This document shows, piece after piece, positions 1-64,000 of a DNA stretch of 64,000 nucleotides. The DNA is taken from the NCBI GenBank assembly GCA_030148805.1, contig JASBSS010000026.1, positions 62,001-126,000 on the forward strand, written 5' to 3'. The stretch is from Thiogranum sp. Lineage in GTDB: Bacteria > Pseudomonadota > Gammaproteobacteria > DSM-19610. Under the pieces are notes generated by a model. The model saw only the letters and a program-made list of their open reading frames with translations, made no database searches and was not told where the DNA came from. Numbering within the stretch: position 1 is the stretch's first letter; each line of letters opens with the position of its first letter. The position numbers and the translations under genes are program-made.

Positions 1-357
1 CGACCGGCGCGCCTGGATTTCCTCCAGGCTCAGCCAGTGCGCGGCGACGATGCCGGTATCGAGTTCGCGCGTTCGCGCCGGCGCGCTACAGCGGCCGCAG
101 AAGGTGGCGCGCAGAAAGGTGTCCCGGCGGCGCGGACTGCGCCAGCGGTAGATGCCCACCAGCGCTTCAGGCTCGAACTGCCAGGCGGTCTCCTCCAGGC
201 ATTCGCGGACCACGGCGGCGACCAGGCTTTCGCCGTCCTCCAAATGTCCGGCCGGTTGATTGAATACGGTACGTCCGGCCACGATTTCCTCCACCATCAA
301 AAACCGGCCGTTACGTTCCGCCACGGCGGCGACGGTGACTCTGGGTTTCCATTGCAT
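1..357 (-). CDS. Nudix hydrolase, NudJ-like (C-terminus outside window)
   Basis: The reading frame starts at an ATG at 357 and stays open to the window edge, giving 119 codons. A Nudix box is visible around residues 36-58, with the pattern GHLEDGE, seven residues, then RECLEET. The usual glycine near the end of the box is alanine. This family hydrolyses nucleoside diphosphates linked to another group; NudJ-type members are thiamine-pyrophosphate or nucleotide phosphatases and often lie directly upstream of mnmA, which would be just outside the window. The substrate cannot be told from the sequence. The N-terminus looks complete because the protein begins directly with the first beta strand (WKPRVTVAAV). 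Confidence 0.85.
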   Translation of the reverse strand, partial: MQWKPRVTVAAVAERNGRFLMVEEIVAGRTVFNQPAGHLEDGESLVAAVVRECLEETAWQFEPEALVGIYRWRSPRRRDTFLRATFCGRCSAPARTRELDTGIVAAHWLSLEEIQARRS

Positions 358-465
358 TGGGCTTGACCCTGCATAAGCTGTTAGTGAATTAAAGTATAAA
401 CAAATAGTTAATTGTCACGGTTCGCGTGGGTTTGTAAATTTTCGCCTCATCGGGGCGTCATAGAC

Positions 466-493
466 TTGACATTATGTCAGGGTCCCATAAAGT
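466..493 (+). promoter_or_regulatory. Candidate sigma-70 promoter of the secreted-protein gene
   Basis: A perfect -35 hexamer TTGACA (466-471) is followed after 16 bases by TAAAGT (488-493), which matches 4 of 6 consensus bases. Transcription would start near 500, leaving a leader of about 165 bases before the ATG at 667. Confidence 0.45.
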
Positions 494-531
494 AAGCTCC
501 ATGACCAAAGCCGCTTTGCGCGGGTTCGCCT

Positions 532-573
532 CCGGTTCTCCAGGCAAGTTGTTGTTCTGGCCCGGAGAACCGG
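532..573 (+). repeat. 10-bp inverted repeat in 5' leader
   Basis: CCGGTTCTCC (532-541) and GGAGAACCGG (564-573) are perfect reverse complements separated by 22 bases. In RNA they form a stem in the long leader of the gene at 667. There is no T-run after it, so it is not a simple terminator. It may stabilise the messenger or be a regulatory fold; no known riboswitch was recognised. Confidence 0.6.
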
Positions 574-666
574 CAGAGCGCCGAGGCCATAATAATAACG
601 CTGGAATCGCCCCGCGCAGATTCCGGACACACCAATAACACGACTAAAACGTGAGGAGGAGTCATC

Positions 667-1584
667 ATGCACAAGGTCGTTAAGCAAATCTTCGTTGCAA
701 GTGCCTTGCTGGTATTGTCTTTGGGTAATGCGTTTGCCGAAGAGGCGTTGAAGCCTTTCGTACTGGCTTACGAAACCACCGGCGACATCCAGGCGGTGGC
801 CGACGAAGCAAAAAGCAAAGTGCAGGCCGCCGGGTTCGAGGTGGTGGGCACTTATTCCCCCTATGATGGCGCGATCATTATCGCCGTCACCAACGACGGT
901 CTGAAGAAGTCCGCCGCCAGTTCCGAGTTCGGCGGTTATGAGGCCGGTCAGCGTGTCACCGTCACCAAGGTCGGGGACAACATCCAGGTGGCTTACACCA
1001 ATCCGGTCTATCTGGCGGACGCTTATCGCATCAAGGACACTTCCGGTGCCGAGGCGGCGCTGGCGAGTCTGAAATCGGCGCTGGGCGAGAAAGAGGCCTA
1101 TGGCACCGGGGACAAGCAGCTGACCGCCAAGGATCTGCGTAAGTACCACTACATGTTCGGCATGGAATACTTCGACGATCCGAGCGAGCTGGCCGAGTAC
1201 GACAGCCAGGAAGAGGCCATCGCGGCGGTGGAAGCCGGTTTGTCCCAGGGCAAGGGCGGCGCCACCAAGGTGTACCGCATCGATATCCCCGGCAAGGACG
1301 AAACGGTGTTCGGCGTGGCGCTGAACGACAGCGGTTGCAGCGGCGACGAGTACATCATGAGCCGCATCGACAAGGCTGACATTCGCTCGACCGGCCATCT
1401 GCCTTACGAGATCCTTGTCTCCGATGGCAATGTCTACGCGCTGTATGCCCGTTTCCGCATCGCCATCAGCTGGCCGCATTTGCCGATGATCAAGAGCGAG
1501 ACCGGAGCTACTTTCTTCAACATCATGTGTGCCCCGAACGCGATCGAAGAGTCGCTGATCAAAGCGGCCGGCGGCGAAATCTGA
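667..1584 (+). CDS. Conserved periplasmic protein of unknown function
   Basis: This 305-residue protein has a clear signal peptide (charged MHKVVK start, hydrophobic core, cleavage after AFA near residue 24). The mature part shows a small alpha/beta-looking first half (residues about 30-130), a tyrosine-rich middle (KYHYMFGMEYF near residue 160) and a C-terminal half with two cysteines (SGCSGDE and NIMCAPN). I do not recognise the family with certainty; the first half faintly resembles DUF302-like domains. The start is well supported by a GAGGAGG ribosome site 7-9 bases upstream. It is a single-gene unit between its own promoter and a strong terminator, which with the long leader suggests separately regulated, possibly high, expression. 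Confidence 0.85.
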   Translation: MHKVVKQIFVASALLVLSLGNAFAEEALKPFVLAYETTGDIQAVADEAKSKVQAAGFEVVGTYSPYDGAIIIAVTNDGLKKSAASSEFGGYEAGQRVTVTKVGDNIQVAYTNPVYLADAYRIKDTSGAEAALASLKSALGEKEAYGTGDKQLTAKDLRKYHYMFGMEYFDDPSELAEYDSQEEAIAAVEAGLSQGKGGATKVYRIDIPGKDETVFGVALNDSGCSGDEYIMSRIDKADIRSTGHLPYEILVSDGNVYALYARFRIAISWPHLPMIKSETGATFFNIMCAPNAIEESLIKAAGGEI

Positions 1585-1611
1585 TCTGATCCGCTGCCAA
1601 CGGCGTAGCAG

Positions 1612-1643
1612 ACCCCCGCACCTCATGGGTGCGGGGGTTTTTT
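1612..1643 (+). terminator. Rho-independent terminator
   Basis: An 11-bp stem (ACCCCCGCACC paired with GGTGCGGGGGT, small loop) is followed by a run of T. It ends the transcript of the periplasmic-protein gene 28 bases after its stop codon. Confidence 0.92.
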
Positions 1644-1733
1644 ATTTCCCCTTCAAATTCGGACCGATCCGTGTTTGGATCGATTAATTTGATACAATCG
1701 CGCGATCTTGCATTGATGGAACCGGGAAGACAG

Positions 1734-2990
<1,257 letters not shown>

Positions 2991-3064
2991 CGCGCACAGC
3001 CTCGCTTGCCCGTCTCTACGGCGGGCGGGTCAGGCCGCTTCCTGCGGGTACCGCTACCCTGAAA

Positions 3065-3280
3065 TCAACTAACGGTTTCGGCGAAACAGATTTTACTGGC
3101 CTGCAGGCCTTTCGGCCCGGTCGAGACGTCGAACTGCACGCGCTGACCTTCCTTCAGGCTTTTGTACCCGTCCATCTCGATGGACGAGAAATGTGCGAAG
3201 ATGTCGTCACCACCTTCGTCGGGAGAGATGAAACCGTAACCTTTGGCATTACTGAACCATTTAACGATACCTGTCGCCAT
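3065..3280 (-). CDS. Cold-shock domain protein (CspA/CspD family)
   Basis: This 71-residue single-domain protein has both RNA-binding motifs of the cold-shock fold: KGYGFISP (RNP1-like) and DIFAHFS (RNP2-like). Such proteins bind single-stranded RNA or DNA and act as RNA chaperones or, for CspD, as replication inhibitors. Its position between icd and clpS is where cspD lies in many Gammaproteobacteria, but the sequence alone does not separate CspD from CspA types. It is transcribed divergently from clpS and has a leader of about 115 bases. Confidence 0.95.
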   Translation of the reverse strand: MATGIVKWFSNAKGYGFISPDEGGDDIFAHFSSIEMDGYKSLKEGQRVQFDVSTGPKGLQASKICFAETVS

Positions 3281-3395
3281 GACTCTTACATCCTCACTGC
3301 GTTCTCTGATGGGTGTTACCCCAGCTTATTTTTAAACGCGCTATCCCAAGCTCTCTGGCGTGTGGACAGCCCCTCCTCTGGCTCGCAAAGAGCCA
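3281..3395 (-). promoter_or_regulatory. Long 5' leader of the cold-shock gene
   Basis: From the predicted start near 3395 to the ATG at 3280 the transcript has about 115 untranslated bases. A small hairpin (GGCTC-GCAAA-GAGCC, 3380-3394) sits at the extreme 5' end. Long structured leaders that act as cold-responsive switches are known for cspA-type genes; here the switching is inference. Confidence 0.45.
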
Positions 3396-3401
3396 ACAGC
3401 T

Positions 3402-3430
3402 ATTGTTAGGCCGTCGGCGCAAATAGTCAA
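3402..3430 (-). promoter_or_regulatory. Candidate promoter of the cold-shock gene
   Basis: On the minus strand TTGACT (3430-3425) is followed after 17 bases by AACAAT (3407-3402). These match 5 and 4 of 6 consensus bases. Confidence 0.5.
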
Positions 3431-3565
3431 CCCTTTGGGCGAGGGAAAAGCATATCAGATCACCAGCTTAGGTGGGTGCTTGCTTGTTTTGAAAGCATGT
3501 GTATCCTGTTAATCAAGCGTTGGAAATCCGGCACGGGGATTGACCGGATCGGTTAAAATCGGGTT

Positions 3566-3886
3566 ATGGGGAAGGAATCGCGAAATTCGCCGGATCAGGG
3601 CTTGTCGGTACTGGAAGCCAGGCCGGAGCTCAAACGGCCACCTTTGTATAAGGTAGTGTTGCATAACGACGATTACACGCCGATGGAGTTCGTCGTGTTG
3701 TTGCTGGAACAGTTTTTCGCCATGCCGAGGGAGAAGGCCACGCAGGTGATGCTGCATGTACACACCCGCGGAAAGGGTGTGTGCGGCGTCTTCACCAAGG
3801 ATATCGCGGAAACAAAAGTGGCGCAGGTCAATGATTATGCGCGTCAAAATCAACATCCGCTGCTGTGTGCCATGGAGGAGGCCTAG
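3566..3886 (+). CDS. clpS: ClpS, N-degron adaptor of ClpAP
   Basis: ClpS binds proteins with N-terminal Leu, Phe, Tyr or Trp and hands them to ClpA for degradation. The 106-residue product has the flexible N-terminal tail (about 25 residues) and then the folded domain. The binding pocket residues are visible: Asn-Asp in [12 protein letters not shown] and His in [11 protein letters not shown]. The ATG at 3566 lacks a good Shine-Dalgarno sequence, so the exact start is less certain than the gene. The stop lies 20 bases before clpA and the two are surely cotranscribed. The downstream genes bpt and aat make its substrates. Confidence 0.95.
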
Positions 3887-3906
3887 ACGGGAATGAGGTA
3901 GTCACC

Positions 3907-6168
3907 ATGCTGAGCAAAGAGTTGGAATTCACCCTCAACCTGGCATTCAAGGAAGCCAGGGAAAAGCGTCATGAATTCATGACGGTAGAACACTTATTGC
4001 TGGCGTTGCTGGACAACCCCACGGCCGCCGAGGTCCTGAAATCCTGTGGTGTCGATATCGACCGCTTGAAGAAGGAGCTGGTCGCCTTCCTGGACGAAAC
4101 CACGCCGCTGCTGCCCAGCCACGACAATCGCGAGACCCAACCGACGCTGGGTTTTCAACGGGTGCTGCAGCGGGCGGTCTTTCACGTCCAGTCCTCGGGC
4201 AAGAAGGAAGTCACCGGCGCCAACGTGCTGGTCGCCATTTTCAGCGAACAGGAGTCCCAGGCGGCCTATTTCCTCAACAAGCAGGACATCACCCGTCTGG
4301 ACGTGGTCAATTACATCTCCCACGGCATATCGAAGGTGGCGGGCGAGCAGAGCGAGGACGAGGCGGCGGCGGAGTCCGAAGGCGCCGCGACCACGGACAA
4401 CGCTCCCAAGAAGCCGCTGGAGAGCTTCGCCACCAATCTCAACGAAATGGCCATGAAGGGCAAGATCGACCCGCTCATCGGCCGTCGCCTGGAGATCGAG
4501 CGGACCATCCAGATTCTCTGTCGGCGGCGCAAGAACAACCCGCTGTATGTCGGTGAAGCGGGCGTCGGCAAGACGGCACTGGCCGAAGGGCTGGCAAAGC
4601 TGATCGTCGACGGCGAGGTCCCGGAGGTGTTGCTCAACAGCACGATTTACTCCCTCGACCTGGGTTCGCTGGTCGCCGGCACCAAATACCGGGGCGACTT
4701 TGAAAAGCGTCTCAAGGGCGTGCTGGCGCAGTTACGCAAGGAACCGGGGGCGATTCTGTTCATCGACGAAATCCACACCATCATCGGCGCCGGCGCGGCC
4801 TCCGGGGGCGTCATGGATGCCTCCAATCTGGTCAAGCCGATGCTCGCCTCGGGCGAGCTGAAATGCATCGGCTCGACCACCTACCACGAGTACCGGGGTA
4901 TTTTCGAGAAGGATCGAGCCCTGGCGCGGCGTTTTCAGAAAATCGACGTGGCCGAGCCAACGGTGGATGAGGCCTATAGTATCCTCAAGGGGCTGAAAAC
5001 CCGCTTCGAGGATCATCACGAGGTCAAGTATTCGGCCAAGGCCTTGCGCGCCGCGGTGGAGCTGTCCTCCCGTTATATCAACGATCGTTTCCTGCCCGAC
5101 AAGGCCATCGACGTCATCGACGAAGCCGGAGCCAACCAGCGCCTGTTGCCGCCGTCGCGGCGAAAGAAGACCATCGGGGTGTCCGATATCGAAAGCATCA
5201 TCTCCAAAATCGCGCGGATTCCGCCAAAGACGGTGTCTTCCTCCGACAAGGATGCGTTGCGCACCCTGGAGCGCGATCTGAAAATGGTGGTGTACGGCCA
5301 GGACGAGGCGATCGAGACCATGGCCAGCGCCATCAAGATGTCGCGTTCCGGTCTGGGCACCGAGGACAAACCCATCGGCTCCTTCCTCTTCGCCGGGCCC
5401 ACCGGGGTGGGCAAAACGGAGGTCACCCGCCAACTGGCGCTGATCATGGGCATCGAACTGATCCGTTTCGACATGTCCGAGTACATGGAGCGTCATACCG
5501 TGTCGCGTCTGATCGGCGCGCCTCCCGGCTACGTGGGTTTCGACCAGGGCGGTCTGTTGACCGAGGCGGTCACGCGTAATCCGCATGCCGTCCTGTTGCT
5601 GGACGAAATCGAGAAAGCGCACCCGGATGTGTTCAATCTGCTGCTACAGGTCATGGACCACGGCACCCTCACCGACAACAACGGACGCAAGGCGGATTTC
5701 CGCAACGTGGTGATTGTCATGACCACCAACGCCGGCGCCTCGGAGATGAGCCGTCCCTCGATCGGTTTTACGTCTCAGGATCATTCCAGCGACGGCATGG
5801 AAGTGATCAAAAAACTGTTCACGCCCGAATTCCGCAACCGCCTGGACGCGGTCATTCAGTTCAAACCCCTGGACCCCGCGGTCATCACCCGGGTGGTGGA
5901 CAAATTCATCTACGAACTGGAAGCCCAGCTGCAGGAGAAAGGTGTCACGGTGGATGTCGAGGACTCGGCCCGCGAGTGGTTGGCCGAGCACGGCTTCGAC
6001 GCGAAGATGGGGGCCCGACCGATGGCGCGCCTGATCCAGGAGCAGATCAAGAAGCCGCTGGCCGAGGAGCTGTTGTTCGGCCGCCTGGCCAATGGCGGGC
6101 ACTTGCGGATTCGCGCCGAACAGGGGCGCCTGGTGCACGATGTGGATATTGAGGAAGAAGTGCTGTGA
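3907..6168 (+). CDS. clpA: ATP-dependent unfoldase ClpA
   Basis: ClpA is the AAA+ unfoldase of the ClpAP protease in the cytoplasm. The 753-residue protein (E. coli 758) has the N-terminal repeat domain (residues 1-150), a first Walker A GEAGVGKT near residue 217, a second GPTGVGKT near residue 498, and the IGF loop that docks on ClpP (SIGFTSQD near residue 618). The start at 3907 (MLSKELEFTL) is chosen over an upstream in-frame ATG because it fits the family and has GAGGT at the proper distance. clpP is not in the window. The gene follows clpS closely. Confidence 0.97.
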   Translation: MLSKELEFTLNLAFKEAREKRHEFMTVEHLLLALLDNPTAAEVLKSCGVDIDRLKKELVAFLDETTPLLPSHDNRETQPTLGFQRVLQRAVFHVQSSGKKEVTGANVLVAIFSEQESQAAYFLNKQDITRLDVVNYISHGISKVAGEQSEDEAAAESEGAATTDNAPKKPLESFATNLNEMAMKGKIDPLIGRRLEIERTIQILCRRRKNNPLYVGEAGVGKTALAEGLAKLIVDGEVPEVLLNSTIYSLDLGSLVAGTKYRGDFEKRLKGVLAQLRKEPGAILFIDEIHTIIGAGAASGGVMDASNLVKPMLASGELKCIGSTTYHEYRGIFEKDRALARRFQKIDVAEPTVDEAYSILKGLKTRFEDHHEVKYSAKALRAAVELSSRYINDRFLPDKAIDVIDEAGANQRLLPPSRRKKTIGVSDIESIISKIARIPPKTVSSSDKDALRTLERDLKMVVYGQDEAIETMASAIKMSRSGLGTEDKPIGSFLFAGPTGVGKTEVTRQLALIMGIELIRFDMSEYMERHTVSRLIGAPPGYVGFDQGGLLTEAVTRNPHAVLLLDEIEKAHPDVFNLLLQVMDHGTLTDNNGRKADFRNVVIVMTTNAGASEMSRPSIGFTSQDHSSDGMEVIKKLFTPEFRNRLDAVIQFKPLDPAVITRVVDKFIYELEAQLQEKGVTVDVEDSAREWLAEHGFDAKMGARPMARLIQEQIKKPLAEELLFGRLANGGHLRIRAEQGRLVHDVDIEEEVL

Positions 6169-6204
6169 CGGAGCGCGGCACCGGTGGCCGATCCGTCCGT
6201 TGGT

Positions 6205-6423
6205 TTAACGCGCGCGGTAGGTAATACGGCCTTTGCTGAGATCGTAAGGCGTTAGCTGGACGGTTACCTTGTCGCCGGTCAAGATGCGAATGTAGTGTTT
6301 GCGCATTTTGCCGGAAATGTGCGCTGTCACCACGTGACCGTTTTCCAATTCCACGCGGAACATCGTATTGGGCAGCGTCTCGACGACGGTGCCTTCCATC
6401 TCAATGTGGTCTTCTCTTGCCAT
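6205..6423 (-). CDS. infA: Translation initiation factor IF-1
   Basis: IF-1 binds the ribosomal A site during initiation. The 72-residue product beginning [11 protein letters not shown] is a single S1/OB-fold domain of exactly the family length. The frame extends upstream, but the ATG at 6423 is the conserved start and has AGAGAAAT before it. It is convergent with clpA (36 bases) and follows bpt on the minus strand with an 83-base gap that holds its own candidate promoter. Confidence 0.97.
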
Positions 6424-6456
6424 TATTTCTCTGGATCTGGCCCACGACAGCGGCGG

Positions 6457-6462
6457 AGTATA
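6457..6462 (-). promoter_or_regulatory. Candidate -10 element for infA
   Basis: The hexamer TATACT on the minus strand (5 of 6 consensus bases) lies 34 bases before the infA ATG. No good -35 is seen at 17 bases. It would let infA be made independently of the aat-bpt genes upstream. Confidence 0.35.
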
Positions 6463-6506
6463 ACCGATTCTGGAGTAAAATTGGCACTTCCCCAATGGAG
6501 ATAGGG

Positions 6507-7238
6507 TTAGGCGATCGCCGCCAGGTCGTGCCAGCGGCCGTGCCGATAAGCCTGGAGCGGGCGAAAGCGATTCTTGTAGTCCATTTTTTCGCTGCCCGCG
6601 ATCCAGTAACCCAGGTAGAGCCAGGCGCGGTGGCCGGATCTGGCCAATTCGACCTGGCGTAACACGGCGAGGGTGCCGGGGCTGCGTCTGGCTTCGGCAA
6701 CATCATAAAAGGTATAAACCGCGGACAAGGCGTTGTGCATGATATCGGTGACCGCCACCACCAGCGGGCGTCCGCTCAGGCTGCCAACCAGAAAACGGGT
6801 ATCGCTCCAGTCGCTGTCGAGAAACTGCCGGTAATCCGTTTCGCTGGGTTCGTCCATGCCGCCTCCCGGGTGGCGTGCGCGCAGATAGTCACGATACAGC
6901 GGGAACAAATCTTCGCTGTCGCGGGGCAGGCGTATCTCCCAGTCCAGGTCGCGGTTGCGGCGCCAGACCCGTCGCTGGCTGCGGCTGGGAAGAAATTGGG
7001 CCACTGACAACCGCACCGGAACGCATTCCGAGCAACCCGGGCAGGCGGGAACATATAGATCGTTGCCGCTGCGCCGAAAGCCGTAGCGGGCGAGTTGGGC
7101 ATACAGCGTCATGGAAAAGCGCGCCTGGGGGTCGGCGAATACCGAAACCGCGGAACGATCGTCGAGATAAGGGCAGGGGCGCGGTAAGGTGGCGAAAAAA
7201 CGCAGTTCCTCGGTACTGGAAGAATGCCTGCCGTTCAT
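6507..7238 (-). CDS. bpt: Aspartate/glutamate leucyltransferase Bpt (Ate family)
   Basis: Bpt transfers leucine from Leu-tRNA to N-terminal Asp or Glu, making a primary N-degron for ClpS. The protein of about 243 residues has the N-terminal PCPYL and the four-cysteine style motif [12 protein letters not shown], and the C-terminal [16 protein letters not shown] block typical of the ATE fold. Arginyl-transferases share the fold, but bacterial members of this subgroup use leucine. I chose the ATG at 7238, which overlaps the aat stop as TGATG; a GTG at 7247 is also possible. The coupling points to joint expression with aat. Confidence 0.95.
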
Positions 7239-7966
7239 CACCGCCACGCCTGTTCCAGTAGTCCGCCGTCGAAACGCCAGGGGCTGTGCGGGGCTTGTTC
7301 ACAGTACCTGTCGAGGTATTGCACGAACTGGCGGCGCGGTATTTCGCTGGCGCCCAGACTGGCCAGATGGGCGGAATGGACCTGGCAGTCGATCAAGCCG
7401 AAATTCCACGCGCCCAGCTGCCTGACCAGATGACAAAACGCGACTTTGGAGGCGTCGGTTACGCGGCTGAACATGGATTCACCAAAAAACACCCGGCCGA
7501 TGGCCACCCCGTACAATCCGCCGACCAGCACGCCGTCATGCCAGCACTCCAGCGAATGAGCGAAGCCCTGACGGTGTAGCCGGCGATAGGCCGCGCTCAT
7601 CGCGTCGCTGATCCAGGTTCCCTCGCTGTTTCGCCGGGGCTCGGCGCAAGCTGCGATCACCGCGTCGAAGGCCTGATTCAGGGTCGGTCGGAAGCGGCGC
7701 CGGTTGAGCGTCTTGCGCAGACTGCGCGAGACCCGCAGGTGGTGCGGGAAAAGCACCGCGCGTGGATCCGGCGACCACCAGAGGATGGGTTGTCCCGGGT
7801 TGTACCAGGGGAAAATACCCCTGCGGTAGGCGTTCAACAGCCGGTCACTGCTCAGATCGCCGCCCGCGGCCAGTAGGCCGTTGGGATCGCGCATCGCCAG
7901 ACTGACGTCTGGAAACTCCGACGGCGGGTCGTCCGCTCTGAGCCAGTATGGCCCGATTGCGGTCAT
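7238..7966 (-). CDS. aat: Leucyl/phenylalanyl-tRNA--protein transferase
   Basis: Aat transfers Leu or Phe from tRNA to N-terminal Lys or Arg. The 242-residue protein shows GLLAAGGDLS, GIFPWY, ILWWSPDPRAVL, GLYGVAIGRVFFGESMFS and LIDCQVHSAHLASLGA, all characteristic of the family. The frame extends upstream, but the ATG at 7966 (MTAIGPYWL) overlaps the previous gene's stop as ATGA and is the sensible start. It lies between a FemAB/GNAT-like gene and bpt, both with overlapping ends. Confidence 0.97.
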   Translation of the reverse strand: MTAIGPYWLRADDPPSEFPDVSLAMRDPNGLLAAGGDLSSDRLLNAYRRGIFPWYNPGQPILWWSPDPRAVLFPHHLRVSRSLRKTLNRRRFRPTLNQAFDAVIAACAEPRRNSEGTWISDAMSAAYRRLHRQGFAHSLECWHDGVLVGGLYGVAIGRVFFGESMFSRVTDASKVAFCHLVRQLGAWNFGLIDCQVHSAHLASLGASEIPRRQFVQYLDRYCEQAPHSPWRFDGGLLEQAWR

Positions 7967-9105
7967 GCCGCGGCGCCTTCGCGAAAGGGTGAGCGACACG
8001 TCAACTCCTCTATATAATCGCGCATGGCATCCGCTTCCTGGTCCAGATAACGGTCTATGATGCCACGGAAACCCGGGTGGGCGATCCAATGCGCCGACCA
8101 GGTGGGAACGGGCAGGAACCCCCGGCTGATTTTGTGCTCGCCCTGGGCGCCCGGCTCGAACAGGCGCAAGCCGTGGCGAATGCAATAATCGATACCTTGA
8201 TAATAGCAGGCCTCGAAGTGCAGGCTGTGGTAGTGCTCGTTACAGCCCCAGTGACGCCCGTACAGGGCGTTTCTGCCCCGCAGGCAGATGGCTCCGGCGA
8301 CCGGTTGCGCGGCTTTGCTGGCGATCACCAGTACCAGTTGTTCTCCCATGGTAGTCGCGATTTGGTGAAAAAAACCGCGGCTGAGCGTGGCGTAACCCCA
8401 CTTCTTGTCGAAGGTCGAGCGGTAGAAGCCATACATGATATCGAGTTCCCCGGGGCTGGCTTCGTGGCCGTGGACGATGCGCATTTCGATGCCGGCCTGA
8501 TCGACATAGCGTCGCTCGCGGCGAACCTTCTTGCGCTTGCGTGCATTGAAGGAATCCAGATAATCGTCAAAATCGCGGTAACCCTGGTTGTGCCAATGGA
8601 ACTGACAGCCCAGGCGCAGCGACAGCCCCTGTTCGCGCAGACGCCGGGTGTCTTCCGGGTCGGTGAACAACCAGTGCAGCGAGGACAGCTGTTCGCTCTG
8701 CGACCATTCCCGCGCCAGAGAGATCAGGGCGCTGGCCACCGAATCGCGATCGCTGCCGGGGGCGGTCAGTATCCGGGGACCGGTCGCGGGCGTATAAGGG
8801 ATCGCCACCACCGCCTTGGGGTAGTAGGGCAGGCCGGCGCGCTGGTACGCCTCGGCCCAGGACCAGTCGAAGACGAATTCACCGTAAGAGTTGTCCTTGA
8901 GATACAAAGGGACCACTCCCACCGGGAGCCCCCCTTCGAGCGCGACCAGGTGGCGCGGCAACCAGCCATGGCGCGGCCCGACGCAGTCGTTGTTTTCCAG
9001 TGCGGCGAGAAATTCGTAGCGCAGAAACGGGTTGTCGATGCCCGTGACCCGATTCCAGGCGTCGCGCTCCAGTTCGTCAATGCCGCTGAGTACCCGCAGT
9101 TCCAT
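7963..9105 (-). CDS. FemAB/GNAT-like acyltransferase (COG3146-type)
   Basis: This 380-residue protein belongs to the group once labelled peptidoglycan biosynthesis/recognition or DUF482. It has the N-terminal WNRVTGIDNPFLRYEFL segment, the basic stretch FNARKRKKVRRERR near residue 190 and the second GNAT half with YGRHWG, FEACYYQGIDYCIRHGL and FEPGAQGEHKISRGF. Its function is not established. Its stop overlaps the aat start by four bases, so the two are translationally coupled. Since Aat and Bpt share the Fem/GNAT-like fold and use aminoacyl-tRNA, a related aminoacyl- or acyl-transfer role is an attractive inference. Confidence 0.85.
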   Translation of the reverse strand: MELRVLSGIDELERDAWNRVTGIDNPFLRYEFLAALENNDCVGPRHGWLPRHLVALEGGLPVGVVPLYLKDNSYGEFVFDWSWAEAYQRAGLPYYPKAVVAIPYTPATGPRILTAPGSDRDSVASALISLAREWSQSEQLSSLHWLFTDPEDTRRLREQGLSLRLGCQFHWHNQGYRDFDDYLDSFNARKRKKVRRERRYVDQAGIEMRIVHGHEASPGELDIMYGFYRSTFDKKWGYATLSRGFFHQIATTMGEQLVLVIASKAAQPVAGAICLRGRNALYGRHWGCNEHYHSLHFEACYYQGIDYCIRHGLRLFEPGAQGEHKISRGFLPVPTWSAHWIAHPGFRGIIDRYLDQEADAMRDYIEELTCRSPFREGAAA

Positions 9106-9158
9106 GGCTCTAGTTTAACCAATCTTTCCCGCCCAATAGCTATATTTGAATCAAGTCT

Positions 9159-9848
9159 TTGTTCTACAATGGCGAGGTGGATTACGCCGAGCTTAAAATC
9201 CAGGTGGGTGAAACCCTGCAGCTGCAAACGCGTGACGGCGAGGATTCGCGCCGTCTTCAGGTAAAGTTGGTCGGCTACATGCCGGGGGCCAGTCTGCTCG
9301 TGACCACACCCACGGTGGGTGGCAAAACCATGATCATGCGCGAGGGGCAACCGTTCGTGGTACGCATGCTCTCGGGAAAGCGGATAGTCGGATTCACCAC
9401 CACCATATTGCGCAGTTGTGCCAGACCGTTTCCGTACCTGCACCTGGCCTATCCGCAGGAAGTCGAACAGATCACCGTGCGCCAGGCCGAGCGGGTGCGG
9501 GTCAAACTGTTTGCTTCACTGAGCAACCCCAATCCCGAGTTCCCGTCGGCCAAGCCACGCTCGGCGACGATTGTCGATATCAGCACCAGTGGCGCCCTCA
9601 TGGTGGCGGCCGAGCAGTTGGGAGCGGTCGGCGACGCGGTCACGGTGCGCTGTGCCCTGAAAATCGGCGGCAAGGAGAAGCTGCTGTCGCTGCCGGCGCT
9701 GATCCGTAGCATCTACAGCGGGCAGAACGAGGAATACGGCGGCGGCTGCTATTATCACGGCCTGGAGTTCGCGGCCACCGACGAGCAGGACGTTTTCGCC
9801 CTTCACGGCTTCGTCTACGAGCAGATTGTACGGGCGCATTCGGAGTAG
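9159..9848 (+). CDS. PilZ-domain protein, YcgR-like c-di-GMP receptor
   Basis: The product has two parts: an N-terminal YcgR-type beta domain (residues about 5-105) and a PilZ domain (about 108-225). The c-di-GMP motifs are present: RQAER for RxxxR and DISTSG for the D/NxSxxG motif. YcgR-type proteins slow flagella or affect other surface functions when c-di-GMP is bound. No flagellar genes are near. The start is uncertain: TTG at 9159 gives the longest form and GTG at 9177 a shorter one; neither has a strong ribosome site. It is convergent with trxB. Confidence 0.88.
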   Translation: MFYNGEVDYAELKIQVGETLQLQTRDGEDSRRLQVKLVGYMPGASLLVTTPTVGGKTMIMREGQPFVVRMLSGKRIVGFTTTILRSCARPFPYLHLAYPQEVEQITVRQAERVRVKLFASLSNPNPEFPSAKPRSATIVDISTSGALMVAAEQLGAVGDAVTVRCALKIGGKEKLLSLPALIRSIYSGQNEEYGGGCYYHGLEFAATDEQDVFALHGFVYEQIVRAHSE

Positions 9849-9880
9849 CCGCCCGTCGGCGCCCGCTTAGCCTCGCCAGT

Positions 9881-11124
<1,244 letters not shown>

Positions 11125-11147
11125 CATACTTACCGATATTTCTTACT

Positions 11148-13460
11148 TTGGCTCAAGCGCGTCGAAAAAAAGCGGAAACGCAAAAGCTGCCTTCCCACGT
11201 CGGCAAAGGTCTGCGGGAAGGGACGCTGTTCCTGACCACGGCACTGGCGCTGTACCTGTTACTGTCGTTGCTCAGTTACGACGTGCGCGACCCGGGGTGG
11301 TCTCATCGCGGCCCCACCGAGACGGTCCATAATTTTGGTGGCGTGGTCGGCGCCTGGTTCGCCGACGTGTTCCTTTATCTGTTTGGCTATCTGGCCTATC
11401 TGTTCCCGCTGATGGTGGCCTTCAGCGGCTGGTTGGTGTTGCGTGGCCGCACCCCGAGCGGCGGCATCGACATTCATGTTCTCGCCGTGCGCTGGGCCGG
11501 GTTCCTTCTGACGGTGGCTTCCGGTTGCGCTCTGGCCACGCTGCACTTCCAGATCGAACCGGGTCGGTTGCCGTTGGACGCCGGCGGCGTGTTCGGCAAC
11601 CTGGTGGGGCACCAGTTGGATGCGTTGTTCAGCTTCATGGGCGCCACGCTGTTTCTGCTGGCGCTGTTCTTGTCCGGTGTCACGCTGTTTACCGGGCTCT
11701 CTTGGCTCAGTCTGATGGACTGGACCGGGCGCGTCAGCCTCCAGGGGTTGGCCTGGGTCCATGCCCGCGTGGGCGATCTTCGCTTGCGGTATCAGGCCCA
11801 CCGGGCGCGGCGTCAGCGCGAGGAGACGGTTGCCGCCAAGCAGGAGAAGCGCCAGAGCGTGCCGCGCAAGCCACCGCGTATCGAGCCGGTGATCAAGAAA
11901 GTCGAAGTCAGTGACCGGGTCGAACGTGAGCGCCAGGTGAAGTTGTTCGATTCGCCGCCCAACACGGAGCTTCCACCGTTGTCACTGCTCAACGATCCCT
12001 ACGAACACACCGAGGGCTATTCCGAGGCGGCGCTGGAAGCCATGTCGCGGCTGGTGGAGATGAAGCTGGCCGATTTCGGCATCGAGGTCGAAGTGGTGGC
12101 GGTGCAGCCGGGGCCGGTGATCACCCGTTTCGAGCTGCAGCCGGGTACCGGGGTCAAGGTCAGCCAGATCAGTAATCTGTCCAAGGATCTGGCGCGCGCC
12201 CTGTCGGCGATCAGCGTCCGCGTGGTGGAGGTGATTCCCGGCAAGACGGTCATCGGGCTCGAGATCCCCAACGAACAGCGGGAAATCGTTTCGCTCAGCG
12301 AGATCCTCAAATCGCCTGAGTACGACAGCTCCAACTCCCCCTTGACCCTGGCACTGGGCAAGGACATCGGCGGTCTGCCCACGGTCGTGGACCTGGCCAA
12401 GATGCCCCATCTGCTGGTGGCCGGTACCACGGGCTCGGGCAAGTCGGTGGCCATCAACGCCATGGTGCTGAGCCTGTTGTACAAGACGCTGCCCAAAGAC
12501 GTGCGCATCATCATGATCGACCCGAAGATGCTGGAGCTGTCCGTGTATGAGGGAATTCCGCATCTGTTGACGCCCGTCGTCACCGATATGAAAGAGGCTG
12601 CCAACGCGTTGCGCTGGTGTGTCGGCGAAATGGAGCGGCGCTATCGTCTGATGGCCGCCCTCGGGGTGCGCAATATCGGCGGCTACAACCGCAAAGTGCA
12701 AGAGGCCATCGACAATGGCCAGCCCATCCCCGATCCGCTGTTCAAACCCGACGAACTGTTGGAAGAAAACCCCGAGCCGCCGACCCTGGAACCGCTGCCG
12801 TTCATTGTGGTCATTATCGACGAGCTCGCCGATATGATGATGGTGGTGGGCAAGAAGGTCGAGGAGTTGATCGCCCGGCTGGCGCAGAAGGCGCGCGCCG
12901 CCGGGGTGCACCTGATTCTGGCCACGCAACGGCCGTCGGTGGACGTCATTACCGGTCTGATCAAGGCCAATATTCCGACCAGAATCGCGTTTCAGGTATC
13001 GTCGAAAATCGATTCCCGGACCATTCTGGACCAGGCGGGGGCGGAAAATCTATTGGGGCACGGCGACATGCTCTATCTGGCGCCGGGGACGGGTATTCCC
13101 ACCCGGCTGCACGGTGCCTTCGTCGACGATCCGGAAGTCCACCGGGTGGTCGATCACCTCAAGGGTCGTGGCGAGCCGGACTATATTGAGGATATCGTAC
13201 AGACCAGCACCGATTTCCTGCCTGGCGGAGGCGCCGCGGGTGACGAGGACGACGCCGAAAGCGATCCTCTCTACGACGACGCCGTGCGCGTGGTCACCGA
13301 GACCCGGCGGGCGTCGATTTCGGGTGTCCAACGGCGGCTCAAGATCGGTTACAACCGGGCGGCGCGTATGATCGAGCAGATGGAGGCCAGTGGCATCGTC
13401 GGACCGCAGCAGTCCAACGGCAACCGCGAAGTGCTGGCACCGCCACCGCCCGAGGTATGA
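11148..13460 (+). CDS. ftsK: DNA translocase FtsK
   Basis: FtsK anchors in the division septum and pumps DNA so that XerCD can resolve chromosome dimers at dif. The 770-residue protein is the short-linker type. Four membrane segments occupy about residues 25-195, followed by a basic linker, the alpha and beta motor domains with Walker A GTTGSGKS near residue 426 and Walker B-like [13 protein letters not shown], and a C-terminal gamma winged helix ([19 protein letters not shown]) that reads KOPS. The start is a TTG without a clear Shine-Dalgarno sequence; there is no better start before the first membrane segment. lolA follows after 4 bases. Confidence 0.96.
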
Positions 13461-13464
13461 CTAG

Positions 13465-14106
13465 ATGCGGATTCAGATAATGCGAGACTGGCGCGGTTTT
13501 GTCTTTACGCTTTGGCTGGCGCTCGGCCTGACGCCGGCGTCCGCCACGGCCGCCGATCTGGTCAGCGAATGGTTCTCCGGTCTGGAGTCGATCCAGGCGG
13601 ATTTCAGCCAACAGGTGTTCGACAGTTCCGGCGAGCAGATGCAGGACTCGCAGGGCAAGGTGTGGATTCAACGTCCGGGACGTTTCCGCTGGGATTACCG
13701 CACACCCTATCATCAACTGATCGTCTCCGACGGCAAACGACTGTGGACCTATGACGAAGACCTCGAGCAGGCCACGGTGAAGGATCTCGACGCCGCGTTG
13801 AGCAGCACGCCGGCCATGCTGTTGAGCGGTTACCGGCCGCTGGGCGAGATCATGACCTGGGAAGCGGACGGTGAGAGCGGAGGGCTGAAATGGTATCGCC
13901 TGCGCCCCCGGGCGGCCGATGCTTCGGTGGAGCGTGTGCGCATCGGTTTCGCCGGTCGCCAACTGGATACCATCGAGGTGGTAGACGGCTTTGGCAACCA
14001 CACGCGCATCCGGTTCAGCGCCATGCAGCGCAACCACAAGCTCGACAGCGATCTGTTTCATATACAGCTACCCGAAGGAACCGATGTCATCGGCCCCGGC
14101 CAATGA
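13465..14106 (+). CDS. lolA: Outer-membrane lipoprotein carrier LolA
   Basis: LolA ferries lipoproteins across the periplasm from LolCDE to LolB. The 213-residue precursor has a signal peptide ending near residue 29 (SATAA), then the family segments [25 protein letters not shown] and [16 protein letters not shown]. The ATG at 13480 is an alternative start that would still leave a signal peptide. It is packed between ftsK (4-base gap) and rarA (ATGA overlap), the usual order. Confidence 0.95.
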
Positions 14107-15416
14107 CCGCTGCGCGTGAATTCCGGCCGCTGGCCGATCGCATGCGGCCGCGCAATCTCGACGAATTCGTCGGCCAGAGCCATATCCTGGGTGCCGACAA
14201 GCCGTTGCGCCGGGCGGTGATGACCGCGCAGTTGCATTCCATGCTGTTCTGGGGGCCGCCCGGGACCGGTAAAACCACACTGGCGCGGCTGCTGGCCGCT
14301 AGCTCCGGCGCGGAATTCGTCGCCCTCTCCGCGGTGCTCGCGGGGGTCAAGGAGGTGCGCCAGGCCGTCGAACTCGCGCGTCAGCGCCAGCAGGTCGAAC
14401 AGCGTCAGACGCTGCTGTTCGTCGACGAGGTACACCGCTTCAACAAGGCGCAGCAGGATGCCTTTCTGCCGTTTGTGGAGGACGGCACCGTGCTGTTTGT
14501 GGGCGCCACCACCGAGAATCCCTCCTTCGAGCTGAACAACGCCCTGTTGTCGCGGGCGCGGACCTATGTGTTGAAGCGGCTCAGCGAGCAAGAGCTGCTG
14601 AGCGTCCTGCGCCAGGCGCTGGCCGACACCGAGCGTGGCCTGGGCGGGGCGCCGACCTGGATCGCCGAGGCGCAGCTGGCGCGAATTGCCGCGGCCGCCG
14701 ACGGGGATGCGCGTCGCGCGCTGACCATGCTGGAGATCGTCTTTGATCTCAGCGCCGATCAGGCTGCCGTCGACGATGCCACCCTGGCCGACGTGCTGGC
14801 CGGCGGCGTGCGCCGCTTCGACAAGGGCGGCGAGGCCTTTTACGATCAGATATCGGCCCTGCACAAAGCGGTGCGTGGCTCGGCGCCGGATGCGGCGCTT
14901 TACTGGTTGGCGCGCATGCTCGACGGCGGCTGCGATGCGTTGTACCTGGCGCGCCGTGTGGTGCGCATGGCCAGCGAGGACATCGGCAACGCCGATCCAA
15001 GGGCCCTGACGCTGGCGCTCGAGGCGTGGCAGGTGCAGGAGCGCCTGGGCAGCCCCGAGGGCGAACTGGCGATCGCCCAGGCGGTGGTGTACCTGGCCTG
15101 CGCCGCCAAGAGCAACGCGGTGTACACGGCCTTCAAGGCCGCCATGAAGGACGCCCGCAGCCACGGCTCGCTGGAGGTGCCGCTGCATTTGCGCAACGCG
15201 CCCACGCGGTTGATGAAAGAGCTCGACTACGGCCGTCACTACCGTTACGCCCACGACGAACCGGAAGGTTATGCCGCGGGCGAACGCTATTTTCCCGACG
15301 AGATGCCAGCGGCGCGCTATTACCGGCCGGTCGAGCGCGGCCTCGAACAGCGCATCGCGCAGAAGCTGGCGCATCTGCGCGAACTGGATCGGCGCGCCGC
15401 CAAGGAAAACAAATAA
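14103..15416 (+). CDS. rarA: Replication-associated recombination protein RarA (MgsA)
   Basis: RarA is an AAA+ ATPase of the clamp-loader-like group that acts at stalled forks. The 437-residue product has Walker [10 protein letters not shown] near residue 50, Walker [17 protein letters not shown], sensor [12 protein letters not shown] and the C-terminal tetramerisation region with PLHLRNAPT and [11 protein letters not shown]. The ATG at 14103 overlaps the lolA stop; the frame is open upstream but that part lies inside lolA. Confidence 0.96.
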
Positions 15417-15454
15417 ATGCGACCCCGCCGGTCTTCCGGTAACATGGGCGCCCG

Positions 15455-15829
15455 ATGAATCAGATGCTGGCGATAGCGGGCGGGGGCGCCATCGGCGCGT
15501 TGCTGCGTTTCTGGGTTTCGGGCTGGGTGTATGCGCTGGCCGGGCGCGGTTTCCCTTACGGTACCCTGGTGGTGAATGTCCTCGGCAGTCTGGCGATCGG
15601 GTTTTTCAGCGTCTGGCTGCTGGAGCGGGTGGCCGGAGGGGTGGCCTGGCGCGCGTTTTTGCTCATCGGCCTGTTGGGAGCCTTCACTACGTTCTCGACC
15701 TTCTCGCTGGAAACGCTCAACCTGATCGAGACCGGACAAGTGGGGCGGGCGCTGATGAACATGGCGCTGAGCCTGGTATTGTGCCTGGCCGCCGCCGCGC
15801 TTGGCGTCTTGTTGGCGAGGCAGCTATGA
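15455..15829 (+). CDS. crcB: Fluoride channel CrcB/Fluc
   Basis: CrcB exports fluoride through a dual-topology dimer. The 124-residue protein has four hydrophobic segments and the family motifs GAIGALLRF, the VNVLGS asparagine and GAFTTFSTFS, whose phenylalanines line the pore. No fluoride riboswitch was recognised in the 38 bases upstream. The stop overlaps the start of the DUF190 gene as ATGA. Confidence 0.95.
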   Translation: MNQMLAIAGGGAIGALLRFWVSGWVYALAGRGFPYGTLVVNVLGSLAIGFFSVWLLERVAGGVAWRAFLLIGLLGAFTTFSTFSLETLNLIETGQVGRALMNMALSLVLCLAAAALGVLLARQL

Positions 15830-16131
15830 AATTTGAAACGGTTACTTTTGTACGCGTCTATCTGACCGAAGCAGACAAAAGCCTGAAGGATTTGCTGCGC
15901 TGTCTGCACGACGAGGCGCGGGTGCGCGGGGTGACGGTGTTTCGCGCCGTTTCCGGCTTTGGCCGCAGTGGCACCGTGCATTCCTCGTCGCTGCTGGATC
16001 TGTCGCTCGATCTGCCGGTCAGCGTCGAATTCTTCGACAGTCCGGAGAAAATCGCCGCCCTCCTGCCGCAACTGGAGACCAGCTTCGAGCCCGGGCATAT
16101 CGTCCAATGGCAAGCGCAAATGAACGTCTGA
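15826..16131 (+). CDS. DUF190 family protein coupled to crcB
   Basis: This 101-residue soluble protein has the DUF190 layout: an N-terminal strand (FVRVYLTEADK), then HDEARVRGVTVFRAVSGFGRSG, a ferredoxin-like or PII-like alpha/beta fold. Its function is unknown. The family is very often next to or fused with crcB, and here the genes overlap by four bases, so a regulatory role on the fluoride channel is a reasonable inference. Confidence 0.9.
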   Translation: MKFETVTFVRVYLTEADKSLKDLLRCLHDEARVRGVTVFRAVSGFGRSGTVHSSSLLDLSLDLPVSVEFFDSPEKIAALLPQLETSFEPGHIVQWQAQMNV

Positions 16132-16148
16132 ACCTGTCCCTGAAGTGA

Positions 16149-17435
<1,287 letters not shown>

Positions 17436-17466
17436 CTCGGCGTGAGGCGCCAGGTCGGGGGAGGGT

Positions 17467-19281
17467 TCATGACTCGATTTCGATCAGGGTCTCATCGGGA
17501 TTGACGCTGTCGCCCTTGGCGACGTGGATCGCCTGGACCCGGCCGCCGACCGGTGCCTGGATTTCGGTTTCCATTTTCATCGCCTCGGTTACCAGCACCG
17601 GATCGCCGGCGTTGACCTCGGCGCCTATCTGTACCAGCACGTCGATCACCGTGCCGGGCATGGAGGTGGTGACGTGGCCGGGCGCGGTCGCTTTCGGACG
17701 TTTGCTGCCGCTGATCTTCGCCGACGCCGCGCCGGAGCTCTCTTGGAGTTCGGCCAGGGTCTCCACCAGGATCTCCTCCGGCACCCCATCCACGGTCAGA
17801 TAAAACGGGCGCTCCTGTTGCGTGCGGTGGCCGGTGCCCGTGATCTGAATGTGATGGGTTTCGCCGTGCAGCGTCACGTTGAATTCGGTGGGTTTGTGCT
17901 GATCCACGCCGGCTTCAGGTGTGTTTTCCAGCGGCTCCGGTTGCAGCGTGCCAGCGGCGCGTTGCTTGAGAAAATCGCGGCCGAGTTCCGGAAACATGGC
18001 GTAGGTGAGCACGTCTTCCTCGCTTTGCGCCAGCTCACCGATCTCCTCGCGTAGCGTCTGCATTTCGTTGCGCAACAGGTCGGCCGGGCGGACATCGATG
18101 GTCTCTTCGTTGCCGATCGCCTGCTGGCGCAGCACCCTGTTGATTTCACCCGGTGCCCGTCCGTAGCGGCCTTGAAGGTAGAGTTTCACTTCGTTGCTGA
18201 TGGTCTTGTAACGCTCGCCGGTCAGCACGTTGAGGACCGCCTGGGTACCAACGATTTGCGAGGTCGGCGTCACCAGCGGCGGATAGCCCAGATCCTGCCG
18301 CACCCGCGGAATCTCCTGCAGCACGTCTTCTACCCGGTTGAGCGCCGCCTGTTCGCGCAGTTGCGTGTAGAGGTTGGAAATCATGCCGCCGGGTACCTGA
18401 TAGACCTGAACCCGGGTGTCGAGTCCGGTCATCTCGCTCTCGAACTGGCGGTATTTCTTGCGCACCTCGCGGAAATAGAAGCCGATCGCCTGCAGTTTCT
18501 TCAGGTCCAGCCCGGTGTCGTATACGGTTGCGGCGAGCGCTGCCACCATGCTTTCCGTCGGTGGGTGCGAGGCGCCGCCGGCGAAGGCGGAGATGGCGGT
18601 GTCGATATGCCGGCAGCCGTTTTCTATCGCCTTCAACTGGCACATTTCCGCCGCCCCGGCGGTGGCGTGACTGTGCAGGTGCACGGGAATGTCCAGCGCG
18701 GCGACCAGTTTGGCGACCAGCTCCGCGGTCACCATGGGCGTGAGCAAACCCGCCATGTCCTTGATCGCCACGCTCTGGCACCCCATGGCGGCGAGCTCAC
18801 GCGCCATCGCGACGAACTGATCGGTGCTATGAACCGGACTGGTGGTGTAGCAGATCGTACCCTGGGCATGCTTGCCGGTGGCGAGCACGGCCTGCACCGC
18901 GGTTTCAAGATTGCGTACGTCGTTGAGCGCGTCGAAGACACGGAACACGTCGATACCGTTGCCGGCGGCCTTGGCGACGAAGGCGCGGACGACTTCATCG
19001 GAATAATGCCGGTAACCGAGCAGATTCTGGCCGCGCAGGAGCATTTGCAGGCGGGTGTTGGGCAGCGCGGCGCGCAACTGGCGCAAACGTTCCCAAGGGT
19101 CTTCCTTCAGGTAGCGCAGACAGGCATCGAAGGTGGCGCCGCCCCAGGCTTCCAGCGACCAGTAGCCGATGGCATCGAGCTGGCCACACACTGGTAGCAT
19201 GTCGGCCGTGCGCATGCGGGTGGCGATCAGCGACTGGTGCGCGTCGCGCAGGATGACGTCGGTAATGTGGACCCTGGACAT
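17467..19281 (-). CDS. pycB: Pyruvate carboxylase subunit B (carboxyltransferase plus biotin carrier)
   Basis: This 604-residue protein has the HMG-lyase-like carboxyltransferase barrel (residues 1-300, with ILRDAHQSL, metal-binding HLHSHATAG and KDMAGLL), the conserved PYC/OADA domain and a C-terminal biotinyl domain (EAMKME near residue 570). OadA of the sodium-pumping oxaloacetate decarboxylase is homologous. Because the next gene upstream is a biotin carboxylase and no membrane OadB or small OadG is present, two-subunit pyruvate carboxylase (pyruvate to oxaloacetate, anaplerotic) is the better call. The gap to pycA is 23 bases. Confidence 0.9.
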   Translation of the reverse strand: MSRVHITDVILRDAHQSLIATRMRTADMLPVCGQLDAIGYWSLEAWGGATFDACLRYLKEDPWERLRQLRAALPNTRLQMLLRGQNLLGYRHYSDEVVRAFVAKAAGNGIDVFRVFDALNDVRNLETAVQAVLATGKHAQGTICYTTSPVHSTDQFVAMARELAAMGCQSVAIKDMAGLLTPMVTAELVAKLVAALDIPVHLHSHATAGAAEMCQLKAIENGCRHIDTAISAFAGGASHPPTESMVAALAATVYDTGLDLKKLQAIGFYFREVRKKYRQFESEMTGLDTRVQVYQVPGGMISNLYTQLREQAALNRVEDVLQEIPRVRQDLGYPPLVTPTSQIVGTQAVLNVLTGERYKTISNEVKLYLQGRYGRAPGEINRVLRQQAIGNEETIDVRPADLLRNEMQTLREEIGELAQSEEDVLTYAMFPELGRDFLKQRAAGTLQPEPLENTPEAGVDQHKPTEFNVTLHGETHHIQITGTGHRTQQERPFYLTVDGVPEEILVETLAELQESSGAASAKISGSKRPKATAPGHVTTSMPGTVIDVLVQIGAEVNAGDPVLVTEAMKMETEIQAPVGGRVQAIHVAKGDSVNPDETLIEIES

Positions 19282-19304
19282 GACGCTGATGCCTCTTCAG
19301 TGCT

Positions 19305-20723
19305 TCAATGGCCGGCGTGCGCCGCCAGCGCGGCGGCAGCCACTGCGGCGAGTTCGCGCGCCGGTCGACTGGTTTTATAGTTGACCAGTTGCGGGTGGTC
19401 GGCAACGAATCCGGTATCGAATCTGGCGGATCTGAAGGCCTCGACCTTCAGGACTTCCAGGTAATACGGGATGGTGGTCTTCACGCCGTAGACCCCGGTG
19501 TCGTGCAAGGCACGGCTGGCGCGGCGCAGGAGCTCTTCCCAGTGCAACGACCAGACGGTGAGCTTGGCGCACAGGGAGTCGTAATAGGGTGGTATGCTAT
19601 AGCCGGTGTAGATCGCCGCGTCGGTGCGCACCCCCGGTCCGCCGGGCGCGAAATAGCGGGTGATACGCCCGAAGCTGGGCAGGAAGTCGTTTTTGGGGTC
19701 CTCGGCGTTGATCCGAAACTGCATCGCATAGCCGCGTCGCTGGATCTCGGCCTGGGTGAAGGGCAGGGGCCTGCCTGCGGCGATGTGGATCTGGGCGCCG
19801 ACGATATCGATGCCGGTAATGCTCTCGGTGACCGTGTGTTCCACCTGTAGCCGGGTGTTCATTTCCATGAAGTGGAAATCCCCGTCCGCGTCCATGAGGA
19901 ACTCCACCGTACCGGCGTTGTGGTATCCCACGGCGCGCGCCGCGCGAATGGCGTACTCGCCGATGCGCTCGCGCTGGCGATCGTCCAGCTGCGGTGAGGG
20001 GGCGATCTCGATGAGTTTCTGATGGCGCCGCTGGATCGAACAGTCCCGTTCGAACAGGTGCACGACATTGCCCTGTTCATCGGCCAGGATCTGCACTTCG
20101 ATGTGACGCGGACGGTCGATGCACTTCTCCAGAAATACCTCGGCGCTGCCAAAGGCCTTGCGCGCCTCGGAAAGCACCCGCTCGTAGTTGCGTTGCAGCT
20201 CCGCCGGGTCGTTGCAGCGACGGATGCCGCGCCCGCCACCACCGGAGGTGGCTTTGAGCATCACCGGAAACCCGATGTCCTGCGCCAGCGCGAGTGCTTC
20301 CTCGAGACTGCCCAGGCTGCGGTCGCTGCCCGGTATCACCGGCACGCCGGCCTTTTGCATGCTCAGACGGGCTTCGATTTTATTGCCCATCGCGCGGATC
20401 ACCGGCTCGGGCGGTCCGATGAATTTGACCCCGCGCCGAGCACAGATGCGCGCCAGCTGGGGGTTTTCCGAAAGAAACCCGTAACCCGGATGCAGGGCGT
20501 CGCAACCTGTGGCCACCGCCAGATTGACGATGCGATGGGCGTTGAGATAGCCGGCCACCGGGTCGGGGCCGATGTTATAGGCCGCGCTGGCTTTCTTGAC
20601 GTGGAGCGCGTGGCGGTCGGCGTCGCTGTAGATGGCGACGGATTCGATGCCGGCTTCCTGGCAAGCGCGCACGATGCGCACCGCGATCTCCCCGCGGTTG
20701 GCGATCAGGATTCTCTTGAACAC
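19305..20723 (-). CDS. pycA: Pyruvate carboxylase subunit A (biotin carboxylase)
   Basis: This is an ATP-grasp biotin carboxylase of 472 residues. It shows FKRILIANRGEIAVRI at the start, the glycine loop KATSGGGGRGIRR, and EMNTRLQVEHTVTE. AccC of acetyl-CoA carboxylase looks alike, but accC normally sits with accB, whereas here the partner is pycB. The GTG at 20723 is taken as the start because the protein then begins exactly at the conserved FKRILIANRG; the frame extends 17 codons further without homology. Confidence 0.92.
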   Translation of the reverse strand: MFKRILIANRGEIAVRIVRACQEAGIESVAIYSDADRHALHVKKASAAYNIGPDPVAGYLNAHRIVNLAVATGCDALHPGYGFLSENPQLARICARRGVKFIGPPEPVIRAMGNKIEARLSMQKAGVPVIPGSDRSLGSLEEALALAQDIGFPVMLKATSGGGGRGIRRCNDPAELQRNYERVLSEARKAFGSAEVFLEKCIDRPRHIEVQILADEQGNVVHLFERDCSIQRRHQKLIEIAPSPQLDDRQRERIGEYAIRAARAVGYHNAGTVEFLMDADGDFHFMEMNTRLQVEHTVTESITGIDIVGAQIHIAAGRPLPFTQAEIQRRGYAMQFRINAEDPKNDFLPSFGRITRYFAPGGPGVRTDAAIYTGYSIPPYYDSLCAKLTVWSLHWEELLRRASRALHDTGVYGVKTTIPYYLEVLKVEAFRSARFDTGFVADHPQLVNYKTSRPARELAAVAAAALAAHAGH

Positions 20724-20911
20724 TTGACGCCGCCCCCTGCGGCCGACGGATTCCGCCCTGTTCCCGGATTTCACCGAAAGAGCTTGTTTTTCTACGCAAA
20801 TCCGTTCGTCCTGTCAACTGATTCCGGGACCAGGACGACCGCCTAACCTGCCCATTTTTCAGCATGTTAGCTTTGACACCCCGACCCTGTTCAGCGTATT
20901 ATTCCGCGCTT

Positions 20912-21409
20912 ATGCTGGATTGTCTCCCGGAGACTGTTGAGCCTGTCGGCCTTGCCGATGCCGGGCGTTCTTTCCGCGGCGAGATCGCAATCGCCGCTTT
21001 TGCGCGCCTGCGGCCGCTGTTGGCCGACACCGAGGGCGGGTTGCGGGTTGCGCTGGTGTTTCGACGCGATGAAAGGCGCTTGCGGGTGCTGACGGGTCGG
21101 ATAGAAGGGCGGCTGAACTTGATCTGTCAGCGTTGTCTGCAGGCGCTCGAATTTCCGCTGCAGCTGGAGTTCAGCCTCGGTATCGTCGCCAGCGAGGCGG
21201 AGATCGACCGCTTGCCGCAGGGCTATGAGCCGCTGCTGGCCAACGGCGAGTTGCTGCGCACCGCCGAGGTGATCGAGGACGAGATACTGTTGCTTATCCC
21301 GGCGGTGCCGATGCACGCCGGCGAGTCGCGCTGCGAGTCGGGATATCGGAATCGACCGGCACAGGAAAAAGACAATCCGTTTTCCATTTTGGAAAAACTG
21401 AAAACCTAG
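20912..21409 (+). CDS. yceD: YceD (DUF177), 23S rRNA accumulation protein
   Basis: YceD is needed for normal 23S rRNA levels in several bacteria and lies upstream of rpmF. The 165-residue product has the signature [12 protein letters not shown] (a short two-cysteine motif) near residue 70 and the acidic LLIPAVPMH region. The ATG at 20912 is preferred over one 48 bases earlier. The stop is 29 bases before rpmF. Confidence 0.9.
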
Positions 21410-21438
21410 TCAGACAGCTATACGCAGGAGAATATGTC

Positions 21439-21618
21439 ATGGCGGTCCAGAAAAGTCGTAAAACTCCGTCGCGGCGGGGCATGCGTCGTTCCCACGACGC
21501 CCTCAAGGCGAGTGCGCTTTCGGTCGAACAGACCACGGGTGAAAAGCACCTTCGTCACCATATAAGCCCTGACGGTTATTACCGTGGCCGCAAGGTCATC
21601 AGCAAGGACCTTGATTAA
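21439..21618 (+). CDS. rpmF: 50S ribosomal protein L32
   Basis: This short gene of 59 codons encodes [20 protein letters not shown] and continues to [14 protein letters not shown], the standard L32 pattern. It is preceded by GCAGGAGA, a good ribosome site. This version lacks the zinc-ligand cysteines seen in some L32 proteins. It lies in the normal yceD-rpmF-plsX order. Confidence 0.96.
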
Positions 21619-21705
21619 TCCGTCTCGCGGCCCGTCCGCTTACGCTTCCCGGTCATCCTCCACGCTGCTTCGCCCGTTGTGTGAAGCGGCGTGTGTTTTT
21701 ATTGC

Positions 21706-22734
21706 ATGACCGAAGTGCGCACAATCGCTCTGGACGCCATGGGTGGCGACCACGGTGCCGAGGTGGTGCTGCCCGCGGCCGTGCGGTTTCTCGCCAAGCG
21801 CAGCGATTTCAGGCTGTTGCTGGTGGGCGATGCTGATGTGCTGCGCGCCGGTTTGAAAAAACTGGGGGCGCAGGACGATCCGAGGCTGCAGATCCAGCAC
21901 GCCTCCCAGACCGTTGAGATGGACGAGTTGCCTTCGCGGGCGCTGCGCTTCAAAAAGGACTCCTCCATGCGCGTGGCCATCGACATGGTCAAGCAGGGGC
22001 GGGCCGAGGCCTGTGTCAGCGCGGGCAACACCGGCGCATTGATGGCCACGGCGCGCTTCGTGCTCAAAACCTTGCCCGGTATCGACCGCCCGGCGATTTG
22101 CACCTCCCTGCCGAGTATCACCGGCCACACCTGGATGCTGGACCTGGGGGCCAACATCGACAGCTCGCCGGAACATCTGTTTCAGTTCGGCCTGATGGGT
22201 TCGGTGCTGGCGCGCGCGGTCGATGGCAATCCGCATCCGAGTGTCGGCTTGCTCAACATCGGCCAGGAGGAAATGAAAGGCAGCGATACCTTGCGCGAGG
22301 CCGCCGCATTGCTCTCGGCGAGTCCGCTCAACTATATCGGATTCGTGGAAGGCGACGATGTCTATAGCGGTAAAGTCGACGTCGTGGCCTGCGACGGATT
22401 TGCCGGTAATATCTCGCTGAAAAGCACCGAGGGCGCGGCGAAACTGATTTATCATTTCATCCGCCGTGAATTCACGCGTAATATTCTTACCCGGATCGCG
22501 GGCCTGGTGGCGCTGCCCGTATTGAAGGCCTTCAAACGACAGATCGATCCGCGCCGCTACAACGGCGCCAGTCTGCTCGGTTTGCGCGGTTCGGTGATCA
22601 AAAGTCACGGCGGCGCGGACGCGCTGGCGTTCAGCCACGCCATCGAGGTGGCCGCGGTGGTAGTGGAGCGCAATGTGCCGCAACTGATCAGTTCGCAATT
22701 GCAGGCGGCGATAGTGGAGAGACAGGTAGTTTGA
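21706..22734 (+). CDS. plsX: Phosphate acyltransferase PlsX
   Basis: PlsX makes acyl-phosphate from acyl-ACP for membrane phospholipid synthesis. The 342-residue protein begins [18 protein letters not shown] and has [12 protein letters not shown] and [17 protein letters not shown], all family hallmarks. The ATG at 21706 is preferred to a GTG five codons earlier. The stop overlaps the start of fabH. Confidence 0.95.
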
Positions 22735-23699
22735 TTTATTCACGCATAACGGGCACGGGCGGTTACCTGCCGGACAAGGTGTTGACCAATTATGACCTGG
22801 AGAAAATCGTCGATACCAGCGATCAGTGGATCCGCGAACGCACCGGGATCCGCGAGCGGCATATCGCCGCCGACGGCCAGAACACGGTGGATCTGGCCGA
22901 ACAGGCCGCCCGCCGGGCGCTGCAGGCCGCGGGGCGCGATCCCCAGGATATCGATCTGATCATCGTCGCCACCACCACCCCCGATCGTGTCTTTCCCAGC
23001 ACCGCCTGCTTGTTGCAAAAGCGACTCGATCGCCATGGCTGCGCGGCGTTCGATCTTCAGGCCGTGTGCACCGGCTTTGTCTATGCCCTGGGCGTGGCCG
23101 ACAAATTCGTCCGCACCGGCAGCGCGCGTTGCGCGTTGGTGGTGGGTTCCGAAACGCTCTCCCGGGTACTGGACTGGAAGGACCGCAGCACCTGCGTGCT
23201 GTTCGGCGACGGGGCCGGCGCCGTGGTGCTGGAGGCCAGTGAGGAGCCCGGTATTCTGTCTTCCCATCTGCACGCCGATGGCGCCTACGAGCATCTGCTT
23301 TCGGTTCCCGGTGGCGTCAGTCAGGGATACGACAGCTTTAAGGATGGCAAGGGTTTCGTGACCATGAAAGGCAATGAGGTGTTCAAGGTCGCGGTGAACA
23401 CCTTGGGGCGTATCGTCGACGAGACCCTCGAAGCCAACGCGCTCGACAAAAGCGATATCGACTGGCTGATCCCTCACCAGGCCAACATCCGCATCATCCA
23501 GGCCACGGCCAAGAAGCTGAAAATGCCCATGGACAGGGTCGTGGTGACGGTAGGCGAACACGGCAACACGTCGAGTGCCTCGGTGCCACTGGCGCTGGAT
23601 GTGGCCGTCCGTGACGGGCGTATCAAAGCCGGGGAAACCTTGTTGATGGAGGCCTTCGGTGGTGGTTTCACCTGGGGCTCCGTGTTGCTGAAGTTCTGA
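22731..23699 (+). CDS. fabH: 3-oxoacyl-ACP synthase III
   Basis: FabH starts fatty-acid synthesis by condensing acetyl-CoA with malonyl-ACP. The 322-residue protein has the catalytic cysteine in DLQAVCTGF, histidine in [11 protein letters not shown] and asparagine in EHGNTSSAS. It begins with TTG at 22731, which overlaps the plsX stop (TTGA), so translation is probably coupled. Confidence 0.96.
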
Positions 23700-24649
23700 T
23701 GATGTCGACGCGCGCCAATTCATTCGCGATGGTGTTTCCCGGGCAGGGCTCGCAATCGGTCGGCATGCTGGCCCAGCTTGCGCAAGCCTTCCCGCAAGTG
23801 GGCGAGACCTTCGCCCAGGCCTCCGAAGTCCTCGGCTACGATTTATGGCAACGGGTGCAGGAGGGTCCGGCTGAATCCTTGAACCAGACCACCGTCACCC
23901 AGCCGGCGATGCTCGCCGCGGGGGTGGCGGTATGGCGCTGCTGGCAGGCTACCAGCGACGCCGTGCCGGCGGCCGTGGCCGGGCACAGCCTGGGAGAGTA
24001 CAGCGCCTTGGTGTGCGCCGGCGCACTGGATTTCGCGCCGGCGGTGGGCCTGGTGGCGGCGCGGGCCCAGGCGATGCAGAGCGCGGTACCGGAAGGTAGC
24101 GGCGCCATGGCGGCGATTTTGGGCTTGGATGACGAGCAGGTGATCGATCTGTGCGCCCGGGCGGCCGGCGACGAGGTCGTCAGCGCGGTGAACTTCAATT
24201 CGCCGGGACAGGTGGTGATCGCCGGCGACAGCGCCGCAGTCGAGCGGGCCATGGCGCTGGCCGGCGAAGCCGGCGCGCGCCGGGCGCTGCGCCTGCCGGT
24301 GTCGGTACCCTCGCACTGCGCGCTAATGCGTCCGGCGGCCGAGGCGTTTGCCACAGCACTGGCCGCCACCGACTTCCGGGTGCCGCAAATTCCCGTACTT
24401 CACAACGTCGATGTCGCCAGCCACGACAGTGTGGAGGCGCTGCGTGCGGCGCTTTCCGCGCAGCTCTACCAGCCGGTGCGCTGGGTCGAGACCATTCGCG
24501 CCCTGCAAGCCCGGCGGGTGGAGCGAATCCTCGAGATGGGGCCCGGCAAGGTGCTTACCGGACTGAACAAACGCATTGAAAAATCGATCCAGAGCCTGGC
24601 GGTGCAGACCGCCGAGGATTTGCAAGCCGCACAGGAGGGGCTGACGTGA
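23699..24649 (+). CDS. fabD: Malonyl-CoA--ACP transacylase
   Basis: FabD loads malonyl groups on ACP. The 316-residue protein has the nucleophile motif GHSLGEYSALV near residue 95, GQGSQSVGM at the N-terminus and the catalytic histidine in VSVPSHCALM. The start overlaps the fabH stop as TGATG, and the stop overlaps the fabG start. Confidence 0.96.
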   Translation: MMSTRANSFAMVFPGQGSQSVGMLAQLAQAFPQVGETFAQASEVLGYDLWQRVQEGPAESLNQTTVTQPAMLAAGVAVWRCWQATSDAVPAAVAGHSLGEYSALVCAGALDFAPAVGLVAARAQAMQSAVPEGSGAMAAILGLDDEQVIDLCARAAGDEVVSAVNFNSPGQVVIAGDSAAVERAMALAGEAGARRALRLPVSVPSHCALMRPAAEAFATALAATDFRVPQIPVLHNVDVASHDSVEALRAALSAQLYQPVRWVETIRALQARRVERILEMGPGKVLTGLNKRIEKSIQSLAVQTAEDLQAAQEGLT

Positions 24650-25413
24650 GTGGGCAAGCGCAAACCATGAGGACATTGGCGGGCGAGGTGGCGCTGGTCA
24701 CCGGCGCCAGCCGCGGCATCGGTCAGGCGATTGCGCGGCAGTTGGCGTCGCTCGGCGCCCAGGTGGTCGGCACCGCGACCAGCGACCGGGGCGCCGCGGC
24801 CATAGAGGACGATTTGGCCGCCCATGGCGGCGAAGGACTCGGTCTGTGTCTGAACGTGACCGAGATCGCGTCGATCGATTCGGCAATGAAAGCCATCGGC
24901 GATCGCTTCGCCGCCCCCACCATTCTGGTCAACAACGCCGGCATCACTCGCGACAATCTGTTGATGCGCATGAAAGACGAGGAGTGGCAGTCGGTTATCG
25001 ACACCAACCTGAGTTCGGTTTTCCGCCTCAGCCGGGCCTGTCTGCGGGGAATGATGAAGGCCAAACGCGGGCGTATTATCAACATCGCCTCGGTGGTCGG
25101 CGCCACCGGCAACCCCGGTCAAACCAATTATTGCGCCGCCAAGGCGGGAATGCTGGGCTTTACCAAGTCGCTGGCGCGTGAGGTGGGCTCGCGCGGGATC
25201 ACCGTCAACGCGGTGGCCCCGGGGTTTATCGATACCGACATGACACGCGAGTTGCCGGACAACCAGCGCACGGCGCTCATCGGACAGATCCCCCTCGGCC
25301 GCTTGGGCGCGGCCCAGGACATCGCCGCCGCCGTGGCGTTTCTGGCCTCCAGCCAGGCGGCCTATATCACCGGCGAGACCCTGCATGTGAACGGTGGCAT
25401 GTTCATGGGGTGA
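24646..25413 (+). CDS. fabG: 3-oxoacyl-ACP reductase
   Basis: FabG reduces 3-oxoacyl-ACP with NADPH. It is a short-chain dehydrogenase with the cofactor motif TGASRGIGQAIA, NNAGITRDN, and the catalytic serine, tyrosine and lysine in NIASVVG and NYCAAKAG. Two starts are possible. The GTG at 24646 overlaps the fabD stop and has a perfect AGGAGG seven bases upstream, so I chose it over the ATG at 24667, which better matches the usual family length but has no ribosome site. A leader peptide of seven extra residues would be the consequence. Confidence 0.95.
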   Translation: MSGQAQTMRTLAGEVALVTGASRGIGQAIARQLASLGAQVVGTATSDRGAAAIEDDLAAHGGEGLGLCLNVTEIASIDSAMKAIGDRFAAPTILVNNAGITRDNLLMRMKDEEWQSVIDTNLSSVFRLSRACLRGMMKAKRGRIINIASVVGATGNPGQTNYCAAKAGMLGFTKSLAREVGSRGITVNAVAPGFIDTDMTRELPDNQRTALIGQIPLGRLGAAQDIAAAVAFLASSQAAYITGETLHVNGGMFMG

Positions 25414-25600
25414 CCGGTGAATCCGTCGGATCTCGATTATAGTGCTTTGTTTACACAGGAAATATTATCTGATAACTTGCGCCACTCCGGGAATCGCCGG
25501 AGAAAAGATTCGGGTTTGGTCGACTGGCATGGTAATCGCCTTTTCACTAAAATACGCGCGCAGCCCGGACTGATTACATATAACTGAGGACTTTTCAGCG

Positions 25601-25837
25601 ATGAGCAATGTCGAAGAACGCGTCAAGAAGATTGTTGTGGAACAACTGGACGTCGGCGAAGATTCTGTCACCAATGAGGCATCTTTTGTCGACGACCTGG
25701 GCGCGGACTCCCTGGATACCGTAGAACTGGTCATGGCGCTCGAAGAGGAATTCGAGTGCGAGATCCCGGACGAAGAAGCTGAAAAAATCACCACCGTTCA
25801 GCAAGCGATTGACTACGTCCAGGCGCATCTCGGTTAA
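25601..25837 (+). CDS. acpP: Acyl carrier protein
   Basis: AcpP carries growing acyl chains on a phosphopantetheine attached to serine in [12 protein letters not shown]. The protein has 78 residues and is very acidic. The ribosome site TGAGGAC is well placed. The 187-base gap after fabG is AT-rich around 25445-25480 and 25540-25555 and very likely holds an acpP promoter, though no hexamer pair there is convincing. A hairpin follows the gene. Confidence 0.97.
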
Positions 25838-25857
25838 TCGCCGTTCCCGTTTCCGGC

Positions 25858-25891
25858 GGGCCGCCTGTCCATGGCGGCCCGTTTGTATTTT
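25858..25891 (+). terminator. Hairpin between acpP and fabF (terminator or attenuator)
   Basis: GGGCCGCC (25858-25865) and GGCGGCCC (25873-25880) form a perfect 8-bp stem with a 7-base loop, followed by the T-rich GTTTGTATTTT. It probably stops a share of transcripts so that acpP is made in excess over fabF. Confidence 0.75.
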
Positions 25892-25919
25892 GCACCCCTT
25901 GAACTGCTAAGGATCGGAA

Positions 25920-27170
25920 GTGTTTTCTGCCGCACAGCGTCGCGTAGTGGTAACCGGGCTGGGGATCATCTGTCCCGTCGGTCTGAGCGTGGAGGAATCC
26001 TGGCGCGCCATTCTGGCAGGGCGCAGCGGTATCCGGCCGATCACCAGCTTTGACGTCAGTGACTTTCCGGTGCGTTTCGGCGGCAGTGTCGAAGGTTTCG
26101 ACGTCACCGAATACGTATCGAAAAAAGATGCGCGAAAAATGGATACTTTCATCCATTATGGCGTGGCGGCCGGGACCCAGGCGTTGCGCGACAGCGGTCT
26201 TGAAGTGACCGAGGCGAACGCCGAGCGCATCGGCGTGTCCATCGGCGCCGGAATCGGCGGGCTGCCGGGTATCGAAAAGAACTACGACGCTTATCTGCAG
26301 GGGGGGCCGCGCAAGATTTCCCCCTTCTTCGTGCCCGCCAATATCATCAACATGATCTCCGGCAACCTCTCCATCCTGTATGGATTGAAGGGGCCCAATA
26401 TCGCCATGGTCACCGCCTGCACCACCGGCACCCATAGCATCGGCGAGGCGGGGCGTATCATCGCCTATGGTGACGCCGACGTCATGCTGGCGGGTGGGGC
26501 GGAGATGGCCACCACGCACACCGGTCTGGGAGGCTTCGCCGCCGCCAAGGCGTTGTCGACCCGTAACGAGGATCCACAGGCCGCGAGCCGCCCCTGGGAT
26601 CGGGACCGCGATGGATTCGTGCTCGGCGACGGCGCCGGTGTGATGGTGCTGGAGGAATACGAACACGCCCGGGCGCGCGGCGCGAAGATCTACGCCGAAC
26701 TGGCCGGCTATGGGATGAGCGGGGATGCCTATCACATGACCCAACCGTCGCTCAACGGCGAGGGGGCGGCACGGTGTATGCGCAACGCGCTGCGTGACGC
26801 GGCGCTCAACAGCGATCAGGTCGATTACGTCAATGCGCACGGCACCTCCACTCCCGCCGGCGACATTGCCGAAGTCAAGGCCATCAAGAGCGCCTTGGGT
26901 GAGCACGCCTGGCATACGGCGGTGAGTTCCACCAAATCCATGACCGGTCACTTGCTGGGGGCCGCCGGCGGCATCGAGGCGATATTCACCGTGCTCGCCA
27001 TTCGTGATCAGGTGGCCCCGCCGACCATCAACCAGTTCACCCCCGACCCGGAATGCGATCTGGATTTCGTTCCCAATCAGGCGCGCGAAATGGCCATTCA
27101 AGTCGCCATGTCGAACTCTTTTGGTTTTGGCGGCACCAACGGCTGTCTTGTGTTCACCCGCCCGGAGTAA
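25920..27170 (+). CDS. fabF: 3-oxoacyl-ACP synthase II
   Basis: FabF elongates acyl-ACP chains. The 416-residue protein has the Cys-His-His triad in [24 protein letters not shown] and [13 protein letters not shown]. It starts with GTG at 25920 behind AAGGATCGGAAG. An ATG start was not found near the conserved N-terminus [15 protein letters not shown]. Confidence 0.97.
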
Positions 27171-27218
27171 CCGCGGCGCGTTCAGGGCGCGGGTACATCT
27201 GATGTGGGTGTCTTGGTG

Positions 27219-28538
27219 ATGTATCAGTCAGCCATAGCGTCTCAATTCGATCTGCTCTCCCTGCATTGCCTCAATCCCGCCCGTTACCCCCATCTGCTGC
27301 AAAGCGCCGCGGTGGGTGGACCGGGACGCTACGATATCCTGTTTGCGTTTCCCGGTGAGACGCTGAGCTTGACCGACACCGGCGGGGCTGATTTTCTCCA
27401 GGCCCTGGATCGACGCTGGGCGCAAGCGGCGCGCGGCATGGCGCCCGTGGACGGGTTGCCGTTCCAGGGTGGCTGGTTCCTCTATCTGGGCTATGAGCTC
27501 GCCGGGCAGATAGAGCCGAGCGTGGTTCAGCACCGGAGCGAGTCCGAGCTGCCGGTGGCGAGCGCGACGCGGATACCGGCCGCGGTGATTCGGGATCACC
27601 TCCAGCAGCGGTGCTGGATCGTATCGGAGCGGCGGGAGTATCTGCAGGCGGTCGAGACAGACATCCAGAGGCTGCCCCTCGATCCGCCGGAGCCCGCCGA
27701 GCTTCCCCTCGCCGAACCCGTGGAAGAGGAGGCGCAACGTTACCTCGACGCCGTCAAACAGGTATTGAGATACATTCGCGATGGCGATGTTTTTCAAGTC
27801 AACCTTTCCCGACTCTGGCACGGCGAGTGGCCCGTCGGGGTGAGTGCGGCTGATTTGTACCGGCGGCTGCGCGCTGCCAATCCGGGGCCGTTTAACGGTC
27901 TGGTTACCTGGGGCGAGACGGCGATTGTCTCGTCTTCTCCGGAGCGGTTGGTCGCGGTTCGCGGCGACCGGGTGCAGACGCGGCCGATCGCAGGCACCCG
28001 CGGGCGGGGTGCGCAGGCCGAGAGCGATCAGCGCAAATCCGCCGAACTGTTGCATCATCCCAAGGAACTGGCGGAACATATCATGCTGATCGATCTGGAA
28101 CGCAACGATCTGGGGAGAATCGCGCAGCCGGGTTCGGTCAGGGTAAACGAACTCATGACGCTGGAATCCTACGCGACCGTGCACCATATCGTTTCCAACG
28201 TCGAGGCGACATTGCGCCCCGATATCAGCCCGGGGCAGGTGATCCGCGCCGTGTTCCCGGGGGGCACCATTACCGGTTGCCCGAAAGTACGTTGCATGCA
28301 GATCATCGCGGAACTCGAACCCTTGGCCCGGGGCGCCTATACCGGTTCGATCGGCTATTTAAATCATGACGGCAGCATGGATCTGAACATCTTGATTCGC
28401 ACCATGGTGAAGGACCGGGATCAGCTCAGTTTCCGCGCCGGGGCGGGGATCGTATACGATTCCGAACCGCGGCGGGAGCTGGAGGAGACCCGCGACAAGG
28501 CGGCGGGTCTGTTGCGCGCGTTGCGGGGCGGCTCATGA
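27219..28538 (+). CDS. pabB: Aminodeoxychorismate synthase component I, PIAGT type
   Basis: PabB turns chorismate into 4-amino-4-deoxychorismate for folate. The protein of about 439 residues has the chorismate-enzyme core with DGDVFQVNLSRLW, SSPERLV, HIMLIDLERNDLGR, and FPGGTITGCPKVR. The motif that carries the active-site lysine in E. coli (PIKGT) reads PIAGT here, as in anthranilate synthases. The overlapping pabC gene argues that it is still PabB. No glutamine amidotransferase subunit is in the window. The ATG at 27219 is chosen over a GTG five codons earlier. Confidence 0.9.
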   Translation: MYQSAIASQFDLLSLHCLNPARYPHLLQSAAVGGPGRYDILFAFPGETLSLTDTGGADFLQALDRRWAQAARGMAPVDGLPFQGGWFLYLGYELAGQIEPSVVQHRSESELPVASATRIPAAVIRDHLQQRCWIVSERREYLQAVETDIQRLPLDPPEPAELPLAEPVEEEAQRYLDAVKQVLRYIRDGDVFQVNLSRLWHGEWPVGVSAADLYRRLRAANPGPFNGLVTWGETAIVSSSPERLVAVRGDRVQTRPIAGTRGRGAQAESDQRKSAELLHHPKELAEHIMLIDLERNDLGRIAQPGSVRVNELMTLESYATVHHIVSNVEATLRPDISPGQVIRAVFPGGTITGCPKVRCMQIIAELEPLARGAYTGSIGYLNHDGSMDLNILIRTMVKDRDQLSFRAGAGIVYDSEPRRELEETRDKAAGLLRALRGGS

Positions 28539-29383
28539 GCCCCGGTGTTCATTGGATCAACGGCCGCGCGGACAGCGGCCTGGATCCGGCGGAGCGTGCG
28601 CTGCAATACGGTGATGGGGTGTTTGAAACGCTGCCCGTGAATGGGGGCGAAGTGGCCTATCTGCACCGTCATTGGCAGCGCTTACGGGCGGGATGCGAGC
28701 GTCTGCAATTGCGATTCCTCGATTGGGAGCCGTTGTCCGGGGAAGTGCGCCGGCTTGCCGAGGAGTTGCACCAGGGGGTGATCAAAGTCATTGTCGGACG
28801 CGGCCCTGGGGGGCGGGGATATGGCTTCGCCGAGGACTCTACCTGTACCCGCATCATCAGCACGCATCCACCGCCTCCCCGGCCGACGGAATACGCGAGC
28901 GCGGGGATACGGGTGCGTTTGTGCCAGTTGCGCATGGGGATTCAACCGGCCCTGGCGGGTATCAAACATCTCAACCGTCTGGAGCAGGTGCTCGCGCGTG
29001 CCGAATGGGGGCGGGAATACGCCGAGGGGCTGTTGCTCGACTGTCATGGGCGTCTTGTCGAAGGTACTATGAGCAATCTGTTCATCGGGCGCGAGGGGCG
29101 GCTGTTCACCCCCAGGCTCGACCTTTGTGGTGTTGCCGGCGTCTTGCGCTCGGTGCTTATCGACGAGGCTCAGGCGCAGGGGATCGAGGTGCAACGTTCG
29201 CGCTTGACGCCATTGGATTTTGCCTCGGCGACGGAGGTTTTCGTCTGCAACAGCGTGTTCGGCATCTGGCCGGTCAACGATATCGATGGGCGTTACCGGT
29301 TCGCTCCCGGTGAACTGACGCGACAGCTGCAACAAGCCCTGGCGCAACGACGGGAAACAGACGGTGTCTGGTATCGCGAATAA
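28535..29383 (+). CDS. pabC: Aminodeoxychorismate lyase
   Basis: PabC releases pyruvate from aminodeoxychorismate to give p-aminobenzoate. It is a class IV PLP enzyme of 282 residues, with ALQYGDGVFETL near the start, the PLP lysine in AGIKHLNRLEQVLA and EGTMSNLF. The gene overlaps pabB by four bases (ATGA) and precedes mltG, as in E. coli and pseudomonads. Confidence 0.95.
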   Translation: MSPGVHWINGRADSGLDPAERALQYGDGVFETLPVNGGEVAYLHRHWQRLRAGCERLQLRFLDWEPLSGEVRRLAEELHQGVIKVIVGRGPGGRGYGFAEDSTCTRIISTHPPPPRPTEYASAGIRVRLCQLRMGIQPALAGIKHLNRLEQVLARAEWGREYAEGLLLDCHGRLVEGTMSNLFIGREGRLFTPRLDLCGVAGVLRSVLIDEAQAQGIEVQRSRLTPLDFASATEVFVCNSVFGIWPVNDIDGRYRFAPGELTRQLQQALAQRRETDGVWYRE

Positions 29384-29406
29384 CCTATCGGGAGGAGGAG
29401 AAAAAG

Positions 29407-30423
29407 GTGCCGCAGGGTAGAGATCTCGGCTTTCGTATTCTGGGCCTGCTGGTATTGGGTGCCAGTTTTGCCGCCGCCTGGTTGATCATGGATTTCCAGA
29501 CGTTTCGCTCCAATCCCTTGCCTCTGCCCGAAGGCGGCGCGACGCTGATCGTCGAGCCCGGAGATCACCTCAGGGGCATCGCCGAGGAGCTGCGGCTCAG
29601 GGGGATCATCGACAAACCGCTCTATCTGCTGATCCTGGGGCGCTACCTGGGATTGGACGCGCGCATCAAAACCGGAGAGTTTCATATCGAGCAGGGTGCC
29701 ACGGCGCAGCAGCTGCTGGAGAAGCTCAGCAGCGGCAGGGTGGTGCAGCATCGGCTGGCCCTGATCGAGGGAGAGACCTTCAAGCTCATGATGCGTCGCG
29801 TCATGGCCAACCAGGCGTTGCGGCATACGTTGGCCAACCCCAGCGAGGAAACGGTGATGGCGGCGCTGGGTCTCGCGGGCGAGCACCCGGAGGGGCGTTT
29901 CATGCCGGAAACCTACGCCTTTCCCCGGGGCACCACCGATGTCGTTTTTCTGCGCCGTGCCTATGACGCCATGCAGAGCTTTCTCCAACAGGCGTGGGAG
30001 AAGCGGGCCGACGATCTGCCCCTGCGAACGCCCTACGAGGCGTTGATCCTTGCCTCGATCGTCGAGAAGGAGACCGCGGTGGCCTCCGAGCGCGGGCAGA
30101 TCGCCGGCGTCTTCATCCGGCGGTTGCGCAAGGGCATGAAACTGCAGACCGATCCCACGGTGATCTACGGTCTGGGGGAGCACTACGATGGCGACATCCG
30201 CTTTCGCGACCTGCGCAGCGACACGCCCTACAACACCTATACCCGCTTCGGTTTGCCGCCGACTCCGATAGCGATGCCGGGCAAGGAGGCCATCCTCGCC
30301 GTATTGCATCCACAGGCGGGCGATGCCTTGTATTTTGTTTCCCGCGGCGACGGCAGCCACCAGTTTTCCAGCACCCTGGCCGAGCACAATCAGGCCGTTG
30401 ACAAATATCAGAGAAAACGTTGA
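29407..30423 (+). CDS. mltG: Endolytic murein transglycosylase MltG
   Basis: MltG cuts nascent glycan strands and acts as a terminase at the inner membrane. The 338-residue protein has one N-terminal membrane segment (about residues 8-26), a LysM-like region and the YceG domain with the catalytic glutamate in ASIVEKETAVASERG and LQTDPTVIYGLG. It starts with GTG at 29407 behind a strong GGAGGAGG site. tmk follows after 3 bases. Confidence 0.95.
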   Translation: MPQGRDLGFRILGLLVLGASFAAAWLIMDFQTFRSNPLPLPEGGATLIVEPGDHLRGIAEELRLRGIIDKPLYLLILGRYLGLDARIKTGEFHIEQGATAQQLLEKLSSGRVVQHRLALIEGETFKLMMRRVMANQALRHTLANPSEETVMAALGLAGEHPEGRFMPETYAFPRGTTDVVFLRRAYDAMQSFLQQAWEKRADDLPLRTPYEALILASIVEKETAVASERGQIAGVFIRRLRKGMKLQTDPTVIYGLGEHYDGDIRFRDLRSDTPYNTYTRFGLPPTPIAMPGKEAILAVLHPQAGDALYFVSRGDGSHQFSSTLAEHNQAVDKYQRKR

Positions 30424-32063
<1,640 letters not shown>

Positions 32064-32403
32064 GCTTTCCTCAGCGGCGGGAACATAAGGTAACCGGTAC
32101 CGGTCGGATCGGCATGGCGGGGCCAGCGCCGCGGCAATCTCTTTGACACACCCTGTTTAAACTAAGGAATTTACAATAAAACAGGTGCTTGTGGTTGGTT
32201 TGACGAAACTGGCTTAAACGTTGCAGGAGATTCTAGATTCTGTAGACTGTCGTCAAATACTGGACGCCACGACCGAACCCTGAAGCTGAGGCAAGGGTTG
32301 GGGGCCGCACGACCGGCAGGCCGGTGGCGAAGGGCCTTTGGAGGGTCCGATGACGCCCGATCGTGCATCAGTGCTTGCCTAAAGGCGACTGAAAGATGGC
32401 TTT
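32064..32403. other. Intergenic region with palindrome and tandem hairpins before pilZ
   Basis: No gene is seen. Three structures are visible: a 12-bp palindrome ACCGGTACCGGT (32093-32104), a hairpin AACCCT/AGGGTT (32276-32299) and a second ACCGGC/GCCGGT (32312-32325). A TTGACA (32143-32148) and a TACAAT (32172-32177) are present but 23 bases apart, which is too far for an ordinary promoter. The region looks like a structured leader of the pilZ transcript. Confidence 0.5.
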
Positions 32404-32763
32404 ATGAACACAAAATCCGCTGGAGGTGCGCGACAAGGCATCTTGTCGCTGACCATCAAAGACAAAAGCGCTTTGTACGCGGCCTATATGCCGTTTATCA
32501 AAAACGGGGGTCTGTTCATTCCCACCAACAAGAGCTATCAGCTCGGTGACGAAGTCTTCATGCTGCTGACGTTGATGGACGAGCCGGAGAAGATCCCGGT
32601 GGCGGGCAAGATCATCTGGATAACGCCCAAGGGCGCGCAGGGCGCCCGTGCCGCGGGTATCGGCGTGCAGTTCAGCGATCAGGACGGCGGTACGGCGCAG
32701 AAAAAGATCGAGACCTATCTGGCCGGCGCGCTCACCGCCGATCGCCCCACCCACACCATGTGA
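32404..32763 (+). CDS. pilZ: PilZ-domain protein, type IV pilus type
   Basis: This 119-residue single-domain protein matches the PilZ of the holB-pilZ-tatD order. It shows LTIKDKSALYAAYMPFIKNGGLFIPT and VAGKIIWITPKGAQ. As in canonical PilZ, the RxxxR and DxSxxG c-di-GMP motifs are missing, so it probably works through protein contacts in pilus assembly (PilB and FimX in other bacteria). The ATG at 32404 overlaps a four-codon frame ATG-GCT-TTA-TGA, probably by chance. Confidence 0.93.
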   Translation: MNTKSAGGARQGILSLTIKDKSALYAAYMPFIKNGGLFIPTNKSYQLGDEVFMLLTLMDEPEKIPVAGKIIWITPKGAQGARAAGIGVQFSDQDGGTAQKKIETYLAGALTADRPTHTM

Positions 32764-32790
32764 CCCTCCGGTCGTGCGGATACGCCTGTT

Positions 32791-33579
32791 ATGTTAGTCG
32801 ATTCCCATTGCCATCTGGATATGTTGTGCCAGCAGGCCGACGATCTGCCGCCGGTGCTGGAGCGAGCGCAGGCCGATGCGATTCAACATCTGTTGTGTGT
32901 AGCGATAAGTCTGGAGCGGTTCCCGTCGATGATGGAGCTGATCGCCCCGTATCCGCAGATCTCCGCGTCGGTGGGTGTGCATCCCGACGGCGTCGATGTG
33001 GAAGAGCCCGACGTGGAGCGGCTTTGTGCCCTGGCCGATCAGCCGCGGATCGTGGCTATCGGCGAAACGGGGCTGGATTATTACCGCGCCGAGGGTGATC
33101 TGGAGTGGCAACGCGAGCGTTTCCGCCGGCATATTCGCGCCGCCCGCGCCGTCAACAAGCCGCTGATCGTGCACACGCGGGCGGCGCGTGACGACACCCT
33201 GAGGATCCTGGCCGAAGAACGGGCGGCGGAGATCGGCGGCGTGCTGCACTGCTTTACCGAGGACTGGGAAATGGCGCAAGCGGCCATGGCTATGAACTTC
33301 TATATCTCCTTTTCGGGTATTGTCACGTTCAAAAACGCCCTCGACCTGCAAGCGGTGGCCCGGCGACTCCCGGCGGAGCGTATGCTGATCGAGACCGATT
33401 CTCCGTACCTGGCTCCGGTGCCGAAACGGGGTAAGGCCAACCAACCGGCGTATGTCCGCCATGTCGCCGAATTCATCGCCGGCCTGCGGGAAGAAAGTTT
33501 TGCCTCGGTGGCCGAAATGACGACGAGGAATTTCTATGCCCTGTTCACTGGCGCGCCGCGCCCGGACAGGGCGCTCTGA
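32791..33579 (+). CDS. TatD-family metal-dependent hydrolase (YcfH-like)
   Basis: The 262-residue protein is a TIM-barrel deoxyribonuclease-like hydrolase. Metal ligands are visible in DSHCHLDM at the start, in IGETGLDYYR, in the histidine of HTRAARDD and in IETDSPYLAPVP. The position after pilZ is that of YcfH in E. coli relatives. The physiological substrate is not settled; TatD-type nucleases trim DNA 3' ends. Confidence 0.93.
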   Translation: MLVDSHCHLDMLCQQADDLPPVLERAQADAIQHLLCVAISLERFPSMMELIAPYPQISASVGVHPDGVDVEEPDVERLCALADQPRIVAIGETGLDYYRAEGDLEWQRERFRRHIRAARAVNKPLIVHTRAARDDTLRILAEERAAEIGGVLHCFTEDWEMAQAAMAMNFYISFSGIVTFKNALDLQAVARRLPAERMLIETDSPYLAPVPKRGKANQPAYVRHVAEFIAGLREESFASVAEMTTRNFYALFTGAPRPDRAL

Positions 33580-33667
33580 CGTTGCCGCATGGGCCTCGTG
33601 ACCGCTGTAAAGCGCTGCCGCGTAGTGGTATAAGGCTGGCTGACCAACTCGACCAAGGAGTAACCGC

Positions 33668-34294
33668 ATGTCCATCGCCGATCGGGGAATTGCTTCCATT
33701 GTCCTAGTGGTGTTGCTGGCGTGGGTCAATGCCGCAGCAGCGGCGAACGAATCACCGCAGGAGATGATTCGCTCGGTCACCGGCAACGTTCTGGAAACGC
33801 TGCGGGAGCACAATGCCGACAATGCCATGAGCCAGAAGCAGCTCGTGGCCCTGATTGAACAACAGGTCGTTCCTTACTTCGATTTCAACTTGATGTCCGC
33901 TCAGGTGCTGGGTCGCTACTGGCGCAACGCGAGCGAGGCTCAGCGCGAGCAGTTCACGGCGTTCCGGCAGTTGCTGACCAACACCTACGCGGCGGTGTTC
34001 GGACGCTACGAGGGGCAGGCGGTGGAGATGCTGGGGATGCATCAGTCCGGCGGATCCGATCGGGTACTGGTGTCCACGCTGGTGAAAAAACCCGGCAAAC
34101 CGGAAATCAAGGTCGACTATCGTCTCTATCAGAACAAAGGCGCGTGGAAGATCTACGACGTGGTGGCAGACGGCATCAGTCTGCTGATTAACTACCGCTC
34201 GGAATACGCCAATGAGCTTTCCCGTGGCTCCCTGGACGGCCTGATTGCCAAGCTGCAGGCGAAGAATACGGCGTTCGGCAGCAAATCACCGTGA
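33668..34294 (+). CDS. MlaC/Ttg2D-type phospholipid carrier (orphan)
   Basis: MlaC carries phospholipids between the outer membrane and the MlaFEDB transporter. The 208-residue precursor has a signal peptide to about residue 25 (AAAAA), then the family segments PYFDFNLMSAQVLGRYWRNAS and YRSEYANELSRGSLDGLI. A strong AAGGAG precedes the ATG. The usual mlaF, mlaE and mlaD genes are not adjacent, so it acts with partners encoded elsewhere or serves a separate route. A perfect AT-rich terminator follows. Confidence 0.9.
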   Translation: MSIADRGIASIVLVVLLAWVNAAAAANESPQEMIRSVTGNVLETLREHNADNAMSQKQLVALIEQQVVPYFDFNLMSAQVLGRYWRNASEAQREQFTAFRQLLTNTYAAVFGRYEGQAVEMLGMHQSGGSDRVLVSTLVKKPGKPEIKVDYRLYQNKGAWKIYDVVADGISLLINYRSEYANELSRGSLDGLIAKLQAKNTAFGSKSP

Positions 34295-34314
34295 ATTAAA
34301 GCAATAAACATTTT

Positions 34315-34353
34315 AAAATAATGTTATATATCAATATATAACATTATTTTTTT
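34315..34353 (+). terminator. Long AT-rich hairpin terminator
   Basis: A 16-bp perfect stem (core AATAATGTTATATA, loop TCAA, then its complement) ends in a run of seven T. It lies 20 bases after the mlaC-like gene. The stem is almost all A and T, in contrast with the GC-rich surroundings, and the A-run on its 5' side makes it plausible on both strands. Confidence 0.85.
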
Positions 34354-34598
34354 AATGTGAATTCTAAAAGTTATTTTCCCTCCGGCGGGCTTCAAGTCCT
34401 GGCCCTTGCGGCCGTTATCGTCTCACCAGGACAAAGAAATTCTGGTGTCGTCAGCAAACACCATTGTTCCGGGACGGACCCCCCAGGACTTGCTCGCCGG
34501 GAGCGCTAGGGATGCCGCGGGAACACACGCAGGGATACCGTCTTCCACCCGCCTCGTGCCAGTACGAACGCCAACTTTTCGCGGGCGGAGGCGCTACC

Positions 34599-35003
34599 GT
34601 GGAACGAAGACAACTCAGCCGCAAGCGGATCGAAGTGGACGTGGAAATCGCCCAGGCGGGGAAGGAGCGCTGCTACGGGTTTGCCGTCGATATCAGCCGC
34701 CAAGGTGTGTCTGTGCAGCTATGGAAAGGGCAGCTGCCGGCGCATCAACGTTCGGTGATTCTCAACTTCAGGATCTGGACCGGACGGGAGACCTTGTACC
34801 GCAAGATGTACGCGCGGGTGGTGCATTCCGACAGCCAGACCATCGGCCTCGAATTCACCGAACACGACTTTGTCGCCGAAGCGATAGTCAATGACCTGAT
34901 GCACTACCAGAAGCACGAGCGCCGCCGCCAGGCGAGCGGCGCGGGCAACGCGAGCGGATCGCAGGCGCTGCATCGGGGCGAGACGGAGCACCCGTCCGTC
35001 TGA
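34599..35003 (+). CDS. PilZ-domain protein
   Basis: The GTG at 34599 has GGAGG eight bases upstream and starts the protein right at ERRQLSRKRIEVDVEI, the beginning of the PilZ domain. Longer starts exist in the frame (ATG 34512, TTG 34464) but add a segment without domain features. The 134-residue product keeps the c-di-GMP motifs (RQLSRKR as RxxxR, and DISRQG) and ends in a basic, disordered tail. It probably binds c-di-GMP; the output is unknown. It is convergent with the fadD-like gene with a 5-base gap. The preceding 304 bases hold the terminator described above and nothing else that I could identify. Confidence 0.85.
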   Translation: MERRQLSRKRIEVDVEIAQAGKERCYGFAVDISRQGVSVQLWKGQLPAHQRSVILNFRIWTGRETLYRKMYARVVHSDSQTIGLEFTEHDFVAEAIVNDLMHYQKHERRRQASGAGNASGSQALHRGETEHPSV

Positions 35004-35008
35004 GCACC

Positions 35009-36820
35009 TCAATGACCGGTGTAAAGCCGATCGATCTCTTCCCTGTAGCGCTGGTGGATCTGATCCCGTTTCAATTTTAACGTCGGCGTCATCAGGCCGT
35101 CCTCGATCGACCAGGGGTCGAGCTGGCAGTGGACGGCGCGAACCTGTGCATAGCCGGGAAACGCGCTCAACCGTCTGGCGATGCGCTCCAGCACGGTTTC
35201 ATTGATCTGTCGGTGTTGGCAGGCCTGGGGGTCGTCGGGATCCAGGTTCAGGCTGGTCGCCAGCGCGCGCCATTGTTCCGGGTTGAGCACCGCCAGAGCG
35301 CTGAGATAGGGGCGGTTGTCGCCGATCACCATGACCTGCTCAAACAGGCTGTCCATGCAAATGGCCATTTCCATATCCGCCGGCGGCACTTTTTCCCCAT
35401 TGGCCAGCACCAGTATTTCCTTCAAGCGACCCGTGATATACAGATGACCGTCGCGTAGGCAGCCCTTGTCGCCGGTATGTAGCCAGCCGTCGCTATCGAT
35501 CAGCTCGCCGGTGGCGCTTTCGTTGTTCCAGTAACCGAGCATCACACCGGGGCCGCGCACCAGTACCTCGTCGTGCTCGCCAATACGTACCTCGACGTCT
35601 TCCAGCAGGCAGCCCGCGCTGGCCGGGTCATTGTCCTCAATGCGATTGACGCTGATGACGGGGCTGGTCTCGGTCAGACCATAGCCTTGTATCAACGGCA
35701 GGCCCAGACCGAGGAACAGGCGCGCAACACCGGCGGGCAGCGGCGCGCCGCCGACCACCGCGATGTGTAGTCTGCCGCCCAGTTTCGCGATGACCTTCCC
35801 GGCCACCAATGTATCGAGGACCGGCCACAGCAACAGCCTGGGTTGCCAGCGACCGCGCCCCTGCCGGTAAAGAAAGCGTGCCCAGCCCACGTCCACGGCG
35901 AGGGCAAACAGTTTTCTCGCCAGCGCGGATTTCTCTTCCAGGCCCAGCTGTATCTTGTTGTAGACCCGTTCGAAGATGCGCGGTACCGATATCATGATGC
36001 TGGGGCGCACCACGAGCAGATCCTCCGCCAGTTGCGGGATGGAGCGATTGTAGGCCACCGTGGCGCCGAGAATGATCGGCAGATAGTATCCGGCGGTCCG
36101 TTCGAGCATGTGCGACAAGGGCAGAAAGGACAAAAACACTTCCTCGTCGCCGCATTTCACCATCTGCAGGCTGCGCGCGGCATTCCAGAGAATGCTGGCG
36201 TGACTGAGCATCACGCCCTTGGGTCGGCCGGTCGTGCCGGAGGTATAGACGATCGTGGCCAGCGTAGCGGGATCGACGTCGGCTCGCTTGAGTTCTGCAT
36301 GATCGGGCAGCCACGCGCCGGCGCTGATCAGCGGCGGGTGGGTGTTGCCGGTGGAATCGACGTGCTCCAGGGTGACGATACGCTGGATGAAATCGAGCTG
36401 CGCCTGCACCGGCTGCAAGGCGTCCCATTGTTCCTGTCCCCCCAGCAGCAGCAGTTTTACGTTTGCGTCCTTGAGGATGTAGGCCACGTTCTCGGCCCTG
36501 TCCTGGGTGTACAAGGGCACCACGACCAGGTCGTTGGCCAAGGCCGCTTGATCGAACATGACCCACTCGGGACAGTTGTGCAACATCAGGGCGACCCGGT
36601 CGCCGGGTTGCAGCTTCTCGCCGGCCAAGGCCGCCTGCCACCGTGCTGCCAGCGCACCGGCTTCATGCCAGGTCAGCGTTTCCCAGCTCTCGCGGGCGGT
36701 ATCATAGAAACAGTAGGCGGGGCGCTCGGGACTGCGCTGCACGCGCTCGAAGAACAGACCGGAGAGGTTTTTCGCCGCTTCCGGCGTGATGTGCGTTTCG
36801 GGGCGGGGCTTGCCTAGCAT
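35009..36820 (-). CDS. Long-chain fatty acid--CoA ligase (FadD15/COG1022 type)
   Basis: This AMP-forming ligase activates fatty acids to acyl-CoA. The 603-residue protein has the ATP loop YTSGTTGRPKGVMLSH near residue 178, SFLPLSHMLERT, GYGLTETSPV, and DGWLHTGDKG with ITGRLKEILVLANGEK. It is the last gene of the minus-strand beta-oxidation operon. The ATG at 36820 overlaps the end of the hydratase/dehydrogenase gene by seven bases. Confidence 0.93.
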   Translation of the reverse strand: MLGKPRPETHITPEAAKNLSGLFFERVQRSPERPAYCFYDTARESWETLTWHEAGALAARWQAALAGEKLQPGDRVALMLHNCPEWVMFDQAALANDLVVVPLYTQDRAENVAYILKDANVKLLLLGGQEQWDALQPVQAQLDFIQRIVTLEHVDSTGNTHPPLISAGAWLPDHAELKRADVDPATLATIVYTSGTTGRPKGVMLSHASILWNAARSLQMVKCGDEEVFLSFLPLSHMLERTAGYYLPIILGATVAYNRSIPQLAEDLLVVRPSIMISVPRIFERVYNKIQLGLEEKSALARKLFALAVDVGWARFLYRQGRGRWQPRLLLWPVLDTLVAGKVIAKLGGRLHIAVVGGAPLPAGVARLFLGLGLPLIQGYGLTETSPVISVNRIEDNDPASAGCLLEDVEVRIGEHDEVLVRGPGVMLGYWNNESATGELIDSDGWLHTGDKGCLRDGHLYITGRLKEILVLANGEKVPPADMEMAICMDSLFEQVMVIGDNRPYLSALAVLNPEQWRALATSLNLDPDDPQACQHRQINETVLERIARRLSAFPGYAQVRAVHCQLDPWSIEDGLMTPTLKLKRDQIHQRYREEIDRLYTGH

Positions 36821-38889
36821 GGGTGTTCGGTTTCCTGGTCGCGACGGGTGAAGCCGGCCATTTCGTCCCAACCGGTGTCGGGTCTGAACCGCCGGCCATG
36901 GCTTTGTTCAAAGGCCTGCAGCTTCTGATACAGGATATCGGCGCCAATGCTGCGGATATAATGACAAGGGCCGCCGCGGAAAGGCGCGAAACCCGTGCCG
37001 TATATCATGCCCGCATCGAGCTGATCGGTGTCGGCGACCACGCCTTCGCGCAGGCAGGCCACCACTTCGTTGAGCAGGCGCAACAACATTCTATCCATGA
37101 TTCCGGCGTCGCTTTGATAGCCCCGGGGAAGCTTCTGCTTTACCGCCTTGCCTTTGTTGTAGCGGTAGAAACCGTGGCCACTCTTACGACCCAGTCGGCC
37201 GCGTGCGACCAGATCGCGCAGGCGCTGGGGGACATCGGTTTCCAGATGCACGGAAAGTATCTCCGCCACATGCAGGCAGATATCCAGGCCGACGGTGTCG
37301 GCAAGCTTGATCGGGCCCATCGGCATGCCAAAGGCCAGCGCCTGACGGTCGATCTCGCTCGCCGGTATGCCCTCGGTCTCCAGTTCCACCGCTTCCAGCA
37401 GATAGGGCATGAGAATACGATTGATGAGGAATCCCGGTGTGCTGCTGACTGGCAGCGGCAGGCGGTCGATGCGGCGGGTGAAACCGATTGCCTGGCTCAC
37501 GCAGGTCTCGTCGCTATGTTCGTCGCGCACGATCTCGACCAACTGCATCTTGGCCACCGGATTGAAAAAGTGCAGTCCGATCAGGCGCCCGGGACGTTGC
37601 AGGCCTTCGCGCAGCTGCTGCAACGGCAGGCTCGAGGTATTGGTCGCGAGCAGCGCGTGGCTTTGCATCTGGGGTTCGATGCGACGGTACAGCTCGCGTT
37701 TTGCCTGTGCGTCTTCAAAGATGGCTTCGATTACCACGTCGGCGCGGGCCACGCCCAGTCCGCGGTGATCGGGCATCAACCGATCCATGGCGGCCTGGAT
37801 CGGCTGGGGCCGCTTCAGTTTGGCTTTGAACAGGGCCGCGGCGCGCTTGATCGCCGGCGCGATACGTTCGGGAGACTGGTCGGAGAGGGTGACCTGCATG
37901 CCCCGCAGCGCGCACCAGGCGGCGATGTCACCGCCCATGATTCCGGCTCCCACGACATGCACGTGCCGGGGACGGAAGGAGCTGTCGCGTCCGAGCGCCT
38001 TGAGCGCTTCCTGCAATTGAAAGGCGCGGATCAGGTTCTGGGCCGTCGGATTGACGATCAGGTCGGCGACCGACTCGGCTTCGGCGTGCATCATGGCGCG
38101 GGGATCGTCGCCGTGCTCGCGCCAAAGATCGATCAAGGCATAAGGCGCCGGGTAGTGCTCCGGGCGCGCTTTTTTGCCCACCTGTCGGCGAAACAGGCTC
38201 GCCAGCGCCGGTCGTGCCCAGGGATGATTGCTCAGACGCTGTAACCTGGTGGCGCGGCGCGGTGGTGGGGGCTCCAGGATCAGCCGGCGTGCAGCTTCCT
38301 GTAGATGTCTTTCCGGCAGCGCGTAGTCGACGATGCCCATGCCTCGGGCGCGGCGCGCGTCGATACTGCGTCCGCTCAGCATCAGGTCCATGGCGCGGGG
38401 GGCGCCCACCAGCGGGACCAGGCGGGCGGAGCCGCCAAAGCCCGGATGGATGCCCAGACGCACCTCTGGCAGGCCCAGGCGGGTGGCGGCATCATCGCGG
38501 GCGATGCGGTAACGGCAGGCCAGGGCCATTTCCAGACCGCCGCCCAGACAAAAGCCGTGAATCAGCGCGACGCTCGGAAACGGCAGCGCGGCGAGGCGAT
38601 CGAACACCTCCTGGCCACGCTGGATCGCGGCCAGTGCCTGGTCGCGGTTCTCCAGGCGGGCGAACTCATGCACGTCGGCCCCGGCGATGAAGCCGTTGGC
38701 TTTGTCCGACAGCAACACCAGTCCGCGTGGCGCCATTTCGGTCAGCCGCAACAGTTCCGCGTAAAAGGCTTCGAGTACCGCGGCCGACAACACATTGGCG
38801 CTGGAGTCGCGCTTGTTGAAGTGCAGCCAGGCGACATTGTCGGCGTCTATGACCGAATACAGGTCGGGGTCTTTGGTCTGCGCCTGCAT
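36814..38889 (-). CDS. Bifunctional enoyl-CoA hydratase / 3-hydroxyacyl-CoA dehydrogenase (FadJ/FadB-like)
   Basis: The 691-residue protein catalyses the two middle steps of beta-oxidation. Its N-terminal crotonase part has the oxyanion region FIAGADVHEF and the two glutamates in GGGLEMALACRYR and GLPEVRLGIHPG. The C-terminal dehydrogenase part has the NAD loop VGAGIMGGDIA and the catalytic region GLHFFNPVAKMQLVE. It overlaps the thiolase gene as TGATG. The pairing with a FadI-like thiolase suggests the FadJ side of the family. Confidence 0.94.
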   Translation of the reverse strand: MQAQTKDPDLYSVIDADNVAWLHFNKRDSSANVLSAAVLEAFYAELLRLTEMAPRGLVLLSDKANGFIAGADVHEFARLENRDQALAAIQRGQEVFDRLAALPFPSVALIHGFCLGGGLEMALACRYRIARDDAATRLGLPEVRLGIHPGFGGSARLVPLVGAPRAMDLMLSGRSIDARRARGMGIVDYALPERHLQEAARRLILEPPPPRRATRLQRLSNHPWARPALASLFRRQVGKKARPEHYPAPYALIDLWREHGDDPRAMMHAEAESVADLIVNPTAQNLIRAFQLQEALKALGRDSSFRPRHVHVVGAGIMGGDIAAWCALRGMQVTLSDQSPERIAPAIKRAAALFKAKLKRPQPIQAAMDRLMPDHRGLGVARADVVIEAIFEDAQAKRELYRRIEPQMQSHALLATNTSSLPLQQLREGLQRPGRLIGLHFFNPVAKMQLVEIVRDEHSDETCVSQAIGFTRRIDRLPLPVSSTPGFLINRILMPYLLEAVELETEGIPASEIDRQALAFGMPMGPIKLADTVGLDICLHVAEILSVHLETDVPQRLRDLVARGRLGRKSGHGFYRYNKGKAVKQKLPRGYQSDAGIMDRMLLRLLNEVVACLREGVVADTDQLDAGMIYGTGFAPFRGGPCHYIRSIGADILYQKLQAFEQSHGRRFRPDTGWDEMAGFTRRDQETEHPC

Positions 38890-40199
38890 CAGTCTACCCC
38901 CTCGATCAGCATTGCACCGCCCTGGCCACCGCCGATGCAGAGGCTGGCCAGCCCACGCCGCGCGCCGGTGCGCTTCAGGGTGTTGGCCAGATGCAGCACG
39001 ATGCGCGCGCCGCTGGCGCCAACCGGATGCCCCAGCGAGATTCCGCCGCCGTCGATGTTCAGGCGTTGTTCATCGATAGGCGCGAAGGCCTGCGCCAGGC
39101 CGAGTTCCTGGCGACAGTAATCGGCGTCCGCCCAGGCGCTGAGGCACGCCTGCACCTGCGCGGCGAATGCTTCGTTGATCTCCCAGTAGTTGATATCCGT
39201 GCTGTCCAGGCCGTTGCGCGTCATGATAGGGGCCATCGCGTGCACCGGCCCCAAGCCCATCTGCCTCGGGTCGACCCCCGCCCACTGACTGTCGCGCACG
39301 CGCCCAAGCACGCCCAGGCCATGGCGTTCCACGGCGTTCTCGCTGGCCAGAACGAGCCAGGCCGCACCATCGGTGATCTGGGCGCTGTTCCCTGCGGTGA
39401 TCTTGCCGAACGGTTTGTCGAATACCGGTTTGAGGCGGGCCAGTTTTTCCATGGTGGTGTCCCGGCGCAGCCCGTCGTCGGCCGCGTAGTGACCGCCGTT
39501 AAAATCATAAACAGGTTCGATTTCGTCAAGATGGCCCTCGTCCTGGGCGGCGGCAAGGCGTTGGTGGCTGCGCAGCGCAAAGCCGTCCATGTGTTCCCGG
39601 CTGATGGCGAACCGGTGCGCCAGGACTTCGGCGGTTTGACCCATGTTCAAACCGACCACCGGGTCGGTAAGGCCGCGCAACAAGGCGACCACCGGCTGTA
39701 GCAGCGTCGGCCGGAAGGCGAGCGCGCTTCTCAGCTTGGCCGCGGCGCCGCGCGATTGGTTGAACCGGCCCAGCCATCGGGCCATGGCTTCACTGAACAA
39801 TAGCGGGGCATGGCTCATCGCCTCCACGCCGCCTGCGAGAACCAGATCGCTGCGGCCGCTGGCGATCTCCTGAGCGGCACTGTCTAGCGCCTGCAGTCCC
39901 GAGGCGCAGTTACGCTGAACCGTCCAAGCCGGGGTTTTTTCGCCGCACCCGAGACGCAGCGCGACAATGCGCGCGATGTTGGCCTCGTCGGCTCCGGGCA
40001 TGACGCAACCGAGAATGACCTGGTCGAATTGATCGGGCGTGAACGGCTGTTGATAGAGCAGTGTACGTGCCGCCTGGAAGGCAAGATCGGCCGCGTGAAA
40101 CGGCCCTGGGACGCCGCGGGCGCGCAAAAACGGCGTGCGCCGACCGTCTACGAGGTAGACTGGCCTGCCTGTGGCGAGGGGGTTGACGCGTTCTGCCAT
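38889..40199 (-). CDS. Acetyl-CoA acyltransferase (thiolase, FadI-like)
   Basis: This thiolase cleaves 3-oxoacyl-CoA in the last step of beta-oxidation. The 436-residue protein has the nucleophile in QRNCASGLQALDS, the histidine in LGHPVGASGARI and the C-terminal cysteine in SLCIGGGQGGAM. The ATG at 40199 has a strong AGGAGGAG site. That start lies within the 3' end of fadE, giving a 52-base overlap in a different frame. Confidence 0.95.
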   Translation of the reverse strand: MAERVNPLATGRPVYLVDGRRTPFLRARGVPGPFHAADLAFQAARTLLYQQPFTPDQFDQVILGCVMPGADEANIARIVALRLGCGEKTPAWTVQRNCASGLQALDSAAQEIASGRSDLVLAGGVEAMSHAPLLFSEAMARWLGRFNQSRGAAAKLRSALAFRPTLLQPVVALLRGLTDPVVGLNMGQTAEVLAHRFAISREHMDGFALRSHQRLAAAQDEGHLDEIEPVYDFNGGHYAADDGLRRDTTMEKLARLKPVFDKPFGKITAGNSAQITDGAAWLVLASENAVERHGLGVLGRVRDSQWAGVDPRQMGLGPVHAMAPIMTRNGLDSTDINYWEINEAFAAQVQACLSAWADADYCRQELGLAQAFAPIDEQRLNIDGGGISLGHPVGASGARIVLHLANTLKRTGARRGLASLCIGGGQGGAMLIEGVD

Positions 40200-42625
40200 G
40201 AAACTTGCTCCTCCTTTCGGTAGTTCGCCGGGAAATCATCCACACCGATCACAGCCTGTCTCGCGGCGATCGCCGATCGTACCTGGCCGGCCGCGTGTGA
40301 GTCGATTATATCCTTATCGACCGCCTCGACGAGACGGTCTTCGGGATCTCCGTCGCTCAGCAAGCCCTCGCGCATGGCCCGGCGCAGAGTTTTCAACACC
40401 GGCTGCGCAGCGGTGGCCTTTTCGAAAGCGGTTTCCAGGCGTGCCAAGGCGTCGTCGGGATTCGCCGGGAGGTAAAGCCCCTCGGTCAGACGATCGCGCG
40501 CCGATCCCCAGCGCAGGACAAGCTTGGCGGCGCGCTGCAGCAGTTTATCATTCGGCGCGGCATACACAGTTCCGAAAGGGAACAGCAGGAATTTCAGAAC
40601 CCGACCGTGCCAGCCGGCGGGGAGATTGGCGTACACTTCGAACAGTCGCGACTGAATGGTGAACAGGCAGTCGTGCAGCGCCCATTCGAGCAATGGACGG
40701 TCGGCGCTCTGCCGGCCCTGATCGGAGAAACGTTTCAGCGCCGCGGAGGCCAGATACAGATGACTGAGTACGTCGCCCAGCCGGGCGGACAGCGATTCGC
40801 GTCGTTTCAGGCCGCCGCCGAGCGACAACAGCGCCACCTCGGCGGTCACCGCGAAGGCGGCCGACATCCGGGTCAGTTGACGGTAGTAGTAGGCTTCCTG
40901 CCGCGCTGCCGGCACCCGGGCGAAGCGCGCACCGCTGAGACCGTGGAAGCTCGCGCGGGCGATGTTGCTCAGCAGCAGGCGCAGGTGGGCAAACAGGGCG
41001 CGGTCGAATTCGACCAGGTCGGCGCGCTGAGCGCTCTGAACTTCCTGCAGCAGATAGGGGTGGCAGCGCAGCGCGCCCTGGCCGAAAATAATCAGGCTGC
41101 GAGTCAGGATATTGGCCCCCTCGACGGTGATGCTGATGGGGATGGCCTGGTAGACGCGCGCCAGATAATTGCTGGGCCCCATGCAGATGCCGCGACCGCC
41201 ATGAATATCCATGGCGTCGTCGATGGCTTTGCGCATTCGTTCGGTCAGATGATATTTGACAATGGCCGAGGCGACAGCGGGTTTCTCGTGGCGGTCCACC
41301 GCCAGCGTGGTCAGACCGCGGGCGGCGTCCATCAGATACGCATTGCCGGCAATGCGCCCCAGCACCTCGGCGACGCCCTCGAAGTTGCCGATCGGCGTTT
41401 TGAACTGTTTGCGCACGGCGGCGTAGGCGCCGCTGGTGCGCGCCGCGAGTTTGCCCGCGCCGGTGCTGAGGGCGGGCAGCGAGATGGCGCGCCCATCGGC
41501 CAGGCATTCCATCAACATGCGCCAGCCCTGACCGATCCGCTCCCGTCCGCCGATAACCCATTCCAGGGGAATGATGACATCACGGCCGCGATTGGGACCG
41601 TTCATGAACGCCTGGTTGAGCGGTAAATGGCGATTGCCGATTTCGATCCCCGGGGTGTCGGTGGGGATCAGCGCCAGGGTGATGCCGAGGTCGGTGGTCT
41701 CACCCAGCAGGTGGTCTGGGTCATACAGTTTAAAGGCCAGGCCCAGCACCGTCGCCACCGGACCGAGGGTGATATAGCGTTTTTCCCAGTTGAGGCGGAT
41801 GCAAAGTCGTTGTTCGCCGTCGACGCCTTGCCGGCAGATCACACCGCGGTCGGGCATGGCGGCGGCGTCGCTGCCCGCTTCCGGTCCGGTGAGGGCGAAA
41901 CAGGGGATTTCCTCACCGCGTGCCAGCCGCGGCAGATAGTGGTTTTTCTGTTCCTCGGTGCCGTAGTTGAGCAGCAGTTGCGCCGGCCCGAGAGAATTGG
42001 GCACCATCGTCGTCACCGCCGCGGTGATACTGCGTCCGGCGATTTTCATCACCACGCTGGAATGCCCGTGGGCACTGAACTCAAGACCGCCATAACGTTT
42101 CGGTATGATCATACCGAAAAAGCGCTCCTGCTTGAGATAGCGCCAGACTTCCGCCGGCAGGTCGTGCAGCTGCTCGGTGATCTGCCAGTCGTCTATCATG
42201 GAACACAGTGTTTCCACCGGTCCGTCGAGGAATTCCTGTTCCGTGGCACTCAGCTGGGGTGGCGGGTAGTCGAGCAAACGGGCCCAATCGGGATGGCCGC
42301 CGAACAGCTGCGCTTCCCACCAGAGGGTGCCGGCTTCCAGCGCCTCGCGTTCCGTCTCGGACATGGGCGGCATCATCTGGCGGAAGCGTCGCAGTACGGC
42401 GGCTGAGACCCAAGATCGGCGAAGGCGCGCAATACCGAGGATTAGCGCCGGCGGCAGGAATACCAGCCACAATAGCGCCCACACCCAGCTCCCCGCGGTG
42501 TGCCACAACGGCCAAGCGAGCAGATAGCCAGCGCCCGCGACCGCCCAGGCCCAGCCAGGAACACGGGCCGCGGCCAGCAGCCACGCCGCGGCGCCCAATA
42601 CCAGCAGTTCAATTACAATCGCCAT
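40148..42625 (-). CDS. fadE: Acyl-CoA dehydrogenase FadE
   Basis: FadE performs the first oxidation of acyl-CoA and passes electrons to the membrane ETF system. The 825-residue protein has two or three hydrophobic N-terminal segments (residues about 2-65), typical of FadE, then the dehydrogenase core with CFALTGPEAGSDA, WEKRYITLGPVAT and the region MDIHGGRGICMGPSNYLARVYQ. The long C-terminal DUF1974 extension is present. The gene starts 10 bases after the stop of the YiiX-like gene. Confidence 0.95.
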   Translation of the reverse strand: MAIVIELLVLGAAAWLLAAARVPGWAWAVAGAGYLLAWPLWHTAGSWVWALLWLVFLPPALILGIARLRRSWVSAAVLRRFRQMMPPMSETEREALEAGTLWWEAQLFGGHPDWARLLDYPPPQLSATEQEFLDGPVETLCSMIDDWQITEQLHDLPAEVWRYLKQERFFGMIIPKRYGGLEFSAHGHSSVVMKIAGRSITAAVTTMVPNSLGPAQLLLNYGTEEQKNHYLPRLARGEEIPCFALTGPEAGSDAAAMPDRGVICRQGVDGEQRLCIRLNWEKRYITLGPVATVLGLAFKLYDPDHLLGETTDLGITLALIPTDTPGIEIGNRHLPLNQAFMNGPNRGRDVIIPLEWVIGGRERIGQGWRMLMECLADGRAISLPALSTGAGKLAARTSGAYAAVRKQFKTPIGNFEGVAEVLGRIAGNAYLMDAARGLTTLAVDRHEKPAVASAIVKYHLTERMRKAIDDAMDIHGGRGICMGPSNYLARVYQAIPISITVEGANILTRSLIIFGQGALRCHPYLLQEVQSAQRADLVEFDRALFAHLRLLLSNIARASFHGLSGARFARVPAARQEAYYYRQLTRMSAAFAVTAEVALLSLGGGLKRRESLSARLGDVLSHLYLASAALKRFSDQGRQSADRPLLEWALHDCLFTIQSRLFEVYANLPAGWHGRVLKFLLFPFGTVYAAPNDKLLQRAAKLVLRWGSARDRLTEGLYLPANPDDALARLETAFEKATAAQPVLKTLRRAMREGLLSDGDPEDRLVEAVDKDIIDSHAAGQVRSAIAARQAVIGVDDFPANYRKEEQVSWQNASTPSPQAGQSTS

Positions 42626-42635
42626 CTCGCCTCCC

Positions 42636-43574
42636 TCAGGAAGTTCCGGCCTTGTCCGCGCCGGCGGGCTCGGTTATGGGTGTGGGCGCCACCTCCGGCG
42701 TCATAGCCGGTTCCTGTGGGTCCGTCGCGACCGCCGCGGCAGGGGGGGCCAGTGTCTCGACGTAGCAATCGCCTTCGGTGTTGCAAATCCGTCCGTCGAG
42801 GGCCCACGGCAATTCGCGGTAGGACGAATATTTGCTGAAATCCAGCAACGGACATTTGATGATGTCGAAATAGGGCGAATAATCGAAATCCCGCGGTGTG
42901 AACAGGCGCGTATTGCGGGGGATCATCCGCAGTCGGCCCAGGTCGTCGCGCTCCAGTACAGGCAGCAGAGGAAACTTCACCGAGGCGAATGCCGCGGCGA
43001 TCATTGACGAACACACGGAGCGGGTCGGCGAGCCGGCGTTGTGCTGAAACAGGCTGGAGCGCCAGCGCCGGGGAATGAAGCTGTAGGGAAAGAGAAAGCG
43101 CGCCAGGTCGAGCAGTTGCCTCAGATCGTACTCGAACCCCAGATGCTGGAGCGCGAATTTCAATACCTGCTGGGCGTCTTGCCGCGACAAGCCCACCGGG
43201 CGACACACGCGTAGGGAGTCCTCGCGGTACTTGCTAAGTGGGTTGACCACGGTACCTTCGCCCAGCCACGCCTCGATCAGCAACTGTTCGTTGGGATCGC
43301 CGGTATAGAACGACAGGACCTTCTCGCGCAGCTCTTCGTCGTCGATGTCATGGATGCGCCCGATATACAGCGCCGAGTGGGACCAGGGGCTCTGGGTCAC
43401 GGTGCGAATGATTTCCGAGATGCGGCTGCGGCCTTCGACCAACAACACATCGCACGGGCGTATCTCGTAGCGGATACGGTCGAAATCGCACATTGGCGAG
43501 GAAGCGCGATAGCGTTCGTTCGTCAGCCAGGCGACGATCTTCTTGCCCAGCCAGGCCGCGGGATTCAGCCCCAT
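42636..43574 (-). CDS. YiiX/YebB-like NlpC/P60-superfamily hydrolase
   Basis: The 312-residue protein has the permuted papain-like arrangement: PCDVLLVEG near residue 40, the catalytic histidine in SPWSHSALYIG near 65, the acidic EAWLGEG near 100 and the nucleophile cysteine in RSVCSSMIAAAF near 190. A Pro/Ala/Thr-rich tail ends the protein. No signal peptide is visible. The superfamily includes amidases and lipid acyltransferases such as LRAT. It is the first gene of the fadE operon, which points to a lipid or acyl-amide substrate. GGAGG precedes the ATG by four bases. Confidence 0.82.
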   Translation of the reverse strand: MGLNPAAWLGKKIVAWLTNERYRASSPMCDFDRIRYEIRPCDVLLVEGRSRISEIIRTVTQSPWSHSALYIGRIHDIDDEELREKVLSFYTGDPNEQLLIEAWLGEGTVVNPLSKYREDSLRVCRPVGLSRQDAQQVLKFALQHLGFEYDLRQLLDLARFLFPYSFIPRRWRSSLFQHNAGSPTRSVCSSMIAAAFASVKFPLLPVLERDDLGRLRMIPRNTRLFTPRDFDYSPYFDIIKCPLLDFSKYSSYRELPWALDGRICNTEGDCYVETLAPPAAAVATDPQEPAMTPEVAPTPITEPAGADKAGTS

Positions 43575-43733
43575 ACAACCTCCGTGCCTGCAAAGCCGCG
43601 ATGTCCGTACCTGCAGTTAGACCACGCCCTGCGCGCTGCATTGTCGGGCTGGCAAATCAGGTCAGGTATATTTAAAGATAGCGGCATTTTTCGCGCAGGG
43701 CTGAGGAGACTTGATGAATTCCCGCGAAACCAA

Positions 43734-44855
43734 TCAGTTGTACTCCAGTGCCAGGGTCACCGCGCGCTCCAGAACGGATTCAGGGGTATAGAAATGGGGA
43801 GAAAAACGCACTCCGCCGCCGCGCAGTGCGCAGACCACGCCCGCCTCCTGGAGGTGCTGATACAGGGCCGGGGGGTCGATGTCCGGGCGGGCGAAAGTGA
43901 CAATGCCCGCGCGCCGCTCGGGCTGCTTTTCGGATAAAATAATGGCTGAATTATTCTCAAGTTTTTCAATTAAATAAGATATTTTTCTAGAAACTTTTTC
44001 AGCGATTGTCGGGATCCCGACTTCCAGTAGCAGGCCAACGCTGGCATGCAGGGCGTGGATGCCCAGCATATTGGGGCTCCCGCACTCGAAACGGCGCGCG
44101 TGATCCGCCGGTCGCCACTCGCGCGCGCCGAAATCACCCATCTGCGCGACCATGTGCCAGCCGTACTGGCGCAGCGCCAGGCGCTGCAGCCAGTCGCGGC
44201 GACAATAGAACACCGCCAGACCCTCGGGGCCGAGCATCCATTTGTGACCGTCGGCCATGGCGAAATCCGCCTGACAGGCCTGTACGTCGAACGGGCGGGC
44301 GCCGATGCTTTGTATGGCGTCGACACAAAACGCGATGTCGCGCGCGCGACAGGCCGCCCCCAGGGTTGGCAGATCGAGCGCGAAGCCGGAGCTGTACTGG
44401 ACCGCGCTGACCGACACCAGCCGGGTGCGCGAACTGAGGCTGCCGATGATCGTCTCCTCGGCTCGCGGCCGATCGCCGATATCGGCTTCGATCACCCGCA
44501 CGCCCAGTTCGTGCAACGATTCCCAGACAATGCGGTTGGACGGGAACTCCTCGTTGGTGATCACGATTTCGTCGCCGGCTTGCCAGTCGATGCCCCAGGC
44601 GACCACCGACAGGGCTTCCGAGGTGCTTTTGAGCAGCGCGATTTCGTCTTCGCCATCGGCATTGATCAGGGTGCGCAACCGAGCCCGCAGCTCCTGCTCC
44701 ACGCCGAGCCAGCGGGCGTAGTGGCGGGAGCCGACGGCGGCGTTTTCCCGGGCAAAGTCGGTCACCGCGCGCGCAGTACGCTGCGGCCAGGGCGATACCG
44801 CCGCATGATTCAGGTAGCACAAGCGCTCTTCCAGGGGAAATTCCGTCTGGTACAT
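43734..44855 (-). CDS. Class V aminotransferase-fold PLP enzyme
   Basis: The 373-residue protein resembles cysteine desulfurases and kynureninase-like enzymes. It has LNHAAVSPWP at the start, SVVAWGI in the cofactor region, DAIQSIGARPFDV and the PLP lysine in MADGHKWMLGPEG. The active-site cysteine loop of classical IscS/SufS desulfurases is not seen, so the reaction is open. A local AT-rich patch at 43927-44003 stands out from the GC-rich rest but keeps the frame. It is a single gene flanked by 150-base gaps. Confidence 0.88.
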   Translation of the reverse strand: MYQTEFPLEERLCYLNHAAVSPWPQRTARAVTDFARENAAVGSRHYARWLGVEQELRARLRTLINADGEDEIALLKSTSEALSVVAWGIDWQAGDEIVITNEEFPSNRIVWESLHELGVRVIEADIGDRPRAEETIIGSLSSRTRLVSVSAVQYSSGFALDLPTLGAACRARDIAFCVDAIQSIGARPFDVQACQADFAMADGHKWMLGPEGLAVFYCRRDWLQRLALRQYGWHMVAQMGDFGAREWRPADHARRFECGSPNMLGIHALHASVGLLLEVGIPTIAEKVSRKISYLIEKLENNSAIILSEKQPERRAGIVTFARPDIDPPALYQHLQEAGVVCALRGGGVRFSPHFYTPESVLERAVTLALEYN

Positions 44856-45012
44856 GCCGTGTTAGTGTGGAGCACTGGGCAAATAGCCGGCGCGAGGTGC
44901 CCGCAGGCGGGGGAGATGGAGGCGAATGCTGACAGTATGGTTGTTCATGAAATTTTTCAGCCCAACGGCTCGCTTGATTATGGCAGCCAGTCGCCGCTTT
45001 GGGTAGCTTTGG

Positions 45013-46080
45013 CTAAAGCCAGCGGCGCACCAGCCAGCCGGTCCATTCGCGCAGTTTCTGGCTGCGCGGGCGGTGGGCCCAGGTCTCGGCGTTGATTTCC
45101 TCGCTGCTCGCAAGGTCGGTTTGAAACTGGTCGACCAGTTGGCGGCACAGCTGCGGGTCGTGGGTGAACAGGTTGAGTTCATAGTTGAGCAGAAAACTGC
45201 GATAGTCGAGGTTGGCGGTACCCACGGTGGCATACGTGTTGTCCACGACCAGGGTTTTTGCGTGCAGCAACCGCGGCTGATATTCATAGATTCTCACCCC
45301 GCAGGCGAGCAACCTGGCGTAGGCCGCGCGCGCGGCCCACTGGGCCAGGCGGACATCACTGACACCGGGAACCAGCAGGCGCACGTCGACCCCGCGGGTC
45401 GCGGCAGCGGCGATCTGACGGCGGATGCGACGCTCCGGCACGAAATACGGTGTGGTGATGAGAATCGATTCGCGGGCGTGTGACAGCATGCTGGCAAAGG
45501 TGCCGTTGAGCAGGCGTCGTGCCCCGCGCATGTAGTTGGTCAGCAGCAGATCGTTGCCAACGGCCCGGGGGACGTGCGGGCGCTTGCGTCGCCGCCAGAA
45601 ACGCTCGAACAGAGAGTGCGCTTCCTGGGCAAGCGGGCCGTCAAAACGAATGTGGGTGTCGCGCCAGCACTGGTCGCCGAAAGCCCGGCGGGAGCTTTGG
45701 CGGTGGATGTTGAAGCCGCCGAGAAAGGCGCAGGCGCCGTCGACCACCAGCAGCTTGCGGTGATCGCGACGGTTATAGCGCCACGGGCGGCGCCAGTCCC
45801 AGCGGTGGAACCATTTCAACGCGACGCCGGATTCGCGCAGACGGCGCGACAACTGGCGAGAGTGCCAGAAGAGCGACCCCGCGGCATCCAGCTGCACCCG
45901 CACCCTCAGCCCGGCGGCGGCTTTTTCGCCCAGCGCGGCGACAAAGCGCCGGCCGACCTCGTCGAGGCTGAAGATGTAACACTCCAGCAGAATCTCCTCT
46001 CGCGCCGCCGCGATCGCCGCCAGCATCGCGTCGTACAACGCGTCGCCATCGGTGTACAGCTCGAAGTTTACCCCCGTCAA
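45013..46080 (-). CDS. Phospholipase D-family cardiolipin synthase (ClsB-like)
   Basis: The 355-residue protein has two HKD motifs: HRKLLVVDGACAFLGG near residue 108 and HAKTLVVDNTYATVGT near 272. There is no N-terminal membrane region, as in ClsB rather than ClsA. Such enzymes join phosphatidylglycerol with another phospholipid to make cardiolipin. The start is a TTG at 46080 without a ribosome site, so the first residues are uncertain. Confidence 0.9.
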   Translation of the reverse strand: MTGVNFELYTDGDALYDAMLAAIAAAREEILLECYIFSLDEVGRRFVAALGEKAAAGLRVRVQLDAAGSLFWHSRQLSRRLRESGVALKWFHRWDWRRPWRYNRRDHRKLLVVDGACAFLGGFNIHRQSSRRAFGDQCWRDTHIRFDGPLAQEAHSLFERFWRRRKRPHVPRAVGNDLLLTNYMRGARRLLNGTFASMLSHARESILITTPYFVPERRIRRQIAAAATRGVDVRLLVPGVSDVRLAQWAARAAYARLLACGVRIYEYQPRLLHAKTLVVDNTYATVGTANLDYRSFLLNYELNLFTHDPQLCRQLVDQFQTDLASSEEINAETWAHRPRSQKLREWTGWLVRRWL

Positions 46081-46161
46081 GACGGTCGGTCGACAGCGGC
46101 CCGCTGCGGCGGGCCACCACGCTTTGTCAGCGAACTCGGAGCATTGGCCTCCGGCATATTC

Positions 46162-46587
46162 CTACAAATAGCCGCGTACCACCTCTGGTGATTTTTGCAC
46201 CAGGTTCTTGTCCACCTGACGCGAAACCAGGGACATGACCTCCTTGCTGAGAGTATGTCGCAGGTTGCCCAGAAAAGCCGGCGGTGCGATCAACACCAAG
46301 CGGTCGAAGTTGCTGCTGGTCCGGGCGCTTTCGAGATAACTGGCCAGTTCCCTGGCAAACTCCAATGACTCGTGATCCTTGGCGCTGATTTTGTTTTCCA
46401 GTACGTGGCGTCCCTGGCCGACGCTGCCGCCGTCGCTGCCCGCGGTGTCGGTAACCAGATCGCCTTCGTGCATGCGGCATTCCGGGTGCACTAATGCGTC
46501 GATTTCGGTGATCGGTGAACGCCGTCCATTGGCTTTGTAAACCTTGGCCCGACTGCTTTCTGCGACAAGAATCCACGTCTTAGACAT
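46162..46587 (-). CDS. Host-attachment family protein (baeRF-like)
   Basis: This 141-residue protein fits the family named after a protein required for attachment to host cells. It begins TWILVAESSRAKVY and contains SLEFARELASYLE and LVLIAPPAFLGNLR, giving an alpha/beta fold related to archaeal-eukaryotic release factor domains. The real role is unknown. It has an excellent AAGGAG site. A CTATACT element at 46633-46639 on the minus strand may be an RpoS-type -10. Confidence 0.85.
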   Translation of the reverse strand: MSKTWILVAESSRAKVYKANGRRSPITEIDALVHPECRMHEGDLVTDTAGSDGGSVGQGRHVLENKISAKDHESLEFARELASYLESARTSSNFDRLVLIAPPAFLGNLRHTLSKEVMSLVSRQVDKNLVQKSPEVVRGYL

Positions 46588-46789
46588 AAATCAGCTCCTT
46601 CTTTAAGCAACTACAGTAGCTCTCTGTGTCGAAGTATAGACTGCCCTTGAGCCTAGGAAATCGCGGCCGGCAATACAATCCCGTTGGCGGCAACACGCCG
46701 CGCAGGACATATCCCACAGGCCGGCCCGGATACTCCCGCAAGGGTTCTGGTGCAAGCCGCGTATTTCCTGTGACATCAGCCACATCGGC

Positions 46790-46806
46790 GCGGGGCCGAG
46801 CCCCGC
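46790..46806 (-). terminator. GC hairpin after cusA, possible terminator
   Basis: GCGGGGC and GCCCCGC form a 7-bp stem with a 3-base loop, just after the cusA stop. There is no T-run, so it may only protect the 3' end or work with Rho. Confidence 0.35.
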
Positions 46807-46812
46807 CAGTGC

Positions 46813-49800
46813 CTACTCACCGCCCTGACGGCGCAGCGCTCGCTGCCGCCACAGGAGATACGTGGCGGGAATCACCATCAGTGTGAGCACTGTCGCGCTC
46901 AGCATGCCGCCGACCATGGGCGCGGCGATGCGGCGCATGACCTCGGAGCCGGTGCCATGGCCCAGCATAATGGGTAGCAGGCCGGCAATGATGGCCGCCA
47001 CCGTCATCATGATGGGGCGCACGCGCAATAACGCGCCTTCTATGATCGCCGTACGCAAGTTGTCGCGGTTCATCGGGCGTTTTTCCGCCAGCGCCAGTTG
47101 CTGGTGGCGGCGAAACGCCTGGTTGAGATAGACCAGCATGACCACGCCGATTTCCACCGAGACACCGGCCAGCGCGATGAACCCGACTCCTACTGCCACC
47201 GATAAGTCGTAGTGCAGCCAGTAGAGCAGCCAGATACCGCCGACCAAGGCCAGCGGCAGGGTGGCCAGAATGATCAATACCTCTGACATGCGACGGAAAT
47301 TCAGGTAAAGCAAAAGCACGATAATCGCCAGGGTCACCGGAACGACGGTGGAGAGGCGTTCCTTGGCACGCTCCATGTATTCGTACTGACCGGACCAGTT
47401 GAGCGAGTAACCCGCGGGCAGCTTCACCTGTTCGGCGACCACCTGTTTGGCTTCCTTGACATAGGAGCCCAGGTCGCGGTCCTGGATGTCGATATAAATC
47501 CAGCCGTTGAGTCGGGCGTTTTCGCTCTTGATCATGCCGGGCCCGTCGACGATACTGACTTTGGCGACGTCGCCCAGTGCGATCTGTGCGCCGATGGGAG
47601 TCTGGATCGGCAGCTCGGCCAGTTTGGTCTGCGAGTCGCGCAAGGCTCGGGGATAGCGCAGATTCACCGGGTACCGTTCCAGGCCCTCGATGCTCTCGGT
47701 GACGTTCATGCCGCCGACCGCGGTGCGGACGATTTCCTGGATGTCGGCGATGTTCAATCCATAGCGCGAGGCCGCGACACGGTCGATATCCACCAGCACG
47801 TAACGTCCGCCGACCACACGTTCGGAAAACACCGAGACGGTACCCCGCACGGGTTTCAACGCGCGCTCGATCTCCTCGCCGACTTTCTGGATCACCTTCA
47901 GATCGGGTCCGGCGACCTTGACGCCGACAGGCGTCTTGATGCCGGTGGCCAGCATGTCGATGCGGTTCTTGATCGGCATCACCCAGGCGTTGCTCATTCC
48001 GGGTACCTGCACCAGCGCATCGAGTTCGCGGCGGAGCTTGTCCATGGTCATCCCTGGTCGCCATTGGTCACGCGGCTTCAACTGAATAGTGGTCTCCACC
48101 ATCGTCAGCGGCGCGGGGTCGGTGGCCGACTCGGCGCGGCCCATCTTCCCGAATACCCGCGCGACTTCGGGTACGGTCTTGATCAGTCGGTCGGTCTGTT
48201 GCAACACCTGCTGCGCCTTGCCGATGGAGACGGCGGGAAAGGCGCTGGGCATGTAGAGCAGGTCTCCCTCGTCCAGGTCCGGCATGAATTCCGACCCGAG
48301 GCTGCTTTGCATGGGCCACCAGCCCGTCAGCGGCCAGAGCATCGACACGGCAGTCAAGGCCGATACCAACAGGACGGTTTTGGGGGCGCGCAATATCCAG
48401 TTGATAAGTGGCCTGTAGAGCGCGATCAGCAGACGGTTAAGCGGATTTCTGTCCTCGGCGATGATCTTTCCGCGAATGAAATAGCCCATCAGCACCGGCA
48501 CCAGGGTGATCGACAAACCGGCGGCACCCGCCATGGCATAGGTCTTGGTGAAAGCCAGGGGCGAAAACAGGCGCCCCTCCTGAGCCTCGAGGGTGAAGAC
48601 GGGAAGAAAACTCAGGGTGATGATCAGCAGGGAGAAAAACAGCGCGGGACCGACTTCGGCGGACGCCTCGGCCATGATCTGCCAGCGATTCTTGTCATTG
48701 ATGGCATTGTGCTCAATATGCTTGTGCACATTCTCTATCATGACAATGGCGGCATCGACCATCGCGCCGATGGCGATGGCGATGCCGCCCAGTGACATGA
48801 TATTCGCGTTGATGCCCTGAGCGTGCATGACGATAAAGGCCACCAATATGCCCACCGGAAGGCTGAAGATCACCACCAGCGCCGAGCGGATATGGAACAA
48901 AAACACGGCGCACACCAGCACCACCACGATGAATTCCTCGATCAGCTTCTCCTGCAGCGTGTCGATGGCGCGCATGATCAGGCCGGAACGGTCGTAGGTA
49001 GGCACGATCTCCACGCCTTCGGGCAGGCTGCGGGAGAGTTCGGCGAGCTTGTTCTTCACGCCCTCGATGGTGCTCAGCGCGTTTTCGCCCCAACGCATGA
49101 TCACCACGCCGCCGACCACTTCGCCTTCGCCATCGAGTTCGGCCAGACCCCGACGCATTTGCGGGCCGACGCGCACCTCGGCGATATCGCTCAAGACTAT
49201 GGGGGTGCCGTTGGCGTTGATACCGATGGGGATGTCCCGCAGTTGTTCAACCCCCTTGATGTAGCCGGTGGCGCGCACCATGTATTCCGCCTCGGCCATT
49301 TCGATGACCGAACCGCCGACCTCCTGGTTGCCCTGCTGGATGGCGGTTTTCACCTTGGCTAGCGGAATACCGTAGGCGCGCAAACGGTCCGGGTCGACGA
49401 CCACTTGATATTGCTTGACCATGCCGCCGATGGTGGCCACTTCGGAGACGCCGGGAACGGTCTGCAACTCGAACTTCAAGAACCAGTCCTGCAAGCTGCG
49501 CAGTTGGGAGATGTCGTGCTTGCCGCTGCGGTCGACCAGCGCATATTCATAGACCCAGCCGACGCCGGTGGCGTCCGGACCCAGCGCGGGGGTGGCGGCG
49601 GCGGGGAGTCGACTCTGCACCTGGCTGAGATATTCAAGCACTCGCGATCGCGCCCAATAGAGGTCGGTTCCGTCCTCGAACAGCACATAGACATAGGAAT
49701 CGCCGAAAAACGAATAGCCGCGCACCGTGGTTGCCTTGGGCACGGAAAGCATGGTGGTGGTCAGCGGGTAAGTCACCTGATCCTCCACCACCTGTGGGGC

Positions 49801-49968
49801 CTGTCCGGGATAGCTGGTCTTGATGATCACCTGGACATCGGAGAGATCGGGGATGGCATCGAGCGGCGTGTTTTTGATCGAATACACGCCCCAACCGACC
49901 AGAATCACCGTGAGCAGCAGAACCAGAAACCGGTTGTTGACCGACCAGCGGATAATGTCAGCGATCAT
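46813..49968 (-). CDS. cusA: Copper/silver efflux RND transporter CusA
   Basis: CusA pumps Cu(I) or Ag(I) from the periplasm or cytoplasm through the CusB/CusC conduit. The 1051-residue protein follows E. coli CusA nearly word for word in its N-terminal porter region ([31 protein letters not shown]). The three metal-binding methionines are conserved in [19 protein letters not shown] and NRIDMLATG. Twelve membrane segments are expected; the first is at residues 12-30. The ATG overlaps the cusB stop as ATGA. Confidence 0.95.
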
Positions 49969-51416
49969 TGCTGCGCCTCCGCGTCGCCCGGTTGCACGGA
50001 GTCGATGACGTAGCGGTCGTCGTCGCCGCGGATGAGGGTGAAGTGAACCGACTCACCGGGTTTCAAGGCCGAGAGATCGACCGCCTCGGTAACCGCGAAG
50101 TCCATGGTCATTTGCGGCCAACCGAGTGCGGCGATAGGCTGGTGGGATAGGTTCAGCTTGCGTTCCTGGGTAAATACTTCGTTCACCACCCCGGTGCCCA
50201 TGATCGGCTGGTCGCTTTGAGGCTGTTTCGCCGGGGCGTCGTTCTCCTCCGGCTCCATGCGGTTGAAACTCGCCCGCAGGCTGGCTTCGGAGTCGATCAG
50301 GAACTGGGCCGAGGTCACGACCCGGTCGCCTTCCTTGACCCCGGACTCGATCTCCACGAAATCGCCGCTCTCCAGGCCCACGCTGACCGGTACCGCCCGG
50401 AACTTACCCTCGCCCAGGTCGAGCACCACCCGGTCGCCGTTGCCGGTCCGGATCAGGGCTTCGCGGGGAATACTGAGCACGTCTTTTTTCGGGCCGGCGA
50501 AGATATCGACCTTGGCATACATGTCGGGCTTGAGCGTTTCGTCGGGGTTGTCGAACACCAGCCTGGCCTGCAGCGTGCGCGTTTTCGGATCGATGGTGGG
50601 GTAGACGAATTCCACTTTCCCCTCCCAGACCCGGCCCGGGAGATAGCCCAGTTGTACCTCGGCTGGTTGTCCGGGGGCCACCCACTCGGACTGGCGCTCG
50701 AAAATGTCCACCAACAGCCATACGCTGGAGAGATCGACCAGCGCCATCACCTCAGTGGCCGGCTTCACATACATGCCTTCGCGCACTTTCAGGCTATCGA
50801 CGATGCCGTCCTGGCTGGCGTGCACGCGTACGCGTTGGGCGGCACGGCGTTTGCGGCTGATCTCGCGGATCTGTTCCTGGCTGATACCCAATGCGACCAG
50901 CCGCTCGCGCGAGGCATCTTTGAGATGGCTGTTGTTGGCGCGCAGGGCCTGGATATATTCCTCCTGCGCGTTCACCAGGTCCGGCGAATACAGCTCGAAC
51001 AGGATATCGCCTTTGCGCACCCGCTCGCCGTTGGATTTCACATACAGTTTCTCCACCCACCCATCAGTGCGTAAGTGCAAATGACTGATTTTGCGCTCGT
51101 CAAAGGCTACGTATCCGACGGTACTGATGCGGCGCCAGAGCGCGCCGCGCTCGACCGGCGCGGAACGCACCCCGAGATTCTGCATCATCGCCGGATCGAT
51201 GGTGACGACGTTACCGTCACCATCGGCCTGGTCGGCGTACACCGGAACCAGATCCATGCCCATGGGGGATTTGCCAGGCTTGTCGCGGCGATAGTTGGGG
51301 TCCATGGGGGCGACCCAGTAGAGAATTTCGCGCTCCTCGGCGGCGTACGCCACGCTAGCGACCTGGCCCAGAGCCTGAAAGACGATAAGGAGCAACAAGG
51401 GGTGACGAACATTCAT
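49965..51416 (-). CDS. cusB: CusB membrane-fusion protein with C-terminal CusF domain
   Basis: The 483-residue periplasmic adaptor has a signal peptide (to about residue 26), an N-terminal heavy-metal-binding segment ([20 protein letters not shown]), the CusB barrel and hairpin domains, and a C-terminal CusF-like domain (about 400-475). The CusF metal ligands are present as His, Trp and two Met in [19 protein letters not shown]. coli keeps CusF as a separate chaperone; here it is fused. The gene overlaps cusC and cusA by four bases each. Confidence 0.94.
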
Positions 51417-52720
51417 GGTTTTTCTCCGGACTCAAGCCTGGGAATATCAGCCGATTGCGGTAACAGATAGAGCAGGCGCGCGCGGGTCTTTTCCCGGTCA
51501 ACCCGAATGCGCAGATCCTGCAGGCGTACTTCCAATTCGGTAATGCGCGCCCGCATCAAGGTATTGAACTCGTTGATGCCGCTTTGGTACGCGTTGACGG
51601 CAGCTTCTGCGTTGGCGGTCGCCTCGCGCAGCAACTGACTGCGGTAGAGTTCGGCCTGTTGGCCGAGCCTGTCCCACTGAGCGTACTCCGCGGCCAAGGT
51701 GCGTTGCAGTTGGCGTAAAACGGTTTCCCGCGTCTGGAGCGCCGCACCGGCCATCTGCTGGCTGGCCGCCAGTTGTTTGTCCTGGCGTTTATCGGGAAAC
51801 AAGGGGATGTCCATGGTGATCATGGCGGTGGCCATGTCGGGACGGTCGCGCCCGTTGTCGAACTCGCCAAAGCGTTTGTTGTAGTCGAGCCCCACATCGA
51901 AGCCGGGTTTGTATTGTTCGCGCGCCATATTGACTTCCTGCTGCGTGGCTTCGACCCGCGCGCTGGCCGCCCGGATCATCGGGTGGGTGGGCAGAGAGGC
52001 GCGCAGTTTCGTTTGGGAAGGGACGGCCGGCAGCCGTGGCAGGCCTGCCGAGAGCGGCTGCCAGGCGGCTTCGCCGATCCAGCGCGAAAGTACAGCGCGC
52101 TGGACGTCACCGAGCTTGTTAATCTGGGTGCTCTTGTCGTCCAGCCGTGACACTTCCAACTGCGCCAGCAATACGTCCTGTTGGCTGACGCGGCCGGAGG
52201 CGTAGTGTGCCCGGGTGATTTCGACGAGTTGTTCGAACAGGCCGCGGGTCTGGAGGACGATGGCGTCGGCTTTTTCCTGGTAGTACAACTCCAGAAACGC
52301 TTCGCGGACGTCGCGTTGGATGGTTTTGCGAGTGTTTTGCACCTGAGCTTCCTCGGCGCTGCTCAACCACTGGGTGCGTTTCTGTTTGTAAAAGAGACTG
52401 CGACCGCGCGGAAACGACTGGCGGATACCTGCGACGGCTTGCGACATGCCTTCGCTGCGCATGCTGAAATTGTCCAGCGGAACATTACGCAGGCTGAGGA
52501 ACAGCTTCGGGTCGGGCAATTGACCGTCGGCCACTGCCTGCTCGTCGAGCGCCTGGGCGCGGGCCTGGCCGGCAAGCACCGCGGGGTCGGCCTGCAACGC
52601 CAGGTGTTCGGCGGTGGCAAGTGTCAAGGCAGCCTGAGCCGCGAAAGAGGGGGCCAGGCCAGCCAACAAACAGGCGCTACGCCACGTGAACCGCCCTGCG
52701 GACGAAGAAAAAAACATCAT
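51413..52720 (-). CDS. TolC-family outer-membrane factor (CusC-like)
   Basis: This 435-residue protein is the outer-membrane channel of the Cus system. It has a signal peptide ending near residue 30 (FAAQA) and two outer-membrane-efflux repeats with long helices (FLELYYQEKADAIVLQ; AALQTRETVLRQLQRTLAAEYA). The double ATG at 52720 has CCGGAG upstream and is preferred over a longer frame. A lipobox as in E. coli CusC is not seen. The 86-base gap before it follows the Cys/His-rich gene. Confidence 0.9.
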   Translation of the reverse strand: MMFFSSSAGRFTWRSACLLAGLAPSFAAQAALTLATAEHLALQADPAVLAGQARAQALDEQAVADGQLPDPKLFLSLRNVPLDNFSMRSEGMSQAVAGIRQSFPRGRSLFYKQKRTQWLSSAEEAQVQNTRKTIQRDVREAFLELYYQEKADAIVLQTRGLFEQLVEITRAHYASGRVSQQDVLLAQLEVSRLDDKSTQINKLGDVQRAVLSRWIGEAAWQPLSAGLPRLPAVPSQTKLRASLPTHPMIRAASARVEATQQEVNMAREQYKPGFDVGLDYNKRFGEFDNGRDRPDMATAMITMDIPLFPDKRQDKQLAASQQMAGAALQTRETVLRQLQRTLAAEYAQWDRLGQQAELYRSQLLREATANAEAAVNAYQSGINEFNTLMRARITELEVRLQDLRIRVDREKTRARLLYLLPQSADIPRLESGEKP

Positions 52721-52806
52721 GACCGATCTCCGGTAAATCGATGACGACCGGGCCTGAACCAACTGCCACGGTCAGCGGATGGGGCGCTTTGCCCCGAAGC
52801 AGATTG

Positions 52807-53187
52807 TCAGACCGGCGGTCGGTACAGCGGTGGGGTCGGCACGGACGCCCACAATTGGCTGTAGGTGGGGAAAGGGATGAACAGGGGTTGCTTCGCCGTC
52901 AGCGCCGTGGCCAGACTGACATTCCATTGCATCTGCAAACTGCTGCACACCGTGGTCCCGCATTGGGCGGTGTCGCAGTGGCTATGCTGGCAATGCGCAC
53001 AGGCGGCCTTCGCCTGGGTTACCTGATAGTCGGTGGCGTCGGCGTGCGCGGGTGAGCGCTCCGCGTGCATCGGACAGTTCGCCAGTTCGGCGACCGCGAC
53101 CAGGGGCGCGAGCTGTGCTTGCAACGGAGAGACTAGGAGGCTCAACAGCAACCAGGCGAACGACAATTTGTTGGTTATCTTATGCAT
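52807..53187 (-). CDS. Small Cys/His-rich periplasmic protein, first gene of the cus operon
   Basis: The 126-residue product starts MHKITNKLSFAWLLLSLLV, a clear signal peptide cleaved near residue 24. The mature part has CPMH, several His and Asp residues, and the dense cluster CAHCQHSHCDTAQCGTTVC, followed by QMQWNVSL. I do not know the family; similar small secreted proteins (DUF2946-like or CopL-like) occur with copper genes. It likely binds Cu(I) or senses it. The ATG sits about 7 bases after the predicted transcription start and has no ribosome site. Confidence 0.75.
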   Translation of the reverse strand: MHKITNKLSFAWLLLSLLVSPLQAQLAPLVAVAELANCPMHAERSPAHADATDYQVTQAKAACAHCQHSHCDTAQCGTTVCSSLQMQWNVSLATALTAKQPLFIPFPTYSQLWASVPTPPLYRPPV

Positions 53188-53200
53188 ACGATTTACGGGG

Positions 53201-53229
53201 ATAATAAGGGGGTAGCGACCCAAACTCAA
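53201..53229 (-). promoter_or_regulatory. Promoter of the cus operon with dyad in the spacer
   Basis: On the minus strand TTGAGT (53229-53224) is followed after exactly 17 bases by TATTAT (53206-53201), both 4-5 of 6 matches. The spacer contains the dyad GGGT-CGCT-ACCC (53221-53210), a possible operator. Transcription should begin near 53194, only about 7 bases before the ATG. Confidence 0.55.
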
Positions 53230-53436
53230 GCGACTTGACCGGGGTAACGGCGGACGCCGCCGGAATCCGTCGGACAAGTGTTTGGGCAGGCAGCGTTTTC
53301 CTTTAGCGAGGTCGCTGGTGTCCCGGGGCCGCGAGGCGAGGCAGGCCTGCATAATCATAGGCTTAACAGATTCTTCATCTATGTGCTGATAAGGTCCGGC
53401 GTCGCGAACCGATCATCACTGGAGTAAGCTAAATCG

Positions 53437-55209
53437 ATGAGCACCCGCTCTGACCTGTTGACCCGATTTTTTCCGTTTTTAATCTGGTGGCCGAAACTCG
53501 ACCGGCATACCGTCAGAGGCGATCTGCTCGCCGGTCTCACCGGCGCCGTGGTAGTTCTGCCGCAGGGCGTCGCGTTCGCCACCATCGCCGGCATGCCCCC
53601 GGAATACGGTCTCTACGCGGGTATGGTGCCCGCCATTGTCGCCGCCCTGTTCGGCTCGTCCTGGCATCTGGTCTCGGGGCCGACGACGGCGGCCTCCATT
53701 GTTCTGTTTTCCTCGCTCAGTGTGTACGCCGAACCGGGCTCGATGGACTATGTGACCCTGGCTTTGACCATGACGTTGATGGTGGGCGTGATCGAACTGG
53801 TGCTGGGGTTGGCGCGGATGGGGGCGCTGGTCAACTTTATCTCTCATTCCGTCATTGTAGGTTTTACCGCGGGCGCGGCGATTTTGATCGCGAGCAAACA
53901 GTTGAAGAATTTTTTTGGCGTGGAGATTCCGCGTGGCGGCCATCTGCACGATATTCTGATTAGCTTTTGGCATCAGATCCCCCATATCAACGGGTACGTG
54001 ACGCTGGTGGCGCTGGTGACGCTGCTGTCGGGCATCGCGGTCAAGCGTTGGTGGCCGAAGTTGCCGTATCTGATTGTGGCGATGGTCGCGGGCAGCCTGG
54101 TCTCGGTCGCTCTTACCAGCGTGTTCGGTGTCGAAACCACCGGAATCGCCACGGTTGGCGCGCTGCCCAGCTCGCTGCCTCCGCTGTCGGCGCCGAGTTT
54201 TTCGCTCGATACGATCAAAAACCTGGCGCCGGCGTCCTTGGCCGTGACGCTGTTTGCGCTTACCGAGGCGGTGTCGATAGGCCGTTCGCTGGGTGCGCGC
54301 AGTGGCCAACGTATCGACGGCAACCAGGAATTCATCGGTCAGGGGCTGTCCAATATCGCCGGGAGTTTTTTCTCGGGTTATGTCGCTACCGGTTCGTTCA
54401 ACCGCAGCGGCTTGAACTTCCAGGCCGGCGCGAAGACGCCGCTGGCGGCGATGTTCGCCGGCCTGTTTCTCATTGTCATCGTCCTGATGGTGGCCCCGCT
54501 GGCGGCGTATCTGCCCAACGCGGCCATGGCCGGCATTTTGTTTCTGGTGGCCTGGGGGCTGATCGATTTCCACGAAATCGCTCACGTGCTCAAATCGAGC
54601 CGGCGCGAAACGGGCATCATGGGCGTGACCTTTCTCGGGGCGTTGTTCCTGGAGCTGGAGTTCGCCATTTTTGCAGGGGTGATCCTGTCGCTGGTGTTGT
54701 ACCTGATGCGGGTGTCTAAACCGCGCATCATCTCGCGCGTTCCCGATCCGCGTCTGCCGGGTCGCAAATTCAATACCGATCCGAGCCTGCCGATGTGTCC
54801 GCAGCTGCACATTCTGCGCATCGACGGTTCGCTGTTTTTCGGGTCCATCAATCACGTACAGGAGGCTTTTGCCGACCTGGAGGAACACTACCCGCAGCAA
54901 AAGCACCTCGCCATCGTCGCCGAAGGCATCAATTTTGCCGACATCACCGGCGGCGCCATCATGGTCGAGGAGGCGCGCAAGCGCCGTGCCCGCGGCGGTG
55001 GTTTTTACCTGATGAAGGTGAAACAGGGCTTGTGGGAATCGCTGGAAAGCTGCAGCTGCCTCGATGCCATCGGCCCGAACAACGTTTTTCAGTCGAAAAC
55101 CGCAGCGCTCACCGGTATATTCCAGAAACTGGACAAAAATGTGTGCCGGCGCTGTGACAAACGCATATTCCGCGAATGTGCATCCGTCCCACGTGAAGTA
55201 TCCGACTAA
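53437..55209 (+). CDS. SulP-family anion transporter with STAS domain and Cys-rich tail
   Basis: SulP proteins move sulfate, bicarbonate or other anions. The 590-residue protein has the SulP core (residues about 20-430) with GVAFATIAGMPPEYGLYAG and SFNRSGLNFQAG, and a STAS domain (about 450-555). The end carries six cysteines in CSCLDAIG and CRRCDKRIFREC, which is not usual in the family. Substrate cannot be told from sequence; bicarbonate uptake is known for SulP members in autotrophs. It is followed after 13 bases by a response regulator gene. Confidence 0.9.
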   Translation: MSTRSDLLTRFFPFLIWWPKLDRHTVRGDLLAGLTGAVVVLPQGVAFATIAGMPPEYGLYAGMVPAIVAALFGSSWHLVSGPTTAASIVLFSSLSVYAEPGSMDYVTLALTMTLMVGVIELVLGLARMGALVNFISHSVIVGFTAGAAILIASKQLKNFFGVEIPRGGHLHDILISFWHQIPHINGYVTLVALVTLLSGIAVKRWWPKLPYLIVAMVAGSLVSVALTSVFGVETTGIATVGALPSSLPPLSAPSFSLDTIKNLAPASLAVTLFALTEAVSIGRSLGARSGQRIDGNQEFIGQGLSNIAGSFFSGYVATGSFNRSGLNFQAGAKTPLAAMFAGLFLIVIVLMVAPLAAYLPNAAMAGILFLVAWGLIDFHEIAHVLKSSRRETGIMGVTFLGALFLELEFAIFAGVILSLVLYLMRVSKPRIISRVPDPRLPGRKFNTDPSLPMCPQLHILRIDGSLFFGSINHVQEAFADLEEHYPQQKHLAIVAEGINFADITGGAIMVEEARKRRARGGGFYLMKVKQGLWESLESCSCLDAIGPNNVFQSKTAALTGIFQKLDKNVCRRCDKRIFRECASVPREVSD

Positions 55210-55222
55210 GCAGGTGACACGT

Positions 55223-55909
55223 ATGTATGCTTTAGTAATCGAGGACAATCCCGACCTGGTCGCCAACCTCTATGATTTTTTGGAGCCCAAGGGCTACGTG
55301 CTGGACGCCGCCTACGACGCCCGAACGGGTTACCAGTATGCGCAGGACAAGGAATACGACATCATCATTCTCGACCTGACGCTACCCGGTATGGACGGCT
55401 TGGAGTTATGCCGCCGCCTGCGCGATTCGGGCAATATCACGCCGGTGCTGATTCTGACCGCGCGCGATACGCTCAACGCCAAGCTCGATGGTTTCGCCGC
55501 CGGTTCGGATGATTATCTGGTCAAGCCCTTCGCCTTGCAGGAACTCGATGCCCGCATCCGCGCCCTGGTGCGGCGGGCGCGCTGCGAGCAGCGGCGTGAG
55601 CCGCTGCGGGTTTCCGACCTGGTTTTCGACCCCGATACACTCAAGGTGGAGCGTGGCGGCAAGCACATCACCCTGCCGCCCATCCCGCTCAAGATGTTGG
55701 CCCTGCTGATCCGCCAGTCGCCGCGGGTGGTGCCCAAACGGGAGCTGGAGCGACGCATCTGGGGCAACGAGCGTCCTGACAGCGACGCCTTGCGCACGCA
55801 TTTGCATGTGTTGCGCAGTGCCATTGACAAGCCCTTCGAGACCCATCTGCTGCGCACGGTACACGGTATGGGCTACCAGCTCGCGGCGCCCGATGAAGTT
55901 CAGGACTAG
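55223..55909 (+). CDS. OmpR-family response regulator
   Basis: The 228-residue protein has a receiver domain (1-115) with the acidic pocket, the phosphoacceptor aspartate in IIILDLTLPGMDG and the lysine in YLVKPF, then a winged-helix DNA-binding domain (about 130-225). The ATG at 55223 is preferred because the protein begins directly with the first receiver strand. It overlaps the kinase gene by 17 bases. The target genes are probably the neighbouring transporters. Confidence 0.94.
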   Translation: MYALVIEDNPDLVANLYDFLEPKGYVLDAAYDARTGYQYAQDKEYDIIILDLTLPGMDGLELCRRLRDSGNITPVLILTARDTLNAKLDGFAAGSDDYLVKPFALQELDARIRALVRRARCEQRREPLRVSDLVFDPDTLKVERGGKHITLPPIPLKMLALLIRQSPRVVPKRELERRIWGNERPDSDALRTHLHVLRSAIDKPFETHLLRTVHGMGYQLAAPDEVQD

Positions 55910-57149
55910 TCTTCGCTATCGGGTTACTTTCGCTTTTACCCTGCTGGGAGCGTTCATCAGCATAATGCTGGCGATGCTGCTCTACCGCGAAACCGTCTCC
56001 GCCGAAATGCGCCTGGTGGCCGATACCCTGACGATGGAGATCGGCGACTATCTACAGCGCTCGCTGCACGATCCCGACACCCGCCTTCCCTCCAGCACCG
56101 TCATGCGCACCTATCTCATCGAGCCTGGGAGGACCACGGACGTACCGCCCCAGGTGCTGTCGCTCAAGCCGGGGCTGCACCGTTTGGAGCTCGAAGGCTC
56201 CACGTTTTACGTGGAGGTGGTCGAAGACAGCGGGCGGCGCATCGCGGTGCTCTACAACGACCTCCAGCTGCGCCATCGCGAACAGCAATACAAAGTCTTT
56301 CTCAGCGCCTCGGTGCTGGTTATGACCTTGCTCTCGGCGGCCCTGGGATACTGGCTCGCCGGGCGGGTGGTTTCGCCCGTGGCCGAGCTGGCACGCCGGG
56401 TCCGGCGCATGGTCCCGGGAAACACCCAGATCAAGCTGGCGGGGCGATTTTCCGACGACGAGGTCGGCGTGCTGGCCCGTAGTTTCGATGATTATCAGGC
56501 ACGGCTGCAGGCGTTCATTCAGCGCGAGCAGGCCTTCACCGCCGATGTCAGTCACGAGCTGCGTACACCGCTGGCGGTGATCGAGGGCGCGGCGGAGGTT
56601 CTGCAGGAAGACGAGGGGCTGGGCGAGGGCCAGCGTCGACGGGTGCGGCGCATCATGCGCGCCGCGCAGGAAATGGCCGAAACCACAGCCGCCTTGCTGG
56701 AACTGGCGCGCGAGCAGGCCACCGGTCAGACCTCCAGCGGCTGCCGCGTATCCAGTGTATTGCAGGAGGTGGTGGAGACCCATCGCTATGTGCTCGAGCG
56801 CAAACAGGTCGAGGTGCTGGTGGACGTTCAGGACTGCCCCGAGCTGCCGGTCGACTGCGCCTTGCTACGCATTGTTGTTGGCAACCTGATCCGCAACGCC
56901 TTTTCCTACACCCGCGAAGGCTGCGTGAGTATCGCCCTGGACGCTACCGGTATTCGCGTCAGCGACACCGGCGTGGGTATTGCCGATCACCACCTGAATG
57001 AAATCTTCAAACCCTTTTTCAGCGAACAGGGGGGGGAGGGGATTGGTCTGTCGCTGGTCAAACGGATCTGTGTGCGCTATGGCTGGAGTCTGGAAGTCAG
57101 CAGCGAGCTGGGTACCGGCACCTGCTTCAGTCTGCTGTTCGACGCCTGA
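55893..57149 (+). CDS. Sensor histidine kinase
   Basis: The 418-residue membrane kinase has a first membrane segment (residues about 9-30), a periplasmic loop of about 110 residues, a second segment (about 143-163), a HAMP domain, the H-box DVSHELRTPL near residue 220, the N-box NLIRNAFSY, DTGVGI and GEGIGLSLVKR. The periplasmic loop has no cysteine or histidine cluster that would reveal the signal. The start lies inside the response regulator gene. Confidence 0.93.
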   Translation: MKFRTSLRYRVTFAFTLLGAFISIMLAMLLYRETVSAEMRLVADTLTMEIGDYLQRSLHDPDTRLPSSTVMRTYLIEPGRTTDVPPQVLSLKPGLHRLELEGSTFYVEVVEDSGRRIAVLYNDLQLRHREQQYKVFLSASVLVMTLLSAALGYWLAGRVVSPVAELARRVRRMVPGNTQIKLAGRFSDDEVGVLARSFDDYQARLQAFIQREQAFTADVSHELRTPLAVIEGAAEVLQEDEGLGEGQRRRVRRIMRAAQEMAETTAALLELAREQATGQTSSGCRVSSVLQEVVETHRYVLERKQVEVLVDVQDCPELPVDCALLRIVVGNLIRNAFSYTREGCVSIALDATGIRVSDTGVGIADHHLNEIFKPFFSEQGGEGIGLSLVKRICVRYGWSLEVSSELGTGTCFSLLFDA

Positions 57150-57292
57150 GTGTGGGCGGGGTTATGAATGGCAGAAATTCTAACGAAAACTTAACATAGC
57201 TCTCAATATCATTACGGGCCGTTCTCGATCCGGATCGGACGAATGCCGGTCGTCGTCCCCGCCTTGCCGGCCGGTTCAACCAGGAGTGCCTT

Positions 57293-59251
57293 GTGACTGC
57301 CACACCACGAACAAAACTATATAAGAATCTGATCGTTGCAATAATGTTCCTGGCCCTGGGGTTATTCCTTGCCGATCAGGTGCCGACGCTGCAGATTGCC
57401 TGGGTGTGCGCTTTGTTGTTGTTGACGATTTATCTGTTCGCCTTCGAGATCGTCGGCGTCGACGTGGCGGCGGTGTCGATCATGGTGTTGTTGGGACTCA
57501 CGTCGCTGCTGGCGCCGCTGATGGGGCTGGAGGAGGGCCTGGTACCCAACCAGGATCTGTTCAACGGCTTTTCCAGTAATGCGGTGATGTCGATCATCGC
57601 GGTGATGATTATCGGTGCAGGGCTCGACAAGACCGGTCTCATGGGACAGGTGGCGGCGTTTATCCTGAAAACCGGCGGCAGCACGGAGAAGCGCATCATT
57701 CCGATCATTTCCGGTACGGTGGCGATTATCTCCAGTTTCATGCAGAACGTCGGTGCCGCGGCGTTGTTTCTGCCAGTGGTCTCGCGCATTTCGGCGCGTA
57801 CCGGCTTGCCGATGTCGCGCCTGCTGATGCCGATGGGTTTCTGCGCCATTCTCGGCGGTACCGTGACCATGGTGGGTTCGAGCCCGCTGATCCTGCTCAA
57901 CGACCTCATTCTGACCTCCAACACCGCCTTGCCGGCGGACAAGCAGATGCACACCTGGTCGCTGTTTTCGGTCACTCCCATCGGTCTGGCACTGGTCGCC
58001 ACCGGGGTGATTTATTTTGTCGTCGCTGGGCGTTTCGTGCTACCGGTGACCAAAACCGAAGGCAGTACCGGCGGGGATATCATGAGCTATTTCCGCGACA
58101 CCTACGGCATGGATTATGTGCTGCGCGAAATGCGCCTGCCTTCGTCGAGCGATTTGGTCGGCAAGCCCCTGGAGGATATCGAGCACAGCGAACAGCTACG
58201 GGTGATCGCGGTGATCCGCCACAACAATAAGGATATCGCCATCGGCGCCGGCGGCGTGGCGCGCGATACGGTGCTCGAGGCCGGGGCGGTGCTTGGCGTA
58301 GTGGGGACGGCGAGCAATCTGGAGGCCTTCGCCCATCGTCACGGCATGGTGGTGTTGCCGGCGCTGGACAATTTCGCCGACGCCCTGTCGCCGGCCAAGG
58401 CGGGCATCGCCGAAGTGGTCATTCCGCCCGGCTCCCAACTGATCGGCAAGTCGGCGCGCGATGTCTGGTTGCGCAAGAGCTATGGCTTGTCGCTGATGGC
58501 GATGCACCGCGTGGGCAAGACCTATTTCGCCGGCGAAGGGGTGCGCGACATGCCCTTCCAGGCCGGTGATACCCTGGTGGTGCACACTACCTGGCTGGGG
58601 CTGACGCGCTTGCGCAAGGACCGCAACTTCGTCGTCGTCACCACCGAGTATCCGCACGAGGAACTGCGACCGCAGAAAGTCACCCACGCGCTGGTATTCT
58701 TTCTGATCGCCTTGTCCCTGGTCCTGTTTTCCGATCTGCGCCTGTCGGTGTCGCTGCTCACCGGGGCCATCGGCATGATCCTCTCGGGGGTGCTGACGAT
58801 CGAGGAGGCCTACGAGGCGGTCAGCTGGAAAACGGTGTTTCTGCTCGCCAGTCTGATCCCCCTGGGGCTGGCGGTGGAAACCACCGGAACTGCCGCCTGG
58901 ATCGCCGAGCGTACACTGAGCCTGTTGGGTGACGTGCCGATTTGGGGCCTGCAGCTGGCCATCGCGTTGCTGGCGACTTTCTTCACGCTGGTGATGTCGA
59001 ACGTCGGCGCCACTGTGTTGCTGGTGCCGCTGGCGGTCAACATCGCCGTCGGTGCCGGGGCCGATCCGGCCCTGTTCGCGTTGACCGTGGCCATCGCCAC
59101 TTCCAATTCGTTCCTCATCCCCACGCACCAGGTCAACGCGCTGATCATGGGGCCGGCGGGCTATCGGGTGCCGGATTTCATGCGTGCCGGTGGCATCATG
59201 ACGCTGTTGTTCCTGCTGGTGATGATGCTGATGCTCAACCTGGTGTTCTAG
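57293..59251 (+). CDS. SLC13/DASS-type anion permease with two RCK_C domains
   Basis: The 652-residue protein has about eleven membrane segments split by two TrkA-C (RCK_C) domains at about residues 270-350 and 375-455. The transporter part contains NAVMSIIAVMIIGAGLDKTG, MVGSSPLILLND and the C-terminal TSNSFLIPTHQVNALIMGPAG. Relatives take up sulfate or dicarboxylates with sodium. The GTG at 57293 has CAGGAG in front. It is 144 bases after the kinase gene and convergent with nhaD (5 bases). Confidence 0.9.
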   Translation: MTATPRTKLYKNLIVAIMFLALGLFLADQVPTLQIAWVCALLLLTIYLFAFEIVGVDVAAVSIMVLLGLTSLLAPLMGLEEGLVPNQDLFNGFSSNAVMSIIAVMIIGAGLDKTGLMGQVAAFILKTGGSTEKRIIPIISGTVAIISSFMQNVGAAALFLPVVSRISARTGLPMSRLLMPMGFCAILGGTVTMVGSSPLILLNDLILTSNTALPADKQMHTWSLFSVTPIGLALVATGVIYFVVAGRFVLPVTKTEGSTGGDIMSYFRDTYGMDYVLREMRLPSSSDLVGKPLEDIEHSEQLRVIAVIRHNNKDIAIGAGGVARDTVLEAGAVLGVVGTASNLEAFAHRHGMVVLPALDNFADALSPAKAGIAEVVIPPGSQLIGKSARDVWLRKSYGLSLMAMHRVGKTYFAGEGVRDMPFQAGDTLVVHTTWLGLTRLRKDRNFVVVTTEYPHEELRPQKVTHALVFFLIALSLVLFSDLRLSVSLLTGAIGMILSGVLTIEEAYEAVSWKTVFLLASLIPLGLAVETTGTAAWIAERTLSLLGDVPIWGLQLAIALLATFFTLVMSNVGATVLLVPLAVNIAVGAGADPALFALTVAIATSNSFLIPTHQVNALIMGPAGYRVPDFMRAGGIMTLLFLLVMMLMLNLVF

Positions 59252-59256
59252 TCCGC

Positions 59257-60636
59257 CTAGAACAATCCGGCGTTGAGCCAAAGATGCACCCCGATACTGG
59301 CGGCGTAGCCGGCGGCGACCGCCGGGGTCCATTTCAAATGGCCGAAGAAGGTGTAGCGCCCGTGGGCCTGACCCATCAGTGCCACTCCCGCAGCCGAGCC
59401 GATGGACAACAGCGAGCCGCCCACGCCGGCGGTCAGCGTCACCAGCAGCCATTGCCCGGTCGACATGTCCGGTTGCATGGACAGTACCGCGAACATCACC
59501 GGAATATTGTCGATCACCGAGGAGATCAGGCCGACGCTGATATTGGCGTACGTCGCGCCCCAGTCGGTATACAGCAGTTGCGAGACGATCGAGAGGTAGC
59601 CGAGGAATCCCAGGCCGCCGACGCACATCACCACGCCGTAGAAGAACAGCAGCGTGTCCCACTCGGCGTTGGCGATGTTGCGGAAGACATCGAACGGCGT
59701 CACATCGCCCAGGCGGCCGTTTTCGAGCCGCTGATGGTTTTTTTGCAAGTAAAAACCGAAGAACTGCAGATAGCCCAGGCCGGTGAGCATCCCGATCACC
59801 GGCGGCAGGTCGAGAAAGTTGTGAAAGGCCACCGCGGTGGCGATGGTGGCGAGAAACAATCCCACGATCACCAGGCCGCCGGCACGCAGTTGCACGCTTT
59901 CGGTATCGCCGCCGGGAAGGCCTCGCGGTATGGCCAGCTGCATGATCAGCGCGGGAACGAGAAAGTTGACCAGCGCGGGCAGGAACAGGTCGAAGAACTG
60001 CCAGAACTCCACCACGCCTTTTTGCCATACCATCAGGGTGGTGATATCGCCGAAAGGACTGAAAGCGCCGCCGGCATTGGCGGCGACGACGATATTGACG
60101 CAGGCCAGCAGCACGAAGCGTCGATTGTCGCCGGCTACGGCGAGCACCACGGCGCACATCAGCAGCGCGGTGGTGAGATTGTCCGCCACCGGTGAAATGA
60201 AGAAAGCCAGGAAGCCGGTCAACCAGAACAGGGCGCGAAAACTGTAACCCTTGCGGATCAGCCAGGCGCGCAGGGCATCGAATACCCGGCGTTCCTGCAT
60301 TGCGTTGATATAGGTCATCGCCACCAGAAGGAACAGCAGCAGTTCGGCGTATTCGAGCAGATCGTGGCGCACGGCTGCCTCCGCGGCACCCGGGAAGCCC
60401 TGCCGGTGATAGACCCAGGCGATCAGCGCCCAGATCAGCCCGGCGGCGAGAATCACCGGTTTGGATTTGCGCAGGCCGGTGAACTCTTCGGTGACCACCA
60501 GGACATAGGCGAGAACGAAAATTGCCAGGGCCAGGTAGCCGACCCACTGGTCGACCAGTGGCAAGCGGCCGGGGGACGCGGCGAAGGCGGTTAAGGGGAA
60601 AGTCGACAGAAGTCCGAGAAGAAAGACGCTACGCAC
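59257..60636 (-). CDS. nhaD: NhaD-type Na+/H+ antiporter
   Basis: NhaD exchanges sodium or lithium for protons and supports life at high salt or pH. The 459-residue protein has a possible signal-anchor at the start and about 12 further membrane segments with the family motifs SPVADNLTTALLM, NAGGAFSPFGDITTLMVW and SSVIDNIPVMFAVL. It starts with GTG at 60636 without a clear ribosome site. Confidence 0.92.
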   Translation of the reverse strand: MRSVFLLGLLSTFPLTAFAASPGRLPLVDQWVGYLALAIFVLAYVLVVTEEFTGLRKSKPVILAAGLIWALIAWVYHRQGFPGAAEAAVRHDLLEYAELLLFLLVAMTYINAMQERRVFDALRAWLIRKGYSFRALFWLTGFLAFFISPVADNLTTALLMCAVVLAVAGDNRRFVLLACVNIVVAANAGGAFSPFGDITTLMVWQKGVVEFWQFFDLFLPALVNFLVPALIMQLAIPRGLPGGDTESVQLRAGGLVIVGLFLATIATAVAFHNFLDLPPVIGMLTGLGYLQFFGFYLQKNHQRLENGRLGDVTPFDVFRNIANAEWDTLLFFYGVVMCVGGLGFLGYLSIVSQLLYTDWGATYANISVGLISSVIDNIPVMFAVLSMQPDMSTGQWLLVTLTAGVGGSLLSIGSAAGVALMGQAHGRYTFFGHLKWTPAVAAGYAASIGVHLWLNAGLF

Positions 60637-60779
60637 GAGATAACCGCTTTTGAAGTCCGCTGGATTGGCATGCTGCCCGGCGCAATACTAGCTAAAAGTG
60701 CCGTCACTGAACAGGCCGTTACAGCGCCGACCCGATGGCGTATCATGGGCGCGTGGAATCCGCCCGGAGCGTCTTGTAC

Positions 60780-61178
60780 ATGCGCGTGAGCAGTTGGTTA
60801 ATTCTAATGGGCCTGATCGCCGGTGGCGCCCGTGCGGCGCAGTTGCCGGTGGAGATTGTGGAGTACGTCGATCACTATCGCGTCGTGCTGTATCTCGAGA
60901 ACAAGCAGCTGCAGGGCATCCCGGCATGGCGGCCGGGCGAGGGCGATCCGCCGATGTCGCTCGGCGAGGCGGTGTCGCGCACGCTGGCCTGGGTGGAAAA
61001 GAACGCTTTGTTGAGAGACGCCCGTATCCACGCGCTCAGCTACAAACCAGTGCACAATTTTGAGGCGCAGAACCGTTGGTATTATCTGGTCGAATTGCGC
61101 CAGTCCGGTAAAAAACATTTCTTGGCGGTATTGCCTGACGGCGAAGTCGTGCCGGCGATCCGGGAGTCGGGTAGATAG
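60780..61178 (+). CDS. Small secreted protein of unknown function
   Basis: The ATG at 60780 gives a 132-residue precursor with a signal peptide ending near residue 20 (ARAAQ). The mature part has VEYVDHYRVVLYLENKQLQG and a C-terminal beta-rich half NRWYYLVELRQSGKKHFLAVLPDGEVV that resembles a PepSY-like strand pattern. I do not recognise the family. An upstream in-frame ATG at 60735 would hide the signal peptide. It lies between nhaD (divergent) and the TSUP gene (convergent, 3 bases). Confidence 0.75.
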   Translation: MRVSSWLILMGLIAGGARAAQLPVEIVEYVDHYRVVLYLENKQLQGIPAWRPGEGDPPMSLGEAVSRTLAWVEKNALLRDARIHALSYKPVHNFEAQNRWYYLVELRQSGKKHFLAVLPDGEVVPAIRESGR

Positions 61179-61181
61179 ACG

Positions 61182-62009
61182 CTAGACGGAGAAGTGTGAA
61201 ATTTGCGTTTTCGTCAACTCGGAAAGTCGATTTGCCTGCTGGTAAACGTCGATGCCGATCTTGATCGCGGTGGCGAATATCACGATCGCCAGCACCCGGC
61301 GTAATACCGTGCGCGGGGTTCGCTGACTGAGGATGCTGCCCAATTGCGCGCCTATGATGACGCCAATCACCAGAATCAAGGATAACTGCCAAGGGATCTG
61401 GCCCGTGCCCAGGCGTCCCAGCAGGACCGCGCCGGAGGAAAGAATGCCGACGGCCAGCGCACTGCCGATGCTGATGCGGGTCGGTATGTGCAGCAGATAG
61501 AGCATGGCGGGAATGTAAAGAAACGCGCCCCCCTGGCCGATCACGCCCGCGGCCGCGCCAATGACACAGCCGATGGCCACCGCCAACGGCACATTGACCC
61601 TGACGTCCGTCAACTGGGCTTCGTGGGCCGCTTCGCGTTTGGGCAGCAGCATCAGCAAGGACGCCGCCAGCGCCATGACGGCGAACACCAGCAGCATGAG
61701 ATGCTCGGAAACATACACCGACAGCCGTGAACCGATGAAGCTGGCTGCCGTCATCGGCAGACCAAGGGCGGCCACCAGGGGCCAATGGATGCGCTTGAAA
61801 CGCTGGTGACCGAACGCGCCGGACAGGGTGCCGGCGAAACTCTGCACGGTGGTCATTCCCGCCACCATTTTCATCCCCAGCGGGGCGAAGCCCAGGGCCG
61901 GCGGAACATAGAGCAGCAGCGGCACCATGACAATGCCGCCGCCGATACCCAGCAGCCCGGACAGCCCGCCACCGAGCAGCCCGAGGAAAAACAACAGGGC
62001 TTCAAACAT
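61182..62009 (-). CDS. TauE/SafE (TSUP) family transporter
   Basis: TSUP proteins move sulfite, sulfoacetate, thiosulfate or related anions. The 275-residue protein has about eight membrane segments in two repeats, each with the glycine signature: GLLGIGGGIVMVPLL near residue 19 and GVIGQGGAFLYIPAML near 159. The gene begins 18 bases after the selD stop and is almost certainly on the same transcript, which hints at a selenium or sulfur oxyanion. Confidence 0.9.
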   Translation of the reverse strand: MFEALLFFLGLLGGGLSGLLGIGGGIVMVPLLLYVPPALGFAPLGMKMVAGMTTVQSFAGTLSGAFGHQRFKRIHWPLVAALGLPMTAASFIGSRLSVYVSEHLMLLVFAVMALAASLLMLLPKREAAHEAQLTDVRVNVPLAVAIGCVIGAAAGVIGQGGAFLYIPAMLYLLHIPTRISIGSALAVGILSSGAVLLGRLGTGQIPWQLSLILVIGVIIGAQLGSILSQRTPRTVLRRVLAIVIFATAIKIGIDVYQQANRLSELTKTQISHFSV

Positions 62010-62027
62010 TTCTAGCGATACAAGACT

Positions 62028-63146
62028 CTAGCGGAACAAGACGCGTTCCTGGTAGTCCCCGTCGTCGTCGAGCACTTCGCCGATCACCGTGGCCTGCTCG
62101 CAGCCGAACTGATGCAGCCGCTGCAGGATATCGTCAGTGGCTTCGGCGGCGACAGTGATCAGCAGGCCGCCATTGGTTTGCGGATCCGTATAGATCAGCT
62201 GACGATCGATGTCCCAGTCATCCCCGAAAGACAGGCGGCTGTCGTAGGCTTCCATGTTGCGATAGGCGCCGCCGGGGAAGACCCCTTCGCGCGCCAGCTC
62301 CTCAGCGGCGGCGTACATCGGCACCTTGGCGGAGTTGATCAGCATGCGCAGGCGCGCACCTTCGGCCATTTCGACCAGATGGCCACCGAGACCGAAGCCG
62401 GTGATATCGGTCAGCGCGTGGACTTCGGGGATATCGCCGAGCCACGCCCCGGCGGTGTTGACCTCGGTCAGCGCGTCGATGAACACCTGGTAATCGGCTG
62501 CGCGCAGTTGATCGATACGATAGGCGCTGGCCAGGATGCCGATCCCCAGCGGTTTGGTGAGAATGATCCTGTCACCGGGCCGCGAGGCGGCATTGGTCTT
62601 GATTTTCTTGGGGTGAACGGTACCGACCACCGCCAGGCCGAAAATCGGCTGGGGGTTCTCGATGGTGTGGCCGCCGGCCAGCGGCACCCCGGCGCGGGTG
62701 CACACCTCGACACCGCCGCGCATGATTTCCTGCAGTTTTTCCGTATCGACTTCGTTGACCGGAAAACCGGCGATGGCCGTCGCCATGATCGGTGTTCCGC
62801 CCATCGCGTAGACATCGCTGAGCGCATTGGCCGCCGAGGCGCAGCCGAAAATATAAGGGTCGTCCACCAGCGGTGTCTGGAAATCGTTGGTGAACACCAG
62901 GGCCTGTTCGTCGTTCAGCTGGTAGACCGCGGCGTCGTCGCTGTTCTCCACGCCGACGAGCAGACTGGGGTGAGGGGAGAGGGTGGGAACCAGTTCCAGG
63001 ATGCGCTTGAGTTCCGCGGGCTCCACCTTGCAGCCGCAGCCGCCTCCGTGGGCGAAACCGGTCAATCGGCGGGCCTGACGTGGAGGCACGGAGGGCACAA
63101 GATCGCTCTGCAGCGCCGTCTGGAAGGCGCCAAGTTGTGATTCCAT
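62028..63146 (-). CDS. selD: Selenide, water dikinase (selenophosphate synthetase)
   Basis: SelD makes selenophosphate from selenide and ATP for selenocysteine and selenouridine. The 372-residue protein has the catalytic Cys and Lys in GGGCGCKVEP near residue 37, where some organisms have selenocysteine; here the codon is an ordinary TGC. Also visible are NDFQTPLVDDPYIFG, GGHTIENPQPIFGLAV and LTDITGFGLGGHLVEMA. The ATG at 63146 has GGGGAGA at the right distance, better than a GTG two codons upstream. No selA, selB, selU or tRNA-Sec is in the window. Confidence 0.95.
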   Translation of the reverse strand: MESQLGAFQTALQSDLVPSVPPRQARRLTGFAHGGGCGCKVEPAELKRILELVPTLSPHPSLLVGVENSDDAAVYQLNDEQALVFTNDFQTPLVDDPYIFGCASAANALSDVYAMGGTPIMATAIAGFPVNEVDTEKLQEIMRGGVEVCTRAGVPLAGGHTIENPQPIFGLAVVGTVHPKKIKTNAASRPGDRIILTKPLGIGILASAYRIDQLRAADYQVFIDALTEVNTAGAWLGDIPEVHALTDITGFGLGGHLVEMAEGARLRMLINSAKVPMYAAAEELAREGVFPGGAYRNMEAYDSRLSFGDDWDIDRQLIYTDPQTNGGLLITVAAEATDDILQRLHQFGCEQATVIGEVLDDDGDYQERVLFR

Positions 63147-63229
63147 AAACACTTCTCCCCAAAATTTTAGTTATGAACCGGCCTGCCGCGGATGCCTGGC
63201 AGTAGCGGGAATGGTCCTTGGAAAGTGTT

Positions 63230-63259
63230 TCTATATCACAGAATTAGTTATTTAATCAA
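63230..63259 (-). promoter_or_regulatory. Candidate selD promoter
   Basis: On the minus strand TTGATT (63259-63254) and TATAGA (63235-63230) are 18 bases apart, each matching 4 of 6. The predicted start near 63223 leaves a leader of about 77 bases with a small CTGCC/GGCAG stem. Confidence 0.4.
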
Positions 63260-63302
63260 GAAAAGTGATGAAATGCGGTCATGAAACGGTAACAAAACTG
63301 TA

Positions 63303-64000
63303 TTAATGCACCGTCATATTGCCGGCGCGTTGTGGCAGGCCGGCGCTCGACAAGGAGGCCAGTTTCCACTTGGCCTGATGCACCCATTCCACGAAACGGG
63401 CCGCCGGCAGCGGCCGCGAGATGAAATAGCCCTGGGCGATGTCGCAACCCATCATGCGCAATTCGTTCAGCGAGGCTTCGCTTTCCACGCCTTCGGCGAT
63501 GGCGCCCAGACCGATGCCGTGGGCCAGATCGATGGTCGACTGCACGATGACGTGGTCGTTGGCGTCATTGTCCATTTCCATGACGAAGGACTTGTCGATC
63601 TTCAGACTGCGTACCGGGAATTTCTTCAGATAGGCCAGGGAGGAAAACCCGGTGCCGAAGTCGTCCACCGAAAGGGCGTGCCCCATGCTGGCAAGCTGCG
63701 AGAGCGTGGCGATGGTACGCTCGGGGTCCGACATCATGGCGCTTTCGGTGATCTCGAACTCCAGGTGGCGGGGGGTGCGGTACCAACGCTCCACCTCCTT
63801 GCTGACGTAGGCGGCGAAGTTCGGATCCTGGAGATCCCAGATGCTGAGATTCACCGAGATCGGCAGATCGATTTGCAGGCGCGTGGACCAGTGGTGCGAG
63901 GTCTGCAGCGCCTGGCGAATCACCCAGCGCGTCAGCGGACGGATGAGGCCGGTCTTTTCCGCCAGCTTGACCAACTCTTCGACGTTCACCTGCCCGAACT
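63303..64000 (-). CDS. EAL-domain c-di-GMP phosphodiesterase (N-terminus outside window)
   Basis: The frame is open to the window edge, so only the C-terminal 231 residues or so are seen. They cover most of an EAL domain: LVKLAEKTGLI, ISVNLSIWDL, the metal-site EITES and DDFGTGFSSLAYLKKFP, LKIDKSFV, and AEGVE with QGYFISRPLP. All visible catalytic residues are present, so it should be active; the EAL tripeptide itself lies outside. A GGDEF or sensor domain may precede it. Confidence 0.92.
   Translation of the reverse strand, partial: FGQVNVEELVKLAEKTGLIRPLTRWVIRQALQTSHHWSTRLQIDLPISVNLSIWDLQDPNFAAYVSKEVERWYRTPRHLEFEITESAMMSDPERTIATLSQLASMGHALSVDDFGTGFSSLAYLKKFPVRSLKIDKSFVMEMDNDANDHVIVQSTIDLAHGIGLGAIAEGVESEASLNELRMMGCDIAQGYFISRPLPAARFVEWVHQAKWKLASLSSAGLPQRAGNMTVH

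Follow-up and report, generated by a model that had tools for sequence, protein, structure and literature searches.

The window, a 64,000-nt stretch of a Thiogranum sp. contig (JASBSS010000026.1), carries on its minus strand a cusC–cusB–cusA operon headed by a small leader gene, with 86 nt between the stop codon of the leader and the start of the co-directional cusC:

52807–53187, minus strand: leader gene for a predicted CutF/CopL-like secreted Cys-rich leader peptide (126 amino acids plus stop); cusC adjoins it in relatives
52728–52733, minus strand: CCGGAG, Shine–Dalgarno (SD) region of cusC (SD duplex −6.6 kcal/mol)
51413–52720, minus strand: cusC, outer-membrane efflux protein (PF02321, E = 1.9e-35)
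49965–51416, minus strand: cusB-type adaptor with HMBD and C-terminal CusF domain (profile search)
46813–49968, minus strand: cusA, heavy-metal RND pump (TIGR00914, 1295.6 bits against a cut-off of 701.45)

The same order, leader gene and then cusC, recurs in relatives beyond chance. The adaptor gene (49965–51416, minus strand) encodes a CusB–CusF fusion, in which a heavy-metal-binding domain stands at the N-terminus and a CusF domain at the C-terminus (PF11604, E = 7e-23). Beside the operon, divergent genes at 53437–57149 (plus strand) encode a sulP-family permease, a CusR-like response regulator and a sensor kinase; sulP adjoins the leader in two relatives (L004 and L005) as well.

Translation of the leader ORF gives a protein that begins with MHKITNKLSFAWLLLSLLVSPLQAQ and ends with PLYRPPV. 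Its N-terminus resembles a signal peptide, with clear n and h regions, a hydrophobic core and an invariant M1, as read off the family alignment. Six Cys residues (38, 63, 66, 71, 76 and 81) occur in the 126 residues, five of them in a cluster spaced C63-x2-C66-x4-C71-x4-C76-x4-C81, with C38 apart and His at H65, H68 and H70. The preliminary description of a small protein dense in Cys and His therefore stands for the cluster, although not for the literal HxxHC string, which reads CAHCQHSHC. Two elements of the protein are central to what follows:

52945–53001, minus strand: Cys cluster C63–C81 (CAHCQHSHCDTAQCGTTVC), putative Cu(I) site; its five Cys are invariant in a 10-sequence alignment
52813–52821, minus strand: codons for R123-P124-P125, putative arrest motif, one residue ahead of the stop; Pro-Pro is invariant in 10- and 25-sequence alignments

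The full set of positions invariant across the 10-sequence alignment is M1, W12, P21, C38, C63, C66, C71, C76, C81, S115, P120, P124 and P125. The Cys cluster may bind Cu(I).

No Pfam or NCBIfam model matched the leader protein alone over cut-off, and neither the CopL family model NF033807 (cut-off 40 bits) nor the DUF2946 model PF11162 matched it at E ≤ 10. A bridge to CopL emerged from the 25-sequence leader profile, 8 of whose 25 members match NF033807 at E ≤ 0.1; the best of them, L018, does so over nearly its whole length (E = 9.2e-10, 39.3 bits against the cut-off of 40). The filter used to list CutF-like proteins (PMC9973294) takes proteins of fewer than 150 amino acids that have an N-terminal Sec signal peptide, PP within the last 15 residues and a co-directional gene no more than 1,000 nt downstream; the leader has 126 amino acids, the signal-peptide-like n and h regions seen in the alignment, Pro-Pro at P124–P125 and cusC after 86 nt. 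Pro-Pro occurs in the last 15 residues of all 100 relatives sampled, as RPP in 72 of them, and the distance from the last Cys to Pro-Pro is nearly constant (median 41 residues, interquartile range 38–43, 100 relatives). RAPP or RGPP, motifs for which arrest is known, ends none of the 100 relatives; the leader in the window ends in RPPV. The family, which the preliminary description did not name, can be named: the leader appears to be a member of a CutF-like/CopL-like family of secreted Cys-rich leaders with Pro-Pro near the stop codon. Membership of the DUF2946/CruR group was rejected, given the missing PF11162 match, the lack of any DUF2946 protein in its own genome (1 of 114 genomes of the class has one) and the lack of profile similarity between the 25-sequence leader profile and the one DUF2946 member found.

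Single-sequence search matched the leader in 12 of 20 genomes of the order. With the 25-sequence profile, the genus gave matches in 16 of its 17 genomes, the class in 50 of 369 and the phylum in 8 of 398; every one of these counts includes the leader's own genome. A scan of genome contigs gave one relative (L044), and a plasmid search with the leader protein gave no match. From 116 distinct family ORFs, 111 had E ≤ 1e-6 and a length of at most 320, and 107 of these had a start by a fixed rule; they formed 100 clusters at 70% identity, 94 with a downstream ORF. The preliminary description had proposed looking for homologues at the head of copper operons, and they are there: of 39 close relatives, 35 are followed by a gene for an outer-membrane efflux protein and 3 by one for a multicopper oxidase. 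Among 55 more distant relatives, the next gene encodes a multicopper oxidase in 13, an efflux protein in 10 and a Porin_O_P-type porin in 7. The paralogous leaders ahead of porin-like genes (7/55 Porin_O_P; L082, L084, L089, L090, L086 and others) also have a C-terminal Pro-Pro, and these genes are a second regulated target in need of explanation. One genome (G386) holds four family members (L048, L061, L062 and L063), in which the leader has multiplied.

Upstream of the leader gene, a single σ70-like site, TTGAGT-17-TATTAT, was found within 52600–53500, where 0.1 would be expected in shuffles:

53224–53229, minus strand: −35 hexamer TTGAGT, identical in L004, L005 and L006
53201–53206, minus strand: −10 hexamer TATTAT, spacer of 17; TATTAT or TATGAT in L004–L006
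53188–53194, minus strand: predicted 5′ leader of about 7 nt without SD, placed from the −10 hexamer (SD duplex +0.6 kcal/mol)

The −10 hexamer lies 13 nt ahead of the leader ATG, the upper limit of this spacing in the family. With a start 7 nt after the −10 hexamer, the predicted 5′ leader would be about 7 nt long, and the anti-SD duplex at the leader start (+0.6 kcal/mol) indicates that no SD is present. Both the 17-base spacing (53229–53201) and the start some 7 bases ahead of the ATG without a ribosome site, as first described, were recovered here; with the start predicted from sequence, promoter spacing and missing SD agree with a leaderless messenger. An operator role is unlikely for the reported GGGT/ACCC dyad, which is indeed present in the promoter spacer (GGGTCGCTACCC) yet missing from three relatives (L004, L005 and L006) that share the −35 hexamer and the same or nearly the same −10.

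We scored σ70 sites by matrix in the 120 nt upstream of 100 family members below 70% identity, taking the nearest ATG ahead of the hydrophobic core as the start. Among 40 close relatives (E < 1e-16), 30 had a best −10 that ended 5–13 nt ahead of the ATG (20 shuffles, mean 4.1, maximum 7), as did 49 of all 100 members (shuffles, mean 10.4, maximum 16). When the start could also be an in-frame ATG at most 10 codons further upstream, the raw counts were 38/40 and 59/100. In the controls, the same position was occupied in 12 of 94 cases for next genes and in 11 of 73 for ordinary genes of the same loci, and a near-ATG site scoring at least 8 was present in 41 of 100 leaders versus none of the 73 ordinary genes. 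SD energies differed between leaders and next genes: the leaders had a median of −1.5 kcal/mol (shuffled −1.9), indicating no SD, and the next genes −6.2 kcal/mol (shuffled −2.4), indicating one. When leaders were sorted by next gene, the best −10 lay at 5–13 nt in 36 of 48 ahead of efflux genes, 7 of 12 ahead of multicopper oxidases, 5 of 34 in a mixed class of others and 1 of 6 with none found. A leaderless start for porin-type and other leaders was rejected on the count of 5/34, and for the same reason we assign the trait to the cus leaders and partly to the multicopper-oxidase leaders; by eye, the porin-type paralogues lack a near-ATG promoter. These comparisons support the near-leaderless promoter as a conserved trait of the cus leader family: what had been proposed for one gene holds family-wide (36/48 efflux leaders against 11/73 ordinary genes).

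It is distinctly improbable, in our judgement, that transcription bypasses the near-ATG promoter and starts further upstream, giving an ordinary or structured 5′ untranslated region. Such a start would be compatible with the sites having been called by matrix scoring, with the window −10 lying at 13 nt, the far end of the family range, and with the precedent of CruR, which starts 45 bp upstream (PMC9426467). It is hard to reconcile with a positional enrichment over 100 sequences below 70% identity that is absent in two control sets, or with leaders that lack an SD. In addition, czcI2 of Cupriavidus metallidurans, listed as CutF-like (PMC9973294), was measured as leaderless in that organism (PMC7563307), where 4.67% of primary starts are reported to be leaderless (PMC7563307). 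A conserved leaderless start would be unusual in Gammaproteobacteria; for Alteromonas, 10 leaderless transcripts were reported with 1,315 gene starts (PMC5864184). The open-access journal papers searched yielded no description of a leaderless start for this leader family.

We compared the native RNA duplex energies of leader and next-gene pairs with those of swapped SD regions, in 12-nt windows, for 84 of the 94 pairs, kept for a gap of 45–240 nt and a usable SD (the energy in this filter is that of the start choice). Downstream of the Pro-Pro codons, the RNA at 3–16 nt is matched to the SD region of its own next gene more closely than to swapped SD regions, with z = −10.1 at +4 (0 of 2,000 permutations). 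Anchored on the end of Pro-Pro, the signal was at background from −30 to −6, peaked at +4 and returned to background from +12. The possibility that the RPP codons themselves are the anti-SD was rejected, as windows over Pro-Pro are at background (z = −0.8 at −6) and the peak lies at +4. When pairs were classed by 1, 2, 3, 4 or at least 5 residues between Pro-Pro and stop (n = 13, 22, 17, 16 and 16; z = −3.1, −2.5, −5.7, −3.6 and −4.6), the best offset after Pro-Pro was +3 in four of the five classes and +9 in the 2-residue class, and the stop-anchored best offset drifted from −3 to −18. The anti-SD is thus phased on Pro-Pro rather than on the stop, which explains why an anti-SD directly after the stop, a candidate that we rejected, shows no excess over all 84 pairs. 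Matching was found with efflux genes (z = −7.3, n = 44) and other genes (z = −5.5, n = 28) and was weaker with oxidases (z = −2.7, n = 12). The last seven leader codons pair better with the SD than do random synonymous codons (z = −7.1), and in folds that include the ORF tail the SD is paired mainly with tail or stop in 58 of 84. Folds of the intergenic region without the ORF tail gave an SD pairing of 0.67 against 0.72 in shuffles, and shielding by that region alone was discarded. In 52 of 84 pairs, no more than 15 nt separate the A-site Pro codon from the end of the stop, so that an arrested ribosome, by its footprint on the mRNA, would cover much of the matched RNA. The open-access journal papers searched likewise yielded no description of an anti-SD phased on Pro-Pro. 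The next-gene SD itself often reads ATGGAG (23/94 overall and 15/39 in close relatives; for example L076 and L051), and an ATG therefore overlaps it.

In the window, two stretches are candidate partners of the cusC SD:

52810–52820, minus strand: partner (a), the tail of the leader ORF, GACCGCCGGTC, matched to the cusC SD/start region (duplex −16.3 kcal/mol)
52794–52799, minus strand: partner (b), CTTCGG downstream of the stop, matched to the cusC SD CCGGAG (duplex −9.4 kcal/mol)

The tail–SD helix (a) lies outside the minimum-energy fold, and forcing it costs 5.7 kcal/mol; for partner (b), shuffling the stretch that contains it gives p = 0.13. SD pairing in these folds is partial and hardly altered with a ribosome modelled over the stop. 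Since folding of the window is not clear-cut, we infer the SD switch of this operon from the family.

Plain translational coupling would also suit an anti-SD placed at the stop or in the codons just ahead of it: the leader would load ribosomes without sensing copper, each ribosome arriving at its end would open the cusC SD, and copper would act on transcription alone through a CusRS-type system; a CusR-like response regulator is indeed encoded nearby on the opposite strand. Coupling of this kind leaves unexplained the invariant Cys, the constant Cys-to-Pro-Pro distance and the phasing on Pro-Pro rather than stop, and we regard it as improbable. The preliminary description favoured a periplasmic Cu(I) sponge made first. 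On this reading, a sponge or chaperone would be exported, bind copper and buffer it or pass it to CusB or CusC, with cusC translation merely coupled. The signal-peptide-like N-terminus and the Cys invariant in the 10-sequence alignment are as a sponge would have them, and the CusF domain on CusB shows that the operon has a place for a periplasmic metal carrier; the conserved C-terminal Pro-Pro and the anti-SD phasing, however, have no role in a sponge, and CutF, which senses copper during export, acts only in cis and is degraded as it is exported (PMC9973294). We consider a sponge unlikely, and the weaker reading against the marks of CutF, CruR and CopL that the family carries: Pro-Pro in 100/100, a fixed Cys distance and a matched anti-SD.

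We propose, with a probability of roughly two in three, that the leader is a cis-acting regulatory leader of the CutF/CopL kind for the cus operon, translated from a near-leaderless messenger, sensing through its nascent chain and acting through an anti-SD gate on cusC. The operon, the protein family, the promoter-to-ATG spacing, the SD-less leaders and the family-wide anti-SD matching phased on Pro-Pro come from computation; what this model would add to them is copper binding, arrest, which way the response runs and why the start is leaderless. The σ70 promoter would fire almost at the ATG, yielding a nearly leaderless messenger with an SD-independent start, and the signal peptide would lead the nascent protein to the Sec channel. 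The Cys cluster, whose last Cys stands about 41 residues before Pro-Pro in the family, could then emerge and bind Cu(I). With copper, the ribosome would linger on Pro-Pro and keep the anti-SD 3′ of it open, allowing translation of cusCBA; without copper, it would finish and leave, the anti-SD would close on the cusC SD and little pump would be made. The leader is thus most likely a throw-away sensor, whose own translation decides production of the efflux pump. The leaderless start would place few ribosomes on each message, and the state of the SD would therefore follow single sensing events.

More tentatively, and at somewhat less than even odds, we suggest a general rule: gammaproteobacterial copper-efflux operons are headed by leaderless arrest-peptide genes, in which selection phases the anti-SD of the pump gene 3–16 nt after the arresting Pro-Pro, within or just ahead of the arrested footprint, and the leaderless start holds down the number of ribosomes, the switch being set by a single copper-sensing ribosome at any one time. 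CutF-like leaders are numerous (5,334 listed in PMC9973294), and few have been studied by experiment. The phasing on Pro-Pro provides sequence evidence that arrest in this branch occurs at Pro-Pro, and it singles out the bases to alter. If the leaderless start is needed for the switch, it would give a concrete reason for keeping leaderless messengers.

The proposed arrangement resembles several known systems. In SecM–secA, a secreted leader that arrests close to its C-terminus frees the SD of the gene that follows; the signal there is secretion rather than a metal. In both CutF and CruR, the nascent chain senses copper and controls the downstream gene (PMC9973294, PMC9426467). CruR, the DUF2946 protein of Bordetella pertussis, is an upstream ORF with CXXC and RAPP, and shares with the window leader a Cys motif and, on the model proposed here, a C-terminal arrest motif and a copper-regulated next gene (PMC9426467); in vitro it arrests on RAPP, the two Pro codons then occupying the P and A sites (PMC12992588). 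It differs in its RAPP motif, Rho-dependent OFF switch, 162-bp gap and start 45 bp upstream (PMC9426467), and the window leader has no PF11162 match. Xanthomonas CopL (NF033807; L152, assigned by identity to 20 named plasmid records) is likewise a Cys/His-rich secreted leader with an RPP end (HLIRPPIG) upstream of a copper operon. That operon is copAB and the one in the window is cusCBA; the window protein does not match NF033807, the link running through intermediates such as L018. The likeness to CutF of Rhodobacter capsulatus extends over size, the Cys motif, a signal peptide (predicted in the window leader), a Pro-Pro close to the C-terminal end and a short gap to a co-directional copper gene whose SD is, or in the window would be, shielded by an anti-SD. 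In the CutF-like survey, too, outer-membrane efflux proteins are reported as the commonest neighbours (PMC9973294). CutF depends on both its Cys motif and its Pro-rich end, and the SD that it governs is shielded by a stem-loop; its Pro-rich tail alone was reported not to stall (PMC9973294). A word search of the main texts on CutF (PMC8456105 and PMC9973294) found no mention of a leaderless messenger. The anti-SD of CutF, as described there, lies in a 40-bp intergenic stem-loop (PMC8456105, PMC9973294), whereas that of the window family runs through the end of the leader ORF and is phased on Pro-Pro.
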